56,278 nt of DNA, taken from positions 1 through 56,278 of the forward strand of contig JAJNDK010000020.1 of NCBI GenBank assembly GCA_021156365.1, read 5' to 3'. A program made the translations under genes and the position numbers. The DNA is from Bacteroidota bacterium. Its GTDB lineage: Bacteria; Bacteroidota; Bacteroidia; B-17B0; Aurantibacillaceae. Below are positions 1 to 56,278 of this stretch, one piece after another (positions within the stretch are counted from its first letter, which is position 1; the number at the start of each line of letters is the position of its first letter). Under the pieces are notes generated by a model. That model made no database searches, had not been told where the DNA came from, and saw only the letters and a list, made by a program, of their open reading frames with translations.

Positions 1-32
1 CTTTTTACAATTGCTTCCTGATCTTTACTCAT
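1..32 (-). CDS. Possible 5' end of an unidentified gene running off the window
   Basis: An ATG on the minus strand at 32-30 opens a frame with no stop up to the window edge, reading MSKDQEAIVK. Only ten codons are visible, so no family can be named. The A/T-rich stretch 33-75 upstream is compatible with a promoter region, but I see no exact TAnnTTTG box there. It is the only gene start suggested by this edge and could be chance. Confidence 0.3.
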   Translation of the reverse strand, partial: MSKDQEAIVK

Positions 33-264
33 AAAATTGTTTGGTTAAATTATTACTATTTATTTAATTAACCATTTACACAGTTTTATTTACACTCCCG
101 CTCCCCGGGCTTATTCGCCCTGAAAAAGCTCTCATTTGCAAAAAGTTCCGGTTCATTTAGTATATAAACTGACTTGCCCGCGCCGAACAAACTCCTGATA
201 TGCAAAGTTCTCCGGATCATCCGCGCCGAACGGCCATTTTATCCGGCCGTATCCGGCAATTAAT

Positions 265-272
265 TATCTTTG
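265..272 (+). promoter_or_regulatory. Bacteroidota -7 promoter box TATCTTTG
   Basis: TATCTTTG matches TAnnTTTG exactly and lies 16 nt before the ATG at 288. A T-rich stretch near 236-241 is at roughly the right distance for the weak -33 element. Because the box covers the TTG at 270, that upstream in-frame TTG cannot be the translation start. Confidence 0.6.
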
Positions 273-287
273 ATATACAATTCATCT

Positions 288-818
288 ATGCAGTTCGATC
301 AGTACACCATTCGTCTCCTGGACAAAAGCGATTCGCTTAGCTATTATAAAATGATAGACAGCAACCGGCCCCGTCTCGAGGACTATTTTGCCACCACTGT
401 TTCCAAAACAAGAACCTATGAAGAGTCGCTTGTTTATCTCGGCGATGTAATGGAGCGGCTGACCAATAAGAGCTATCTGCCTTTTGTGATCGTCGATACA
501 AGTACCGGAGATTTTGCAGGCTATATCGATGTGAAAAATATCAACTGGAAAATCCCTAAAGGAGAGTTCGGTTGTTTTTTTGATGAGCGCTACACCGGCA
601 AAGGCCTTTCGAAAAAAGCCTTTTCGATGGTCATCGATCACCTGTTCAACGAGTATGGTTTTAACAAGCTGTTCCTGCGTACGCATGAGACCAATACCGC
701 GGCCCGTGCACTTGCAGAGCGCTGTGGTTTTATAAAAGAAGGACTGATCCGTAAAGATCATATTACAACAAAAGGTGAGATCATCGACCTGGTGTATTAT
801 GGTCTGGTGAGGGAATAG
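288..818 (+). CDS. GNAT family N-acetyltransferase (RimJ/RimL type)
   Basis: A 176-residue single-domain acetyltransferase that would transfer the acetyl group of acetyl-CoA to an amino group. The acetyl-CoA pyrophosphate-binding motif is visible around residues 100-110 (DERYTGKGLSKKAF), and the typical C-terminal RimJ/RimL segment follows (NTAARALAERCGF, then a hydrophobic strand). The length fits RimJ/RimL homologues, which modify ribosomal-protein N-termini or small molecules. The substrate here cannot be inferred. The ATG at 288 was chosen over the in-frame TTG at 270 because a perfect -7 promoter box covers that TTG. It appears monocistronic; the next gene has its own promoter. Confidence 0.85.
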   Translation: MQFDQYTIRLLDKSDSLSYYKMIDSNRPRLEDYFATTVSKTRTYEESLVYLGDVMERLTNKSYLPFVIVDTSTGDFAGYIDVKNINWKIPKGEFGCFFDERYTGKGLSKKAFSMVIDHLFNEYGFNKLFLRTHETNTAARALAERCGFIKEGLIRKDHITTKGEIIDLVYYGLVRE

Positions 819-891
819 AGATAAGCAGTTTAGATAAGTCACCGATCTGATCAATTATGAATAATTAAGATTTCCGGACAAAGGGCTTATT

Positions 892-899
892 TATCTTTA
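892..899 (+). promoter_or_regulatory. Probable -7 promoter box TATCTTTA
   Basis: TATCTTTA differs from TAnnTTTG only in the last base and lies 25 nt before the ATG at 925. A start site just downstream would exclude the GTG at 901 as the initiation codon. Confidence 0.45.
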
Positions 900-924
900 C
901 GTGATTCATGAAAACTACCCGATA

Positions 925-1878
925 ATGAAACACGCACTATTTGCCTTTTTTATTGTTCTCTCTTCACTGGCCTATTGCCAGGACTTCGAATTTGAAAGCC
1001 GCTATAAAAATTTCGTGAGTGCGAATGCCCAGGCAAAAATGCACAAGCTGAAAAGTATCGCGTTATACGACTATAAGACCGAAGAAAGCACAAAAGGAGA
1101 TTTTGTTTTCCTTTGCAAATTCGATACAGGCGGCCGTATTGTTTCCCAACGCTCATTAAATAATAAGACACGAAATTTTGAGGAAACGGAGTTCACCTAC
1201 AACGAAGCGGGTCAGTTAGTGAAGATCTTTTGTCAGCTGGAGGTGGCCAATGACATAGTGGATATTACGGAGGTGACCTACAATGCTTCGGGTGCAGTGA
1301 AAACCATGATGCATGCAATGGGGCCTTCGAAACAGCTTGTTTTTGATGTTATGCATTATGAATACCGGGAGGATGGCAAACTTGATTATAAGCATACCCT
1401 GTTGAGAATTTATTCCTGTACACGTAGTGATACCATCTTTTACCATTACACCACAGGCGGGCAATTCAGCTATGCATCAAAAAAGCCAACGGACAACAAG
1501 AATTATATCCTGAATGAAAACGGATGCCTCCTCCAGAGCTACCACAGCCCGGGTGACCATGGCGGTAGCATGCGCGGGCGCACTACCATGCAACGGGATA
1601 GTCTGTGTCGTATCGTGCACCGGACGGAAGAAAAAAAAGAGAAGGGAGAATGGCAGCTTGTATCGGAAAGCAGCAATACCTTTTCAGGCAATAAAAGAAC
1701 GGAAGAGATCGTGAAAGAATTGCCACAAACCCTTGGACTCTCCTATAAAGGCGAACTGGAAACCGTGCTGCACAAAAAATATGAATTCAATGAAAACGGC
1801 CAGATACTGAAAGTTCTTCATCTGAATAAAAAAGGCGAACTGAAGAAGGTAGAAAAATATACCTATACAAGTTATTGA
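925..1878 (+). CDS. Secreted protein with RHS/YD-like beta-strand repeats, function unknown
   Basis: A 317-residue protein that begins with a clear Sec signal peptide (MKHALFAFFIVLSSLAYCQ), so the ATG at 925 is preferred to the GTG at 901. The mature part has several strand-turn-strand units of the form 'tYNeaGqlvki' and 'YEFNENGQILKVLHLNKKGELKK', as in RHS/YD-repeat-like or MORN-like proteins of Bacteroidota. No catalytic motif, membrane span or C-terminal sorting domain is apparent. It is probably periplasmic or exported. It stands alone, convergent with pyrG. Confidence 0.7.
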   Translation: MKHALFAFFIVLSSLAYCQDFEFESRYKNFVSANAQAKMHKLKSIALYDYKTEESTKGDFVFLCKFDTGGRIVSQRSLNNKTRNFEETEFTYNEAGQLVKIFCQLEVANDIVDITEVTYNASGAVKTMMHAMGPSKQLVFDVMHYEYREDGKLDYKHTLLRIYSCTRSDTIFYHYTTGGQFSYASKKPTDNKNYILNENGCLLQSYHSPGDHGGSMRGRTTMQRDSLCRIVHRTEEKKEKGEWQLVSESSNTFSGNKRTEEIVKELPQTLGLSYKGELETVLHKKYEFNENGQILKVLHLNKKGELKKVEKYTYTSY

Positions 1879-1895
1879 AACTGTCGCAAACCTGA

Positions 1896-1926
1896 TCCCG
1901 TCGCGAAACCTCGTGAGCTATCGGGA
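1896..1926. repeat. Hairpin repeat of the GCTATCGGGA family
   Basis: TCCCGTCGCGA and GCTATCGGGA are separated here by ten bases. The element at 36093-36113 is the reverse complement of these two arms joined directly, and 7495-7511 is a shorter relative. It sits between two convergent genes. This looks like a dispersed intergenic palindrome and could also serve as a weak bidirectional terminator. Confidence 0.55.
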
Positions 1927-1949
1927 CAGAAATACCAACCCGAAATTCT

Positions 1950-3551
1950 TTATCCCAATGCCGCTTTCACAAAGCTCACGAACAATGGATGCGGATTGAT
2001 CACCGTACTTTTGTATTCCGGGTGGAACTGAACGCCCACAAAGAAAGGATGGTTAGGTAATTCAACGATCTCCACAAGCCCTGCATCCGGATTGATCCCC
2101 GACAATACCATACCTGCTTCCGTAAATTCTTTGATGTATTCGTTATTGAATTCATACCGGTGACGGTGACGTTCGTTGATCTCTTTTTTACCGTAGATAT
2201 CTATCGCCTTGGTGCCTTCTTCCAGGTGACAAGGGTAAGATCCTAAACGCATCGTACCTCCCATGTGCGAGATATTCTTTTGTGCCTCTAATATGTCGAT
2301 CACCGGGCTGCTGGTGGCAGGGTTCATTTCACGGCTGTGCGCGTCTTTCAGTCCCAATACATTACGGGCAAATTCGATCACTGCGCACTGCATGCCGAGG
2401 CAGATACCTAAGAAAGGAATGTTTTTTTCGCGGGCATATTTAATAGCAGCGATCTTTCCTTCGATCCCCCTGTTGCCAAAACCGGGCGCAACCAAAATGC
2501 CTTTCAGGTCTTTCAGCTTCTCCTGTATATTGTCTTCGGTAAGGCTTTCGGAATGGATCCAGTCCAGCTTCACCTTGCATTCGTTCATCACACCGGCATG
2601 GATAAATGCTTCTGCAATGGATTTATAGGAGTCTTTCAGTTCCACGTATTTCCCGATCAGCCCGATGCGGATCTCTTTTTTCGGATTGTGAAGCTTGCTC
2701 AGAAATTCCTTCCAGTTGTCGAGTGCCGGTTCGCCCTGCACGGCTACACCTAATTTTTTTAATACGATCACATCCAGCTTTTCTTTTTCCATGAATAGCG
2801 GAACTTCGTAGATCGTGCTTGCATCCAGCGCTTCTATAACTGCTTCGGGAGCAACGTTACAGAACAAAGCGATCTTTCTGCGGATATCTTTATTGATAGC
2901 ATGTTCGGCACGGCATACCAGTACGTCAGGCTGCACACCGTATTCCAGTAATAATTTCACCGAATGCTGGGTAGGCTTGGTTTTTAATTCACCCGAAGTG
3001 GAAAGGTAAGGCAGCAGTGTCAAATGGATCACCATACAATCTCCCGGCATTTCCCATTTCAGCTGACGAACCGCTTCGATATAGGGCAGAGATTCGATGT
3101 CACCCACTGTTCCGCCGATCTCTGTGATCACAAACTCATATTTACCTGTTTTACCAAGCATTTTGATCCGGTTTTTGATCTCATCGGTAATATGCGGGAT
3201 CACCTGCACCGTTTTTCCTAAGAATTCGCCTTTACGCTCTTTTTCGATCACGCTTTGGTAGATCCTGCCGGTAGTTACGTTATTGGCCTGCGAGGTAGGA
3301 ACCCCCAGGAAACGCTCATAGTGGCCCAGATCCAGGTCGGTTTCCGCTCCGTCGTCCGTTACATAGCATTCTCCATGCTCGTAGGGGTTCAGAGTTCCGG
3401 GATCCACGTTGATGTAGGGATCCAGTTTTTGAATGGTCGCGGAGTGCCCTCTTGCCTGAAGCAATTTGGCTAATGAAGCTGAGATGATTCCTTTTCCGAG
3501 AGAAGATGTTACACCACCGGTAACAAAGATATATTTGGTTGTTGAGGACAT
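1950..3551 (-). CDS. pyrG: CTP synthase
   Basis: Converts UTP, ATP and glutamine to CTP in the cytoplasm, the last step of de novo pyrimidine nucleotide synthesis. The 533 residues match the family length. The synthetase domain starts with the P-loop region ([13 protein letters not shown], residues 9-21) and contains the conserved [11 protein letters not shown] segment. The class I glutamine amidotransferase domain occupies about residues 290-533, with nucleophile Cys384 in GICLGMQ and the His-Glu pair in FHPEYKS near the C-terminus. The gene is single and has a perfect promoter box 23 nt upstream. Confidence 0.98.
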
Positions 3552-3573
3552 ACAGTTTTATAAAAACTGTGCG

Positions 3574-3581
3574 CAAAGTTA
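3574..3581 (-). promoter_or_regulatory. pyrG promoter -7 box TAACTTTG
   Basis: On the minus strand TAACTTTG matches TAnnTTTG. A TTG (complement of 3598-3600) lies 16 nt further upstream and fits the -33 element. The box is 23 nt before the pyrG ATG. Confidence 0.6.
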
Positions 3582-3701
3582 ACTAATTCATATTAAACAA
3601 CCCGACTATTTTCGACGAATAAGCGCAGGAAAAAAGACTTAATGCTAACAAAATTGTAACAAAACCGCAAAGGCGGTTGATTTTGGGAGACAAAACGGCC
3701 G

Positions 3702-3802
3702 TCGCAGATTTACGCGGATTTCGCGGATAAGTTTATACCGCTGATTTCACGCAGCCAGATCTGCCAGTCTCAATTCTTTGCGCTCTCTGCGTCTCTGCGT
3801 GC
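3702..3802. repeat. Intergenic patch of degenerate CGCAGA/GCGGAT repeats
   Basis: This gene-free strip holds short related words: GCAGATTTACGCGGATTTCG, GATTTCACGCAG, and CTCTCTGCGTCTCTGCGTGC. Similar 'aaatctgcg/gcggataag' and 'gcagagacgcagag' strings are common in intergenic regions of many bacteria, and related CTTATCTGCG words recur at 36040-36090 here. No reading frame is supported. The function is unknown. Confidence 0.4.
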
Positions 3803-3808
3803 AAAATA

Positions 3809-6280
3809 CTACAATATCGACACCCCCAGCGTGAATTTCACAACCAGGTTCTGAACAGGCTCGCTGAAGGCATTCGGGCCGTAGCGGTAAAAAGCACCCA
3901 GGCCGATCCCCGAAAAACCTGATTTGATAATGCAATTGAGCTTAAGACCGCTCTCAAAAAAGCCTTTGTCCATTGTTTTGTAAGGGAAATTCAGGAGGTA
4001 ACCGGTATTATTGTTGGTGCCAATGCCCATATTGTGCACGAGCTCGATCTCCGGGTTGAATTTTTTATTCGGTTTCAGGAACTTCCCGAAATTGTGGGAG
4101 AAGAACAGGGCGGCAAATTCTTTGGATGCAAATTCGTTGGGATACATGGTCTCGAAACAATGCTCCGCCGCAAGCCCGAAAAAATTCTTATAGAGGTTGT
4201 TCCCAAAGCCATTGTACTGCAAAGTATACGGAATATCCCCGAAAACCTTACCGGCTATGATACAGATGTTCTCCTTGCCATAGGTATTCACTTTGTAAGA
4301 ATAGTCCATTTTTATTTCCGCTTTTGTATAGTCCCAGTTCCCTTTCAGGGAGCCGAAGTCCGCTTTCAGACCTTTAACCACATTTACGTACAGCACCGGG
4401 AAATCGCTGCCCAGGGAGATCTTGTTGCGCAGTGTCTGCATGAATTTCTCTTTGAACAGGAATTTGATCTTCAGCCCTGTTTCATTGATATTAAAGGTAT
4501 CCTGCTCAAAAGCTACTCCTTCTTTGTAAGTAAGGTAGGGCACAGGGCTGATCCGTGTCTGATGATTAACGTAAGGCTGCACTTTGAAGTATTTGAAAGT
4601 ACGGAAGCTGAAACCCGTTTGCATCAGCTCGTATTTGTCTTTCATTGTAACGGTGATGTTGCGCAGTACTTCCATATTGCTGATCCCTTTGAACTTCTCC
4701 CCGAAATTGATCCCGCCGGTTTCCAGTACATCGTTTTTATACAGGATATCCCATTTCAGCTCTTTCTTTTTCCATAGCACTACATCCGCGCTGCCACCAT
4801 ATTTCCAGGCTTTGTCTTTGAAACCATAAGCGAAATATCCGCCAATGGAAAATACATCCGACACTTTATGATTGGTGCGTCCGTTCAGTCCAAGCCGGTA
4901 TCCTTCATAATCATTGTAGCCCATCAGCTCATTAATATCGACATTGATGAATTTTATCGGGATCTGTCCCGTCAGCAGGGCTTCGAATGCAATTGCTTTC
5001 TTGTCGAAATTTTCCTTTTTGCCTACGCTGTCCACCACGCGGTATGTTTCCCGGTCTTTCTTCGTTAAGCTATCGGTGCGGTATTGGTTCCAGAAGCTCT
5101 CATCCTGCCTGTCCGAATTCTTATCGATGCTCACAGCTACTTCCGAGAACTGGCGTTTGGACAGTACCGGGTTCAGCTGGATCTCGCGGATATAGCTCCT
5201 GCTTACAGCTTTCATATTGGAGGAAGGGGAATTACCGCCATCGCTTACATTCAGGTTTTTATAGATCCAGTCTGTATTCAGCTGCACCGGGAACCATTGT
5301 TTGCCTTCCACAAATTCGTACTTCTGCTGTATCTTGATGCTGATCTGCTTGTCTTCTGCATTGGGCTCTGCTATTACGTTCTGAACGGCATAGGTATTCG
5401 TGTTGATATACAGAACACCTTTCAGCCCGGAGAAATTCTTGTTCTTTTTCGGCTGGAAAGAAATGATAAATACACTGTCGGTATTGTTGTTTTCGATCAA
5501 GGTGTCTTCGATCGTATAGCTGTATTTGCTGATGGCAATGTCCGAGATCGGATTGAGGTAATTGATATCAAATACATTTACCCAGTCGTCGTAAAACGAA
5601 AAGCTCTGCATCTGTGTGGCAAGCAAAGTAAAAGGAGCGCTTTTGAAACCCGAAACCCTTGATGCCATTACTTTTTCATTGTTGTTTCCGGGTATCAGGT
5701 AATCCCGTTTGCTGACGGATTCGGTGAGGAACAAATGCTGTTTGGCAAAGAATTTTCCCATGCTTTTGGTATCGGTGTTCTCGTATCCTTTCACCGAATC
5801 TTCGCTGGCATTCATATCTGCAGTAACAAACATTTTGTTATACGAGTTGTAGGAAAAGGAATGCATTTTCTCCGGGTTATTGACATCCCTGTTGGCTGCA
5901 ACCCTCCGGATAATGCGCAGTGCGGGGTTCACTCCCGGCTTGATGACCACTTCATTCAGGTTCACGCCTTCGTTCTGCAGCTGGATTTTGATCTCCTCGT
6001 TCAGCGAAGTGCTCACTTCTACCTCTTTCCGGATGTAGCCAAGATAGGAGCAGATCAGCGTTGCCTGTGCGTCCTGGGTTTTCAGTGTGAGACTGAATTT
6101 TCCGTCGATGTCCGTGAGTGTACCGTTGGTAGTGCCTTTTTCGATGATGCTTACAAAAGCAAGCGATTGTTTACTTTGTTTGTCTGTGATCTTTCCGTTG
6201 ATCTTTGCCTGCGCGCGCATAGTCACTTGCAGAAAGCTCAACAGGACAAGCAAAATGACCGGGCATCTTCTCTTTTTCAT
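3809..6280 (-). CDS. DUF5686 outer-membrane protein with N-terminal carboxypeptidase-regulatory-like domain
   Basis: About 823 residues. A signal peptide ending near MRAQA is followed by a carboxypeptidase-D regulatory-like beta-sandwich at about residues 25-110 (INGKITDKQSKQSLAFVSI, then DGKFSL), as in TonB-linked proteins. The rest has the DUF5686 pattern, starting with RIIRRVAANRDVNNPEKM and SYNSYNKMF, and ends in many alternating aromatic strands typical of an outer-membrane barrel, finishing in VKFTLGVSIL. The second Met was taken as start because it begins the MKKRR signal peptide; a GTG two codons upstream is the alternative. The role of DUF5686 is not established. It is transcribed divergently from gmd. 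Confidence 0.85.
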   Translation of the reverse strand: MKKRRCPVILLVLLSFLQVTMRAQAKINGKITDKQSKQSLAFVSIIEKGTTNGTLTDIDGKFSLTLKTQDAQATLICSYLGYIRKEVEVSTSLNEEIKIQLQNEGVNLNEVVIKPGVNPALRIIRRVAANRDVNNPEKMHSFSYNSYNKMFVTADMNASEDSVKGYENTDTKSMGKFFAKQHLFLTESVSKRDYLIPGNNNEKVMASRVSGFKSAPFTLLATQMQSFSFYDDWVNVFDINYLNPISDIAISKYSYTIEDTLIENNNTDSVFIISFQPKKNKNFSGLKGVLYINTNTYAVQNVIAEPNAEDKQISIKIQQKYEFVEGKQWFPVQLNTDWIYKNLNVSDGGNSPSSNMKAVSRSYIREIQLNPVLSKRQFSEVAVSIDKNSDRQDESFWNQYRTDSLTKKDRETYRVVDSVGKKENFDKKAIAFEALLTGQIPIKFINVDINELMGYNDYEGYRLGLNGRTNHKVSDVFSIGGYFAYGFKDKAWKYGGSADVVLWKKKELKWDILYKNDVLETGGINFGEKFKGISNMEVLRNITVTMKDKYELMQTGFSFRTFKYFKVQPYVNHQTRISPVPYLTYKEGVAFEQDTFNINETGLKIKFLFKEKFMQTLRNKISLGSDFPVLYVNVVKGLKADFGSLKGNWDYTKAEIKMDYSYKVNTYGKENICIIAGKVFGDIPYTLQYNGFGNNLYKNFFGLAAEHCFETMYPNEFASKEFAALFFSHNFGKFLKPNKKFNPEIELVHNMGIGTNNNTGYLLNFPYKTMDKGFFESGLKLNCIIKSGFSGIGLGAFYRYGPNAFSEPVQNLVVKFTLGVSIL

Positions 6281-6349
6281 TCGCACGAAAGTAGCGGTTA
6301 GATCCAGAACTTACAAGGCTTTTTTTGCTGGATTTTCGTTAAAAATCAG

Positions 6350-6357
6350 TAATATTG
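6350..6357 (+). promoter_or_regulatory. Candidate promoter box TAATATTG for the polysaccharide operon
   Basis: TAATATTG has one mismatch to TAnnTTTG and sits 25 nt before the gmd ATG. TTTTCG about 15 nt upstream could be a weak -33 element. It is the only reasonable candidate between the DUF5686 gene and gmd. Confidence 0.35.
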
Positions 6358-6382
6358 CAGATTATATAATCAGCATCATTTT

Positions 6383-7471
6383 ATGGCTAAAGTAGCTTTA
6401 ATTACAGGGATTACAGGTCAGGACGGAGCATATCTTGCCGCACTGCTGCTTGAAAAAGGATATATTGTTCACGGGATCAAACGCAGAAGCTCGCTTTTTA
6501 ATACCGACAGGATCGATCATTTGTACCAGGACAGGCACGAGAAAAAAGTGAATTTGTTCCTGCATTACGGTGATCTGACGGATTCTACCGCCCTGATCCG
6601 CCTGGTGGGAGAGATCAAACCGGATGAGATCTACAACCTCGCTGCACAGTCGCATGTAAAAGTTTCCTTCGAAACACCTGAATATACTGCCAATGCCGAT
6701 GCTATCGGTACTTTACGTTTGCTGGAAGCCATCCGTATACTTGAGCTGGGAAATAAAACACGCTTTTATCAGGCTTCCACTTCCGAGCTCTATGGTTTGG
6801 TGCAGGAAGTGCCTCAGAAAGAAACAACCCCTTTTCATCCGCGTAGTCCGTATGGTGTGGCAAAGCTGTATGCTTTCTGGATCACCAAAAATTACCGCGA
6901 AGCATATGGTATGTTTGCCTGCAATGGGATCTTGTTCAACCACGAAAGTCCGCTGCGTGGAGAAACCTTCGTTACACGTAAGATCACCCGCGCTGTAGCC
7001 AAGATCTCTCTTGGTTTGCAGGATAAGCTCTTTATGGGGAATATCGATTCGGAGCGCGACTGGGGACATGCAAAAGATTATGTGGAAGGTATGTGGCGCA
7101 TTATGCAACACAGCGAAGCAGACGATTTTGTGCTGGCAACCGGGAGAAAAATGTCCGTACGAAGATTTATTGAACTGTCATTTGCAGAAGTGGGAATGGA
7201 GATCGAGTGGAAAGGGAAGGATGCACAGGAAAAAGGATTCGATAAAAAAACAGGAAAAGTGATCGTTGAGATCGATGAGAAATATTTCCGCCCTGCTGAA
7301 GTAGACCTTCTCGTAGGAGACGCAAGCAAAGCGAGAACAACTCTGGGCTGGGAACCTAAATACACCGTGGAAGAAATGCTGAAAGAAATGGTGAAAAGCG
7401 ATCTGGAATTATTCAGACGCGACAAATACCTGCTGGACGGCGGACACGAGATATTAAACCAGCATGAGTAA
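6383..7471 (+). CDS. gmd: GDP-mannose 4,6-dehydratase
   Basis: Converts GDP-D-mannose to GDP-4-keto-6-deoxy-D-mannose, the precursor of GDP-L-fucose and related deoxy sugars. It is a short-chain dehydrogenase-type enzyme of 362 residues. The NAD(P) Rossmann motif GITGQDG is at residues 8-14, the conserved KRRSSLFNT substrate/NADP segment follows, and the active site shows STSELYG and the YxxxK pair in [25 protein letters not shown] is the GDP-sugar binding signature. First gene of a same-strand run with fcl, a WecA-like transferase and two outer-membrane proteins, pointing to capsule, O-antigen or exopolysaccharide synthesis. Confidence 0.97.
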
Positions 7472-7494
7472 AAAAAGAGTTGTAGAGTTTTAGT

Positions 7495-7511
7495 TCCGAT
7501 AGCTATCGGGA
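7495..7511. repeat. Palindromic element CCGATAGCTATCGG
   Basis: A perfect 14-bp palindrome (7496-7509) in the 103-bp gmd-fcl spacer, related to the elements at 1896-1926 and 36093-36113. Imperfect inverted arms GAGTTTTA and TAAAACTC flank it at larger distance, so the spacer could fold into a longer hairpin in the operon mRNA. Confidence 0.55.
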
Positions 7512-7574
7512 TGATTTTTAGAATCACTTTATTCTGAAAATTTAAAACTCAACAAATCAAAACTTAAATGAAGT

Positions 7575-8516
7575 ATGGACTTTAATTCCAAAATATACAT
7601 AGCCGGTCATCGTGGAATGGTTGGAAGTGCGATCCACAGGAACCTTGTGGAGAAAGGCTTCACAAATATTATAGTGCGTACTTCTTCCGAGCTGGATCTG
7701 AAAGATCAGGCAGCGACCCGGCAATTCTTTGCAACAGAAAAACCGGACTATGTTTTTTTAGCAGCGGCAAAAGTAGGAGGGATCCAGGCAAACAACACAC
7801 AGCGTGCGGATTTTATTTACGAGAACATTATGCTGCAAAGCAATGTGATCCATTGTGCATACAAGCATGGAGTGAAGAAGCTGATGTTTCTTGGTTCATC
7901 CTGCATCTACCCAAAGCTGGCTCCGCAGCCGCTGAAAGAAGAGTATCTGCTTACCGGTGAGCTGGAGCCTACCAATGAACCCTATGCCATTGCAAAGATC
8001 GCAGGTATTAAAATGTGTGAGTCGTATCATCGCCAGTACAACTGCAATTTTATTTCTGTGATGCCGACCAACCTGTATGGGCAAAACGATAATTACGATC
8101 TGACCACTTCACATGTACTGCCTGCATTGATCCGGAAGATCCATGAAGCAAAGGAAAGCAATTCGCCTACCGTTACGATCTGGGGAACAGGAACTCCTTT
8201 ACGCGAGTTCATGCACGCGAATGATATGGCAGATGCCTGTGTATACCTGATGCAAAATTATGATGGCGAAAAATTCGTGAATATCGGAACAGGGGTGGAT
8301 CTGAGTATCAAAGATCTTGCATTGACGATCAAACGGATCGCCGGTTATGAAGGTGACCTGGTTTTTGATACCAGCAAGCCGGACGGAACACCCCGCAAAC
8401 TAATGGATGTTTCGTACCTGCATAGCCTGGGCTGGAAACATAAGATTGAGCTGGAAGAGGGAATTCAGCAGGTATATAACGAATTCAAAGAAAAACACGG
8501 GACCAAAGTCTTTTAA
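7575..8516 (+). CDS. fcl: GDP-L-fucose synthase
   Basis: Epimerises and reduces GDP-4-keto-6-deoxymannose to GDP-L-fucose. The 313 residues fit the family. The nucleotide motif [10 protein letters not shown] lies at about residues 11-20. The catalytic Ser-Tyr-Lys set is visible in [10 protein letters not shown] and [10 protein letters not shown]. The conserved [10 protein letters not shown] segment and [11 protein letters not shown] are also present. The enzyme uses the product of the preceding gmd gene. The next gene starts one base after the fcl stop codon, so translation is probably coupled. Confidence 0.97.
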
Positions 8517-8517
8517 T

Positions 8518-10179
8518 GTGAATTACATCCGAAACATATTCCTGTTGGTTGTTTGCATCTGCTGTATGCAGGTTTCTGCACAAAGCATTCTTTTTCCCCA
8601 GGAGTATATATTCGAACAGGTAAAAAAAGACATGGTATTGAATGGATACCGCTACAAGCCTGCTGTTCATGTCCATGGGCCTGATTCCATATCACAGTCG
8701 GAGTACTCGGTTATGGTACCGGATCCAAATGCAAATCCTTATCATGGATCGATCTACCCGAATAATGAAAGGCAGCTGGAAGTTTTTGACGAACCTTTGC
8801 CGATGCAGAAATTCAGAAAGTCCTGGATCGAACGTAAGCTCTTTCACGAGCACCTGATCGACTTCCGTAGAAAAGATACGATTGCCGGCGAGGTAACCGA
8901 CTTCCATATCTTAATAGATCCGCTCTTCAATTTCCAGTACGGAAAAACCAATGATACTACAAGTACCTCTTCTACCTATACCAATTCCCGTGGAATACTT
9001 GCGAAAGTGGAATTGAATGAGAATCTGAAATTCGAAACGGCTTTTATCGAGAATCAATCGGTTTTTATTTCCTACCTCGATGCAAATGTAGGTGCAACGA
9101 AGGATGTATTAGGGCAGGGGAGATGGAAGAAATTCAAAACGAACGGATACGATTATGCGATGGCATCCGGTGTGCTCTGGTGGAAGCCTTCGAAGTATTT
9201 TGAGCTCTATGCAGGACATGGAAAGCAAAAGGTCGGCAATGGATACCGTTCGCTGTTATTGAGCGATCAGGCATTTAATTATCCTTATGCCCGTTTCGAT
9301 TTTAATTTCGATAAGGTTGGCTTGAAATATACCAGTACGTACGCTTTATTAATGAACCTGACTCCGACCGCCAATGCAAATCCGGTTTCTTACACACCTT
9401 TCGGAACGGAAGTATTGTTGCAGAAAAAACCTTTCTCCTACCAGTATCTGAGCTGGACACCTCAAAAGTGGATCAGTGCAGGCCTGTTCCAGGGAATGAT
9501 CTGGGCACCTTCCGATGCAAGAAACAAGCTGGACATAACGGGTAATTTCTTTAACCCGGTAATGTTTGTCAATCCGGCTGTGTATGGCTTCCAATGGTAT
9601 CCGAAAATACTGATGGGGCTCAACCTCGATGTAAAGATCACGCCGAAGTTCCATTTGTATGCACAGGTAGCTACCGATGGAAAAAAGCCGGCTTATAATG
9701 ATCAGACCGGTTTCGGTATGCAAGCAGGTTTCAAAGCATACGACGCGTTTACCTTGAAAAACTTTTTTCTGCAGGGCGAATACAATACCTACCGCAACAA
9801 CCTGTATTATGCCAATTCTTCTGTCAGCGTTTCCAATTACACACATTACAACCGCTTCCTGACACTACCGAATTATGCGGCTAACGGGAATGAGCTGGTT
9901 GGTATCGCTGCGTACCGGTATAAACGCATGATGATAAATGCAAAAGCGAATTTCCTGATGTATTATGATGATATCAAGGTGGCCAATTACATTAGCTCTT
10001 TCGATGCACGGATTTCCTGTATAGTTAATTACAGCACCAATATGAATATTTCGGCGGGGATGCAATTGAGAAATCATAATTTTACCCTGCATGATGAACC
10101 ATTGGGAAAAGGAGTGTTTAACCAGATGCTATATATAAGCTTCCGGACATCGTTGTACAATATTTATACAGACTTTTAA
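8518..10179 (+). CDS. Outer-membrane protein of the RemB/Wzi-like type (copy 1)
   Basis: About 553 residues. The GTG at 8518 is chosen because it gives a signal peptide (NYIRNIFLLVVCICCMQVSAQ) and follows the fcl stop by one base; the longer frame merely overlaps fcl. The mature protein is rich in alternating aromatic strands, with the motif GHGKQKVGNGYRSLLLSD also found in the paralogue at 11302, then NPVMFVNP and a C-terminal YNIYTDF. This motif set resembles gliding-motility RemB and the capsule-assembly Wzi-like barrels of Bacteroidota. The placement between GDP-fucose genes and a WecA-like transferase favours a role in holding or exporting surface polysaccharide. That role is inferred. 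Confidence 0.7.
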   Translation: MNYIRNIFLLVVCICCMQVSAQSILFPQEYIFEQVKKDMVLNGYRYKPAVHVHGPDSISQSEYSVMVPDPNANPYHGSIYPNNERQLEVFDEPLPMQKFRKSWIERKLFHEHLIDFRRKDTIAGEVTDFHILIDPLFNFQYGKTNDTTSTSSTYTNSRGILAKVELNENLKFETAFIENQSVFISYLDANVGATKDVLGQGRWKKFKTNGYDYAMASGVLWWKPSKYFELYAGHGKQKVGNGYRSLLLSDQAFNYPYARFDFNFDKVGLKYTSTYALLMNLTPTANANPVSYTPFGTEVLLQKKPFSYQYLSWTPQKWISAGLFQGMIWAPSDARNKLDITGNFFNPVMFVNPAVYGFQWYPKILMGLNLDVKITPKFHLYAQVATDGKKPAYNDQTGFGMQAGFKAYDAFTLKNFFLQGEYNTYRNNLYYANSSVSVSNYTHYNRFLTLPNYAANGNELVGIAAYRYKRMMINAKANFLMYYDDIKVANYISSFDARISCIVNYSTNMNISAGMQLRNHNFTLHDEPLGKGVFNQMLYISFRTSLYNIYTDF

Positions 10180-10182
10180 AAA

Positions 10183-11301
10183 ATGATAACATTACTATTG
10201 GTTTTTGCTACTTCGTTTTTTGTCGTGTTGTATTCCACACCGGCACTGATAAAAGTGGCTATATTAAAACGCCTGTTTGATGAGCCCGGCGGACGAAAGA
10301 TCCACAAGCGTATTGTGCCTACCATCGGCGGTGTGATCATTTTTGCCGGCACGCTTTTCTCCTTTGCACTCTGGTACAAAATAGATTTCGGCAACATCCG
10401 CGACATGGCCGAGCTGATCTCCGTGAACCAATACCTCACCGAATTCAAATTGATCATTGCCACTTCCCTCGTTTTATTTTTTGTCGGTATTAAGGATGAT
10501 ATCATCGGTACCGCACCCATCAAAAAACTGGTGGCGCATGTTTTGGTCGGATTGATCCTCGTATTGATCGGGAATGTACGTATCACAGGCTTGCACGGGA
10601 TCTTCGGCGTTTACGAGCTTCCTTACTGGGCCAGTGTTTTCCTTTCCCTGTTCACCTACATTGTGGTAGTGAATGCCTACAATCTTATTGACGGAGTGGA
10701 CGGTCTTGCCGGCGGGGTAGGATTTATTACGGCGGCTTCTTTTGCGTTCTGGTTCATCATGGCCAACGATTATGTGTATGCAGCATTGTCGGTAGCTTTG
10801 GCAGGTTCGTTGTTAGGATTCCTGGTTTTCAATTTTTCTCCGGCAAAGATCTTCATGGGCGATTCCGGCTCTCTTACGATCGGTTTGCTTATTTGTGTAC
10901 TGAGTATTAAAGTGATCGAGTACCCGGCCGATAAGCTGGTAGGCCCGATCCTGAATATTTCCAAACCGGTGTATGTGATCGCCACCCTCATCTATCCGCT
11001 GGCAGATACCCTGCGCGTATTCGTGATCCGTGCCACCAAAGGGATCTCACCTTTCTCAGCCGATCGGAATCACCTGCATCACCGGTTGATGGATTGTGGC
11101 CTCGGTCATGTGGGCACTGTTTTCTGGGTATACTTGTTCAGTATCCTTACCATCGGTGTTTCCCTGCTTTCTTATTATCTCGATCCGAGCCTTGCATTGT
11201 TTATTGTAGCGGCTTTCGCGGCCTTATGTGCTGCTGTATTACAACTGATCTACCGCGCGAAAAACCCTACCCGGCAAACAACTATAGAATTCAAAGAATA
11301 A
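10183..11301 (+). CDS. WecA/TagO-like undecaprenyl-phosphate sugar-1-phosphate transferase (glycosyltransferase family 4)
   Basis: A 372-residue polytopic membrane enzyme of the MraY/WecA family, which loads a HexNAc-1-phosphate onto undecaprenyl phosphate to start polysaccharide synthesis. Family motifs seen: NAYNLIDGVDGLAGG (catalytic Asp region), FMGDSGSLTIGLL, and the cytoplasmic ADRNHLHHRLMD histidine motif that characterises WecA/TagO rather than MraY. About ten hydrophobic helices are evident. It starts 3 bp after the previous gene and its stop codon abuts the next start, so it is firmly inside the operon. The exact sugar cannot be told. Confidence 0.9.
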   Translation: MITLLLVFATSFFVVLYSTPALIKVAILKRLFDEPGGRKIHKRIVPTIGGVIIFAGTLFSFALWYKIDFGNIRDMAELISVNQYLTEFKLIIATSLVLFFVGIKDDIIGTAPIKKLVAHVLVGLILVLIGNVRITGLHGIFGVYELPYWASVFLSLFTYIVVVNAYNLIDGVDGLAGGVGFITAASFAFWFIMANDYVYAALSVALAGSLLGFLVFNFSPAKIFMGDSGSLTIGLLICVLSIKVIEYPADKLVGPILNISKPVYVIATLIYPLADTLRVFVIRATKGISPFSADRNHLHHRLMDCGLGHVGTVFWVYLFSILTIGVSLLSYYLDPSLALFIVAAFAALCAAVLQLIYRAKNPTRQTTIEFKE

Positions 11302-12945
11302 GTGAGCTACCCTACACAAAATAAAATAGTTGTCCTTCTGCTGGTAATGGCGGGATATGGCTTGCAGGCACAGATGGTCTGTCCCACGGCTTTTTCCAAA
11401 AATGCTTTTCTGAACAATGATATCCTGAACCCGGTGGAGGAATATTATATCAAACATCCCGATCCTGCTTTTCATTCTTCCATGAAGCCCTACAACTATG
11501 CGTCGCTTCGCAATGTGAATGATTACGATATTCCTTACAAGCACATGAAAGTGCAGAATTATTTTCTTTCCAAAGCGGTGTGTGATACACCGAAATTCAA
11601 AAATATTTTCAATCTGCAGATCCTTCCCCAGCTTACGATCGAACAGGGATACGATATGCTGCGGAATACAACTACCTCGGAAACCAGTGGTGGTTTGTAT
11701 ATACGTGCGGATGCAAATAAAAAATTCTCCATCGCAGCCAGCTATATTGCGGGTTATGTAAAAGCGCCCAACTTTACGGATACCATCATCCGCGATTTTG
11801 GAGTAGTACCCGGAATGGGTGTTGCATACAGGACCGCAGGTTATGATACCGCCAACCCGGCAATGCAGCGCTACAGTTTCAATAACTTTTCCGGTTATGT
11901 TTCCTGGTCCCCGAAAAATTTCATCAATTTCCAGGTAGGCAAAGACAAGCAGTTTATCGGGGATGGATACCGTTCCTTATTGCTGAGCGATGTGGCTACC
12001 AATTATCCCTATTTTAAAACCACGCTCAATATCTGGCATTTGCAATACAGCTCCTGGTATTCCTGGTTCTACGATGCGTCTGCAGCGAATGGGATAAAGA
12101 AAGATTTTAAAAACAAATTCGGCACATTTCATTACCTGAGCTGGAATGTGACAAAGAATTTTAATATCGCCGCTTTCGAGAACATCATGTGGCAGGGCAA
12201 TAATACCAATCGCTACCGGAGCTTTGATGCGAATTACCTGAATCCCGTTATCTTCTTCCGCCCGGTGGAATACTCTCTCGGCTCCAGTGATAATGCGATG
12301 CTGGGCTTCAATACTTCCTGGACGATCGCCAAACGATTCAAGCTATATGGGCAGGCTGTATTGGATGAGTTTTACCTGAAAGAGATCGCGGCCAGGAAGG
12401 GTTGGTGGGCCAATAAGCAGGGCTTCCAGTTAGGTGCAAAGTATGTGGATGCATTTGGTCTAAAAAAACTGACACTGCAGGGCGAGCTAAATTATGTGAG
12501 GCCTTATACCTATTCACACGGTAGTCCACAACAATCCTATTCACATTACAACCAACCGCTCGCACATCCATTCGGTGCCAATTTCAAAGAAGTGATCGGT
12601 ATCGCCAGTTATCGCCATTACCGCTACCGTCTTGATGGCAAACTGACCTATGCAGAGATCGGGAAGGACACAACCGGCTCTGCTGTAAATATGGGACAGA
12701 ATATTTTCCTGAGCTACACTACGCGTCCCTACGAATACGGGCATGCTACAGGGCAGGGAGTAAAGACTACTTTTATCCAGGCTGAATTACGGTATACCTT
12801 TTACATCATTGCAGATCTGAACCTGCGCCTTGAAGTGGGAGCAATTCAGCGCGTTTATAAAAATGCGAATGGATTCGACCGGCAGACACCGTTCATATAT
12901 GCGGGTATCAAAACGAATTTGTACAATACGTATAGGGATTATTAA
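11302..12945 (+). CDS. Outer-membrane protein of the RemB/Wzi-like type (copy 2)
   Basis: 547 residues with a signal peptide ending near GYGLQAQ. It starts with GTG immediately after the stop codon of the WecA-like gene. It is a paralogue of the protein at 8518: GKDKQFIGDGYRSLLLSD, NPVIFFRPVEYSLGSSDN, a YSHYNQPLAHPFGANFKEVIGIASYRH block matching THYNRFLTLPNYAANGNELVGIAAYRY, and a terminal YNTYRDY. A transmembrane beta-barrel is likely. Two divergent copies bracketing a lipid-carrier transferase suggest two surface components handled by one pathway, or a two-subunit assembly; both ideas are inference. Confidence 0.7.
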   Translation: MSYPTQNKIVVLLLVMAGYGLQAQMVCPTAFSKNAFLNNDILNPVEEYYIKHPDPAFHSSMKPYNYASLRNVNDYDIPYKHMKVQNYFLSKAVCDTPKFKNIFNLQILPQLTIEQGYDMLRNTTTSETSGGLYIRADANKKFSIAASYIAGYVKAPNFTDTIIRDFGVVPGMGVAYRTAGYDTANPAMQRYSFNNFSGYVSWSPKNFINFQVGKDKQFIGDGYRSLLLSDVATNYPYFKTTLNIWHLQYSSWYSWFYDASAANGIKKDFKNKFGTFHYLSWNVTKNFNIAAFENIMWQGNNTNRYRSFDANYLNPVIFFRPVEYSLGSSDNAMLGFNTSWTIAKRFKLYGQAVLDEFYLKEIAARKGWWANKQGFQLGAKYVDAFGLKKLTLQGELNYVRPYTYSHGSPQQSYSHYNQPLAHPFGANFKEVIGIASYRHYRYRLDGKLTYAEIGKDTTGSAVNMGQNIFLSYTTRPYEYGHATGQGVKTTFIQAELRYTFYIIADLNLRLEVGAIQRVYKNANGFDRQTPFIYAGIKTNLYNTYRDY

Positions 12946-12968
12946 TTCTGTGTTTTGCAACAAGCACC

Positions 12969-12997
12969 TTACATCTTGTGTCTTACCATCTTGAGTC
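12969..12997. repeat. Imperfect tandem TTACATCTTGTGTC / TTACCATCTTGAGTC
   Basis: Two near-identical 14-15-bp units lie side by side in the 65-bp gap between convergent genes. The gap holds no gene. No strong hairpin is formed, so its role, if any, is unknown. Confidence 0.4.
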
Positions 12998-13010
12998 CCG
13001 GCCACAAAAA

Positions 13011-14138
13011 CTACTTCGTCAATTCCTTCACTGCCATCTCACCCACGAGGCTACCGATCGCCACACCCATTCCACCCATTCTCACAGCACATACCACATT
13101 TTCGGACACATGTTCAATGATCGGTTTCTTTTCTTTGCCCACACCCATGATCCCGCTCCAGCGATGTTCGATCGTAAAATCAACACCGGGGAGGATGATC
13201 GTTGAAAGCATTTTTTCCAGCTTTTTCTGAATAAGCGGAGTAAGCCCCGGTTCGGAAGTTTCTTCTCCTTTTATATCCAGGTTACGGCCTCCGCCAAACA
13301 GTACCCGGTTGTTTATATTCCGGAAATAATAAAAGCCCTGTTCATAGTGGAAAGCGCCTTTTAGTTTCAGTCCTTTTATTTCATTTGTGATGAGCACCTG
13401 TGCCCGCGCGGGTTGCACATCCTTTTTCTTTAAAAGCTCTTTGGCAAATCCATTCGTGGCAACGATCACATTTTTTGTTTTTATTTCCAGTCCTGAGCTC
13501 AGCAGGAGTATGCAGCCTGAAGGACCGTCACTCAGCTTTTCAACTCCGACCCCGTTTAAAATGCTGATGTCGTTTTTCCAGGCAAGGGAGATCAGGTTTT
13601 TCATCATCAGGCCCGTATCTATCTGCCCTTCTTCGCTGTTCTCGATGCAATATTTTACCTTTGCCAGACCGGAAGAAAGGATGATTTTTTTGTTTTGAGC
13701 ATACGTACGCTTATTCTGAGTGATCGCTTTCGCCCGTTCATTAAAAGCAGGGATCGCATCCATGCATTTTTCAAATTCCGCTTGTTCGTCGAACACTTCG
13801 AAACCGCCGTAGTTCCTGTAATCGATAGGGGTATCGCCTAAGAGCTTCCGGAGTTTTTTAAGGCCTTTGTATCGCAGGGATACTGTATCCCATACTGTTT
13901 TTTCATCGGCATTTTCAAGATCCGACAGGAGCTCAGAAACACTGCCGAAGCAGGCAAAACCGGCATTTTTGGTACTCGCTCCTGATGGTAAAAGACCTCT
14001 TTCCAGGATGATCACTTTGTGCCGGGGATGGCCCAGTTTATACTGCAAAGCTGCATTGATACCTACAATCCCGCTTCCTATTACAACAAGGTCACTTTTG
14101 TTGAAAAATTGTTGTAATTCCCAGTAACTTAGATGCAT
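13011..14138 (-). CDS. FAD-dependent amino-acid-oxidase-like oxidoreductase (DAO family)
   Basis: A 375-residue soluble flavoprotein. The N-terminal dinucleotide-binding motif VVIGSGIVGINAAL (residues 17-30) and the following acidic end of strand 2 (VIILERG) bind FAD. The segment LPSGASTKNAGFACFGS is typical of DAO-family oxidoreductases related to D-amino-acid and glycine oxidases, as is the C-terminal RMGGMGVAIGSLVGEMAV. It should oxidise a small amine or amino acid, or an N-methyl compound; the substrate is unknown. It is a single gene divergent from the long-helix protein, with 67 bp between the two starts. Confidence 0.85.
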   Translation of the reverse strand: MHLSYWELQQFFNKSDLVVIGSGIVGINAALQYKLGHPRHKVIILERGLLPSGASTKNAGFACFGSVSELLSDLENADEKTVWDTVSLRYKGLKKLRKLLGDTPIDYRNYGGFEVFDEQAEFEKCMDAIPAFNERAKAITQNKRTYAQNKKIILSSGLAKVKYCIENSEEGQIDTGLMMKNLISLAWKNDISILNGVGVEKLSDGPSGCILLLSSGLEIKTKNVIVATNGFAKELLKKKDVQPARAQVLITNEIKGLKLKGAFHYEQGFYYFRNINNRVLFGGGRNLDIKGEETSEPGLTPLIQKKLEKMLSTIILPGVDFTIEHRWSGIMGVGKEKKPIIEHVSENVVCAVRMGGMGVAIGSLVGEMAVKELTK

Positions 14139-14178
14139 AGATGTGGTACAAAATTTGGTTCGGTACGAACAATATTAG

Positions 14179-14186
14179 TAAATTTA
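14179..14186 (+). promoter_or_regulatory. Probable -7 box TAAATTTA with upstream TTTG
   Basis: TAAATTTA has one mismatch to TAnnTTTG and lies 20 nt before the ATG at 14206. TTTG at 14154-14157 is 21 nt upstream and fits the -33 element. The TTG at 14191 would then lie close to the transcript start. Confidence 0.45.
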
Positions 14187-14205
14187 CCTCTTGTATACAA
14201 CGTTG

Positions 14206-16515
14206 ATGAAAAATAATATTTGCTCCATTTTATTGTTTATAGCTCTTTTCACAGGACTTAAAACAATTGCACAACCATACCAGGCTGCTTTACAGGGAAC
14301 CATTGAGGACGACAAGGGCCCTGTGTCCGGAGCGGTGATCCAGGTTATGCAGGGATCGAAAGTGGTGAATACCATCACAACCGGTCCGGATGGAAGTTAC
14401 ATGTGCCAGCTGCCGCTGAACGCAGATTACACGATCTCCGTAAATAAGCCTGATTTCGTTACCAAAAAATTCCTTATTTCCACTAAAGGTATCACCCCTG
14501 AACGGGCGAATGAAAAACTGAATCCCATCGAGGCAGAGATCGGCATCCGTAAGAAAGTGGAAGGGGTTGATTACTCGCTGTACAACCAGCCGATGAATAA
14601 ATTTTTCTTCGATCCCACCAAAGATAAATTCAATTTTGATGAGCCCTATCTGCAGCAAATGCTTTCTGCGCAGGCAGCGGTTATTGAGGCCGAAGCCGCG
14701 GCAGTAGAAAAACTGAAGAACCAGGAAAAGAATTACCAGGCAGCCATGAAGAACGGCGATAAAGCGCTGGGGAAAAAAGATTATGATGGAGCGATCGCAG
14801 CTTTCAATGAGGCAAAAGGTATTAAACCAAACGAGCAGGCTCCGAAAGACAAGATCGCGGAGGCGGAGAAATTAAAAGCAGCGGAAGCAGCAGCCAAGGC
14901 GGATGCGGAGGCAAAAAAGAAAGCCGAAGAGGAAGCAAAGAAAAAAGCGGAGGCCGATGCGAAAGCAAAGGCAGAGGCGGAAGCAGCAGCGAAGAAAAAA
15001 GCGGAAGAAGATGCGGCTAAAGCCAAAGCAGAGGCGGAGGCCAAGGCAAAAGCGGAAGCAGCAGCCAAAGCAAAGGCGGAGGCAGATGCGAAAGCCAAGG
15101 CAGAAGCGGATGCAAAAGCGAAAGCGGATGCAGAGGCCAAAGCCAAAGCAGAAGCGGAAGCAAAAAAGAAAGCCGAAGAAGAAGCGAAGAAAAAAGCAGA
15201 AGCAGAAGCCGCCGCAAAAGCGAAGGCAGAGGCGGAAGCCAAAGCTAAGGCGGAAGCTGATGCGAAAGCAAAAGCAGAGGCGGAAGCAGCCGCGAAGAAA
15301 AAAGCAGAAGAGGATGCGGCTAAAGCAAAAGCCGAGGCAGAAGCCAAAGCGAAGGCAGATGCAGAGGCCAAAGCAAAAGCAGAAGCTGATGCAAAAGCTA
15401 AAGCGGAAGCAGAGGCCAAGGCAAAAGCAGAAGCTGCAGCCAAAGCGAAAGCAGACGCAGAAGCAAAGGCTAAGGCAGATGCAGAGGCCAAAGCAAAAGC
15501 AGAGGCGGAAGCAGCTGCAAAGAAAAAAGCGGAAGAAGAAGCTGCTAAAGCGAAAGCCGAAGCAGACGCAAAAGCCAAGGCAGAAGCAGATGCGAAGGCA
15601 AAAGCGGATGCAGAAGCCAAAAAGAAAGCAGAGGCGGAAGCAGCTGCAAAGAAAAAAGCAGAAGAAGATGCTGCTAAAGCGAAAGCTGAGGCCGACGCCA
15701 AAGCGAAGGCAGAAGCGGATGCAAAGGCAAAAGCCGATGCAGAAGCGAAGAAAAAGGCAGAGGAAGAAGCCAAACTGAAAGCAGCGGCAGATGCCAAAGC
15801 AAAAGCCGAAGCAGATGCTAAAGCCAAGGCAGATGCGGACGCCAAAGCGAAGGTAGAGGCGGATGCAAAGGCAAAAGCCGATGCGGAAGCGAAAAAGAAA
15901 GCAGAGGAAGAAGCGAAAATAAAAGCTGAAGCGGATGCAAAAGCTAAAGCTGACGCAGAAGCAAAGAAGAAAGCGGAAGAGGAGGCAAAACTAAAAGCAG
16001 CGGCCGACGCGAAAGCAAAAGCTGAAGCAGATGCCAAGGCTAAAGCAGAGATGGATGCTAAGGCAAAAGCGGAAGCGGATGCAAAAGCAAAGGCGGATGC
16101 AGATGCGAAGAAAAAGGCGGAAGAAGAAGCGAAATTAAAAGCATCAGCAGATGCTAAGGCCAAAGCAGAGGCAGATGCGAAAGCCAAAGCTGACGCAGAA
16201 GCAAAGAAAAAGGCAGAAGAGGAAGCTAAATTAAAAGCGGCAGCAGATGCAAAGTCCAAAGCCGAAGCAGATGCCAAAGCAAAAGCGGACGGAGATGCGA
16301 AGGCAAAGGCTGACGCAGAAGCGAAGAAAAAAGCAGAGGAAGAAGCTAAACTGAAAGCAGCAGCCGACGCAAAGACAAAAGCGGATGCTAAAGCAAAAGC
16401 GGATGGAGATGCGAAGGCAAAAGCAGATGCGGAAGCAAAGAAAAAGGCAGAGGAAGAGGCAAAATTAAAAGCGGAGGCAGATGCTAAAGCGAAAGCCGAA
16501 GGAGGCAGATGCTAA
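14206..16515 (+). CDS. TolA-like exported protein with a giant Ala/Lys/Glu helix (5' part of a frameshifted gene)
   Basis: Begins with a signal peptide ([17 protein letters not shown]), then a carboxypeptidase-regulatory-like beta domain ([30 protein letters not shown]), then a TPR-like helical pair ([33 protein letters not shown]). From about residue 225 it becomes almost pure A/K/E/D built from [15 protein letters not shown] and [20 protein letters not shown] units. Such composition predicts a continuous charged single alpha-helix or coiled coil, as in TolA domain II. The frame ends early in EGGRC because of a 28-bp tandem duplication at 16473-16528. Deleting one copy joins it to the frame at 16481-17206 as a protein of about 990 residues. 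The function is unknown; a periplasm-spanning or surface stalk is an inference. The ATG at 14206 is preferred over the TTG at 14191. Confidence 0.75.
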
Positions 16516-16528
16516 AGCGAAAGCCGAA
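16473..16528 (+). repeat. Perfect 28-bp tandem duplication causing a frameshift
   Basis: The 28 bases at 16473-16500 (starting GGAGGCAGATGCTAAAGCG) are repeated exactly at 16501-16528. Since 28 is not a multiple of three, the second copy shifts the frame and brings a TGC TAA stop into register. The distance from 14206 to the end of the downstream frame minus 28 is divisible by three, so one copy gives a single open frame. It may be a real slippage event or an assembly artefact in a low-complexity repeat. Confidence 0.9.
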
Positions 16529-17206
16529 GCAGATGCAAAAGCCAAAGCAGATGGAGATTCCAAGGCGAAGGCCGATGCGGAGGCTAAGAAAAAAGCAGAG
16601 GAAGAGGCTAAATTGAAAGCAGCCGCCGACGCTAAAGCTAAAGCAGATGCTGATGCGAAAGCAAAAGCTGACGCAGATGCAGCAAAGAAAAAAGCAGAAG
16701 AGGATGCGGCAAAAGCCAAAGCAGAAGCTGACGCAGCTGCCAAGGCAAAAGCCGAAGAAGAATTGAAAGGAAAATATACAGTGCGGCCAACATTGGGTGG
16801 CAACGATGCAGCATATAAAGCAGCCATCGTACGTGGCGATAATCACGCACACGGAAAAAGATGGAAAGACGCTAAAAAAGATTACGAAGAAGCGCTTGGC
16901 CTGAAACCAAATGATGCCGTAGCAAAAGCAAAGCTGGCAGGTCTTGAAAAGCACCTGAAGGGAGATGAAAGTCTTACCACAAATACTGTAATAGAAAAGC
17001 AGCCGCATCCGCTTACACTGAAATACCCGCAGGGAATTACCGAAGAGTCGAAGTCAGAGACAGGCGTATACATCGTCCGCAGGATACTTGTAAAAGACAA
17101 GGATGCCTGGGTGTATACCAAAAAAATATTTAACTGGGGAGGGACTGCTTTTTTCCGGGATGAAACCCCGATCACAGAAGCTACTTTCGAAACGGAAACA
17201 AAATAA
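16481..17206 (+). CDS. C-terminal part of the frameshifted long-helix protein (TPR plus conserved C-terminal domain)
   Basis: This frame continues the same A/K/E/D helix for about 90 residues. A second TPR-like pair follows ([45 protein letters not shown]), echoing the N-terminal one. The end is a compact domain of about 75 residues ([44 protein letters not shown]). It has no signal peptide and its first codons are inside the repeat, so it is not an independent gene in origin. If the duplication is real, this part would be translated only by re-initiation or after reversion. The retained coding quality of the C-terminus argues for recent or reversible disruption. Confidence 0.7.
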
Positions 17207-17257
17207 ATTGTGGAAAATAACCGATCCGTACATCAGTATATACAAAAACAATAAAAT

Positions 17258-18268
17258 ATGAAAATCAAATTTTTAACTTCTCTTACTTTGTCTGCTTTTG
17301 CTTTTTTTGTATCTGCCCAAAAACCGGTCGAGCTGAGCCTGAAGCTCCGCGATGGAAGCAATGTAAGCGGAACTTCTACAATGGCGGATATTAACCTTAT
17401 TACGGATTACGGAAAACTGGTGATCCCAACCAAAAATGTGACCTCTATCCAGGTGGGCATCCCAACCGATAAAGCCTCTTATGACAAAGCAAAGTCCTTC
17501 CTTTCCCAGCTTGGCAATACGAATGAAGAAGTGAGAAGAGCGGCCTATGAAGAACTGGTGAAGATCGGGATCAAAGCTATTCCTGCTATTTCCGATTATA
17601 TCAATGACCCGAAAAATACAGACGAATACAACGGAGAGTTCACTCCCGACAATGCCCTGAACGAACTGAAATCAAATGCCAATGTGGATGAATACACCGA
17701 CGGAAAAGATATAATCGATATCGACGGGCAATATACGATCGGCGGAACCTACGAGTTTTCAAAGATCGAAGTGAAAACAGAATACGGGAATCTTTCTATC
17801 CCGAAAGAAAAAATTAAAAGCATCGATGTGATGTTTATCAGCGGGGATGGTTCCAACGAATTCAGCTTTAAGCTCGTTGCTTCCAAAAACATCAGCGCCA
17901 ACACGGCAGGTGGCTGGCTGAAAACCGGAATTAAATTGAAGAATGCACAGCATTTTACGATCACTGCAAGCGGCGAGGTAGTGCTGGCCAGCTTATCCAA
18001 TCAAAAATACAAACCGGACGGAAGCTACGAATCCTCTACAGGAGAAAAATATCCGACAACCACCGACGAATATTCGAGCACTACTACCTATCCTGCCTAC
18101 GGAAATGTTGTATACAAAATAGGTGAAGCATCCACCACTGCATTGAAAGCAGGAGCTAAATATAGTGGTAGCGCTACTTCTGCAGGGATGTTGTATCTCG
18201 CTATTTATGAAACGGTTTACAATGCTTCCAATACCGGATCCTATAACGTGAAAGTTTCTTTAAAATAA
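17258..18268 (+). CDS. Secreted protein with internal duplication and possible LecA-like beta-sandwich
   Basis: 336 residues with a signal peptide ending near FFVSAQ. Two copies of a strand-rich unit are seen: DGSNVSGTSTMADINLITDYGKLVIP..NVTSIQV near residue 35 and DGQYTIGGTYEFSKIEVKTEYGNLSIP..KIKSIDV near residue 155. Between them is a HEAT-like helical pair (NEEVRRAAYEELVKIGIKAIPAI). The C-terminal 120 residues (TGIKLKNAQHFTITASGEV, then VVYKIGEASTTALKAG and TGSYNVKVSL) resemble the calcium-dependent LecA/PA-IL lectin fold by eye. Carbohydrate binding is therefore possible but unproven. It follows the long-helix gene by 51 bp and is probably co-transcribed. Confidence 0.65.
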   Translation: MKIKFLTSLTLSAFAFFVSAQKPVELSLKLRDGSNVSGTSTMADINLITDYGKLVIPTKNVTSIQVGIPTDKASYDKAKSFLSQLGNTNEEVRRAAYEELVKIGIKAIPAISDYINDPKNTDEYNGEFTPDNALNELKSNANVDEYTDGKDIIDIDGQYTIGGTYEFSKIEVKTEYGNLSIPKEKIKSIDVMFISGDGSNEFSFKLVASKNISANTAGGWLKTGIKLKNAQHFTITASGEVVLASLSNQKYKPDGSYESSTGEKYPTTTDEYSSTTTYPAYGNVVYKIGEASTTALKAGAKYSGSATSAGMLYLAIYETVYNASNTGSYNVKVSLK

Positions 18269-18272
18269 ATAC

Positions 18273-19124
18273 ATGATCTCATTGAAAAAAACGGCTGTTG
18301 TACTTTCGGGTGTGACAGCCGTTTTTTTTGCCGGTCTTTTTTTTACGACGAGGCAGCCGGATGGGAATAAGCTGATCGCAACGAATGAAACGATCCTTGG
18401 AAAGCGCATCGGGATTCCCAATGGATACAAACGCGTGAATGGTGAGACCGGAAGTTTCGGAGCCTGGTCGCGGGCGCTGAAATTAAAGCCCGATGGCAGC
18501 AAAGTGAAATTGTATAATGGTGAGCTGAAAAACCGGCAGGATGTTCATGCAGCAGTTCTTGATTTCGATTGCGGAACGAAGAACCTGCAGCAATGTGCGG
18601 ATGCTGTTATCCGCATGCGTGCCGAATATCTCTATGCACGGGGCAAGTCCGCTTCCATCGCTTTTCATTATACAAGTGGCGACCTGATCGCTTTCAGTCG
18701 ATGGCAAAAGGGAGAACGACCTGTGGTAAAAGGAAATAAAGTAAGCTGGATAAAAAATAAACCTGCCTGCAGCGACTACGATTGCCTCAAAAATTATCTC
18801 TGGAATGTATTTAATTATGCAGGCACTTTATCGGTAGAAAAAGAAACGAAGGCAATAACCGATTTACATATGATCGAACCGGGTGATGTATTTGTATTGG
18901 GCGGAAGTCCGGGGCATGCAGTAACAGTGTTGGATGTGGCGCAAAATGAAAAAACAGGAAAAAAGATCTTCCTCCTCTGCCAGAGTTATATGCCGGCGCA
19001 GGAAATACATATCCTGAAAAACTTTAATGATCCCGCTCTTTCTCCCTGGTACAGTGAAGACTTCGGTGCGGTGCTGGAAACGCCGGAATGGGATTTTGAC
19101 CGTAATGCTTTAAGAAGGTACTGA
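18273..19124 (+). CDS. DUF4846 domain protein
   Basis: 283 residues. An N-terminal hydrophobic segment (KKTAVVLSGVTAVFFAGLFF) acts as a membrane anchor or signal. The rest matches the DUF4846 pattern: a GYKRV-type start (IPNGYKRVNGETGSFGAWSRAL), VLDFDCGTKNLQQCADAVIRMRAEYLY, and the C-terminal MIEPGDVFVLGGSPGHAVTVLDVA with FLLCQSYMPAQEIHIL. The His/Asp/Cys-containing tail recalls papain-like folds, but activity is not established. It starts 4 bp after the preceding stop, and its codons 5-19 form a strong terminator-like hairpin, so expression may depend on read-through. Confidence 0.8.
   Translation: MISLKKTAVVLSGVTAVFFAGLFFTTRQPDGNKLIATNETILGKRIGIPNGYKRVNGETGSFGAWSRALKLKPDGSKVKLYNGELKNRQDVHAAVLDFDCGTKNLQQCADAVIRMRAEYLYARGKSASIAFHYTSGDLIAFSRWQKGERPVVKGNKVSWIKNKPACSDYDCLKNYLWNVFNYAGTLSVEKETKAITDLHMIEPGDVFVLGGSPGHAVTVLDVAQNEKTGKKIFLLCQSYMPAQEIHILKNFNDPALSPWYSEDFGAVLETPEWDFDRNALRRY
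18286..18329 (+). terminator. Terminator-like hairpin inside the 5' end of the DUF4846 gene
   Basis: AAAAACGGCTGT pairs perfectly with ACAGCCGTTTTT across a 16-nt loop and runs into eight T residues. It lies 18-60 bp after the stop codon of the LecA-like gene, exactly where that gene's terminator would be expected, yet it is also codons 5-19 of the next gene. Confidence 0.65.
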
Positions 19125-19127
19125 TAT

Positions 19128-19640
19128 TTACAGGTAACGTTCCTTAATCACATTCAGGTGATGCTGCATATGCCCGAGCATGATATAAGCCATAGCTCTT
19201 GCGGTAAGCGAATGTTCCATATTGTTTGCTTTGAAGGTGCTCTGCTCTTCGGTAATGTTCAACAGTAGTTTTTCCGTTGCTCCACGAATGAACCGAAACT
19301 CTTCAAGAAGATCTTCCATCGTGCGATTACTTACATCCACATTGGCCGCATAGGCATCTTCATCCATGTAATACAGAACTGTTTTTGCATCGCCACGCGC
19401 CGCTACAAAAGCCCGGTAGCACATTACGCGCTCGGTGTCCAGCATGTGCATAAACACTTCTTTAACGGTCCATTTGTTCTCCGCATACCGGAAGCTGTGT
19501 TTCTCTGCCGGGATGTTTTCAAAGAAACGAATGGTATCGGCTGTATAGTTGGCACACAGTTCTTTTACATTTCCTTCCGGAATAAGATCGATGTAACGGA
19601 ACATGGCAGGATTGCATTCTCCCTGTTGAGGTTTTTTCAT
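19128..19640 (-). CDS. DinB-family protein
   Basis: A 170-residue all-helical protein of the DinB/YfiT-like four-helix-bundle superfamily. The characteristic metal-ligand histidines appear in WTVKEVFMHMLDTERVM and near the C-terminus in MLGHMQHHLNVIKERYL. Members include thiol-dependent transferases and uncharacterised stress proteins; the substrate here is unknown. It is the last gene of a tight minus-strand operon (M1 peptidase, lpxH, dinB-like), separated from lpxH by one base. An internal Met at residue 13 is a possible alternative start. Confidence 0.85.
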   Translation of the reverse strand: MKKPQQGECNPAMFRYIDLIPEGNVKELCANYTADTIRFFENIPAEKHSFRYAENKWTVKEVFMHMLDTERVMCYRAFVAARGDAKTVLYYMDEDAYAANVDVSNRTMEDLLEEFRFIRGATEKLLLNITEEQSTFKANNMEHSLTARAMAYIMLGHMQHHLNVIKERYL

Positions 19641-19641
19641 A

Positions 19642-20403
19642 TCAGCTGAGTTTAAATTCTTTTAATTCAACCTTTGTACCGTCGAAAACTGCATAGGTAT
19701 TGTAATTGAGCCACTCGCCCAGGTTGATGTACATACTTTCGCCTTTGTTGCTTTTGAGCGGAAGCTGCAAGGGCAAATGCCGGTGTCCGAAAATAAAGTA
19801 ATCAATATGTTCCTGCTGCAGGTACTCTGTGCAATAGGTATACAACCATTCCTTTTCTTCGCCACTGAACACTTCATCTTTTTTCCCGGTGCTGGCTCTG
19901 CTGCTTTTACTGAAATAATTTGCCAATCCAAAAGCAAAGTTCGGATGCAGGCGGGCAAACAGCCATTGGCAAACTTTACTGGCGAAGAATTTTTTTATGA
20001 ATTTGTATTTATAATCGCCCGGCCCCAGGCCGTCACCGTGCCCGATCAAAAACGATTTTCCGGAAAAAGTACGCTTAATGGGTTCCCGGTAGAGTTGTAT
20101 CCCTAATTCTTTAGGTAGGTATCCATACATCCACATGTCGTGATTGCCGGTGAATACGTGTACCGGAATGCCTGCATCCGTAAGCTCCGCTATTTTGCCT
20201 AAAAAACGAATGAACCCTTTCGGTGCGGTGTATTTGTACTCGAACCAGAAATCGAACAGGTCTCCTGCCAAAAAGACCTCTGCTGCATCGGCTTTGATGC
20301 TGTCCAGCCATTTCACGATACGCTGTTCCCGTTCAAAGCTTTTTTCGTAGGTAGGAACACCCAAATGAAAATCCGAAGCGAAGTATATATATTTTTTGTT
20401 CAT
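19642..20403 (-). CDS. lpxH: UDP-2,3-diacylglucosamine diphosphatase
   Basis: A calcineurin-like metallophosphoesterase of 253 residues that hydrolyses UDP-2,3-diacylglucosamine to lipid X in lipid A synthesis at the inner face of the cytoplasmic membrane. All metal motifs are visible in order: SDFHLG (residues 10-15), GDLFDFWFEY, GNHDMW, GHGDGLGPGDYKYK and GHRHLPL. The presence of LpxH confirms a Gram-negative lipid A pathway and fits the Kdo-modifying genes downstream in the window. Its ATG directly follows the stop codon of the M1 peptidase gene. Confidence 0.95.
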   Translation of the reverse strand: MNKKYIYFASDFHLGVPTYEKSFEREQRIVKWLDSIKADAAEVFLAGDLFDFWFEYKYTAPKGFIRFLGKIAELTDAGIPVHVFTGNHDMWMYGYLPKELGIQLYREPIKRTFSGKSFLIGHGDGLGPGDYKYKFIKKFFASKVCQWLFARLHPNFAFGLANYFSKSSRASTGKKDEVFSGEEKEWLYTYCTEYLQQEHIDYFIFGHRHLPLQLPLKSNKGESMYINLGEWLNYNTYAVFDGTKVELKEFKLS

Positions 20404-23400
20404 TTAAAAAGGCAGGTTATTCTTGATAAATTCAAAAGGATTCGCCCTGTTCAGGTAAAATGTAAAACGGATCGTATCTATAAAACGGGTGAGGCCATTC
20501 AGCTTTTGTGCATCTGTGATATTTTTGCTGCTCACCAGCGGAACAAATACTTCTATCATATCTTTTACTACCGGAATTGCCACACCTGCGGAGAACATAA
20601 ATTCAGCTGATTTATCCATTCCTTTTGCATGGTACACGCCTGCATCTGCAAATGCGTATACAGGTATGTTGAATGGTCTCGGTGTTTTTATATTCAGGGA
20701 TGCTATCCAGTCGTCGCTTTGTCCCAATGGAGACCATACCTTGAAGGCCCCATCCGTTTCCGTGAATTGCTGGAAGCCAATATCCGGAATTCCTGCATTC
20801 CGACCGATATAAATATTGTCAAACATATAATCCTGGTAGCCGGTCTGTCCGCTCATACGGAACCGGTAATCAATATTGGTGGAATTGTTCATGAACATTT
20901 TTCCGGCAAACAAACGAAATTCGAAAGCTTTGCCTTTTTTCAAACTGATGTCGTAGGTAGCAGTGATGGATGCTTTCGCCATTTTATCCGCTGCCTGGAA
21001 ATTGGCAGTCATTGTGAAAGGATCGATGGTTCTGTCGTTCTTCAGTTTATAGGTAAAATCATTTACGATATAGCTCCGGAATGTACGTACAGGTTCGAAT
21101 GCACCGGCAACGCTTTCATAGGTGTATGCGTCATTGAACAACATAACACCCCTGTATGAAACATGCTGATCGATGTCACTGCGGGCACGTCCCTTTTTTA
21201 ATGTAAAGTCAATAAAAGGTGCCACTTTGTTAAAGTTCAGATCAAATGGCTCATTCGAATAGGCAAAGCGTGCTGTTTTTGCGCCCCAGGTTATTTGTTG
21301 GAAAACGTTTTTCGCAAGGAAGTTGACGCGGAAGTTCCCATAGCCTGCAAGATTCTTGTTTTGAAATCCATAAAAGGGCATCAGCTCAAATTCGAATTTT
21401 TTCTGAAAAGCAGCATGATTGTATAAAGCCAATCCGGCCATCCCCCCGTTGTATTCATTGTATCCTGCTACCGGCACCCAGAAAAGTTGTGACTGGTATG
21501 GATCGTCCAATGCCGCAAACAAAGGAAAATGAATAGGCTCTGTTTTTTTGAACAGTCCTTTCGTTTTGCAGGAATTGTTTTTCCGGTTGATATCAGGCAT
21601 AAACTGAAAATAATCGATCCTGAACTCGTCTATTTCTGCCGGCGGATACGTGACTTTTCGTTTTCCATCAAAGCCATCCAGCCACAGCATGGCCCGTATC
21701 TCTCCTTTGTACATACCGCAGATGGCAACCGGCCCTTTGATCTCTCCACAGTTTTTTATGGTTATTTCGAACTGCCCATCACTGTTTTTCTTTACGCCGG
21801 AGATCTTGTAGTCCAGCTTTTTTGTACTACCGATCAGGTCCTCGAAAAACCAGCTGAGATCCTTTCCCGAAAAATATTCCAGCGTTTTTTTCAGATCCCT
21901 TGGCTGCGGATGTTTGAATTTAAAATAATTGAAATAGAACTGCATGGCCCTGTCAAACTCTTCTTCACCCATGTAATTCATGAGGTAATTAAAAAGAATG
22001 GCCGTTTTGCTGTACATAATTGCACCGTAGTTTATTGCTGTAAAGTCTTTGGAGTGTAGCTCACAGGGCTGATCCAGGTTCTGGGTGGCTACGTATTTGT
22101 AGAACAATTCGTATTGCTGGGCATGTTTGAATTTATGAAGACCACCCAATGTAAAGGTGCTGTCCTGCCCGAATAAAGCGCCTAAGGTAGCCGAAGGATA
22201 TTTTGTTTTTACATAACGCATCTCGTTGAAAGAATTGATTCCTTCATCCATCCATCCATGTACACGCTCATTGCTGCCCAGCATACCATAGAACCAGTTG
22301 TGGCCCACTTCATGCATGATCACTGTTTCCAGCTCGAACGCATTCCGCGCATTACCGATCACGGTTATGTTAGGATATTCCATACCACCACCTGCGCTAA
22401 TGGTTCCATCGATGGCTGTTACATGATTGTATGCATAATCACCGTTCCACAACGAATAAAAAAATGTTGCATCGTTAAGATAGGCGCGTGAATCTTTCCA
22501 TAGCCGCAGATTTCTGTTGGTGAAAAAAGCCCAGGTTTTCACTTCACGTTGTGTTCTCGGAAGATTCACTTCGCCCTGCAGTACATTGAAACGCTTGTCG
22601 GCAAACCAGGCGAAATCGTGCACCTTGTATTGTTTGAAACGAACGGTTTTGGTTTCTTTATCACTGGGCGGAAAACTCATGTCCGCTGTTACATCTGTTT
22701 CCCAAACCGCATCCGGGTTAGCTTGCTGAGTTTCGTACCTTGCGATCTTTGCTTTTGTTTCTTCGAATTTTTGTTCCAGGAATTTTTCTTCTTCTTCGGC
22801 ATCGATCCTGTCGCCGGTTGCGGCCAGCAGATAATTTTTCGGTAATGTTATGCTCACATCGAAACTTCCGAATTCAGAATAGAACTCACCCTGGGTAAGA
22901 TAGGGCATAGCATTCCAGCCGTTCAGGTCAAATACCGCCGGCTTTGGGAACCATTGCGTGACCATATATGCCTGGTCAAGGTGCCCCAAACGGGAGATCA
23001 GCGCATTGGGAAGCTTTACATGAAAAGGCGTTGAGATCAGGATCGTATCGCCCGGTTTCAGCGGATGCGCAAGGAACAGTTTGCATATATCGATGTGCTT
23101 TGCATCGATCTCCCATTTGATGGCTTCGTTATTTACTTTGAATTGCAGGCTGTCGATATAACCGAGATCTTTTTTATCGGCGTAGTACATAAAGGTTTCA
23201 CCGTTTTCCAGCAGCTGTTTGGCAAGATCAGTGGAATTGTTTTTATACGCGTTGGGCCAGATATGGAAATAGAGAAAGGCGAGGTCTATTTTTGAATGAT
23301 TGATATATTGGATCTCTTCGTAAGCATCCAGTTCGTGGTCCACGTCGTTCAGGCTCACATTGATCTTGTAATGCACCTCCTGTTGGAAGTAGTCATCCTG

Positions 23401-23472
23401 TCCCTGAACATTCCGGGAAGAAAAGATCAAAACAAACGTAAAGCAAATGGCTGCTAAGAAACCGGATCTCAT
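20404..23472 (-). CDS. M1 family metallopeptidase (aminopeptidase N-like), exported
   Basis: 1022 residues with a signal peptide ending around SSRNVQGQ. The M1 core includes GGGMEYPN, the variant of the GAMEN exopeptidase motif, and the zinc site HEVGHNWFYG near residue 386, followed by the ligand Glu in WMDEGINSF. The C-terminal third (from about residue 640) is a long strand-rich, aromatic region that may be a beta-barrel, making the protein longer than ordinary M1 enzymes. It is probably on the outer membrane or in the periplasm, degrading peptides. First gene of the operon with lpxH; TAAATTCG just upstream is a possible promoter. Confidence 0.9.
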   Translation of the reverse strand: MRSGFLAAICFTFVLIFSSRNVQGQDDYFQQEVHYKINVSLNDVDHELDAYEEIQYINHSKIDLAFLYFHIWPNAYKNNSTDLAKQLLENGETFMYYADKKDLGYIDSLQFKVNNEAIKWEIDAKHIDICKLFLAHPLKPGDTILISTPFHVKLPNALISRLGHLDQAYMVTQWFPKPAVFDLNGWNAMPYLTQGEFYSEFGSFDVSITLPKNYLLAATGDRIDAEEEEKFLEQKFEETKAKIARYETQQANPDAVWETDVTADMSFPPSDKETKTVRFKQYKVHDFAWFADKRFNVLQGEVNLPRTQREVKTWAFFTNRNLRLWKDSRAYLNDATFFYSLWNGDYAYNHVTAIDGTISAGGGMEYPNITVIGNARNAFELETVIMHEVGHNWFYGMLGSNERVHGWMDEGINSFNEMRYVKTKYPSATLGALFGQDSTFTLGGLHKFKHAQQYELFYKYVATQNLDQPCELHSKDFTAINYGAIMYSKTAILFNYLMNYMGEEEFDRAMQFYFNYFKFKHPQPRDLKKTLEYFSGKDLSWFFEDLIGSTKKLDYKISGVKKNSDGQFEITIKNCGEIKGPVAICGMYKGEIRAMLWLDGFDGKRKVTYPPAEIDEFRIDYFQFMPDINRKNNSCKTKGLFKKTEPIHFPLFAALDDPYQSQLFWVPVAGYNEYNGGMAGLALYNHAAFQKKFEFELMPFYGFQNKNLAGYGNFRVNFLAKNVFQQITWGAKTARFAYSNEPFDLNFNKVAPFIDFTLKKGRARSDIDQHVSYRGVMLFNDAYTYESVAGAFEPVRTFRSYIVNDFTYKLKNDRTIDPFTMTANFQAADKMAKASITATYDISLKKGKAFEFRLFAGKMFMNNSTNIDYRFRMSGQTGYQDYMFDNIYIGRNAGIPDIGFQQFTETDGAFKVWSPLGQSDDWIASLNIKTPRPFNIPVYAFADAGVYHAKGMDKSAEFMFSAGVAIPVVKDMIEVFVPLVSSKNITDAQKLNGLTRFIDTIRFTFYLNRANPFEFIKNNLPF

Positions 23473-23618
23473 AGTGTGAGCTTAAAAGGACGAATTTAAT
23501 AATAATTTAGCCATCCGGCTGTCCTGAAAAATACCGGTCATTTTGTTGATTTCCGAGGCCGATTTTCTTTCCAAAACTCGTTGATTTTCCGTACTTTCGT
23601 TGCTTAAAAATTAAGACT

Positions 23619-24827
23619 ATGCCGGGAACAGAATTATTCGGCGCCGAAGAGCGCAAAGAAGTAAATGATGTAATGGAAACAGGTGTGTTGTTTCGCTATG
23701 GACATGATGCCCAGCGCAACAATCACTGGAAAGCAAAGGACTTTGAAGCAGAAGTTCGGAAAATAACAGGCGCTAAATATGCGCATGCAATGAGCAGTGG
23801 TTCCACGGCTATTGCTGCGGCTCTTGCGGCAAGCGGGATCGGGACAGGAGACGAAGTGATCGTGCCCCCGTTTACCTTTATTGCCTCTGTAGAAGCAGTA
23901 CTGTTCATTGGAGCTTTGCCGGTATTTGCAGAGATCGATGAAACCCTGTGCCTCAGCGCAGAAGGAATAGAAAAAGCCATCACCCCGAAAACCAAAGGCA
24001 TTTGCCTGGTGCATATGTGCGGTGGTATGGCCGACATGGATGCGATCATGGCGGTTGTAAAAAAACACAATTTGATTTTAGTGGAGGATGCTGGACAGGC
24101 CTTTGCCGCTTCTTATAAAGGGACCTACACAGGTCTTTTCGGAACAGCCGGAAGTTATTCCTTCGATTTTTTTAAGATCGCAACGGCCGGAGAAGGCGGT
24201 GTATTTGTAACAAATGATGAAGAAGTGTATAAAAAAGCGGATGTATACAGCGATCATGGACACGATCATATCGGCAGCAACCGCGGAATGGAAAACCATC
24301 CGTTCCTGGGATTCAACTACCGCATCTCCGAACTGCATGCAGCAGTAGCTTTGGCACAAACACGTAAAGTTCCGGGAATTAAAGAAAAAAACCTCTACAA
24401 CAAAAAATTCCTGCAAAACATCCTGTCTAAAACAGAAGGAATCGGTTTTGCAAAGCTGGCTGATCCGTCCGGTGATTCGGCTACGTTCCTCAATATTTTA
24501 ATGCCAACTCCTGAAATCGCGAAAAACACTGTTGCAGAGATGAACGTAGCCGGAGTAGGTGGCTTCAATTACTGGTTCACCAATATGTATCATTTCGTAA
24601 ACCAGTGGGACCATTTGAAAAACCTGAAAACAATTTCCAAATTACCTGTGCAGGTATTGGGTGCACCGCAGGATTATAACAATCTGCAGTTGCCAAAATC
24701 ACAGGAAGTAGTCGGAAGACTGATCTCTTTCGGTGTACGTTGCACCTGGACAGAAGCGGAAATGACGACCCTTGCTGAGAAGATCTCGGCTGCAGCTGTG
24801 AAAGCGATGAAGCCGGTGAATGCTTGA
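23619..24827 (+). CDS. kdnA: 8-amino-3,8-dideoxy-manno-octulosonate (Kdo8N) transaminase, DegT/DnrJ family
   Basis: A PLP-dependent aminotransferase of 402 residues that should aminate 8-oxo-Kdo with glutamate to give 8-amino-Kdo. Recognised from the start (MPGTELFGAEERKEVNDVMETG), VPPFTFIASVEAVLF, FAEIDETLCLS, LVHMCGGMADMDAI, the PLP-lysine region SYSFDFFKIATAGEGG and YSDHGHDHIG, which closely follow the Shewanella KdnA pattern. The next intact gene is kdnB, as in Shewanella, which settles the assignment over other sugar aminotransferases. Kdo8N replaces Kdo in the inner core of lipopolysaccharide. TACTTTCG at 23592-23599 is a candidate promoter box. Confidence 0.9.
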   Translation: MPGTELFGAEERKEVNDVMETGVLFRYGHDAQRNNHWKAKDFEAEVRKITGAKYAHAMSSGSTAIAAALAASGIGTGDEVIVPPFTFIASVEAVLFIGALPVFAEIDETLCLSAEGIEKAITPKTKGICLVHMCGGMADMDAIMAVVKKHNLILVEDAGQAFAASYKGTYTGLFGTAGSYSFDFFKIATAGEGGVFVTNDEEVYKKADVYSDHGHDHIGSNRGMENHPFLGFNYRISELHAAVALAQTRKVPGIKEKNLYNKKFLQNILSKTEGIGFAKLADPSGDSATFLNILMPTPEIAKNTVAEMNVAGVGGFNYWFTNMYHFVNQWDHLKNLKTISKLPVQVLGAPQDYNNLQLPKSQEVVGRLISFGVRCTWTEAEMTTLAEKISAAAVKAMKPVNA

Positions 24828-24828
24828 G

Positions 24829-24850
24829 TTCGTCAAGCTCACTCTGACGC
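24829..24850 (-). repeat. Degenerate inverted copy of the hairpin-core repeat
   Basis: Two bases after the kdnA stop codon, TTCGTCAAGCTCACTCTGAC resembles the reverse complement of the hairpin core ATCCTGAGCTCGACGAA at 24901-24917. It appears to be a decayed inverted copy. Confidence 0.5.
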
Positions 24851-24885
24851 ACGTGTATAAAGAAAATTAGTTAACGAAATTCCAT

Positions 24886-24935
24886 ACATCACCTTTAGTC
24901 ATCCTGAGCTCGACGAAGGGGGCTAAAGGTGATGT
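24886..24935. repeat. 50-bp hairpin element with perfect 13-bp arms upstream of the GIY-YIG gene
   Basis: ACATCACCTTTAG (24886-24898) and CTAAAGGTGATGT (24923-24935) are perfect inverted repeats enclosing a 24-nt core with TCATCCTGAGCTCGACGAAG. Strings of the type 'tcatcctgagc..gaag' are widespread intergenic repeats. The element ends 15 bp before the GIY-YIG reading frame and lies outside any gene, suggesting a mobile palindrome. A mobility role is inference. Confidence 0.7.
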
Positions 24936-24950
24936 TGTAAAAAAGAGAAA

Positions 24951-25256
24951 TTGGCAAGACATTTATTTGTATATATTCTCAGGTGCGCTGATGGTTCTTA
25001 TTACATAAGTGTTACAAACAATATAGAAAGAAGATTAGAAGAACATAGTTCCGGTTTGACTGAAACCTGTTACACTTACCCAAGAAGGCCGGTTGCACTT
25101 CTCTATCAAAAAGAATTTCAAAATCCGAACGAGGCAATAGCTTTTGAAAAGCAAATTAAAGGATGGACAAGAGCTAAAAAATAAGCGCTCATAGCAGGTG
25201 ATATTGAAAAGCTGAAACAACTTTCCAAATCAAAACAAACAAGAATAGCTGATTAA
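24951..25256 (+). pseudogene. Decayed GIY-YIG endonuclease gene
   Basis: The frame from the TTG at 24951 encodes a small GIY-YIG domain: FVYILRCADGSYYISVTNNIERRLEEHSSG, then PVALLYQKEF and EAIAFEKQIKGW. Intact members read YYIG; here the Gly is Ser. They usually start with ATG and end about 25 residues later. Here an in-frame TAA at 25182 (one base from GAA) stops the frame after RAKK, yet the next 23 codons still encode the familiar tail (ALIAGDIEKLKQLSKSKQ) up to a TAA at 25254. Start, motif and length are all damaged, so I call it a pseudogene, though a short product is possible. It splits kdnA from kdnB. Confidence 0.7.
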
Positions 25257-25260
25257 TAAT

Positions 25261-26343
25261 ATGCAACACAAGAATTTCAAAAACATCGATAAAGTGACTT
25301 ACGGCCGTGGGTCTTTCAATCAACTCGCGGAAACAGTAGAGCCGGTACGTAAAGAGAACAAAAACTATTTTGTTTATGTGGTCGATAATTATTTCAAGGG
25401 CAAAGATCTGGTGAACCGCCTGCAGAACAAAGCGGAAGATCTGATCTACTACATCGATGTGGATCCGCATGAGCCAACTACTGAGCAGATAGATGCACTG
25501 CGTGATGAGATCCTTGCGAAAAAAGGATTGCCAAGTGGTGTGATCGGTATCGGCGGCGGAAGCATTATGGATATTGCCAAAGCGCTTTCCCTGATGCTGA
25601 CGAATGAAGGTTCTTCTACTTTGTACCAGGGACTGAACCTCGTGAAGAAACCAGGTATTTATCATTTAGGCGTTCCTACGATCTCCGGAACAGGAGCAGA
25701 AGTTTCCATGACTGCGGTACTTACCGGCCCTGAAAAAAAATTGGGATTAAAATGTGATTGGACCGTTTTCAACCAGGTGATCCTCGATCCGGAATTGATA
25801 GCAAGTGTACCTACCGACTGGTGGTTCTATACAGGTATGGATACCTATATTCATTGCATCGAATCGGAAAGCGGGATCCGCAACAATGCATTCAGTCTTG
25901 CCTATGGCGAGCAATCACTGAAGTTGTGCAGGGAAGTGTACCTCGGTGAACAATCGGGCAGATCAGCGGAGAATGATGATAAGCTGATGGTAGCTTCACT
26001 GATGGGCGGTCTGAGTTTGACCTACAGTGAAGTGGGGGTGTGTCACGCATTGAGCTATGGGCTTTCCAAGATACATGGAACCCGCCATTGTTATGCGAAC
26101 TGTGTAATATTCCAGCACTTGGGCGATATCTATACCAAAGGTCACGAAGAATTTATGCAGATGATCAAAAAGCATAAGATCGAACTGCCTCAGAACTTAA
26201 GCAAAGAATGGGATGATGCTACACTCACGGCTATGGCGCAGGTTTCTTACAACCTTCCGTTCATGTGGCACCATGCATTTGGCGACGACTGGCAGAAAAC
26301 AGTGAACCTCGGCTATATCAAGGATTTGTTCAGAAGATTGTAA
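25261..26343 (+). CDS. kdnB: 3-deoxy-manno-octulosonate (Kdo) 8-oxidase, iron-containing alcohol dehydrogenase family
   Basis: Oxidises the C8 hydroxyl of Kdo to an aldehyde, the substrate for KdnA. It is a 360-residue group III metal-dependent alcohol dehydrogenase. The NAD motif VIGIGGGSIMDIAKALSLMLTN lies near residues 97-118. PTISGTGAEVSMTAVL follows. Metal ligands are the Asp and His of GMDTYIHCIES and the two histidines of CHALSYGLSKIHGTRHCYANC. These blocks and the start MQHKNFKNIDKVTYGRGSF agree with KdnB of Shewanella. The ATG is 4 bp after the remnant tail of the GIY-YIG relic, so transcription probably comes from the kdnA promoter through it. Confidence 0.9.
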   Translation: MQHKNFKNIDKVTYGRGSFNQLAETVEPVRKENKNYFVYVVDNYFKGKDLVNRLQNKAEDLIYYIDVDPHEPTTEQIDALRDEILAKKGLPSGVIGIGGGSIMDIAKALSLMLTNEGSSTLYQGLNLVKKPGIYHLGVPTISGTGAEVSMTAVLTGPEKKLGLKCDWTVFNQVILDPELIASVPTDWWFYTGMDTYIHCIESESGIRNNAFSLAYGEQSLKLCREVYLGEQSGRSAENDDKLMVASLMGGLSLTYSEVGVCHALSYGLSKIHGTRHCYANCVIFQHLGDIYTKGHEEFMQMIKKHKIELPQNLSKEWDDATLTAMAQVSYNLPFMWHHAFGDDWQKTVNLGYIKDLFRRL

Positions 26344-26380
26344 ATTTATACCGACCTTTATCACTAATTAAAAACTACCC

Positions 26381-27847
26381 ATGAAAACAGCAAGCTCCCT
26401 GCTGATTGCGGCTCTATTCGTATGCAAGGTATTCACTGCGCAGAACTTTTCGCAGAATTACATCGTTAATAAGAACTACAAAGCGCCGGAAGCAGATATC
26501 AAAGCGATCTGCAAACAATTCGATGATTTTCCAAAGAGCCTTGATCTCAATATGAAGATCCGGAAAGGAGTGAACGAGTCTTTTCATGTACTGAGAGATT
26601 ATGTTTATTCTTCGGATACCGCAGATGTACTGATGTTCACCGATCCTGTATCTGTTTATGTACAGAGTATCGTCAATCATGTTCAACTGAAAAATCCGGA
26701 ACTGGCTCCTTTTAAATATAAAGTATTTGTATACAGAACAGGAGAGCCCAATGCCGCCAGCCTGGGACAGGATGTGCTTTTTGTGAATCTTGGACTCATC
26801 AGTAAGATGGAATCCGAAGGGCAGCTGGCCTTTATCCTTTGCCACGAGATGGCGCACAATACAAAAAAACATGTGGTTGATGGTATTATAAAAAGGCAGG
26901 AATTACTCAAAGACCGCGATTTTCGTCGCAAGGTGCGCAGGGCAAGCCGCCAGGAATACAATCGTTACAGGCGATTGGTAGATCTGTATGAATCGTATGT
27001 AGCCGATTATACATTCAACTCGCGAAAGAATGAACTGACGGCCGATTCATTAGGCCTGGAGTATTTCGTAAAAGCAGGTTACGATCCCTATGTGGGAATA
27101 AAATCCATTATGAAGCTGGATTCTATTGACGGACCCTTATTCAAGGATTCAGTAGATATAAAGAAACTGTTTGCATTCAAACATGTGCCTTTCAACCCGG
27201 AATGGCTGCAAACGGAGGAATCCGTTGATCTTGGAAACAACCTGAAAGACGAAAAGCTGGCAGATTCGCTGAAAACACACCCGGATTGCCCGGAAAGAGC
27301 GGCAAAGTTAAAGGATCTGATCAAACGGCAGAACCTCGATGCAGCAAAAAAATCGTTTTTGAGCACCGATTACAACCTCATTAAAAAGCAGGCCGTATTC
27401 GAACTGATAGAATTGTATATGGATGCTGATAATTTTGGCTACGCCATGTATTATGCTGCCAATTATCAAAAGGAATATCCAAACAATGAATACCTGAAAT
27501 ATGTGATCAGCCGTTGTTTATCCGAGATCTATTTTGCGCAGAAACAACATAATTTTTCTCATGTAGTGGATCTGCCGGATCCTGAGTTTGAGAATTCCTA
27601 CAACCACTTCCTGAAGATCCTGCATCACTTGTCCGGATCCGATCTGAATACGATTTCCAACTACTATTACGAGGATAATCTGAAAGTATTAAGTGGCACA
27701 AATTCGCAATTCGTCGGAACATTTCTGGCCTGTGCAAAATCCAAGTCGCTGGAGTCGGAGTCCTATATCAGGGAATTTGAAAAGACCAATAAAGATCCCT
27801 ACCTTGCGGCGGTTTTGAAGAAAAGATTCATTAAACAAAAAAAGTAA
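26381..27847 (+). CDS. Exported M48 family zinc metalloprotease
   Basis: 488 residues with a signal peptide ending near VFTAQ. The M48 core shows LFVNLGLISKMESEGQLAFILCHEMAHNTKKH, with HEMAH near residue 154 as the zinc-binding and catalytic site, and the third ligand in ELTADSLGLEYFVKAGYDP. After the protease domain comes a helical tail (FELIELYMDADNFGYAMYYAANYQKEYP) that resembles TPR-like repeats. It is probably a periplasmic quality-control protease like BepA, by analogy. The next gene starts 10 bp downstream and is likely co-transcribed. Confidence 0.88.
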   Translation: MKTASSLLIAALFVCKVFTAQNFSQNYIVNKNYKAPEADIKAICKQFDDFPKSLDLNMKIRKGVNESFHVLRDYVYSSDTADVLMFTDPVSVYVQSIVNHVQLKNPELAPFKYKVFVYRTGEPNAASLGQDVLFVNLGLISKMESEGQLAFILCHEMAHNTKKHVVDGIIKRQELLKDRDFRRKVRRASRQEYNRYRRLVDLYESYVADYTFNSRKNELTADSLGLEYFVKAGYDPYVGIKSIMKLDSIDGPLFKDSVDIKKLFAFKHVPFNPEWLQTEESVDLGNNLKDEKLADSLKTHPDCPERAAKLKDLIKRQNLDAAKKSFLSTDYNLIKKQAVFELIELYMDADNFGYAMYYAANYQKEYPNNEYLKYVISRCLSEIYFAQKQHNFSHVVDLPDPEFENSYNHFLKILHHLSGSDLNTISNYYYEDNLKVLSGTNSQFVGTFLACAKSKSLESESYIREFEKTNKDPYLAAVLKKRFIKQKK

Positions 27848-27857
27848 AACTACCCTT

Positions 27858-29405
27858 ATGAAAAAGCTAACCCTTATCGCTTTGCTATTGCTGGGCGTAA
27901 CTGTGATGAAATCACAAACTGATTTTGACGGAGTGAAAAAATTCGCTCCGAATAATTTCAGGCCAATTCTGGAAAACAACGAGATCAAAGGCTATTTCGT
28001 TTTTAACTTCCTTGATAAAGAAAACAAAAAAGAGTACCTCTATGGATTAACCATCCTGGATAACAACATGAAGCAAACACATTATGTGGAAGTTGTAAAA
28101 TCAAAAAATGATTTCCTGGTAGAAAGCTCCTTTAACGGAGAGCGTTTTTGCTTTGCTTTTATGAATGCAAAAGAAAAAACGATCGAATACCAATTGTTCG
28201 ATAAGCAATTAAAAGCAGCTGGTAAATATATGATCACTGAGCTGTCAAGCAATGAGCTGGCTGCTAACATTCCTGCAGATGACAGCCAGTCCGGTGGTGG
28301 CGGAAATTTATTGGCAGTTACAGGAAAAGGATTCGTACGTTTTGGATATGAGAGAGAAAAAGGAACCCGTATGGTTATGGAAATGTTCGATAACACGGGT
28401 AAAAAGGTATGGGATACGAATTCAGGTGCGGCGAAAGAGAAAAAATCATATGAAGGTTTAGTGGCTTTGTTTGCAAACGAAGATTATATCGTTTCCGCTC
28501 TTTCCGTTCGTCCGAAATTAATGAGCCAGAAAGATATGGAGCTGTTTACAACTATCACCAGTGCAGCAGATGGCAAAGAGATCGCACGTATCTCTAACAA
28601 AAATTTTAAGTTTGACCTGGTTACTTCCGATGTGACTTTTGATAAGGCCACAGGTGTATTCACATTCGCAGGAGAGTACTACGATTTTGAAGACGATAAG
28701 AAACCAAAAGGGTTTGCACTTGCTAAGGTAGATGTAAAAGGTAACCTGAAAAAAGAAGTATACTCATCATGGGTTGATGATATCAGTAAAGTGGCCCCGG
28801 TGAGCGAAAAAGGAAAAATGGATGGGAATCGTTCTATTTTTATTCATAAAGTGATCACTACGGCTGACGGTAAGACCTTTGTGGTAGGAGAGCAATTTAA
28901 AAAAGCAGTTAGCGCTTTGGGTGTTGCCAGCACTGTATTAGGAGGGGGCCGTGGAGGTACTTCCGCTATCAAAGCAGAGATCTATGACATGATCGTTTTT
29001 GAATATGATAATAGCCTGAAACTTACAAGCCTGCATGTATTTGAGAAAAATAAATCCAACTTCCTGTTGCCTTCCGGAATGGGAATGCAATCCAACAGGG
29101 TTCTGGGATATTTTATCAAAATGTATGGTGGTTTCGATTACGCATACCAGATCAGTGGTTCCGACAAAAAATTGTTCAATGTTGCATATGTTGACTACGA
29201 TAAAGACAAAGAAGAAGGAAGCAGCTATACAATAGGTAATATTGCGTACACTAAAGACGCACAATTGGCTATCGACAAGATCAAATTAAAAACCAAACCG
29301 ACTAATTTCTATGTGTTCCCAGCCAAACCGGGTTACACTGCTATTTTTGAGTATTACAAAAAGCAGAAGAAACTGACGGCACGAATGGAAAAACTAAATT
29401 TCTAA
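27858..29405 (+). CDS. Conserved secreted protein, function unknown (possibly DUF6770)
   Basis: 515 residues with a signal peptide (KKLTLIALLLLGVTVMKSQ). The mature chain is rich in short beta strands with regularly placed aromatic residues (YGLTILDNNMKQTHYVEVV, IEYQLFDKQLKAAGKY, FTFAGEYYDFEDDKKPKGFALAKVD), suggesting a propeller or large beta-sandwich. A Gly-rich loop SGGGGN is near residue 145. It recalls the Bacteroidota family DUF6770, which I cannot confirm without a profile search. It follows the M48 protease closely and ends in a strong terminator. Confidence 0.6.
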   Translation: MKKLTLIALLLLGVTVMKSQTDFDGVKKFAPNNFRPILENNEIKGYFVFNFLDKENKKEYLYGLTILDNNMKQTHYVEVVKSKNDFLVESSFNGERFCFAFMNAKEKTIEYQLFDKQLKAAGKYMITELSSNELAANIPADDSQSGGGGNLLAVTGKGFVRFGYEREKGTRMVMEMFDNTGKKVWDTNSGAAKEKKSYEGLVALFANEDYIVSALSVRPKLMSQKDMELFTTITSAADGKEIARISNKNFKFDLVTSDVTFDKATGVFTFAGEYYDFEDDKKPKGFALAKVDVKGNLKKEVYSSWVDDISKVAPVSEKGKMDGNRSIFIHKVITTADGKTFVVGEQFKKAVSALGVASTVLGGGRGGTSAIKAEIYDMIVFEYDNSLKLTSLHVFEKNKSNFLLPSGMGMQSNRVLGYFIKMYGGFDYAYQISGSDKKLFNVAYVDYDKDKEEGSSYTIGNIAYTKDAQLAIDKIKLKTKPTNFYVFPAKPGYTAIFEYYKKQKKLTARMEKLNF

Positions 29406-29410
29406 AAAAG

Positions 29411-29442
29411 AAACTCCGTGTAGCGATACACGGAGTTTTTTT
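29411..29442 (+). terminator. Rho-independent terminator
   Basis: AACTCCGTGTA pairs perfectly with TACACGGAGTT around a GCGA loop and is followed by a run of T. It lies 6 bp after the stop codon of the secreted-protein gene and ends the M48 transcription unit. Confidence 0.9.
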
Positions 29443-29465
29443 CTTTATAAAAATACCAAACGAAG

Positions 29466-31574
29466 ATGCTTATTTTCAGAAAGACCTTTCTTACTATTTC
29501 CATTCTCCTTTCGGCGACTGCTTTTTCCCAGCACCTCGATTCGTTGTGCATGCAGCAATTACTGGTAGTTGGTAATATGCAGGGATTTCACATCAGCCCG
29601 CCGGTATTCAACCAGGCTACGAACAGGCAAATTGTTGAGCTATTCATAGATGATGTGGACGGGCGGAATATTTTTCTCTTCGAACCGGACCGGGAGAAAT
29701 TGAAATCATTAGTGAACGATTATTCTTTCAATGACGGGTATTGCAGTGTTATCAAAGAAGTATTTTCCATTTATAAAATACGTCTGAAACAGTTGGATTC
29801 TGTAGTGAACGCACTGGAAGGTAAACCATTTGTATACAGCACAAAAGACACGATCACTTTTGTCAGTGCCAAAGGCAAGCGTTTCCCCTGCAGAAACCTC
29901 AATGAGGTAAGGACGCGGATCGAAAAACGTCTCAAATACGATTGCCTGAACTACATTATAAAGCCGTTGAAAGAAGGGGAAGATGTATTAAAGCTGACGG
30001 AACCGGAATTGACTGCCAAACAAACAGAAGCTAAAAAAAGAGCGATCACACGCTTCAGAAAATACCTCGAAAATTTCAATACGGATACGAAGCTGAAACG
30101 TCACATTGGTGACTGCATGAGCAATGCTATTACAAAACGTTGCGATCCGCACAGTAGCTATTTCAACCTCTACGAAAAAGAAACATGGGATTCCGGCCTT
30201 TCTACACAGGAGTATTCATTTGGCTTCTATGTGGACGAAAGTGAAACCGGCGAGATCGTTATTGCCGAACTGGTTCCGGGTGGGCCTGCATGGAAAAGCA
30301 ACGAATTGCATGAAGGAGATGTGCTCCTGGCTTTCCAGTACGAAAAAGAAAAACAGGTTGAGTTGAGCAGCCTGGAAATACAGGATTATTATTCGGCGTT
30401 TTACAAATCAGGGAGTAAAAATGTGGAGCTTACCTTCCGCCGGAAAGACAACCAGATAAAAAAAGTGAAGCTTCAGAAAGCAAGGATCGCTTCACAGGAG
30501 AATGTAATGAATAGCTATATTCTTTCGAAGGGCAAAGGCAGGTACGGCTACATTCCTATTCCTGCATTCTATTCGGATGATGAAATGGACAGCAGGCAGG
30601 GTTGCGCCAATGATGTGGCCAAAGAGATCGTAAAGCTGAAGCAGGATTCGATAGATGGCCTGATCCTCGACCTTCGCTATAACGGAGGTGGCTCTATGAA
30701 AGAAGCAATGGGGCTCGGTGGTATTTTTGTGGATGAAGGACCTTTGGCTGTATTTAAAATGAAGGAAGGTAAACCGGCTTTATTGAAAGACCTGAACAGG
30801 GGCACCATATACGATGGTCCATTGGTGGTGTTGGTGAATGGGGCCAGTGCAAGCGCCTCGGAATTTTTAACGGCTACTCTGCAGGATTACGGAAGAGCAG
30901 TGATCGTTGGTTCTACCACGTATGGGAAGGGAACAGCGCAGGGGGTATATCCTGCGGATACCAATCTGTACAAGGCGCGGGGAAAAAGATATTACATCAA
31001 TCCGACTCTTGGTTATGTGAAGATCACCATGGGTAAATTCTATCGCGTTACTACTGTCAGCCACCAGGGAAAAGGGATCGTACCGGATATCCATATCCCG
31101 GATATGCTCGAAAACACAATGGATACGGAAGCGGATGAAGAATTTTACCTACCCTGCGATTCGGTGAATAAAAAAGTGATCTTCACGAAAGCGGCAGACC
31201 TGCCTTTGACGGAATTGAACGACTGGAGCAAAAAAAGAGTGGAAGCTAACCAGAAATTCCGTGATCTTATACTCTTCGGGGATAGTCTCGCGAAAGTAAA
31301 AGAACAGGATACAAAAGTTCCGCTGAACGTGAAGGATTTTAAAAAGTATTCGGATGGAATAGACCGCTTGTCTGAAATGATCCTTGAGTGTATGGAAATG
31401 GGTGAAGAAACTCCGCTTGATGTAAAGAACAATGTATTCAGCGAAAAACTGATCGCAATTGACGAATACCAGCGAAAAAACAATGAAGAAGCGATAGAAA
31501 GGATAAAAAAAGATATAATTTTGCATGAAGCCTTTTTAATAGTGAAAGACCTGAGTGCCATACTGGAAAAATAA
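29466..31574 (+). CDS. prc: S41 family tail-specific (C-terminal processing) protease, Prc type
   Basis: 702 residues, close to E. coli Prc. A signal peptide ends near ATAFSQ. An N-terminal helical domain (about 30-250) is followed by a PDZ domain (FGFYVDESETGEIVIAELVPGGPAWKSNELHEGDVLLAFQ). The S41 catalytic core shows LILDLRYNGGGSMKEAMGL, the Ser nucleophile in NGASASASEFLTATL (near residue 462) and the general-base Lys in STTYGKGTAQG (near 487). The Prc-specific helical tail is present. It cleaves periplasmic proteins from their C-termini and controls murein hydrolases in other bacteria. It is followed after 21 bp by a secreted coiled-coil protein. Confidence 0.92.
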   Translation: MLIFRKTFLTISILLSATAFSQHLDSLCMQQLLVVGNMQGFHISPPVFNQATNRQIVELFIDDVDGRNIFLFEPDREKLKSLVNDYSFNDGYCSVIKEVFSIYKIRLKQLDSVVNALEGKPFVYSTKDTITFVSAKGKRFPCRNLNEVRTRIEKRLKYDCLNYIIKPLKEGEDVLKLTEPELTAKQTEAKKRAITRFRKYLENFNTDTKLKRHIGDCMSNAITKRCDPHSSYFNLYEKETWDSGLSTQEYSFGFYVDESETGEIVIAELVPGGPAWKSNELHEGDVLLAFQYEKEKQVELSSLEIQDYYSAFYKSGSKNVELTFRRKDNQIKKVKLQKARIASQENVMNSYILSKGKGRYGYIPIPAFYSDDEMDSRQGCANDVAKEIVKLKQDSIDGLILDLRYNGGGSMKEAMGLGGIFVDEGPLAVFKMKEGKPALLKDLNRGTIYDGPLVVLVNGASASASEFLTATLQDYGRAVIVGSTTYGKGTAQGVYPADTNLYKARGKRYYINPTLGYVKITMGKFYRVTTVSHQGKGIVPDIHIPDMLENTMDTEADEEFYLPCDSVNKKVIFTKAADLPLTELNDWSKKRVEANQKFRDLILFGDSLAKVKEQDTKVPLNVKDFKKYSDGIDRLSEMILECMEMGEETPLDVKNNVFSEKLIAIDEYQRKNNEEAIERIKKDIILHEAFLIVKDLSAILEK

Positions 31575-31595
31575 TAAAACAAAACACCTATACCT

Positions 31596-32621
31596 ATGAA
31601 CAAAAAAACAATTGCAGCTGTAGCCATTGTGATCACAAGCCTCACAGCAACGATACAGGCACAAACTGCGGGAGAATATCTCGAGACCGTTGGAAAAGAA
31701 TTTGAGAATATACAGACCAATACATGGGATTATACCCGCTCGGCAGCGCACGGAAAAAGTGCACGTAAAGTGGAGAAACGCAGAAAAGAAGTGGTAATTG
31801 CCAACCAGGAGGCTTCGAAAAAGATCGGCAAGTTAGGAGCATTCAACAGCAGCACTGCCTTCAGGGACAGCGCACTCTCTTTCCTGAAAGTGAACTATGC
31901 GGTGTTGAACGAAGACTATGCGAAGTTAGTGGATATGGAAGAAGTGGCAGAACAGTCCTATGACCTGATGGAAGCGTATATGCTGGCAAGAGAACGTGCA
32001 GATGAGAAACTGAAGCTGGCCGGTGAAATGATCCATGGAGAGTACGGGAAATTTGCAGCTGCCAATAATATCACATTGGTAGAGAACAAAGATAAGCTGA
32101 CCAAGAACATGGAGATCGCCGGGAAAGTATACAAGCATTACAACGAAGTATACCTGATCTTTTTCAAGAGCTATAAGCAGGAAATGTACCTGATGGACGC
32201 GATCTCAAAAGGCGATGTGAACGGGATCGAGCAGAATAAAAATGCGCTTGCCAAAACAGCGAAAGAAGGAATGACCAAGTTGGAAACAGTAAAACCTTAC
32301 CAGAATGACATGAGCATTAAAAAGGCAGCAGAGCAGATGATGAAATTCTACCAGGAAGAATCAGAGAAAAAGCTGGTTACGATCTCCAATTTCTTTGTAA
32401 CAAAAGAAAATTTCGAAAAAATAAAAGCAGCTTTTGATTCCAAAGCACAAAGCGATAAACAAAAAGTGGACGAATACAACAAAGCGGTGGCGGACTATAA
32501 CAAAGCTACCAACGAATACAATGCCACCAACCAGGAGCTGAATTCAAAACGCAGCCAGCTACTGGATAGTTACAACAAAACCAATGCAGCTTATACAGAT
32601 AAGCATGTACCTACGAAGTAA
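31596..32621 (+). CDS. Secreted helical protein, LIC11966-like surface-protein family
   Basis: 341 residues with a signal peptide ending near ATIQAQ. The mature protein is almost all helix, starting GEYLETVGKEFENIQTNTWDYTRSAAHGKSARKVEKRR and ending in an Asn/Tyr-rich coiled coil (YNKAVADYNKATNEYNATNQEL). It resembles the LIC11966 surface-protein family known from Leptospira and Bacteroidota; this is recognition by eye. It has no lipobox. It shares a transcript with the Prc-type protease and ends at a strong terminator, so it could be a partner or substrate of that protease, which is inference. Confidence 0.65.
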   Translation: MNKKTIAAVAIVITSLTATIQAQTAGEYLETVGKEFENIQTNTWDYTRSAAHGKSARKVEKRRKEVVIANQEASKKIGKLGAFNSSTAFRDSALSFLKVNYAVLNEDYAKLVDMEEVAEQSYDLMEAYMLARERADEKLKLAGEMIHGEYGKFAAANNITLVENKDKLTKNMEIAGKVYKHYNEVYLIFFKSYKQEMYLMDAISKGDVNGIEQNKNALAKTAKEGMTKLETVKPYQNDMSIKKAAEQMMKFYQEESEKKLVTISNFFVTKENFEKIKAAFDSKAQSDKQKVDEYNKAVADYNKATNEYNATNQELNSKRSQLLDSYNKTNAAYTDKHVPTK

Positions 32622-32640
32622 AAAGGAGTGTGATTTTTTC

Positions 32641-32673
32641 AAAAGGAGTTTTCGAAAGAAGACTCCTTTTTTT
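32641..32673 (+). terminator. Rho-independent terminator with GAAA tetraloop
   Basis: AAAAGGAGTTTTC and GAAGACTCCTTTT form a 13-bp stem (one G-T pair) around a GAAA loop and run into a T tract. It lies 20 bp after the stop of the LIC11966-like gene, and being T-rich on both sides could also serve the opposing lepB gene. Confidence 0.88.
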
Positions 32674-32710
32674 ATTTGGATTAAGTTAAGGTATTTCCTG
32701 AAGGAAAATC

Positions 32711-33754
32711 TCAATTCACCCCGTCAAAGCAGCGATTCCATCTCACCTTTTCCTTTGCTTTATCATAACTGTAAAAAACGATCCAGACTTTGCCTACAAT
32801 ATGATCTTCCGGCAGAAAGCCCCAGTATCTGGAGTCCATGGAGTTGTGCCGGTTGTCGCCCATCATGAAATAGTAGTTCATCTTTGTTACGTATTTGTCG
32901 GTGGTATCTCCGTTTATCACCACTTTATTATTGATCACTGTCAGGGTATTTTTTTCGTAAATGGTGATCAGACGTTCGTACAGGTTGATGGAATTGGTAT
33001 CCAGCTGTAAAGTGTCTCCTGCTTTTGGGATGTAGAGCACACCGAAATTATCTGCATTCCAGGGAAAGAAGCTTTTATAGGGAAATACCGTTTCATCCCA
33101 CAATTCGTTTTTCTCCGAATTCATCGCAATGTTTTTTACATAGGGCAGCGCTTTTATTTTCTCAGCATTGGCTTTGGTAAGGCTGAACGAATAATCCCCT
33201 TTTTCGGAGATCAGCCCGCCTTCCGTAATGTCGTTTTCAGCTAAAAAAGCAGAGTCCAGCTTTTGTGAGCTTTGTATGGTATAGTTGTATTGGATACTTT
33301 CCGTTTCCGCAATAGCTTTGCCGTTCACAAACACTTTGCTATCGATGACCCCGATCGAATCACCGGGCAGTCCGATGCACCGTTTGATGAAATGGGTACG
33401 ATGGTCTACCGGAAATTCTTCTTCCATCGGATAATTGAATACCAATACATCATTGTGCTCCACATCCGGCGTTCCGAAAAAACGATAATAAGGAAGAGAA
33501 ATAGCCTCGGAATACCATTTTCTGTCTACAAACGGCATGCTTAAAGGAGTGCGGATCAGACGCGGGCCATAACTTAACTTGTTCACCAGGATAAAATCAC
33601 CGGTAAGCAATGTCTTTTCCATAGAAGGCGAGGGGATGGTGAAGGGTTCGAATATCAGGCCACGGACCAGCAGTACAATAACGAATGCCACTGAAAAAGC
33701 CTTTACCCAATCGATCGTTTTTTTGCTTTTAAGTATGGTAAGGAGCTTCTTCAT
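32711..33754 (-). CDS. lepB: Signal peptidase I
   Basis: Removes Sec and Tat signal peptides at the outer face of the cytoplasmic membrane. 347 residues. One transmembrane helix (WVKAFSVAFVIVLLVRGLIF, 16-35) precedes the catalytic Ser44 in IPSPSMEKTLLTGDF. The general-base Lys124 is in HFIKRCIGLPGDS, and box E MGDNRHNSMDSRYWGFLP is near the C-terminus. The insert between the Lys box and box E is large (residues 135-270), as is usual in Bacteroidota. TATCTTTA on the minus strand about 30 nt upstream is a candidate promoter box. Confidence 0.96.
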   Translation of the reverse strand: MKKLLTILKSKKTIDWVKAFSVAFVIVLLVRGLIFEPFTIPSPSMEKTLLTGDFILVNKLSYGPRLIRTPLSMPFVDRKWYSEAISLPYYRFFGTPDVEHNDVLVFNYPMEEEFPVDHRTHFIKRCIGLPGDSIGVIDSKVFVNGKAIAETESIQYNYTIQSSQKLDSAFLAENDITEGGLISEKGDYSFSLTKANAEKIKALPYVKNIAMNSEKNELWDETVFPYKSFFPWNADNFGVLYIPKAGDTLQLDTNSINLYERLITIYEKNTLTVINNKVVINGDTTDKYVTKMNYYFMMGDNRHNSMDSRYWGFLPEDHIVGKVWIVFYSYDKAKEKVRWNRCFDGVN

Positions 33755-33901
33755 ATGGTTATTATACGCTAAGAACCGGGATAAAGATACTACAAATAGA
33801 CTATTTATAGATTAATCCCCTGTTGCATAATAATTTGAATATTTCCGGGCCGACTAAAAGAGGTATGTCGGGTATGAACAAACGGTAAAACGCTCAAAAT
33901 G

Positions 33902-33922
33902 TTAGATTAGTCTAATTTTTAA
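33902..33922. promoter_or_regulatory. DtxR/MntR-like metalloregulator operator
   Basis: TTAGATTAGTCTAA followed by TTTTTAA matches the architecture of DtxR-family sites (TTAGGTTAGSCTAACCTAA), keeping the central TTAGnCTAA inverted repeat. It lies 24 bp upstream of the -7 box, so it overlaps the -33 region of the Nramp gene. Binding of a Mn- or Fe-loaded repressor would block transcription. The regulator gene is not in this window. Confidence 0.6.
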
Positions 33923-33945
33923 TTTATAGTAATAAAATTTTTCTT

Positions 33946-33953
33946 TATCTTTG
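33946..33953 (+). promoter_or_regulatory. -7 box TATCTTTG of the Nramp gene
   Basis: A perfect TAnnTTTG match ending 7 bp before the ATG at 33961. Transcription would begin at or within a few bases of the start codon, predicting a leaderless or nearly leaderless mRNA. Confidence 0.65.
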
Positions 33954-33960
33954 CCGGCAG

Positions 33961-35829
33961 ATGAACACAACAGGTAATCGTAAATCCCTCGGGGAGATCA
34001 ATGCATCGGTGAGCACTTCACATGTGAAAGGTTGGAAAAAGATCTTTGCCTTTATGGGGCCCGCGTATATGATCAGCGTCGGGTACATGGATCCGGGCAA
34101 CTGGGCTACGGATATTGCAGGTGGCAGTCTGTATGGTTATAAATTATTGTGGGTGCTTGTAATGAGCAATCTCATTGCTATTTTACTGCAAAGCCTGAGT
34201 GCCCGCCTTGGGATCGTTACGGGTAAAGATCTTGCGCAGGCTTCCCGCGAAAGTTATCCACGCGGCGTAAATTTTGTTTTGTACCTGCTGGCCGAAGTAG
34301 CCATCGCTGCCTGCGACCTGGCTGAAGTGATCGGGATGGCGATCGGGATCAAGCTTTTATTCGGTCTTCCCCTGATCTGGGGTGTTTGCATCACCGTGCT
34401 CGACACTTTTCTGTTATTGTTCCTGCTGAATTTCGGTGTTCGTAAAATGGAAGCATTCATTATTGCTCTTGTAGCGCTTATCGGCTGTTGTTTCTTTGCG
34501 GAATTGTTATTTGCACATCCTGTATTGGGAGAAGTAGCTTCCGGTCTCATTCCTTCTATTCCCGATGCACAGGCGCTTGCAATCGCCACTGGTATCATCG
34601 GCGCTACTGTAATGCCACATAACCTGTACCTGCATAGCTCGCTGGTGCAGACCCGAAAGATAGAGAACACAGAACCCGCAAAGAAAAAAGCCATTCGGTT
34701 TAACGTGATCGATTCCGTAATAGCCCTGAACCTTGCACTGTTTGTAAACGCTGCTATATTGATCCTTGCGGCCTCTTCATTTAATAAGAATGGCCTTCAG
34801 GTTACAGGCATAGAAGAAGCGCATGAGTTCCTGACGCCACTGATGGGAACAGGGCTGGCTGCTATCCTCTTTGCAGTTGCACTTATTGCGGCAGGACAGA
34901 GTAGTACGATCACCGGGACCCTTGCCGGGCAGATCATCATGGAAGGCTACCTGAACCTGCGTTTGCAGCCCTGGGTACGGAGGATCATTACCCGTTTGCT
35001 GGCAGTTGTTCCGGCCATGCTGGTGATCATTTTTGTTGGTGAATCGGCTACCGACGATCTGCTGATCCTGAGCCAGATCATTCTCAGTATGCAGTTAGGA
35101 TTTGCAATCGTTCCGCTTATTCATTTTGTAAGCAATAAAGAAAAGATGGGGTCGTTTGCCATCAGGCCTTTTACACAGATCATTTCCTGGCTGGCTGCCG
35201 GCATTATTGTCACGCTGAATATTATTCTCGTATACGATGCAGTGAGTGGTGTGATCAGGGAAAGCTCACAGCCGGTGTTGATGGCTTTTGCTTTGCTTCC
35301 TTTGTGTTTTTTCTTCCTCGTGGTATTGTTGTATATCACCTTAAAACCTTTTGTTTCCAAAGCAAGTGGTGATACATACACGGCACATGGAAAAACCCAG
35401 AAGTTAGAATTGAAACCGGATTTTGTTTACTCGAAGATCGCGATCCCTGTCGATTTTTCAGCAGTGGATTCGAAGGCGATCAGCAAGGCCCTGAGCCTGG
35501 GCGGAAAAGATTGCGAATATCTTTTGATACACGTGGTGGAATCTACTAATGCATTGTTGTACGGAAAAGAAAGCGGCGATCTCGAAAGTGCGGAAGACCG
35601 GGCTAAGTTAGAAGATTACAAACTTCAGATCAGTCAGGTCGGTTATGCATGCAGTATTCAGCTCGGCTATGGAAACCCTGCAAAAGCGATCGCCTCTATT
35701 GTGAATGCAAAAGAATGCAGCCTCGTAGTAATGGCAGGACACGGGCACAAAGGCATTAAGGATATACTCTTCGGAACCACGCTCGATAAAGTGCGACACG
35801 GGATATCCGTTCCATTGATGATCGCGTAA
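33961..35829 (+). CDS. mntH: Nramp divalent metal transporter fused to a universal-stress (UspA) domain
   Basis: 622 residues. The Nramp part (about 25-455) has eleven or so membrane helices, the metal-binding DPGN at residues 44-47 (GYMDPGNWATD) and the second unwound-helix motif ATVMPHNLYLHSSLV. It imports Mn2+ or Fe2+ with protons. Residues from about 489 form a UspA domain (KIAIPVDFSAVDSKAISKAL, then VVMAGHGHKGIKDILFGTTLDKVRHGISVPLMI) with the nucleotide-binding GxxG-like loop. Ordinary MntH is near 410-450 residues and ends before this domain. The cytosolic tail may sense ATP or stress and gate uptake, which is inference. A DtxR-type operator overlaps its promoter. Confidence 0.92.
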   Translation: MNTTGNRKSLGEINASVSTSHVKGWKKIFAFMGPAYMISVGYMDPGNWATDIAGGSLYGYKLLWVLVMSNLIAILLQSLSARLGIVTGKDLAQASRESYPRGVNFVLYLLAEVAIAACDLAEVIGMAIGIKLLFGLPLIWGVCITVLDTFLLLFLLNFGVRKMEAFIIALVALIGCCFFAELLFAHPVLGEVASGLIPSIPDAQALAIATGIIGATVMPHNLYLHSSLVQTRKIENTEPAKKKAIRFNVIDSVIALNLALFVNAAILILAASSFNKNGLQVTGIEEAHEFLTPLMGTGLAAILFAVALIAAGQSSTITGTLAGQIIMEGYLNLRLQPWVRRIITRLLAVVPAMLVIIFVGESATDDLLILSQIILSMQLGFAIVPLIHFVSNKEKMGSFAIRPFTQIISWLAAGIIVTLNIILVYDAVSGVIRESSQPVLMAFALLPLCFFFLVVLLYITLKPFVSKASGDTYTAHGKTQKLELKPDFVYSKIAIPVDFSAVDSKAISKALSLGGKDCEYLLIHVVESTNALLYGKESGDLESAEDRAKLEDYKLQISQVGYACSIQLGYGNPAKAIASIVNAKECSLVVMAGHGHKGIKDILFGTTLDKVRHGISVPLMIA

Positions 35830-36259
35830 TCCTATAACGACATCGCCTTTTTTATGAACCATCGCGAGGCTTCGCGAAGGCATATAAGGATTGGTTCAAA
35901 TCTTTGTAATACTAATTTTTGTCATAATGTAGCATAGCTTAAAAAAGCAAGTCGCACCTACGGCGCTTTAATTATTGCAAGCACAGTTTTTAATTATAAA
36001 CAGGTCGTCCCTACGGGACTTGAAGAACCTACATGTCAGTAGCCTTATCTGCGTTAATTAATCCAATCAACCCTTATCTGCGCCATCTGCGATCCCGATA
36101 GCTCGCGACGGGACTGCGTCTGGTCAGCTAAACCATATCCAATACTATATATATTAATGCCCTATTTCTCATTGATTGATAGATCTTATTTAACAATTAT
36201 ATAGTCACGCTTCCTTTGTCCCTATTCCGGATGCACTGAAAATTTCGTAGCTTAGTAGC
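35830..36259. other. Gene-free spacer filled with short palindromic repeats
   Basis: 430 bp with no supported reading frame or RNA gene. It contains several small hairpins: TCGCGAGGCTTCGCGA (near 35862), GCACCTACGGCGC (near 35955), GTCCCTACGGGAC (near 36007) and the GCTATCGGGA-family element at 36093. Two CTTATCTGCG words (near 36045 and 36073) resemble the repeat patch at 3702-3802. It looks like a landing zone for dispersed intergenic repeats. The promoter of the following lipoprotein gene should lie in the last 60 bp, but no exact TAnnTTTG box is seen. Confidence 0.5.
36093..36113. repeat. Hairpin repeat of the GCTATCGGGA family
   Basis: TCCCGATAGC joined to TCGCGACGGGA is the reverse complement of the arms at 1896-1926 without the ten central bases found there. 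It has no coding overlap. Confidence 0.55.
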
Positions 36260-37702
36260 ATGTTACGAAAAGGATTAATAGGCTCCGTACTTATTTTTTT
36301 CTGTATTCTTATTGCCTGTACAAAAGACAGCGATAAGATCGACACCAAAGATTATCCGGTGGAGATCGGAAAGATATTCCGTGGAAGATGTGCTACTTCG
36401 GGCTGTCATAATGAAGCCAGCTATAAAGCAGCCGGTGGGCTCAACCTCACTTCCTGGGCCAGTTTGTTCCAGGGAAGCAACACCGGTTCTTCCATCATTC
36501 CCTTTCGTTCGGATTTCAGCTCGCTTTGTTATTTTATAAATACCTATCCCGATATGGGCATTATTAATCTGCCTACAATGCCTGTTGGTCTCGATCCGCT
36601 GGATAGGGGAGAAGTACAGAAAATCAAAGACTGGATCAATGCAGGTGCGCCTAATTTGTCGGGAGGAATTCCTTTTGGCGATGATCCCAATCGAAGCAAA
36701 TTTTATGTAGCACATACGGCCTGCAAAGTTGTTTGTGTGTTTGATGCAGCTACACGCCTTCAGATGCGGTATATTACTGTTCTTAACCCGGGCGAAACAT
36801 TTATGCCGCATATGACGCGTGTATCCCCCGATGGAAAATACTGGTATGTGTGTTTCAATAACAATGGCAAATTTCTGCGTAGGTACAATACATCCGACGA
36901 TTCCTTTGCAGGAGAGGTCAATATTGGCAGCGGGGAGTGGAACAGTTTTGCGATCACACCCGATTCGAAAAAAGCTTTTGTGATCGATTGGACGGCTTCA
37001 GGAAAAGTTGCGCAGGTAGATCTTGAGCATATGGAGCTGGATACCGTATTGGTCTATCCCAACATGCCGCATGGTTCAGCTGTTTCACCAAACGGACAGT
37101 ATATGTATTTTACGGCTACAACCGGAAACTATCTGTATAAACAAAATATTGCAAGCGGTGAGATCGATGATCTCATTTCACTGAGTAATTCCGAAAGTCC
37201 GGGACCAAGTAATGTTTACAATCCGCATGAGATCCTTTTTTCGCCTGATGGAAGCAAATACTATGTGACCTGCCAGAGTGAGCATACAGTGAGGGTGTTC
37301 AATGCAGCAACGGATATGTGGATCGCAACGATCCCGATCAGCGGAAGCACTTTGGAAATGAGCCTGGCTCCATCCAAAAACCTCTTGTTTGTAACCAGCT
37401 GGGATGCCAGCCAGTTTGCCAACACGGTAGGTGCTGTAGCAGTGATCAATACCACAACAAACACAGTGCAGACCTATGTAAATGTAGGTACCCAACCACA
37501 TGGCATCGCCGTGGATGAGCAGCGCGGAGTGGTGTATGTAGCAAACCGAAATATTGATGTAACAGGACCATTGCCGCACCATACCAGCGTGTGTGGAGGC
37601 AGGAACGGAAATGTGGTATTCATCGATCTGAATACCTTGCAGCTTACCGGAAAAAGAATCGAAGTGAGCGTGGATCCGTATTCGATAGGTCTTAAAGAGT
37701 AA
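36260..37702 (+). CDS. Lipoprotein with cytochrome-c-like CX4CH motif and YVTN-type beta-propeller
   Basis: 480 residues. A type II signal peptide with lipobox ILIAC puts the lipidated Cys at position 20. Residues 35-130 look like a small cytochrome-like domain with C44-x4-C49-H50 (RCATSGCHN), then AAGGLNLTSW, a Met in LPTMPVG and KIKDWINAGAP, as in Bacteroidota and Planctomycetes c-type-like domains. The remaining 340 residues are a beta-propeller with repeated 'VSPDGKYWYV', 'ITPDSKKAFV', 'FSPDGSKYYV', 'IAVDEQRGVVYVANR' strands of the YVTN/YncE type. It is probably anchored in the periplasm or on the surface and involved in electron transfer. The spacing CX4CH is unusual, so haem attachment needs proof. 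Confidence 0.75.
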   Translation: MLRKGLIGSVLIFFCILIACTKDSDKIDTKDYPVEIGKIFRGRCATSGCHNEASYKAAGGLNLTSWASLFQGSNTGSSIIPFRSDFSSLCYFINTYPDMGIINLPTMPVGLDPLDRGEVQKIKDWINAGAPNLSGGIPFGDDPNRSKFYVAHTACKVVCVFDAATRLQMRYITVLNPGETFMPHMTRVSPDGKYWYVCFNNNGKFLRRYNTSDDSFAGEVNIGSGEWNSFAITPDSKKAFVIDWTASGKVAQVDLEHMELDTVLVYPNMPHGSAVSPNGQYMYFTATTGNYLYKQNIASGEIDDLISLSNSESPGPSNVYNPHEILFSPDGSKYYVTCQSEHTVRVFNAATDMWIATIPISGSTLEMSLAPSKNLLFVTSWDASQFANTVGAVAVINTTTNTVQTYVNVGTQPHGIAVDEQRGVVYVANRNIDVTGPLPHHTSVCGGRNGNVVFIDLNTLQLTGKRIEVSVDPYSIGLKE

Positions 37703-38401
37703 ATGCTAAAACCCCAGGAATATTACTATTTATACAGTCCCTCCCGGCTCGATCCCGTGGAATTGATCCGCTATACCTTCCAAAGTCTTTGCCTTCAGGG
37801 TTTCTTAAGTATACACGTAGAATATGTATTGGTGTCGCCCCGGGATACAAAAAAAAGAAAACGATATTATTTCCGGCTGAACGAAATGCAGAATAGCAGC
37901 AGCTTGCTTACCGCCGAAAAAGTGATCATCGGATTATTTGAGGATAGCAAAGAATTACGGGTTTACCAGGTAAATAACAGGTTGAAGCAATTGCTGGGCG
38001 AAGATCCGTATAATTTCAAAGTGTATGTATGGAAGGATATACAGCCCAAAGGATATTTCTGGCTGGGAAGTATCCTGAGTAAAAAGGGCCGTGCAGCGAA
38101 GAAGGAATGTGCAGGAGCGATCGATACGTTTGAAGCATCTTTTGATGCTCTGCTTCAGAATGAAGAAAAACTGCTTGTTGCTATAAATGAACTGGGAACA
38201 AATCTGATCTTCCTGGATGCTAAAACACTTTCGCGGCTAAAAAAATTCACGAAGGAACATCTCTTGAATCCCGAAACGGAGAGGGAAAATAAAGTTGGCC
38301 GGCTGGAAAGTATTCATGTATTAAAAACAATAGTTGTGGGTGACTTCAGTGTTCCGATCCCACTCAGGAAAAGAGGTAATGCTTTCCGAAAATATTATTA
38401 A
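37703..38401 (+). CDS. Protein of unknown function coupled to the propeller lipoprotein
   Basis: 232 residues, start codon immediately after the previous stop, so translation is probably coupled. No signal peptide or membrane helix; it is basic and rich in Lys and aromatic residues (KPQEYYYLYSPSRLDPVELIRYTFQSL, TKKRKRYYFRLNE). A helix-turn-helix-like stretch LTAEKVIIGLFEDSKELRVYQVNNRLKQLLG is in the middle. The start is faintly like GPP34/Vps74-type helical proteins, but not enough to name it. Its stop codon overlaps the end of the convergent tsaD gene by four bases. Confidence 0.65.
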   Translation: MLKPQEYYYLYSPSRLDPVELIRYTFQSLCLQGFLSIHVEYVLVSPRDTKKRKRYYFRLNEMQNSSSLLTAEKVIIGLFEDSKELRVYQVNNRLKQLLGEDPYNFKVYVWKDIQPKGYFWLGSILSKKGRAAKKECAGAIDTFEASFDALLQNEEKLLVAINELGTNLIFLDAKTLSRLKKFTKEHLLNPETERENKVGRLESIHVLKTIVVGDFSVPIPLRKRGNAFRKYY

Positions 38402-39429
38402 AGCTTCATTCGTACTTCAGGAGTCACATCCATAGCAACAAACTCACTTATTAAATATTTGTAATACCCCGTAATAGCGATCATTGCCGCATTGTCTGTA
38501 CAATACTCGAATTTCGGAATGAATACATTCCAGTCGTGTTTCATTGCTAATTCCTGCACCTGTTTCCGGATCTCCGAATTGGCGGCCACTCCGCCTGCGA
38601 TCGCAATGTCTTTGATGCCGGTTTCATTCGCTGCTTTCAGGAGTTTTTTCATCAACACATTCACCAGGTGTTTTTGATAAGAGGCGCAAATATCCCGGAG
38701 GTTCTCTTCAATGAATTTCGGATCCTTCTGCATATTGTTCTGTACAAAATACAGGAAAGAGGTTTTGATCCCGCTGAAGCTGAAACCAAGCTCTTCCACT
38801 TTACTCTCTGCAAATTTGAATTTGTCAGGATTGCCGCCTTTTGCGAGCTTATCGATCTGTGGGCCTCCCGGATAGCCCAGTCCAAGGATCTTGGCAGCTT
38901 TGTCAAAAGCTTCTCCCACGGCATCATCCGTTGTTTCACCTAACAATTCAAATGTCAGGTGATCCGAAACCTTTACCAACTGAGTATGTCCGCCACTCAC
39001 TGTAAGGCAAATGAAAGGGAACGAAGGAACCGCTTTGTCCATGCCCGATTCCTCGTCTTTGATAAAATGGGCGAGTATATGTCCCTGCATGTGGTTCACA
39101 GCGATGAGGGGAATGTCCAGGGCCTGGGAAAAAGATTTCGCAATGCTTGTTCCTACCAGCAGACTGCCCATCAATCCCGGGCCTTGTGTAAAAGCAATAG
39201 CGTTTAATTGTGAAAGTTTAACATCCGCTTTTTTCAGTGCGGCATCAATTACAGGGATAATGTGTTTCTGGTGGTCGCGGCTTGCAAGCTCGGGAACTAC
39301 CCCTCCGTATTGCTCGTGAATTTTTTGCCCGGCGGTAATATTGGCAAGTATTTTGTCGTTACGGATAATAGCAGCAGAAGTATCGTCGCAGCTGGATTCT
39401 ATGGCCAAAATGAGTACTTCTTTTTGCAT
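38398..39429 (-). CDS. tsaD: tRNA N6-adenosine threonylcarbamoyltransferase
   Basis: Transfers threonylcarbamoyl from threonylcarbamoyl-AMP to A37 of ANN-reading tRNAs, with TsaB and TsaE. 343 residues. The N-terminal ILAIESSCDDTSAAI is the family signature. Iron/metal histidines occur in AVNHMQGHILAHF, and the ATP site includes TVSGGHTQLV, GEAFDKAAKILGLGYPGGP and IAGGVAANSEIR. The ATG at 39429 is used because it begins the conserved domain (MQKEVLILAIESS); the frame extends 62 codons further but only through tamB antisense. Its promoter box (complement of 39465-39472) is within tamB. Confidence 0.97.
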   Translation of the reverse strand: MQKEVLILAIESSCDDTSAAIIRNDKILANITAGQKIHEQYGGVVPELASRDHQKHIIPVIDAALKKADVKLSQLNAIAFTQGPGLMGSLLVGTSIAKSFSQALDIPLIAVNHMQGHILAHFIKDEESGMDKAVPSFPFICLTVSGGHTQLVKVSDHLTFELLGETTDDAVGEAFDKAAKILGLGYPGGPQIDKLAKGGNPDKFKFAESKVEELGFSFSGIKTSFLYFVQNNMQKDPKFIEENLRDICASYQKHLVNVLMKKLLKAANETGIKDIAIAGGVAANSEIRKQVQELAMKHDWNVFIPKFEYCTDNAAMIAITGYYKYLISEFVAMDVTPEVRMKL

Positions 39430-39438
39430 ATTATTGAT

Positions 39439-39446
39439 TACTTTTG
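39439..39446 (+). promoter_or_regulatory. tamB promoter -7 box TACTTTTG
   Basis: A perfect TAnnTTTG match ending 4 bp before the tamB ATG, which predicts a leaderless transcript. It lies within the 21-bp gap between two divergent start codons. Confidence 0.6.
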
Positions 39447-39450
39447 TTTT

Positions 39451-42400
39451 ATGCGCTTTTTGGGCAAAGTTATACGTTTTATCGGGCGATTCATAAAGTA
39501 TTCGCTGATTTCCGTATTTGTCCTGCTCATCGCTTTTTTTATTGCCATACAAACCTCTTCGTTCCAGACCTACCTGGGGAAAAAGGCATCCGCCTGGCTC
39601 TCGGAAGAATTGCATACAACGATCAGCATCGAAAAGGTAGACATAAAGTTTTTCAGCTCTGTGGTTTTAAAAGGAGTGTATGTGGAAGACCTGCATAAAG
39701 ACACACTTCTGTATGGCGCCGACCTTACATGCAGGATCAGTAATTTCAGCTACAGCGAATACAAGCTGGATCTTGCAGAGATCAAGCTGAGCCATACCCA
39801 TGCCAATCTGATCAGGTACAAAGGCGATAGCGATTTCAACTACCAGTTCCTGGCCGATTATTTTGCACCACGTGATACGATCAAAGATACCACAAGCAGT
39901 CAGTTCACTGTAAATTACGGGGCAGTCGTATTCGATAAAGTTAATTTTGCCTACATCGATCAGAATGATACCTCTCTTGCAAGAGGAATGAATTTCTCCG
40001 CATTGAAAGTGAGTAATATTTCAGGTACGCTGAGTGGCCTGATGATGAACAAAGATACGATCGATATCACGATCACCGGCCTCCGTGCCAAAGAACAATC
40101 GGGTTTTACGCTGGAACGGTTGGATGCGATCGCGCATGTGAGCCCGCTGGGAATAAAACTGGATTCGCTTTACCTGAAAACAGACAAGACCTTGCTGAAA
40201 GGGAAGTATCATATGCTTACCAATTCCTGGGACTCGTACAATGACTATATTGAACAAGTGTATATGCTGGCCGATCTGAAAGACAGCTGTTATGTGAGCG
40301 CTGCGGACATTGCCTATTTTGTTCCCGATCTGAAAGGCGATACGGACCGGGTTTTTATATCCGGAAAAGTAAGAGGTACGGTAAGCTCCCTTAAAGGAAA
40401 AGACCTGAAGCTGGCCTATGGAAAAAACATCCGGTTCAACGGAGACTTTAACATCGACGGACTCCCGGATATAAACAGTACCTATATCCATTTTGATATT
40501 AAACAGCTCGAAGCTACACGCAGTGATCTTATGGCCATCCAGATCCCGCCTTTTGATAAGAACAGGCATATACAGGTTCCGGCTAACATCGGCAAGCTGG
40601 GGCTGATGAGATTCAAAGGAAAAATAGACGGGCTGATCAATGATGTGGCTGCCTATGGCATGCTGAATACTTCCATCGGAAGTGTGAGCATGGATGTTGG
40701 TATCTCCAATGTTACGGACAGTGTAAGACCGCTTGCTTATCACGGAAGGATAAAGACCAATAGCCTGAACCTTGGAGTATTGCTGGATAACAAAGACATA
40801 GGAACTGTTTCCATGGATGTGAAGCTCAGCGGAAAAGGGATCACGCTCGATGAGCTGGAGGCAAGCCTCGAAGGAAATATCAGGGAGCTCAATTATAAAA
40901 ACTATCCATACAGCGATATTAAAGTAACAGGAGATTTTAAAAAACGTCTGTTCAACGGGAAATTCGAAAGCAGGGATAAAAATGCGGACCTCGACTTCTA
41001 CGGAAGTGCCAGCTTTGTGAACAAGATCCCGGAACTGGATTTTATTGCTACTGTAAACCGCATCGATTTCTCGAAATTGAATTTTTTCAAACAGGATTCC
41101 ACCAGCGATTTTTCTTCCCAGATCTCCATCCAGCTGAACGGATCCGATATAGATAAAATGACGGGCCGTATCAATTTTGATAATTCCATTTACAAATACA
41201 AAGGCAAAGAGTATAAACTGAGTACCTTCGATTTACAGCTGGATCAGAACGCCGCTGTCAAAACCATCAAGCTGAATTCGGATGTGGCGAATGCAAAAAT
41301 AAGCGGCGATTTCAGGATCTCCAACCTTGGCAATGCCTTCAGACAGGTGCTTGCTACCTATTATCCTACTTTTATCAAACAGAGTGAGGAACAAAAGCAC
41401 CAGCGCAACTACGATCATTTTGATTTCAGGGTGAAGATCAAAAAGTTCGATATAGTGAACGGACTCATTCTCCCGGATCTGCAGATCGCTCCCAATACCT
41501 TGCTGGAAGGAAAGTTTGATGCCTCTTCCAATTCGATCGTGATGAAAGGGAACTCGGAAAAAATAACACTCAAAGAGTATATCATTAAGAACTGGGCGCT
41601 GGATGTAAATTCAGGAAAAGACAATACCATTGTACTTTCGACTACTGCCGAAAAAATACAGGTCACGGATAGTATGAGCCTTCATGCTTTTAAATTCAAT
41701 GCCCAATCGCTGGACAAAAGATCCACTTTCAACATTGACTGGGATAACCATGCAAACCCGAAACAATATGCAGGTGATGTAGCAGGAAGTGTTGATTTTT
41801 CGAATGCAGGTGTTGATGTGTTCTTTGAAAAGATCAGGCTCACAGTGGCAGACAGTAATTGGGTGATGACAAATCCTAATCATCTCGTGGTGGATTCCAC
41901 AGGCCTCATCAACTTCAATGATCTGGAGCTGACCAACAACGGGCAGATCATGGCCTTAAAGGGACTTATCTCAAAAAATCCAAAGGATCAGCTGATGATC
42001 ACATTCGAAAATTTCAGATTGCTGCAGTTGAACCCCTTGCTAAAAAGCGCAGGGCTCACCCTGGACGGGACGATCTCCGGGACCAGCAATGTTTCCAATG
42101 TGTTTGAGAATATTATCTTTTCGGCAGCGCTTGATTTTCATAAGCTGACGATCAACGGGAAACCGATCGGTACGGGAGAAGTGAACAGCTATTACGATAA
42201 ACAGAAGGACCTGATCTCGCTCAACGGAAGTTTCCGGAAAGACTACGCAGCCGGAATGCTCAGCGATCCGAACTTTAAGAACCTGTATTTTGCCGGATAC
42301 TATTACCCCGGAAAAAAGGAAGACAACCTCGATGTCGATTTTACGATACAATCTATCGACATTGCCATTATCCAGCCATATGTGAAAGGTATTATGAGCT

Positions 42401-44073
42401 TTGATAAAGGGTATATATCGGGTAAGGCAAAAGTGACAGGTAGTTTGAAAAAACCACTCATCAACGGAAAATTATCACTCGAATCGGTGCGGAATTTCAG
42501 GGTGGATTACCTGAATACCTATTACACGGTGAGCGGTAATATCCTGCTGGAACCGGACCGCATTGCATTTGAAGGTTTGTCTCTTTTTGACATGAATGGA
42601 AAACAGGCAACCGTTTGGGGAAATATATTTCACGATAATTTCCAGAACCTGAAACTTGACTTTGATATCACTGCTACTAAATTCATGGTGTTGAACACCA
42701 ATCCTTTTCTTAATACCACCTATTATGGAAAAGCATTTGTAACCGGAAATGTGGGTATATACGGAACACCTGAATTCATGAATATGGAGCTGAACCTTAA
42801 AACGGAAAAAGGTACGCAGTTCAATATTCCGCTTGGAGGGCCCGCAGAGGTAGCTGACAATGATTTTATCACATTCGTTAAAAAAGATACCCTTGGCGAT
42901 TCAAAAGGAGAAAAAATGGATCTCTCGGGAATGAGCCTTAAATTCAATCTTGAATGCACGCCGGATGCAGAGGTGCAGCTGATATTCGATGAAAAAGCAG
43001 GAGATGTGATCAAAGCTACCGGGTACGGAAATCTGACCATGGACATCAACACAAACGGTAATTTTGAAATGTTCGGGACGTATACGCTTACAGACGGAAG
43101 CTACCTGTTTACACTGGAGAATTTTATCAATAAAAAATTCGATATCGAAAGCGGAAGTACGATCAAATGGGCAGGCAGTCCGTATGATGCGGATATCAAT
43201 ATAACAGCCGATTATAAGCAGCGCGCTTCCCTCGCACCTTTCTTCCCGACACTCAGTGCGCCCACTGCCACACCGGGTTCTTCTTCGGTTGTTACTTCCA
43301 GTACTTCATCCACCGGAATTGATAATAACAAACGCTACCCTGTAGAATGTAAGCTGTTCATGCGTGGAAAACTGCTCACGCCGGATATTACATTTGGTAT
43401 CGGTCTGCCCTCTGTGAACGATGCGGTTCGTCAGCAGGTAATGGGGTACATCAATAACGAGCAGGAACTGAACCGGCAGGTGTTCTCACTATTATTGCTC
43501 AAGAGTTTTGTAACACCTTTGTCACTCAACAACCAGTCGGGTGTAACTGCCGGTGGAGCCGTAGGAGCCAATGCTTCCGAAATGTTATCCAATCAATTGA
43601 GCAACTGGCTGTCGCAGCTGTCGACCAATGTGGATGTCGGTGTAAATTACACGCCGGGCAATGCATTGAGCAATGAGGAGCTGGACCTTGCCCTTTCCAC
43701 ACAGCTGTTCAATGATAAACTGAGTGTGGATGGCAACGTGGGAGTGAATAACAATACCCAAACCAAAACCAGTAATATGATCGGTGATCTGAACATCGAT
43801 TATAAATTAACGGAAGAGGGCAAAGTGCGGGTAAAAGCGTTCAACCGTTCCAACGATACGTATCAGACCACCACTACCGGCGGGCAGTTTACGCAGGGTG
43901 TGGGTATCTTCTTCCGGGAAGAATTCGAATCGATCGATGAGCTCTATAAACGCTACATGAAGAAATTAGGGAAAAAGAAAAAAGAACCGAATCAGCCTCC
44001 CACACCTACAGAGCCTCCTGTTAATGGTGAAAATGCCAACGATGTGAATATCCAGCAGGGAGGAAATCCTTAG
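39451..44073 (+). CDS. tamB: TamB-family translocation and assembly protein
   Basis: 1540 residues. The ATG at 39451 gives an N-terminal membrane anchor (FIKYSLISVFVLLIAFFIAIQ); upstream codons in frame overlap tsaD antisense and were rejected. The chain has the AsmA-like start (WLSEELHTTISIEKVDIKFFSSVVLKGVYVED) and then long beta-taco repeats with alternating hydrophobic strands (GKAFVTGNVGIYGTPEFMNMELNLKTEKGTQF). The DUF490/TamB C-terminal signature is present (GSYLFTLENFINKKFDIESGS, GVNYTPGN), then a Lys/Pro-rich tail. TamB bridges the inner and outer membranes and carries phospholipid or assists outer-membrane protein assembly. It is followed after 135 bp by an OstA/LptA-like gene. Confidence 0.92.
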   Translation: MRFLGKVIRFIGRFIKYSLISVFVLLIAFFIAIQTSSFQTYLGKKASAWLSEELHTTISIEKVDIKFFSSVVLKGVYVEDLHKDTLLYGADLTCRISNFSYSEYKLDLAEIKLSHTHANLIRYKGDSDFNYQFLADYFAPRDTIKDTTSSQFTVNYGAVVFDKVNFAYIDQNDTSLARGMNFSALKVSNISGTLSGLMMNKDTIDITITGLRAKEQSGFTLERLDAIAHVSPLGIKLDSLYLKTDKTLLKGKYHMLTNSWDSYNDYIEQVYMLADLKDSCYVSAADIAYFVPDLKGDTDRVFISGKVRGTVSSLKGKDLKLAYGKNIRFNGDFNIDGLPDINSTYIHFDIKQLEATRSDLMAIQIPPFDKNRHIQVPANIGKLGLMRFKGKIDGLINDVAAYGMLNTSIGSVSMDVGISNVTDSVRPLAYHGRIKTNSLNLGVLLDNKDIGTVSMDVKLSGKGITLDELEASLEGNIRELNYKNYPYSDIKVTGDFKKRLFNGKFESRDKNADLDFYGSASFVNKIPELDFIATVNRIDFSKLNFFKQDSTSDFSSQISIQLNGSDIDKMTGRINFDNSIYKYKGKEYKLSTFDLQLDQNAAVKTIKLNSDVANAKISGDFRISNLGNAFRQVLATYYPTFIKQSEEQKHQRNYDHFDFRVKIKKFDIVNGLILPDLQIAPNTLLEGKFDASSNSIVMKGNSEKITLKEYIIKNWALDVNSGKDNTIVLSTTAEKIQVTDSMSLHAFKFNAQSLDKRSTFNIDWDNHANPKQYAGDVAGSVDFSNAGVDVFFEKIRLTVADSNWVMTNPNHLVVDSTGLINFNDLELTNNGQIMALKGLISKNPKDQLMITFENFRLLQLNPLLKSAGLTLDGTISGTSNVSNVFENIIFSAALDFHKLTINGKPIGTGEVNSYYDKQKDLISLNGSFRKDYAAGMLSDPNFKNLYFAGYYYPGKKEDNLDVDFTIQSIDIAIIQPYVKGIMSFDKGYISGKAKVTGSLKKPLINGKLSLESVRNFRVDYLNTYYTVSGNILLEPDRIAFEGLSLFDMNGKQATVWGNIFHDNFQNLKLDFDITATKFMVLNTNPFLNTTYYGKAFVTGNVGIYGTPEFMNMELNLKTEKGTQFNIPLGGPAEVADNDFITFVKKDTLGDSKGEKMDLSGMSLKFNLECTPDAEVQLIFDEKAGDVIKATGYGNLTMDINTNGNFEMFGTYTLTDGSYLFTLENFINKKFDIESGSTIKWAGSPYDADINITADYKQRASLAPFFPTLSAPTATPGSSSVVTSSTSSTGIDNNKRYPVECKLFMRGKLLTPDITFGIGLPSVNDAVRQQVMGYINNEQELNRQVFSLLLLKSFVTPLSLNNQSGVTAGGAVGANASEMLSNQLSNWLSQLSTNVDVGVNYTPGNALSNEELDLALSTQLFNDKLSVDGNVGVNNNTQTKTSNMIGDLNIDYKLTEEGKVRVKAFNRSNDTYQTTTTGGQFTQGVGIFFREEFESIDELYKRYMKKLGKKKKEPNQPPTPTEPPVNGENANDVNIQQGGNP
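39465..39472 (-). promoter_or_regulatory. tsaD promoter -7 box TAACTTTG inside tamB
   Basis: On the minus strand TAACTTTG is a perfect match, located in codons 5-8 of tamB and 35 bp before the tsaD ATG. The transcript would start near 39459, about eight bases inside the tamB reading frame. Confidence 0.55.
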
Positions 44074-44186
44074 AGAATTTCTTTTATCCAGGAATGCTAA
44101 AAACAATTCCAAATAAAGCAAATCGTACTATTAGCTGAGTAAAACATTATTTAACAAACAAACTATTAAATCTGGGATATTGGCTG

Positions 44187-44194
44187 TATTTTTG
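44187..44194 (+). promoter_or_regulatory. -7 box TATTTTTG upstream of the OstA-like gene
   Basis: A perfect TAnnTTTG match 14 bp before the GTG at 44209. This supports independent transcription from tamB and supports the GTG start. Confidence 0.6.
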
Positions 44195-44208
44195 TCTTTT
44201 CCCCCGCT

Positions 44209-45741
44209 GTGATCAGGAACATCTATTACATACTATGCACCTTGGCTTTTCTGCCGCTTTTTTTATGTGCCCAGAAGCAAAAAGGTACTACGCAGGAAGG
44301 AAGCACGCCTATCGAATTTTCTGCTGACCGGATCAAGTATGTTGCAAAAGTCGGGGCACAAATGCTGATCGGAAATGTGGTATTCAAACATGAGGGAGTA
44401 ATCATTACCTGCGACAGCGCTTATCGTTTCAATAACAATACACTCAATGCATATAGCCATATCGTGATCCGGAAAGGCGATTCACTTACAATCACAGGTG
44501 ATAACCTGAAATACGATGGCAATGCAAAACTGGCAACTGTGGAAGGGAATGTAGTCTGCGTGGAAAAGGATATGACGCTTACCACCCCGATCCTTACCTA
44601 TGATGTAAAAAATTCGGTAGGATCTTATTTCGGAGGGGGTACTATTGTGAACAAAGAAAATACACTGACCAGCCGCAACGGGTATTATTATTCAACCGGT
44701 AAAACACTTGCCTTCCGTTACAATGTAAAGCTGACCAACCCGGATTATACGATGTACTGCGATACACTGACGTATAACACGGTCACTAAAACCGCTTTTT
44801 TCATCGGGCCTACCACTATCATCAGCAAAGAAAACAGGTTGTATTGTGAGAACGGCTGGTACGATACGGAGCGGGAGAAAAGCCATCTGAATACCAATGC
44901 ACATGTGTTCACTAAAACAAATGAGCTGATGGCAGACAGCATTTACTACGACCGGAAGGCGGGGTATGGAAAGGCATTCAGCTGTGTGCAGATCAGGGAT
45001 ACGGTGAACAAGACCATTATTCACGGGAATCTGGCAGAACATTATGAGAACACGAATATTTCGATCGTAACGAAAAATGCTTTACTGATAAAACAATTCG
45101 CAACCGACTCGATGCTCATCAGTGCGGATACCTTGTATTCCGAACAGCGGGTAAGTAAGATAAAAGGGAACAAGGATTCTGTTTTTGTGAAGGCGTACCG
45201 CAATATAAAAATATACAAAAAAGACCTGCAGGGTGTTTCTGATTCGCTTACCTATACCACTTATGATTCAACGCTTGTGTTGTACAACAACCCGGTGATG
45301 TGGAGCGATTCCACACAGATGAACGCACGGGAAGTAAGGGTGCATCTGAAAAACGACGAAGTGGAATCTTTTGAGCTGACGGGCAATGCATTTATCATCA
45401 CACAGGAGGATAGCCTGAAATTCAACCAGATCAAAGGCAAGGAAGTGAAAGGATATTTTGTCGACGATTCCCTGCGGCTGATCACTGTAGAGGGAAATGC
45501 GCAGGTAGCCTATTATATACGGAACGATAAAAAACAATTGATGGCGCTCAATAAAACGGAATGTGCATCGATCCGTGTGCTGTTTGCATCAGGAGAAATG
45601 GATCAGATCACTTTTATCAAAAAGCCTGTTTCCATACTGATCCCGATAAAAGATGTGAACCCGGAAAAGGAACGTTTTAAAGGTTTTAGCTGGAACCCCC
45701 AACGCAAGCCGAAAGACAGGAAAGCGTTTTTGGATTTTTAG
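44209..45741 (+). CDS. OstA/LptA-like lipopolysaccharide transport protein
   Basis: 510 residues with a signal peptide ending near FLCAQ, so the GTG start at 44209 is accepted. The mature protein begins with the OstA/LptA N-terminal fold (EFSADRIKYVAKVGAQMLIGNVVFKHEGVIITCDSAYRF, then GDSLTITGDNLKYDGNAKLATVEGNVV). Repeats of the same jellyroll strands continue through the protein (YLNT-type 'ADTLYSEQRVSKIKGNKDSVFVKA', 'MNAREVRVHLKNDEVESFELTGNAFI'). It is much longer than E. coli LptA (185 residues), as is common in Bacteroidota. It probably forms part of the periplasmic bridge carrying LPS to LptD. Confidence 0.88.
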   Translation: MIRNIYYILCTLAFLPLFLCAQKQKGTTQEGSTPIEFSADRIKYVAKVGAQMLIGNVVFKHEGVIITCDSAYRFNNNTLNAYSHIVIRKGDSLTITGDNLKYDGNAKLATVEGNVVCVEKDMTLTTPILTYDVKNSVGSYFGGGTIVNKENTLTSRNGYYYSTGKTLAFRYNVKLTNPDYTMYCDTLTYNTVTKTAFFIGPTTIISKENRLYCENGWYDTEREKSHLNTNAHVFTKTNELMADSIYYDRKAGYGKAFSCVQIRDTVNKTIIHGNLAEHYENTNISIVTKNALLIKQFATDSMLISADTLYSEQRVSKIKGNKDSVFVKAYRNIKIYKKDLQGVSDSLTYTTYDSTLVLYNNPVMWSDSTQMNAREVRVHLKNDEVESFELTGNAFIITQEDSLKFNQIKGKEVKGYFVDDSLRLITVEGNAQVAYYIRNDKKQLMALNKTECASIRVLFASGEMDQITFIKKPVSILIPIKDVNPEKERFKGFSWNPQRKPKDRKAFLDF

Positions 45742-45757
45742 GGCATAGACCAATTAG

Positions 45758-46069
45758 CTACTTCTCAGTAAGTATTCGTAATAATTTTTTAGGGTCTTGC
45801 CTGTTATCCCAAAAGGCAGTTACTATAAGATATTCTTCAGTGACTTTATAAAAAATACTGAAATATCCTATTGATGACTCATGAGTGTTTGGAAAATCAG
45901 CTCTTTTAAATAGCCTTGGATTACTATTGATGAGTTTTAGTTGTTTGGCAGTAATTTTTATCAGTTTTTCGGCGTATGCTGTTGAGCCATTTCTTTTCGT
46001 CCAATATTTCAAAATCTCCCGCCTTTGTCGAATAGCTGTTTCCGTCCAAACTACAACTCTTTGAGCCAT
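45758..46069 (-). CDS. RelE/ParE-family toxin of a type II toxin-antitoxin system
   Basis: 103 residues with the RelE/ParE fold pattern: VVVWTETAIRQRREILKYWTKRNGS at the start, KLIKITAKQLKLINSNPRLFKRAD, the strand GYFSIFYKVTEEYLIVTAFWDNRQDPKKLL at the end. ParE members poison DNA gyrase and RelE members cut ribosomal mRNA; the target here is unknown. The gene overlaps the upstream antitoxin gene by 19 bp, the usual arrangement for this family, so both are made from one mRNA. Confidence 0.85.
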   Translation of the reverse strand: MAQRVVVWTETAIRQRREILKYWTKRNGSTAYAEKLIKITAKQLKLINSNPRLFKRADFPNTHESSIGYFSIFYKVTEEYLIVTAFWDNRQDPKKLLRILTEK

Positions 46070-46290
46070 TTCAAATCGTTTTTGTCCAACTGAGTATGGG
46101 AAATTAATTTTCCAGACTTGATATCTTTATCACTCAGTTTAAGCATTAGTTTTTGCTCTTCGGTAAGCTTGACAGTATCATCTGTATTACTGTTTTCAAC
46201 CAGTTGAGATAAGGCAGCCAAAAAATCTCTATTGGAAATAGTTAAAAGCTTATCAATAATTCCATTTCTTATGCTGTCTACAGTTGCCAT
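46051..46290 (-). CDS. Antitoxin partner of the ParE-type toxin
   Basis: 79 residues, largely helical (MATVDSIRNGIIDKLLTISNRDFLAALSQLVE), then a charged C-terminal tail (LTEEQKLMLKLSDKDIKSGKLISHTQLDKNDLKWLKEL) that would wrap the toxin. No canonical ribbon-helix-helix is obvious. The upstream position, the overlap and the size support antitoxin identity. AT-rich direct repeats in front of it may be its operator. Confidence 0.8.
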   Translation of the reverse strand: MATVDSIRNGIIDKLLTISNRDFLAALSQLVENSNTDDTVKLTEEQKLMLKLSDKDIKSGKLISHTQLDKNDLKWLKEL

Positions 46291-46295
46291 TTTAA

Positions 46296-46356
46296 ATATT
46301 TATATAATATAAAGGTCACCAATTTTGATGAGTTTTCAAAATAGATATTTATATAA
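46296..46356 (-). promoter_or_regulatory. Direct repeats ATATTTATATAA upstream of the antitoxin gene
   Basis: The 12-mer ATATTTATATAA occurs at 46296-46307 and again at 46345-46356, 49 bp apart, in the 92-bp region upstream of the antitoxin. The spacing is between four and five helical turns. Type II toxin-antitoxin operons are autoregulated at such sites; binding here is inferred. Confidence 0.45.
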
Positions 46357-46382
46357 GTAATAGTTTATTTGTAGGAATTAAT

Positions 46383-47003
46383 TTATTCCCCAAGCGTGCT
46401 CATTCCGCTTGCGAGGAATGCAAGTGCCGCCAGCCCCAGTAACAAACCTCCTGCCTCATTCGTTTCTTTCACTTTCGGCCATTCTTCCTGTTTGAATTCA
46501 GGTCTTTTTTCGGACTCGCGTTTTGGTGGCAATAATAAACGATCATGTGCCTGTATCCACCCGGCTTTCATTACGATCTTCCGCTGGTTCTCTCCTAACA
46601 CGGAAAAAGGCTTACTGAAACGGGGCAGGTTGTATAAAGCCATCGCTTCTTTCAGCTGAACACTCTCGTGCCAGAGCACCCAGCCGGTGAATTTATCGGC
46701 ATTGATCTTCGTGTGGTTCCCCTTTTTCTCATCCAGGCCAGCATTGTAGTATCGGGCTATTTCATGCGCAAAAGCTGCCGTTACGGCCAGGGGATCTGCT
46801 TTTTCAAGCTCATCGGTGAATACCGGATTGTAACAGATCACCGGTTTATCATGTCTGCCATCTGCTATAAATAAAGTAGTACAGGAAGAAGGGACATCCG
46901 TGGCAAATACTTCCACTGCGTTCTCAATTCCCGCCATGTTGGCAATGCGGTTAACAAGCTGATAAAAATCGGGATCAGCTTTTCTTAATGGATAGCTCTT
47001 CAT
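46383..47003 (-). CDS. M48-like protein lacking zinc ligands (copy A)
   Basis: 206 residues with the layout of small Bacteroidota M48-like proteases: FYQLVNRIANMAGIENAVEVFATDVPSSCTTLF, VICYNPVFTDELEKAD, AFAHEIARYYN, KINADKFTGWVLWHESVQLKEAM and KAGWIQAHDR. In active relatives the helix reads HEIGHHLN and the third ligand is the first Glu of an ExxAD motif. Here these are HEIARYYN and KINAD, so the second His and the ligand Glu are gone while the first His-Glu remains. A C-terminal hydrophobic stretch (GLLLGLAALAFLASGM) may anchor it in the membrane. It is probably a non-catalytic relative; its role is unknown. It is 21 bp downstream of its paralogue. Confidence 0.65.
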   Translation of the reverse strand: MKSYPLRKADPDFYQLVNRIANMAGIENAVEVFATDVPSSCTTLFIADGRHDKPVICYNPVFTDELEKADPLAVTAAFAHEIARYYNAGLDEKKGNHTKINADKFTGWVLWHESVQLKEAMALYNLPRFSKPFSVLGENQRKIVMKAGWIQAHDRLLLPPKRESEKRPEFKQEEWPKVKETNEAGGLLLGLAALAFLASGMSTLGE

Positions 47004-47024
47004 GGGTGTACGTTTAAAAAAGAT

Positions 47025-47630
47025 TTAATCGTTCTGTTCGGAAGTATCGCGGTTGGTATCGGTATCACCTGCACCGTTCGAACCGGCAGGAGGCTCCTGT
47101 TTTGATCTGCGGGAAGGGTTCACTTTTTTATTGAAGGCTTTTATCCATCCGGCTCTCATTGTTTTTTTTCGGGGGTTTTCTTCTGTTACCGCATCGTTGA
47201 ATCTTGGCAGGTTGTACAATGTTATTGCGTCTTTCAGCCTTGCTCCTTCATGCCATAATACCCAGCCTGCAAAACGGTCTGCCTGGATGCTCCGGTACAG
47301 ATCCTCTTTTTTTGTGCCGTGATCATATGCATCGGCGAGACGCTTCCCAATGATATTACTGTTGTAATGTCCGGCAACTTCGTGCGCAAACATGGCCACA
47401 ATAGCCCAGGGACTAACGGTTTCTAATTGTTCTATGAATATGGGATTGTAACGGATAGCAGGTCTTCTGCGTTTTTCAGGATCCGTTTCGAAGAAAGTAG
47501 CACATGCGCTGGGTGCATCAGAAGAAAATACTCTGATCTTATAATGCAGTCCCGCCATTTTGGCGATCCGGTTTACGAGGCGCTGAATACCTGGTTCAGC
47601 AGCACTCAATTGGTAGTTATACTCGTTCAA
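47025..47630 (-). CDS. M48-like protein lacking zinc ligands (copy B)
   Basis: About 201 residues, the tandem paralogue of copy A: IQRLVNRIAKMAGLHYKIRVF, IRYNPIFIEQLETVSPWAIVAMFAHEVAGHYN, SIQADRFAGWVLWHEGARLKDAITLYNLPRF and MRAGWIKAF. The zinc helix reads HEVAGHYN where active relatives have HEIGHHLN, and ExxAD is SIQAD, so two ligands are missing. It has no membrane tail; the C-terminus is charged and disordered (RRSKQEPPAGSNGAGD). The start is set at the TTG at 47630, because a perfect promoter box covers the earlier TTG at 47639 and the paralogue's Met aligns here. Confidence 0.6.
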   Translation of the reverse strand: MNEYNYQLSAAEPGIQRLVNRIAKMAGLHYKIRVFSSDAPSACATFFETDPEKRRRPAIRYNPIFIEQLETVSPWAIVAMFAHEVAGHYNSNIIGKRLADAYDHGTKKEDLYRSIQADRFAGWVLWHEGARLKDAITLYNLPRFNDAVTEENPRKKTMRAGWIKAFNKKVNPSRRSKQEPPAGSNGAGDTDTNRDTSEQND

Positions 47631-47636
47631 GGCACA

Positions 47637-47644
47637 CAAAATTA
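47637..47644 (-). promoter_or_regulatory. -7 box TAATTTTG for the M48-like pair
   Basis: A perfect TAnnTTTG match on the minus strand, ending 6 bp before the TTG at 47630. It predicts an almost leaderless mRNA with a TTG start for copy B. Confidence 0.5.
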
Positions 47645-47993
47645 GTTATCATAAATTTACTCATGGAACGCCCTGATTCCTATAGCCTGCAGGAATGCTG
47701 ACACATAAAAACGCCTATAGTATTGTTTTTATCGGCTAATGTGTTTTCCTGTACCCTGAAGCGAAAATTTATTTTTTGGCATGAAATTAGAATGCAGCCC
47801 TCAAATCACATTTTTTTAACAGTTTGCAGCAATCCCTGAGGTCAAAAATGCCCAAAAAGAGGTGTTGTGCCGGTTGGATCAGGTAATTTCACCTTTTTGG
47901 AGATAGGCTTTAAAAAATACAAATAAGTGCGATTCCGCTTTCTTTTTTGTTAGTTACATCCTGCAGCTGAATAGAAAAAGAAAGAAAAGCTTT
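47645..47993. other. Spacer without a supported gene
   Basis: About 350 bp between the M48-like pair and the vWA gene. I see no credible reading frame. One imperfect stem, CCAAAAAGAGGTG (near 47852) with CACCTTTTTGG (47890-47900), has a two-base bulge and a 25-nt loop. It could belong to a small RNA or mRNA end, but there is no T-run on either strand to support a terminator. Confidence 0.35.
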
Positions 47994-48641
47994 TTATGAT
48001 TTCGGATCTTCTTCATTGTTGTAAAAATCATTTGTGGTATCTTCTCTGGACCGGATCTTTCTGCTGTAGGATGAACGGGCCGCCCTTTCTTTGGAAAACA
48101 TTTCTTTCATATCTGCCTCATTCTTTTGGAAGGTCATCGTATTGGTGATGGAAAGGGAAATAGCTATTCTTTCCACATCGTGGTCGGCGCCTATATATGT
48201 AAAGGTCCAGCGGTTCAGCTTCAGCTCCTCGATCATCTTTTTGATATCGTTGCCCGAGTATTCTTTCGAAGCGTTCTCTTCCCCATCGGTTAATATGGTT
48301 ACCAATACATTGTAGTCGGTTTGGTTTGCCAATACGTGTTTTAGCTTCGTAATGCCGAAGCCCATCGCATCGTAGAGCGGGGTGGAGGCACTGGGCTGGT
48401 AGCGCGATTCATCGATCTGTTCCAGCTTGTTAGCCGGGTCTATAAAATGGAGCAGTTTTTTTCCAAGCCCGTTAAAGCTTACCAAAGAAATAAAATGTTC
48501 CTGTTCGGGGAATTCTTTTTCAATACCTTTTATGGTTTGAACGATCTCGTTGAAACCCTGGATAATGGTTTTTTTGATCGACTCCATAGAGCCGCTTTCG
48601 TCGAGGATAATAAGGTTGTGCACCTGGTGTTTTTTATCCAT
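47994..48641 (-). CDS. von Willebrand factor A domain protein
   Basis: 215 residues, a stand-alone cytoplasmic vWA domain. The MIDAS metal site is complete: D14-E-S16-G-S18 (LDESGSM), the Thr in SASTPLYDAMG (near residue 89) and the Asp in VTILTDGEEN. It ends in a charged tail (RKIRSREDTTNDFYNNEEDP). Such proteins act as metal-dependent docking modules in multi-protein assemblies; no partner such as a MoxR ATPase is adjacent. The ATG at 48641 is chosen because a perfect promoter box at 48666-48673 covers the TTG further upstream. Confidence 0.85.
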   Translation of the reverse strand: MDKKHQVHNLIILDESGSMESIKKTIIQGFNEIVQTIKGIEKEFPEQEHFISLVSFNGLGKKLLHFIDPANKLEQIDESRYQPSASTPLYDAMGFGITKLKHVLANQTDYNVLVTILTDGEENASKEYSGNDIKKMIEELKLNRWTFTYIGADHDVERIAISLSITNTMTFQKNEADMKEMFSKERAARSSYSRKIRSREDTTNDFYNNEEDPKS

Positions 48642-48665
48642 AAGTAATAAGGTTAAAGTGTTGAT

Positions 48666-48673
48666 CAAATATA
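48666..48673 (-). promoter_or_regulatory. -7 box TATATTTG of the vWA gene
   Basis: A perfect TAnnTTTG match on the minus strand, 24 bp before the ATG at 48641. It overlaps the in-frame TTG at 48668. Confidence 0.55.
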
Positions 48674-48814
48674 CAGAATATTTAAACCGCCTCCATTTAT
48701 CCCCCGAAAATCCCGCTTCGTCCCCCTGTTTTTCCTTTACGCATTTTTGATGCCGCTCAGAACCGTTTTTAGCCTTCTTATTGCTATATTCGCTGTCAAA
48801 ATTTTCAAGATCAT

Positions 48815-50911
48815 ATGATTACAAAGAAATTATTACTCTCCATTCCTGTTGTTATGCTCATGGCTTCCTGCCAAAGCAACCAGGGCGATATCAGCGACAT
48901 TAAAGATGCAGCTAAGCAGGACAGCCTTGCGAAGAAAGATACGGTAGAAGAAAAATTCGAATACGTGACCGAGCAGTTTGCGGACCTTCGCATCCTTCGC
49001 TACCAGGTACCGGGTTTCGAAGAGCTGAGCCTTCAGCAGAAAACATTGCTGTATTACCTGTCGGAAGCTGCCCTCTGCGGTCGCGACATTATCTGGGATC
49101 AGCATTATAAATACAATCTCGCCGTTCGGAACACGCTGGAGAATATTATGAATTCATACAGTGGCGACAGGAATGCACCGGAGTTCAAAAAATTTGAAGA
49201 ATACACAAAACGTGTTTGGTTCTCCAACGGGATCCATCATCACTACAGTGCCGACAAGATCCTTCCGGAGTTTGACGGGCTGTATCTCGAAAAACTGGTG
49301 ACGGGCTCGGATGAAGCCGGTTTCCCGTTGAACGACAAAGAAACGATGGTACAGTTTGTAGCACGTATCACACCGGTTATCTGCGATCCGAAAGTGGCGC
49401 CTAAAAAAACCAGCCTTGATGCAAAGTCAGATCTTGTTAAATCGTCTGCGATCAATTTCTACGATGGCGGCGTATCACAAAAAGAGGCGGAAGATTTTTA
49501 TGCGGCAAAGATAAAGCTCGATAATAAGAAAGCTCCTGTAATGATGGGATTGAATACCAAGCTGGTGAAAGAGAATGGCAAGCTGGTGGAGAAAACCTGG
49601 AAAGTAGGAGGTATGTATACAAAGGCGATCGAGAGGATCGTATACTGGCTGGAGAAAGCAGTAACGGTGGCAGAAAATCCAAAACAGAAAGACGCTTTAC
49701 AGAAACTGATCGTGTATTACAAATCCGGTAGCCTGAACGATTTTGATACCTATTGTGTTGCCTGGACGAATGACACAGAGTCAGCCATTGATGTGGTGAA
49801 CGGCTTCATCGAAGTGTACAACGATCCGCTGGGTTACAAAGGAAGCTTTGAGTCCGTTGTTTCTGTAAAAGATATGGAAGCAAGCAAGCGTATCAAGACT
49901 ATCGGCAACAATGCCCAGTGGTTCGAAGATAACTCTCCTATATTAGCCAGTCACAAGAAGAAAAATGTAGTAGGCATCAGTGCCAAAGTGATCAATGTAG
50001 TGATGCAAAGCGGTGATGCCGCTCCAAGCTCATCGATTGGTATCAACCTTCCGAACAACGAATGGATCCGTGACAGTATCGGTTCCAAATCGGTAAACTT
50101 AGGCAATATCGTGGAAGCCTACGATCAGGCTGCAGGAGCAGGTCTGATCACCGAATTCTATATGACCAAAGAAGTGCAGGACCGCGTGCTGAATTTTGCA
50201 CCGCTGGCTGATAAATTACATACGGATATGCACGAGGTGATCGGGCATGCTTCGGGACAGCTGGAGGCTAATGTAGATCAGACAGCATTAAAGAACTATG
50301 CGTCTACATTAGAAGAAGCGCGTGCGGATCTTGTTGCGCTGTATTATCTCTACGATCAGAAGTTAGTGGACTTAGGTGTAATGCCTTCGCTCGACTACGG
50401 TAAAGCAGCATATGACGAATACATCACCAAAGGTCTGATGGTGCAGATGTCGCGCCTGAAATTGGGCAATAACCTTGAAGAGGCACACATGCGTAACCGT
50501 CAGTTGGTATCTGCATGGGTATTCGAAAAAGGACAAAAAGAGAATGTGGTTAGCAAAGTGCAGAAAGATGGCAAAACATTTTTCGTGGTGAACGATTACA
50601 CAAAGCTCAGAGTATTGTTCGGAGATCTGCTGCGCGAGATCCAGCGTCTGAAATCGCAGGGTGACTACAAGGCAGGTAAAGCACTGGTAGAAAACTACGG
50701 CGTGAAAGTAGATCCGGTTTTGCATAAAGAAGTACTGGACCGTTACGCGAAACTTAAATTCGCACCGTACCAGGGATTCATTCAGCCTAAGCTGACACCG
50801 GTAATGGAAGGAGATAAGATCATCGATGTGAAGATCGAATATCCTAAGGATTTCAAAGCGCAGATGCTGGAATACAGCAGGAATTATGGTTTGCTGCCAT
50901 TGAATAACTAA
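48815..50911 (+). CDS. Dipeptidyl-peptidase III-like (M49) lipoprotein
   Basis: 698 residues. The N-terminus LLLSIPVVMLMASC is a type II signal with the lipidated Cys at residue 19, so the protein is anchored to an envelope membrane. The M49 zinc motif is HEVIGH (H473, E474, H478, in DMHEVIGHASGQLE), one residue longer than HExxH as expected for this family, followed by the third-ligand motif LEEARADLVALYYL. M49 enzymes release dipeptides from peptide N-termini. Usual DPP III is cytosolic; the lipoprotein form is typical of Bacteroidota. TATATTCG about 27 nt upstream is a candidate promoter. A strong terminator follows. Confidence 0.9.
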   Translation: MITKKLLLSIPVVMLMASCQSNQGDISDIKDAAKQDSLAKKDTVEEKFEYVTEQFADLRILRYQVPGFEELSLQQKTLLYYLSEAALCGRDIIWDQHYKYNLAVRNTLENIMNSYSGDRNAPEFKKFEEYTKRVWFSNGIHHHYSADKILPEFDGLYLEKLVTGSDEAGFPLNDKETMVQFVARITPVICDPKVAPKKTSLDAKSDLVKSSAINFYDGGVSQKEAEDFYAAKIKLDNKKAPVMMGLNTKLVKENGKLVEKTWKVGGMYTKAIERIVYWLEKAVTVAENPKQKDALQKLIVYYKSGSLNDFDTYCVAWTNDTESAIDVVNGFIEVYNDPLGYKGSFESVVSVKDMEASKRIKTIGNNAQWFEDNSPILASHKKKNVVGISAKVINVVMQSGDAAPSSSIGINLPNNEWIRDSIGSKSVNLGNIVEAYDQAAGAGLITEFYMTKEVQDRVLNFAPLADKLHTDMHEVIGHASGQLEANVDQTALKNYASTLEEARADLVALYYLYDQKLVDLGVMPSLDYGKAAYDEYITKGLMVQMSRLKLGNNLEEAHMRNRQLVSAWVFEKGQKENVVSKVQKDGKTFFVVNDYTKLRVLFGDLLREIQRLKSQGDYKAGKALVENYGVKVDPVLHKEVLDRYAKLKFAPYQGFIQPKLTPVMEGDKIIDVKIEYPKDFKAQMLEYSRNYGLLPLNN

Positions 50912-50934
50912 GCAGAATAGATATATAATAATAG

Positions 50935-50966
50935 AAAGGCTGTCCCGCAAGAGACAGCCTTTTTTT
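50935..50966 (+). terminator. Rho-independent terminator
   Basis: AGGCTGTC pairs perfectly with GACAGCCT around an 8-nt loop and is followed by six or more T residues. It ends the DPP III transcript 24 bp after the stop codon. Confidence 0.88.
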
Positions 50967-51205
50967 GTACCATTTCCCAAAGCGCTGAGGGCTTCTCCAC
51001 AAGAGCAAATGAAAACGCCCCTGTATGCAGTTCAAATACATTATCACGTCGTTCATCACAAAAAAAGCATTGCCCGCTTTATTCTATGTATTTTCACCTT
51101 CTCCTTAACAGGAACAAAACGAATCGAATATAAGGGTAGGCCCCTATTTCCTGCCACCAATAATTCTATGAGTTTTGTAGTCATTTTAACCTCTATCAAA
51201 AAACA
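50967..51205. other. Leader region of the giant adhesin gene
   Basis: About 240 bp between a terminator and the adhesin ATG. It should contain the adhesin promoter, but no exact TAnnTTTG box is seen. A small overlapping frame (51009-51209) looks accidental. Confidence 0.3.
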
Positions 51206-54200
51206 ATGAAAAAAACATCCCTGACCATTTTCTCATTCTTCCACAAAGGAGGAAAAAACATCCTCCGAGCTTTTTGCTTTGTTCTTCTATTTGCGGCTCA
51301 GAATCTTACTGCTCAGGTAACCGTTGCCGGATCGGCGGGCGGTAATGGAAATTACGGTACACTTACTGCTGCCTTCACTGCAATTAATACTTCGGGCCCG
51401 CATACTGCCGCAACAATTATCGTTACCATTACTGCTAACACAAACGAGGGCTTCGGTTCAGCTATATTGAATTCCGGAGCCTGGGCCACACTTACCGTTA
51501 AGCCTGCCGGTGGGGTAGCTGCAACAATCAGCGGTTCCGCTGCCGGAACGCAGCTTATCAGGCTGAACGGCGCTGATAATGTTACCATTGATGGCCTTAA
51601 TACGAGCGGAAGCTCGCTTACTATTTCCAATACCTATACCGGAATTAACCCGGGAACGAGCACCATTTATTTTGTAGATGGAGCAACGAACAACGTGGTT
51701 ACGAATTGTACTATACAGGGTAGCTACGGCGGCCAGCTTGCGACCGATGGCGCTACGATCTGGTTTGGTACTGACCCGGTTACGGGCAATGGAAATGACA
51801 ACAACACGATCAGCAATAATAACATAGGCCCGTTTGGCACGACCCTGCCGGGAAAGGCTATTTACAGCGGATCCTCAAGCTCATCAATAAATAACGGAAA
51901 TATCGTTTCGGGCAATAATATCTTCGATTATTTTATAGGGAATGGTTCAAGCGCAGGCATTTATCTCACTAATAATAATAGCCAATGGACCATTCAGAAC
52001 AACCGTTTTTACCAGACAGCGGTGCGTACGCAAACTACAGGTGGTATTCATACGGCAATCCATGTAGCATCCACAAACGGACAGGGATTTGTCATCAATG
52101 GAAATACGATCGGCTATTCAAGCGCCGCAGGAACCGGAACATATACACTTGTGGGCGTTTCAGGAACCAGGTTCTTTCCGATCTATGGTGTGCCTTTTGG
52201 CTCGGTGGGCACAACGTACATCCGGAATAATACGATAACAGCAATATCATTCACCGGTTCCATGCAGGGTTCATTCATGACTGCCCCCTTCGTAGCGATT
52301 TATGCAACGGGCCTTGTAGAAGTTTCAAATAATACAATCGGAAGCAGTACTGTACCAGGATCAATTGTTTTTTCCTCTTCAAACATAGGAGCCAGCGAAG
52401 TGTACGGCCTTTGGATCTTCTCGGGCCCGTCTCCGATAGTTAACAACAACAGCATTGGCGGACTCGATATAAGTAATTCCTCCACGGGCCACGTTAGTGT
52501 TTATCTCTTACGTCCCAATGCAACTGCCGGCACCACCAACACAATCCAGGATAATATCATCGGCTTTCCGGGAGCACCAATAACCTGCAATGCAAACACT
52601 AACAACTCGAAGCTGATCGGAATTTATGCCATTGCCGGGAATCCCATTATAACCGGTAACACAGTTGCTCATTTAAGCAATAACTCAGCTCTTTTGAGCT
52701 CAGGCCTGAATGTCTCGCTGATCGGGATAGGCAATGACAATACTCCTGCAACAGTGCCGGCCATTGTATCCGGAAATCACGTCCATTCGCTTTCCAATAC
52801 CAACACAGTTGCACCAGTAACCGTTAGCGGCATCGTCTTTTCGGGCAATACTTCAGTAACCGGTAACAACATCAATAAAAATTCGATCCATTCCCTCTCT
52901 GTTGCAGGGAACGGGATAGTAAACGGGCTATTGGTATACAGCGGACAGACTATCAGCAATAATATGATCAGCCTTGGGCTCGACGCGTCCGGCGCTTCAC
53001 TAACTGCCGGGTGCTCCATTTACGGGCTTCGGGATCAGGGCGGACTAAACCAGATCAATTTCAACAGCGTTTACATTGGCGGGACCGGCGTTACGGGCAC
53101 GAACAACTCTTACGCGTTCCAGAATACAACTGTTGCGGGCTCACGCGACTGCCGGAACAATATTTTTTACAATGCAAGAAGCAATGGCGCGGGAACCGGC
53201 AAGCATTACGCAGTCTCCATTACCGGGACCGCACCTAACCCCGCGGGCGTTACTTCGGACTTCAACGACTTATTCGTAAGCGGAAGCGGCGGAACCCTTG
53301 GGTTGTTCAACAGTATTGATCAGCCCACCCTCGCTGCATGGCAAAGTGCAACGGGGCTTGATCTGAGCAGCGTAACCGCAAATCCCCAGTTTGTAAATCC
53401 GGCAGGAACAAGTACAACTACTGATCTGCATATTATTACTCCATCGCCATTAAGTGTTGATATGACAGGCACACCTGTTGCGGGCATCACTGATGATTAC
53501 GACGGGCAGATCCGCGCAAATTTTTCGCCTACGGATATTGGTGCTGATGCAGGGTATTTCACATTCCCGGTATTAGGGACGTACCCGAATGCAACAGTTG
53601 TTGCCGGTAAAAACATAACAATTACACCCTCTGTCGCTCCGATAAACACAACATCCGCGGTAGCTTATTCATCAAGCTCTTTAAAAGGAGTGCTTACGGT
53701 GAATCCAACTACAGGAGTTTTAAGCCTCGTCCATATAATGCACGCCGGCACATACATAGTAACTGTGCAGGCCACCAATACTTACGGCAACAGTTCTACA
53801 ACTACTTTTACACTTACGGTTACAAACCCGAATTGTAGTCAGGGAGTAATTGCCGGCACAACTAATATTTCAACGGCCACCGGTCCGCAGGGTGTTGCAG
53901 TGGGCGATTTTAATAACGACGGAAACCAGGATCTGGCTACGGCAAACACAGGCTCAAGCACCATCTCCATCAGGCTTGGCAATGGTGCAGGCGGGTTTTC
54001 CGGAGGGACGGACCTTACCGGCGTAGGAACAAATTGCCGCTATGTGGCAGTAGGCGATTTTAACGGCGATGGCAGGCAGGACCTCGTGAATTCAGCAGTG
54101 AATTCGGCTTCGCTTTTTATCAGCCTGGGCGATGGCTTAGGTGGATTTGCCGCAGCTACCGCTGTACCAGTTGCTTCCTTCCCAACGGGTGTTACTGTTG

Positions 54201-56278
54201 CAGATTTTAATAATGACGGGAAACAGGATCTTGTTTCGGGAACATCCGGCAATACGGTCAATATCCGTTTGGGTAACGGACTTGGCGGCTTTACCGCTAT
54301 GCCCGATGTAATAACTGTTGGTTTTAACTGGACAATAGGAGTTGGCGACTTTAATGAGGATGGAAAGCAGGACATTGCTATCGCAACCCAGAATGCGGTT
54401 ATGATCCGCTTAGGTGATGGCGCCGGCAACTTCAGCGGTACAACAAGCGTTCCGGCAGGACCGGGATGTGACGTTATTGCAATTGCAGATGTTAACCACG
54501 ATAACCACCAGGATTTTCTCGTAGCCAATAGCAGCGCCGGGACCGTTTCTGTTCGCCTTGGAGATGGGCTGGGTGGATTCTCCGGCACTACTGAAGTAGC
54601 TACCGGCTCCTCTACAACTTTTGTTGCTGTGGGTGATCTTAACGGCGATGGTCATCCTGACTTTGCAGCCTCCCGGCTTTCTGCAGCGATCCAGCTCAGG
54701 TACGGTGACGGGCTTGGAAATTTCAGCGGATCAACCTTCGTAACTACTTCCGGGGGGGCATCGCGGCGGATGGCTCTTGGTGATTTTAATAATGATGGCT
54801 ACCATGATATTGCAGCGCCCAGCGAATCGGCAAGTACTGTTGCTATTCGTCTTGGCGGAGCCAGCGATATCAATGTAACCGGCAATCTTGTCAATATCAC
54901 CGATGGAGATACTACTCCCTCCTCTTCTGATTTTACTGACTTCGGTGCAGTCTGTACTACTTCACTTACACGTTCATTCAGCATACAAAATACCGGTACG
55001 GCCATCCTTACTGGTATTGCAGTAAGCATAAGCGGTCCTCATGCAGCAGACTTTGCGATCGGGAGTGCTCCCGGGACCACGGTTGGAGTCGCAGGCTCTG
55101 TATCGTTCCAGATCATCTTTACACCGTCAGGCCCGGGGCCAAGAAATGCCACCATCTCTATCACCAGCACCGATTGTGATGAAGCTATTTACGACTTTGC
55201 AGTTACAGGAACAGAGCCAATCCCGATAGTGATCAGCTCAACCGGCCACACAAACGTAACTTGCCCCGGCGGCTCCAACGGTGCAGCTTCAGTTACAGCA
55301 AGCGGAGGAACAGGAGCTTTTTCTTACAACTGGACTCCCGGAAACCCGAGCGGGGATGGCACAAATAGTGTAACCGGCCTTACAGCACAGCCTTACCTGG
55401 TTATATTGACCGATGCAAACGGCTGTGTGGATTCGTACACGGTTGGGATCACCGAGCCAATGCCATTTGGTCCTTCTATACTGATAACAGACGTTAACTG
55501 CTTCGGCGGATCAACCGGTGCAATTAACGTAACCCCTTTCGGCGCAACCGCACCTTACACATACACCTGGCTGCCGTCCGGTTCTACAACCGAAGACCTC
55601 ACAGGACTCACAGCAGGAACTTACTCTTTAGAAATCAGGGATGCCAACAGTTGTCCGAAAACATATACAGTATCGGTTGCACAGCCAGCCACTCCTGTAT
55701 CAGGAACTACCACAGTAACGAACATATCATGCTTTGGCGGATCCAATGGAACAATTGACCTGACACCAACAGGCGGAACGCCCGGATATACATACAACTG
55801 GGGAAGTGGCGTTACTACACAGGACAGATCAGGAATAGCCGCGGGAACATACACTGTAATTACTACCGATTCAAAAGGATGTACTGCAACAGTAACAGCA
55901 ACGGTAACACAACCAACGGCTCCTGTTTCAGGAACAACAGTGGTTACAAACGTTTCATGTTTTGGCGGATCAAACGGTGCTATCAACTTAACTCCATCCG
56001 GCGGAACAGGAACTCATACATATAACTGGCTTCCATCAGGTCCAACCACAGAAGACAGAACAGGACTTGTAGCAGGAACGTATTCAGTTCAGATCACTGA
56101 TGCAAACACATGTACAGCAACTATTACTGTATCTGTTACTCAGCCCGCAGCTCCTGTATCAGGAACTACAGTGGTTACAAACGTTTCATGTTTTGGCGGA
56201 TCGAATGGTGCTATCAACTTAACTCCATCCGGCGGAACAGGAACTCATACATATAACTGGCTTCCATCAGGTCCAACC
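51206..56278 (+). CDS. Giant secreted adhesin with beta-helix, FG-GAP propeller and SprB repeats (3' end beyond window)
   Basis: At least 1691 residues, open to the window end. A signal peptide ends near NLTAQ (about residue 37). Residues about 40-780 form right-handed beta-helix repeats (NNTI, GNNI, NNNS turns). A putative Ig domain follows (780-890; TPSVAPINTTSAVAYSS). Residues about 895-1215 hold seven FG-GAP/VCBS repeats, each with a calcium loop such as DFNNDGNQD, DFNGDGRQD or DLNGDGHPD, giving a seven-bladed propeller. A choice-of-anchor-D/ASPM-like domain (1220-1340) precedes at least five SprB repeats of 76-79 residues marked by CFGGSNGAI. SprB is the mobile gliding adhesin of Flavobacterium, exported by the type IX system; the sorting domain would lie outside the window. 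Confidence 0.85.
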   Translation, partial: MKKTSLTIFSFFHKGGKNILRAFCFVLLFAAQNLTAQVTVAGSAGGNGNYGTLTAAFTAINTSGPHTAATIIVTITANTNEGFGSAILNSGAWATLTVKPAGGVAATISGSAAGTQLIRLNGADNVTIDGLNTSGSSLTISNTYTGINPGTSTIYFVDGATNNVVTNCTIQGSYGGQLATDGATIWFGTDPVTGNGNDNNTISNNNIGPFGTTLPGKAIYSGSSSSSINNGNIVSGNNIFDYFIGNGSSAGIYLTNNNSQWTIQNNRFYQTAVRTQTTGGIHTAIHVASTNGQGFVINGNTIGYSSAAGTGTYTLVGVSGTRFFPIYGVPFGSVGTTYIRNNTITAISFTGSMQGSFMTAPFVAIYATGLVEVSNNTIGSSTVPGSIVFSSSNIGASEVYGLWIFSGPSPIVNNNSIGGLDISNSSTGHVSVYLLRPNATAGTTNTIQDNIIGFPGAPITCNANTNNSKLIGIYAIAGNPIITGNTVAHLSNNSALLSSGLNVSLIGIGNDNTPATVPAIVSGNHVHSLSNTNTVAPVTVSGIVFSGNTSVTGNNINKNSIHSLSVAGNGIVNGLLVYSGQTISNNMISLGLDASGASLTAGCSIYGLRDQGGLNQINFNSVYIGGTGVTGTNNSYAFQNTTVAGSRDCRNNIFYNARSNGAGTGKHYAVSITGTAPNPAGVTSDFNDLFVSGSGGTLGLFNSIDQPTLAAWQSATGLDLSSVTANPQFVNPAGTSTTTDLHIITPSPLSVDMTGTPVAGITDDYDGQIRANFSPTDIGADAGYFTFPVLGTYPNATVVAGKNITITPSVAPINTTSAVAYSSSSLKGVLTVNPTTGVLSLVHIMHAGTYIVTVQATNTYGNSSTTTFTLTVTNPNCSQGVIAGTTNISTATGPQGVAVGDFNNDGNQDLATANTGSSTISIRLGNGAGGFSGGTDLTGVGTNCRYVAVGDFNGDGRQDLVNSAVNSASLFISLGDGLGGFAAATAVPVASFPTGVTVADFNNDGKQDLVSGTSGNTVNIRLGNGLGGFTAMPDVITVGFNWTIGVGDFNEDGKQDIAIATQNAVMIRLGDGAGNFSGTTSVPAGPGCDVIAIADVNHDNHQDFLVANSSAGTVSVRLGDGLGGFSGTTEVATGSSTTFVAVGDLNGDGHPDFAASRLSAAIQLRYGDGLGNFSGSTFVTTSGGASRRMALGDFNNDGYHDIAAPSESASTVAIRLGGASDINVTGNLVNITDGDTTPSSSDFTDFGAVCTTSLTRSFSIQNTGTAILTGIAVSISGPHAADFAIGSAPGTTVGVAGSVSFQIIFTPSGPGPRNATISITSTDCDEAIYDFAVTGTEPIPIVISSTGHTNVTCPGGSNGAASVTASGGTGAFSYNWTPGNPSGDGTNSVTGLTAQPYLVILTDANGCVDSYTVGITEPMPFGPSILITDVNCFGGSTGAINVTPFGATAPYTYTWLPSGSTTEDLTGLTAGTYSLEIRDANSCPKTYTVSVAQPATPVSGTTTVTNISCFGGSNGTIDLTPTGGTPGYTYNWGSGVTTQDRSGIAAGTYTVITTDSKGCTATVTATVTQPTAPVSGTTVVTNVSCFGGSNGAINLTPSGGTGTHTYNWLPSGPTTEDRTGLVAGTYSVQITDANTCTATITVSVTQPAAPVSGTTVVTNVSCFGGSNGAINLTPSGGTGTHTYNWLPSGPT
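55938..56278 (+). repeat. Near-identical 231-bp SprB repeats at the window edge
   Basis: The unit at 55939 and the next at 56170 differ at two positions in about 108 comparable bases (CAAACGG against CGAATGG). Earlier units at 55499 and 55730 are more diverged. The 231-bp period is 77 codons, so copies can be gained or lost in frame. Confidence 0.8.

Follow-up and report, generated by a model that had tools for sequence, protein, structure and literature searches.

A single-domain GIY-YIG nuclease gene flanked by tagged REP hairpins in Bacteroidota: a candidate REPtron-like unit

We report a nearly certain association between genes for a small GIY-YIG nuclease and tagged hairpin repeats of the REP kind, and we posit that the two form a REPtron-like unit in which the nuclease mobilizes the hairpins, a reading to which we assign a probability of roughly 0.6. 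REPs are common repeats in bacterial genomes, and the pairing of a REP with an enzyme is an arrangement already known; the GIY-YIG superfamily is not known as the enzyme family of such a pair. The locus lies in a stretch of 56,278 nucleotides of a Bacteroidota bacterium (GCA_021156365.1, contig JAJNDK010000020.1), which we call the window. A sequence-only reading of the window had suggested that a repeat and a nuclease move together here, as REPs do with RAYT transposases, and that the enzyme belongs to a different family: the recurrent neighbor is indeed a GIY-YIG gene and the association itself stands, and nuclease-driven mobilization is the part to which the estimate above applies.

Two hairpins and the nuclease frame lie between kdnA, named as in that reading, whose product is presumably a DegT-type aminotransferase, and a downstream gene that we take to be kdnB (Table 1). 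Both hairpins are upstream of the nuclease gene, and there is no downstream hairpin. The palindrome first noticed at 24886–24935 is present with perfect 13-bp arms, which at such close spacing would be expected less than 0.1 times per 56 kb (a rough estimate made by hand), and it ends 15 bp before the TTG start of the GIY-YIG frame at 24951. It had been taken as a 50-bp element, and this view has to be given up, the repeated unit being the smaller inner hairpin. The same-genus genome G001 has, at this site, two hairpins and an intact nuclease gene between the same neighboring genes, with a counterpart of hairpin 1 at the equivalent position and one of hairpin 2 upstream of the GIY-YIG gene. 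Kept in the G001 hairpin are the GTCA tag, the short stem, and the TGAG...CGAA loop; the outer stem at the hairpin 2 counterpart is of other sequence and shorter (6 bp), with the 13-bp arms absent, and the repeated sequence apparently does not include these arms. The supposed degenerate inverted relic next to kdnA proves to be an intact hairpin on the opposite strand, matching the structural pattern exactly; it is no relic because its stem, though unlike that of hairpin 2, pairs fully (3/3 pairs). Its arm overlaps the kdnA stop codon. The idea that the core is a dispersed repeat was borne out by 20 places in the same genome with at most two mismatches, compared with 0 for a reversed-pattern control, and copies occur in this and other genomes, well beyond the locus described here.

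Table 1. Positions of the hairpins, nuclease frame, and neighboring genes in the window
Feature	Position	Strand	Basis
Upstream neighbor kdnA	23619..24827	+	ORF list
REP-like hairpin 1, GTCA-GAG-TGAGCTTGACGAA-CTC	24826..24848	-	Exact structural-pattern match 24829-24848 plus 3-nt arm
Insertion of ~420 bp between kdnA and the putative kdnB (two hairpins and GIY-YIG gene)	24828..25250	+	Ends approximate
Outer palindrome around hairpin 2	24886..24935	none	13-bp arms, 100% complementary, 24 nt between (inverted-repeat search)
REP-like hairpin 2, GTCA-TCC-TGAGCTCGACGAA-GGG	24898..24920	+	Exact structural-pattern match 24898-24917 plus core match
GIY-YIG single-domain nuclease frame, UPF0213/Slx1-like	24951..25184	+	PF01541 E 1.8e-16; in-frame TAA 25182-25184
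Rest of GIY-YIG reading frame past the stop	25185..25256	+	In frame, similar to intact G001 gene
Downstream neighbor, gene after kdnA (putative kdnB)	25261..26343	+	ORF list; present in 56/61 family genomes

A comparison by eye of 25 spacers between these two neighbors reveals presence and absence of the insertion at an orthologous site: the nuclease gene and hairpins are found in two (G001 and G000, the genome of the window), in 16 of the remaining 23 the genes are no more than about 15 bp apart, two of the 25 contain a hairpin doublet of another type without the nuclease, and the remaining spacers have neither. The ends of the insertion are approximate, since the spacers of the nearest genomes differ too much. 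Among the core loci of G000 compared with G001 and G002, the kdn locus is the only clearly shared orthologous one; two weaker matches (34% and 38% identity) resemble paralogues. In G016 (L130) and G037 (L153), kdnA is followed by additional DNA with open frames, and the downstream spacer of kdnA is therefore a recurrent insertion site. The kdnA gene of the other-genus genome G020 (L129) is 92% identical to that of the window and that of the same-genus G001 is 78% identical, a difference that makes transfer of the kdn genes between lineages possible.

Judged from its aligned copies, the repeat is a tagged hairpin of the form TGTCA-XYZ-TGAG-N5/6-CGAA-Z'Y'X' with a covarying stem. The profile comprises 164 unique copies with a 13–14-nt TGAGC...CGAA loop located at most 700 bp from the gene, and the 80 loci behind it were fetched using the GIY-YIG protein alone. 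The 5' box is conserved in these copies (T 71%, G 92%, T 92%, C 92%, A 91%) and provides an unpaired tag of the CGTC/TGTC/CCTC type at one end of the hairpin, as in CGTC REPs; the A at position -4 is kept, yet it is paired in just 48% of the 164 copies. Stem pairs 2 and 3 are complementary in 91% and 79% of the copies versus 36% and 31% in shuffles, with G-C, C-G, A-T, and T-A pairs all occurring, and the innermost stem pair is complementary in 89% versus 69%. Across lineages the loop reads TGAG-N-nn(n)-N'-T-CGAA. The N-N' pair of five-nucleotide loops is complementary in 78 of 88 cases (C-G 50, G-C 17, T-A 11), compared with a mean of 38 and a maximum of 50 in shuffles; in six-nucleotide loops the inner pair is complementary in 78 of 82, compared with 75 in shuffles, and provides no covariation signal because it hardly varies (C-G in 77 of 82). 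From known nucleic-acid chemistry, tandem sheared G.A pairs might form between TGAG and CGAA. Neighboring hairpins at most 150 bp apart, counted over the loci collected, include opposite-orientation dimers (-+ 67, +- 45) as well as pairs in the same orientation (++ 22, -- 26), and copies within the genus of the window are mostly single when judged by eye. An Rfam search gave two sub-threshold matches, which we take as chance.

Hairpins are concentrated beside the nuclease genes. In the 80 loci fetched by protein, their density is 6.55/kb at 0–100 bp from the GIY-YIG gene, 2.17, 0.29, and 0.05/kb at 100–300, 300–1000, and 1000–3000 bp, respectively, and 0.014/kb at 3000–10000 bp. The enrichment of the core next to GIY-YIG genes across genomes is strong, with a hairpin within 500 bp of the gene in 63 of the 80 unfiltered loci, and reversed and shuffled motifs near these genes gave almost nothing. 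The link is not visible from the genome of the window alone, where the core lies within 1.5 kb at one of the eight GIY-YIG loci examined. A sample of 149 genomes of the class contained 78 with a match to the nuclease profile, and all 123 matches were examined. With the matches split at 94 and 111 bits, values chosen after seeing the scores, a hairpin lies within 500 bp in 29 of the 53 matches of at least 94 bits (24 are without one) and an exact hairpin in 8 of the 70 below 94 bits (62 are without one); the density around the matches of at least 94 bits is 4.6/kb within 100 bp and 0.018/kb at 2–6 kb. Many of the class-sample genes without the exact hairpin have hairpins of other types, as judged by eye and by k-mer enrichment. 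A motif-free test covering 119 of the 123 matches, rows with less than 100 nt of flank being left out, found inverted repeats on both sides of the gene (score of at least 12) at 61 of the 119 GIY-YIG genes and at 3 of 225 control positions, with 58 genes below score 12. For the strong, middle, and weak bit-score classes, the counts are 22/38, 5/14, and 34/67 genes and 0/64, 1/27, and 2/134 control positions.

The relationship extends to the level of whole genomes. At least five hairpins are present in 42 of the 78 genomes with a nuclease match versus 6 of the 71 without (Fisher p 2e-9, not corrected for relatedness). Among the latter, the one-contig genome G099 holds 250 hairpin copies, yet the nuclease profile finds nothing in it at E <= 1e-4, and G121 (25 copies), G105, G161, and G084 contain 9–25 copies each with no nuclease-profile match. 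Loop types were compared for 126 proteins, 96 of them with a typed loop: the type is uniform in 72 of the 80 loci having two or more typed hairpins, and its distribution on the protein tree involves 30 changes, compared with 42 or more in 100 shuffles. The agreement between loop type and protein tree is only partial, far from perfect.

The arrangement of the hairpins around the gene is biased in orientation. In a subfamily of 70 loci, which was chosen after seeing the data and omits L114–L122 and L126 (loci free of hairpins out to 500 bp), the closest hairpin upstream, up to 350 bp away, is in the + orientation in 40 and - in 14, the nearest downstream hairpin is - in 40 and + in 9, the full inverted bracket is found in 29, and neither side has a hairpin in 8. 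The downstream hairpin begins at most 20 bp from the stop codon, or overlaps the end of the gene, in 27 of 49 cases; with the limit set at 50 bp the count is 38 of 49. Two paralogues in G177 are 86% identical over 488 bp, and on the left side the common sequence begins 4 bp outside the GTCA tag and runs inward; on the right, the comparison stops where one contig ends. Among 61 nuclease pairs of at least 75% identity, which are not independent of one another, 36 share their flanking DNA and 25 differ in it, and movement of the gene is therefore not frequent.

The nuclease consists of one domain of about 95 residues and matches PF01541 at 60.6 bits (cut-off 22.6). A model of the L080 protein has a mean pLDDT of 92.9, and Foldseek with the predicted structure places UPF0213 first (1zg2, E 2.5e-6), followed by Slx1 (E 3.7e-3); Slx1 is a weak match by profile (E 0.01) as well as by Foldseek (E 0.004). 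A search of NCBIfam with three family members assigned no family. Columns Y7, Y17, R27, H31, and E65 are invariant in alignment A2 (32 sequences, that of the window left out), and we take these to be the catalytic residues. Values of dN/dS between 0.05 and 0.15 in 11 nuclease pairs, a twelfth being saturated, indicate purifying selection. In the window, nuclease profile A1 matches at 24957–25241 with 151.5 bits across one TAA; given this in-frame stop at 25182 and a second motif that reads YYIS, without the Gly of YYTG/YYIG in relatives, the gene has probably decayed and this copy is probably inactive. Other GIY-YIG genes adjoin tRNA genes (Met, Pro, His, Asp, Ser) at 8–85 bp in five of the eight loci scanned, which include L002 1501–1713 (C19), L003 1501–1701 (C10), and L007 1501–1641 (C9) in the genome of the window as well as L118 and L122; the far sides of L007 and L002 show apparent partial tRNA copies by eye. 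These genes are possibly a sister system that uses tRNA ends in place of REPs.

Within the genus of the window, an outer stem of 6 bp or longer encloses 28 of 38 copies (18% in shuffles, maximum 32%), these stems differ between sites, and 18 of the 28 nested copies have a run of T or A alongside, that is, a terminator-like hairpin with the REP in its loop. We considered such placement as a general rule, which is unsupported outside the genus: in the 80 loci, 26 of 143 hairpins near GIY-YIG genes are in an outer stem (shuffles 15%) and so are 2 of 28 far from them (shuffles 11%). Nested placement does appear in G099, where each of the 30 copies examined (L321–L350) is a doublet and 22 of them have a second palindrome of the CGTCATTGCGAGG type around them on both sides. 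Of 30 family loci with a spacer between what we take, from the protein ends, to be rpoB and rpoC, 26 are predicted to form a hairpin in that spacer and 5 have a REP loop, of different types; by a rough estimate, random sequence of that length would yield about half of one match to the loop motif. A second hairpin family with CCCTCTCC/GGAGAGGG-like arms occurs in the same spacers (L363, L366, L369, L377, L378) and also elsewhere in the genome of the window (L009).

Related genes are present in 39 plasmid records, of which we examined 12. The plasmid loci of two Methylobacterium, Rhizobium, S. meliloti, Shinella, and Planktothrix have motif-free scores of 12–44; Spirosoma (11), Sphingomonas (8), and Sinorhizobium C101 (7) are below the threshold, with hairpin-like repeats seen beside them by eye. 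Because two controls from the same records reached 13 and 18, scores of 12 and 11 are weak. Flanking repeats recur at the nuclease genes of Alphaproteobacteria and Cyanobacteria plasmids, with hairpins of other types. Three Bacillota plasmid loci, of which two belong to a yazA-type operon, reach 8, no different from controls. On plasmid p1 of Planktothrix agardhii (L319), the GIY-YIG gene and its adjoining hairpin repeats lie between an MmeI-type restriction gene and DISARM drmA.

In the mechanism that we propose, the small UPF0213/Slx1-like nuclease, whose gene is flanked, often on both sides, by hairpins that fit the CGTC/TGTC super-family, would recognize the hairpin by its GTCA tag, 3-bp variable stem, TGAG/CGAA part, inner pair, and 2–3-nt apex and would process it as branched or single-stranded DNA. 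The nuclease may thus cut the hairpin and cutting may drive copying, mobilizing the flanked gene of the nuclease itself and, in trans, solo hairpins and doublets. Entry into a loop may be the insertion step, with the loops of hairpin-forming DNA (terminators, other REPs, and the rpoB–rpoC spacer) as favored targets in at least some lineages. Against this mechanism stand the probably decayed gene of the window, the 24 of 53 stronger profile matches that lack the hairpin, and the 250 copies of G099 with no nuclease match, together with full brackets at only 29 of 70 subfamily loci, the infrequent movement of the gene, and the partial agreement of loop type with the protein tree. The main rival, which we consider unlikely, is homing: the nuclease would cut palindromes or hairpins with no REP in the loop, which would then be filled by repair templated on an occupied copy at another site, making the nuclease gene a selfish homing gene and the REPs its marks. 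GIY-YIG homing endonucleases are known, and the Slx1-like fold, the same-genus copies in stems that vary from site to site, the REP loops in 5 of 30 rpoB–rpoC spacers, and the nested REPs of G099 are consistent with such a process; yet repair from a donor needs similarity around the cut, and the differing stems around the copies argue against it.

Another enzyme might instead spread the REPs, with the nuclease gene carried along or surviving best in REP-rich spacers. We regard this as more doubtful than homing: REP-rich genomes with no detected partner, such as G099 and G121, fit such a passenger role, whereas the tight spacing of the downstream hairpins, the orientation bias, and the finding that nuclease genes on plasmids of Alphaproteobacteria and Cyanobacteria again have flanking repeats, with other hairpin types, argue against it. 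The absence of a hairpin within 1.5 kb of any of the 30 best Y1_Tnp loci in relatives counts against it as well, and more so against a RAYT (Y1 transposase) as the mover of the hairpin, as with GTAG REPs. The similar size, the combination of tag and hairpin, the inverted doublets, and the presence in 40 of 60 relatives of Y1_Tnp genes (the class to which RAYTs belong) would suit a RAYT; with those 30 loci empty and a tag of GTCA, not GTAG, we dropped this largely contradicted candidate, which has almost no probability left. We also find it very improbable that the partnership is at the RNA level, the protein binding or cutting RNA hairpins, autoregulating its own mRNA, and controlling transcripts through terminator hairpins. 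Hairpins immediately before the start or after the stop of many nuclease genes, and the many same-genus copies within terminator-like stems, would be expected of such a regulator, but the conserved 5' tag outside the stem, the inverted bracketing, and the orthologous presence and absence resemble a mobile element, and the Slx1 proteins that share the fold are nucleases of branched DNA according to the titles of solved entries. We therefore retain mobilization by the nuclease as our preferred reading.

Several known systems resemble this unit. GIY-YIG homing endonucleases share selfish spread by a GIY-YIG nuclease; in our case we see no intron or intein, the protein is one domain of about 95 residues, and the link is to hairpin repeats. 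UPF0213 proteins (BH0048, EF2693, YazA) and, weakly, Slx1 match in fold and profile, but the three UPF0213-like Bacillota plasmid genes lack flanking inverted repeats and Slx1 partners with Slx4 (by solved-entry titles) and is not known to be linked to repeats. REPtrons of GTAG REPs and RAYTs, together with REPINs, likewise have an enzyme gene flanked by its hairpins and dispersed solo or paired copies, but there the enzyme is a Y1 HUH transposase and the tag GTAG, whereas here a PF01541 gene adjoins GTCA-tagged hairpins with a different loop and the 30 best Y1 loci are free of them, which places the unit outside that class. Small GIY-YIG proteins are often annotated as excinuclease ABC, and part of the nuclease link may for this reason already sit in the tables of the original survey of CGTC REPs. 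In that survey, the genes that contain REPs include some for excinuclease ABC proteins (Di Nocera, De Gregorio and Rocco 2013; PMC3733652).

Its main text defines the CGTC-tagged REP super-family, with TGTC and CCTC variants, as mostly intergenic repeats and inverted doublets of Bacteroidetes and many Alphaproteobacteria, modeled with a stem of 8–9 bp starting with A-T pairs, a loop of 4–5, and a CCA tail (PMC3733652). In our data the stem has three covarying pairs, and this tail is visible in the Shinella and Rhizobium plasmid copies and absent from the Bacteroidota profile. According to the same text, CGTC REPs "apparently lack a dedicated transposase" and flank no tyrosine transposase gene, which agrees with the 30 best Y1_Tnp loci here; small tagged hairpins and inverted doublets are the other shared features, and the difference is that the main text reports no dedicated enzyme, whereas a GIY-YIG nuclease gene is the recurrent neighbor in our loci. 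Because its authors examined transposase genes and omitted hypothetical proteins of fewer than 120 residues from the intragenic set (PMC3733652), a nuclease of ~95 residues could have been missed. The term GIY is absent from that main text and from the text of PMC6006769 and PMC8266576, and a full-text search, excluding most subscription journals and all bioRxiv preprints, gave, among the articles listed, none that by title or abstract links GIY-YIG genes to these repeats. Short DNA words of the core appeared, among the matches listed, in what by titles and abstracts are apparently unrelated primers.

Given this record, we consider the small nuclease the best candidate partner of CGTC/TGTC REPs. 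We also advance, tentatively and at somewhat less than even odds, the broader proposal that single-domain GIY-YIG nucleases are the missing mobilizing enzymes of these REPs in several phyla and that, as structure-specific nucleases, they place tagged hairpins within the loops of hairpins already present (terminators or other REPs, for instance) by a chemistry of transposition or homing as yet undescribed in bacteria. GTAG REPs, one large class, have a known partner in RAYT, and the other large class, CGTC REPs, now gains a concrete candidate enzyme, so that a ~95-residue protein and a 25-nt hairpin suffice to put its open question to the test. Should the nuclease be the mover, the superfamilies known to disperse small mobile DNA in bacteria would include a further nuclease superfamily, which would help explain why many hairpins in the genus of the window lie within terminator-like stems.
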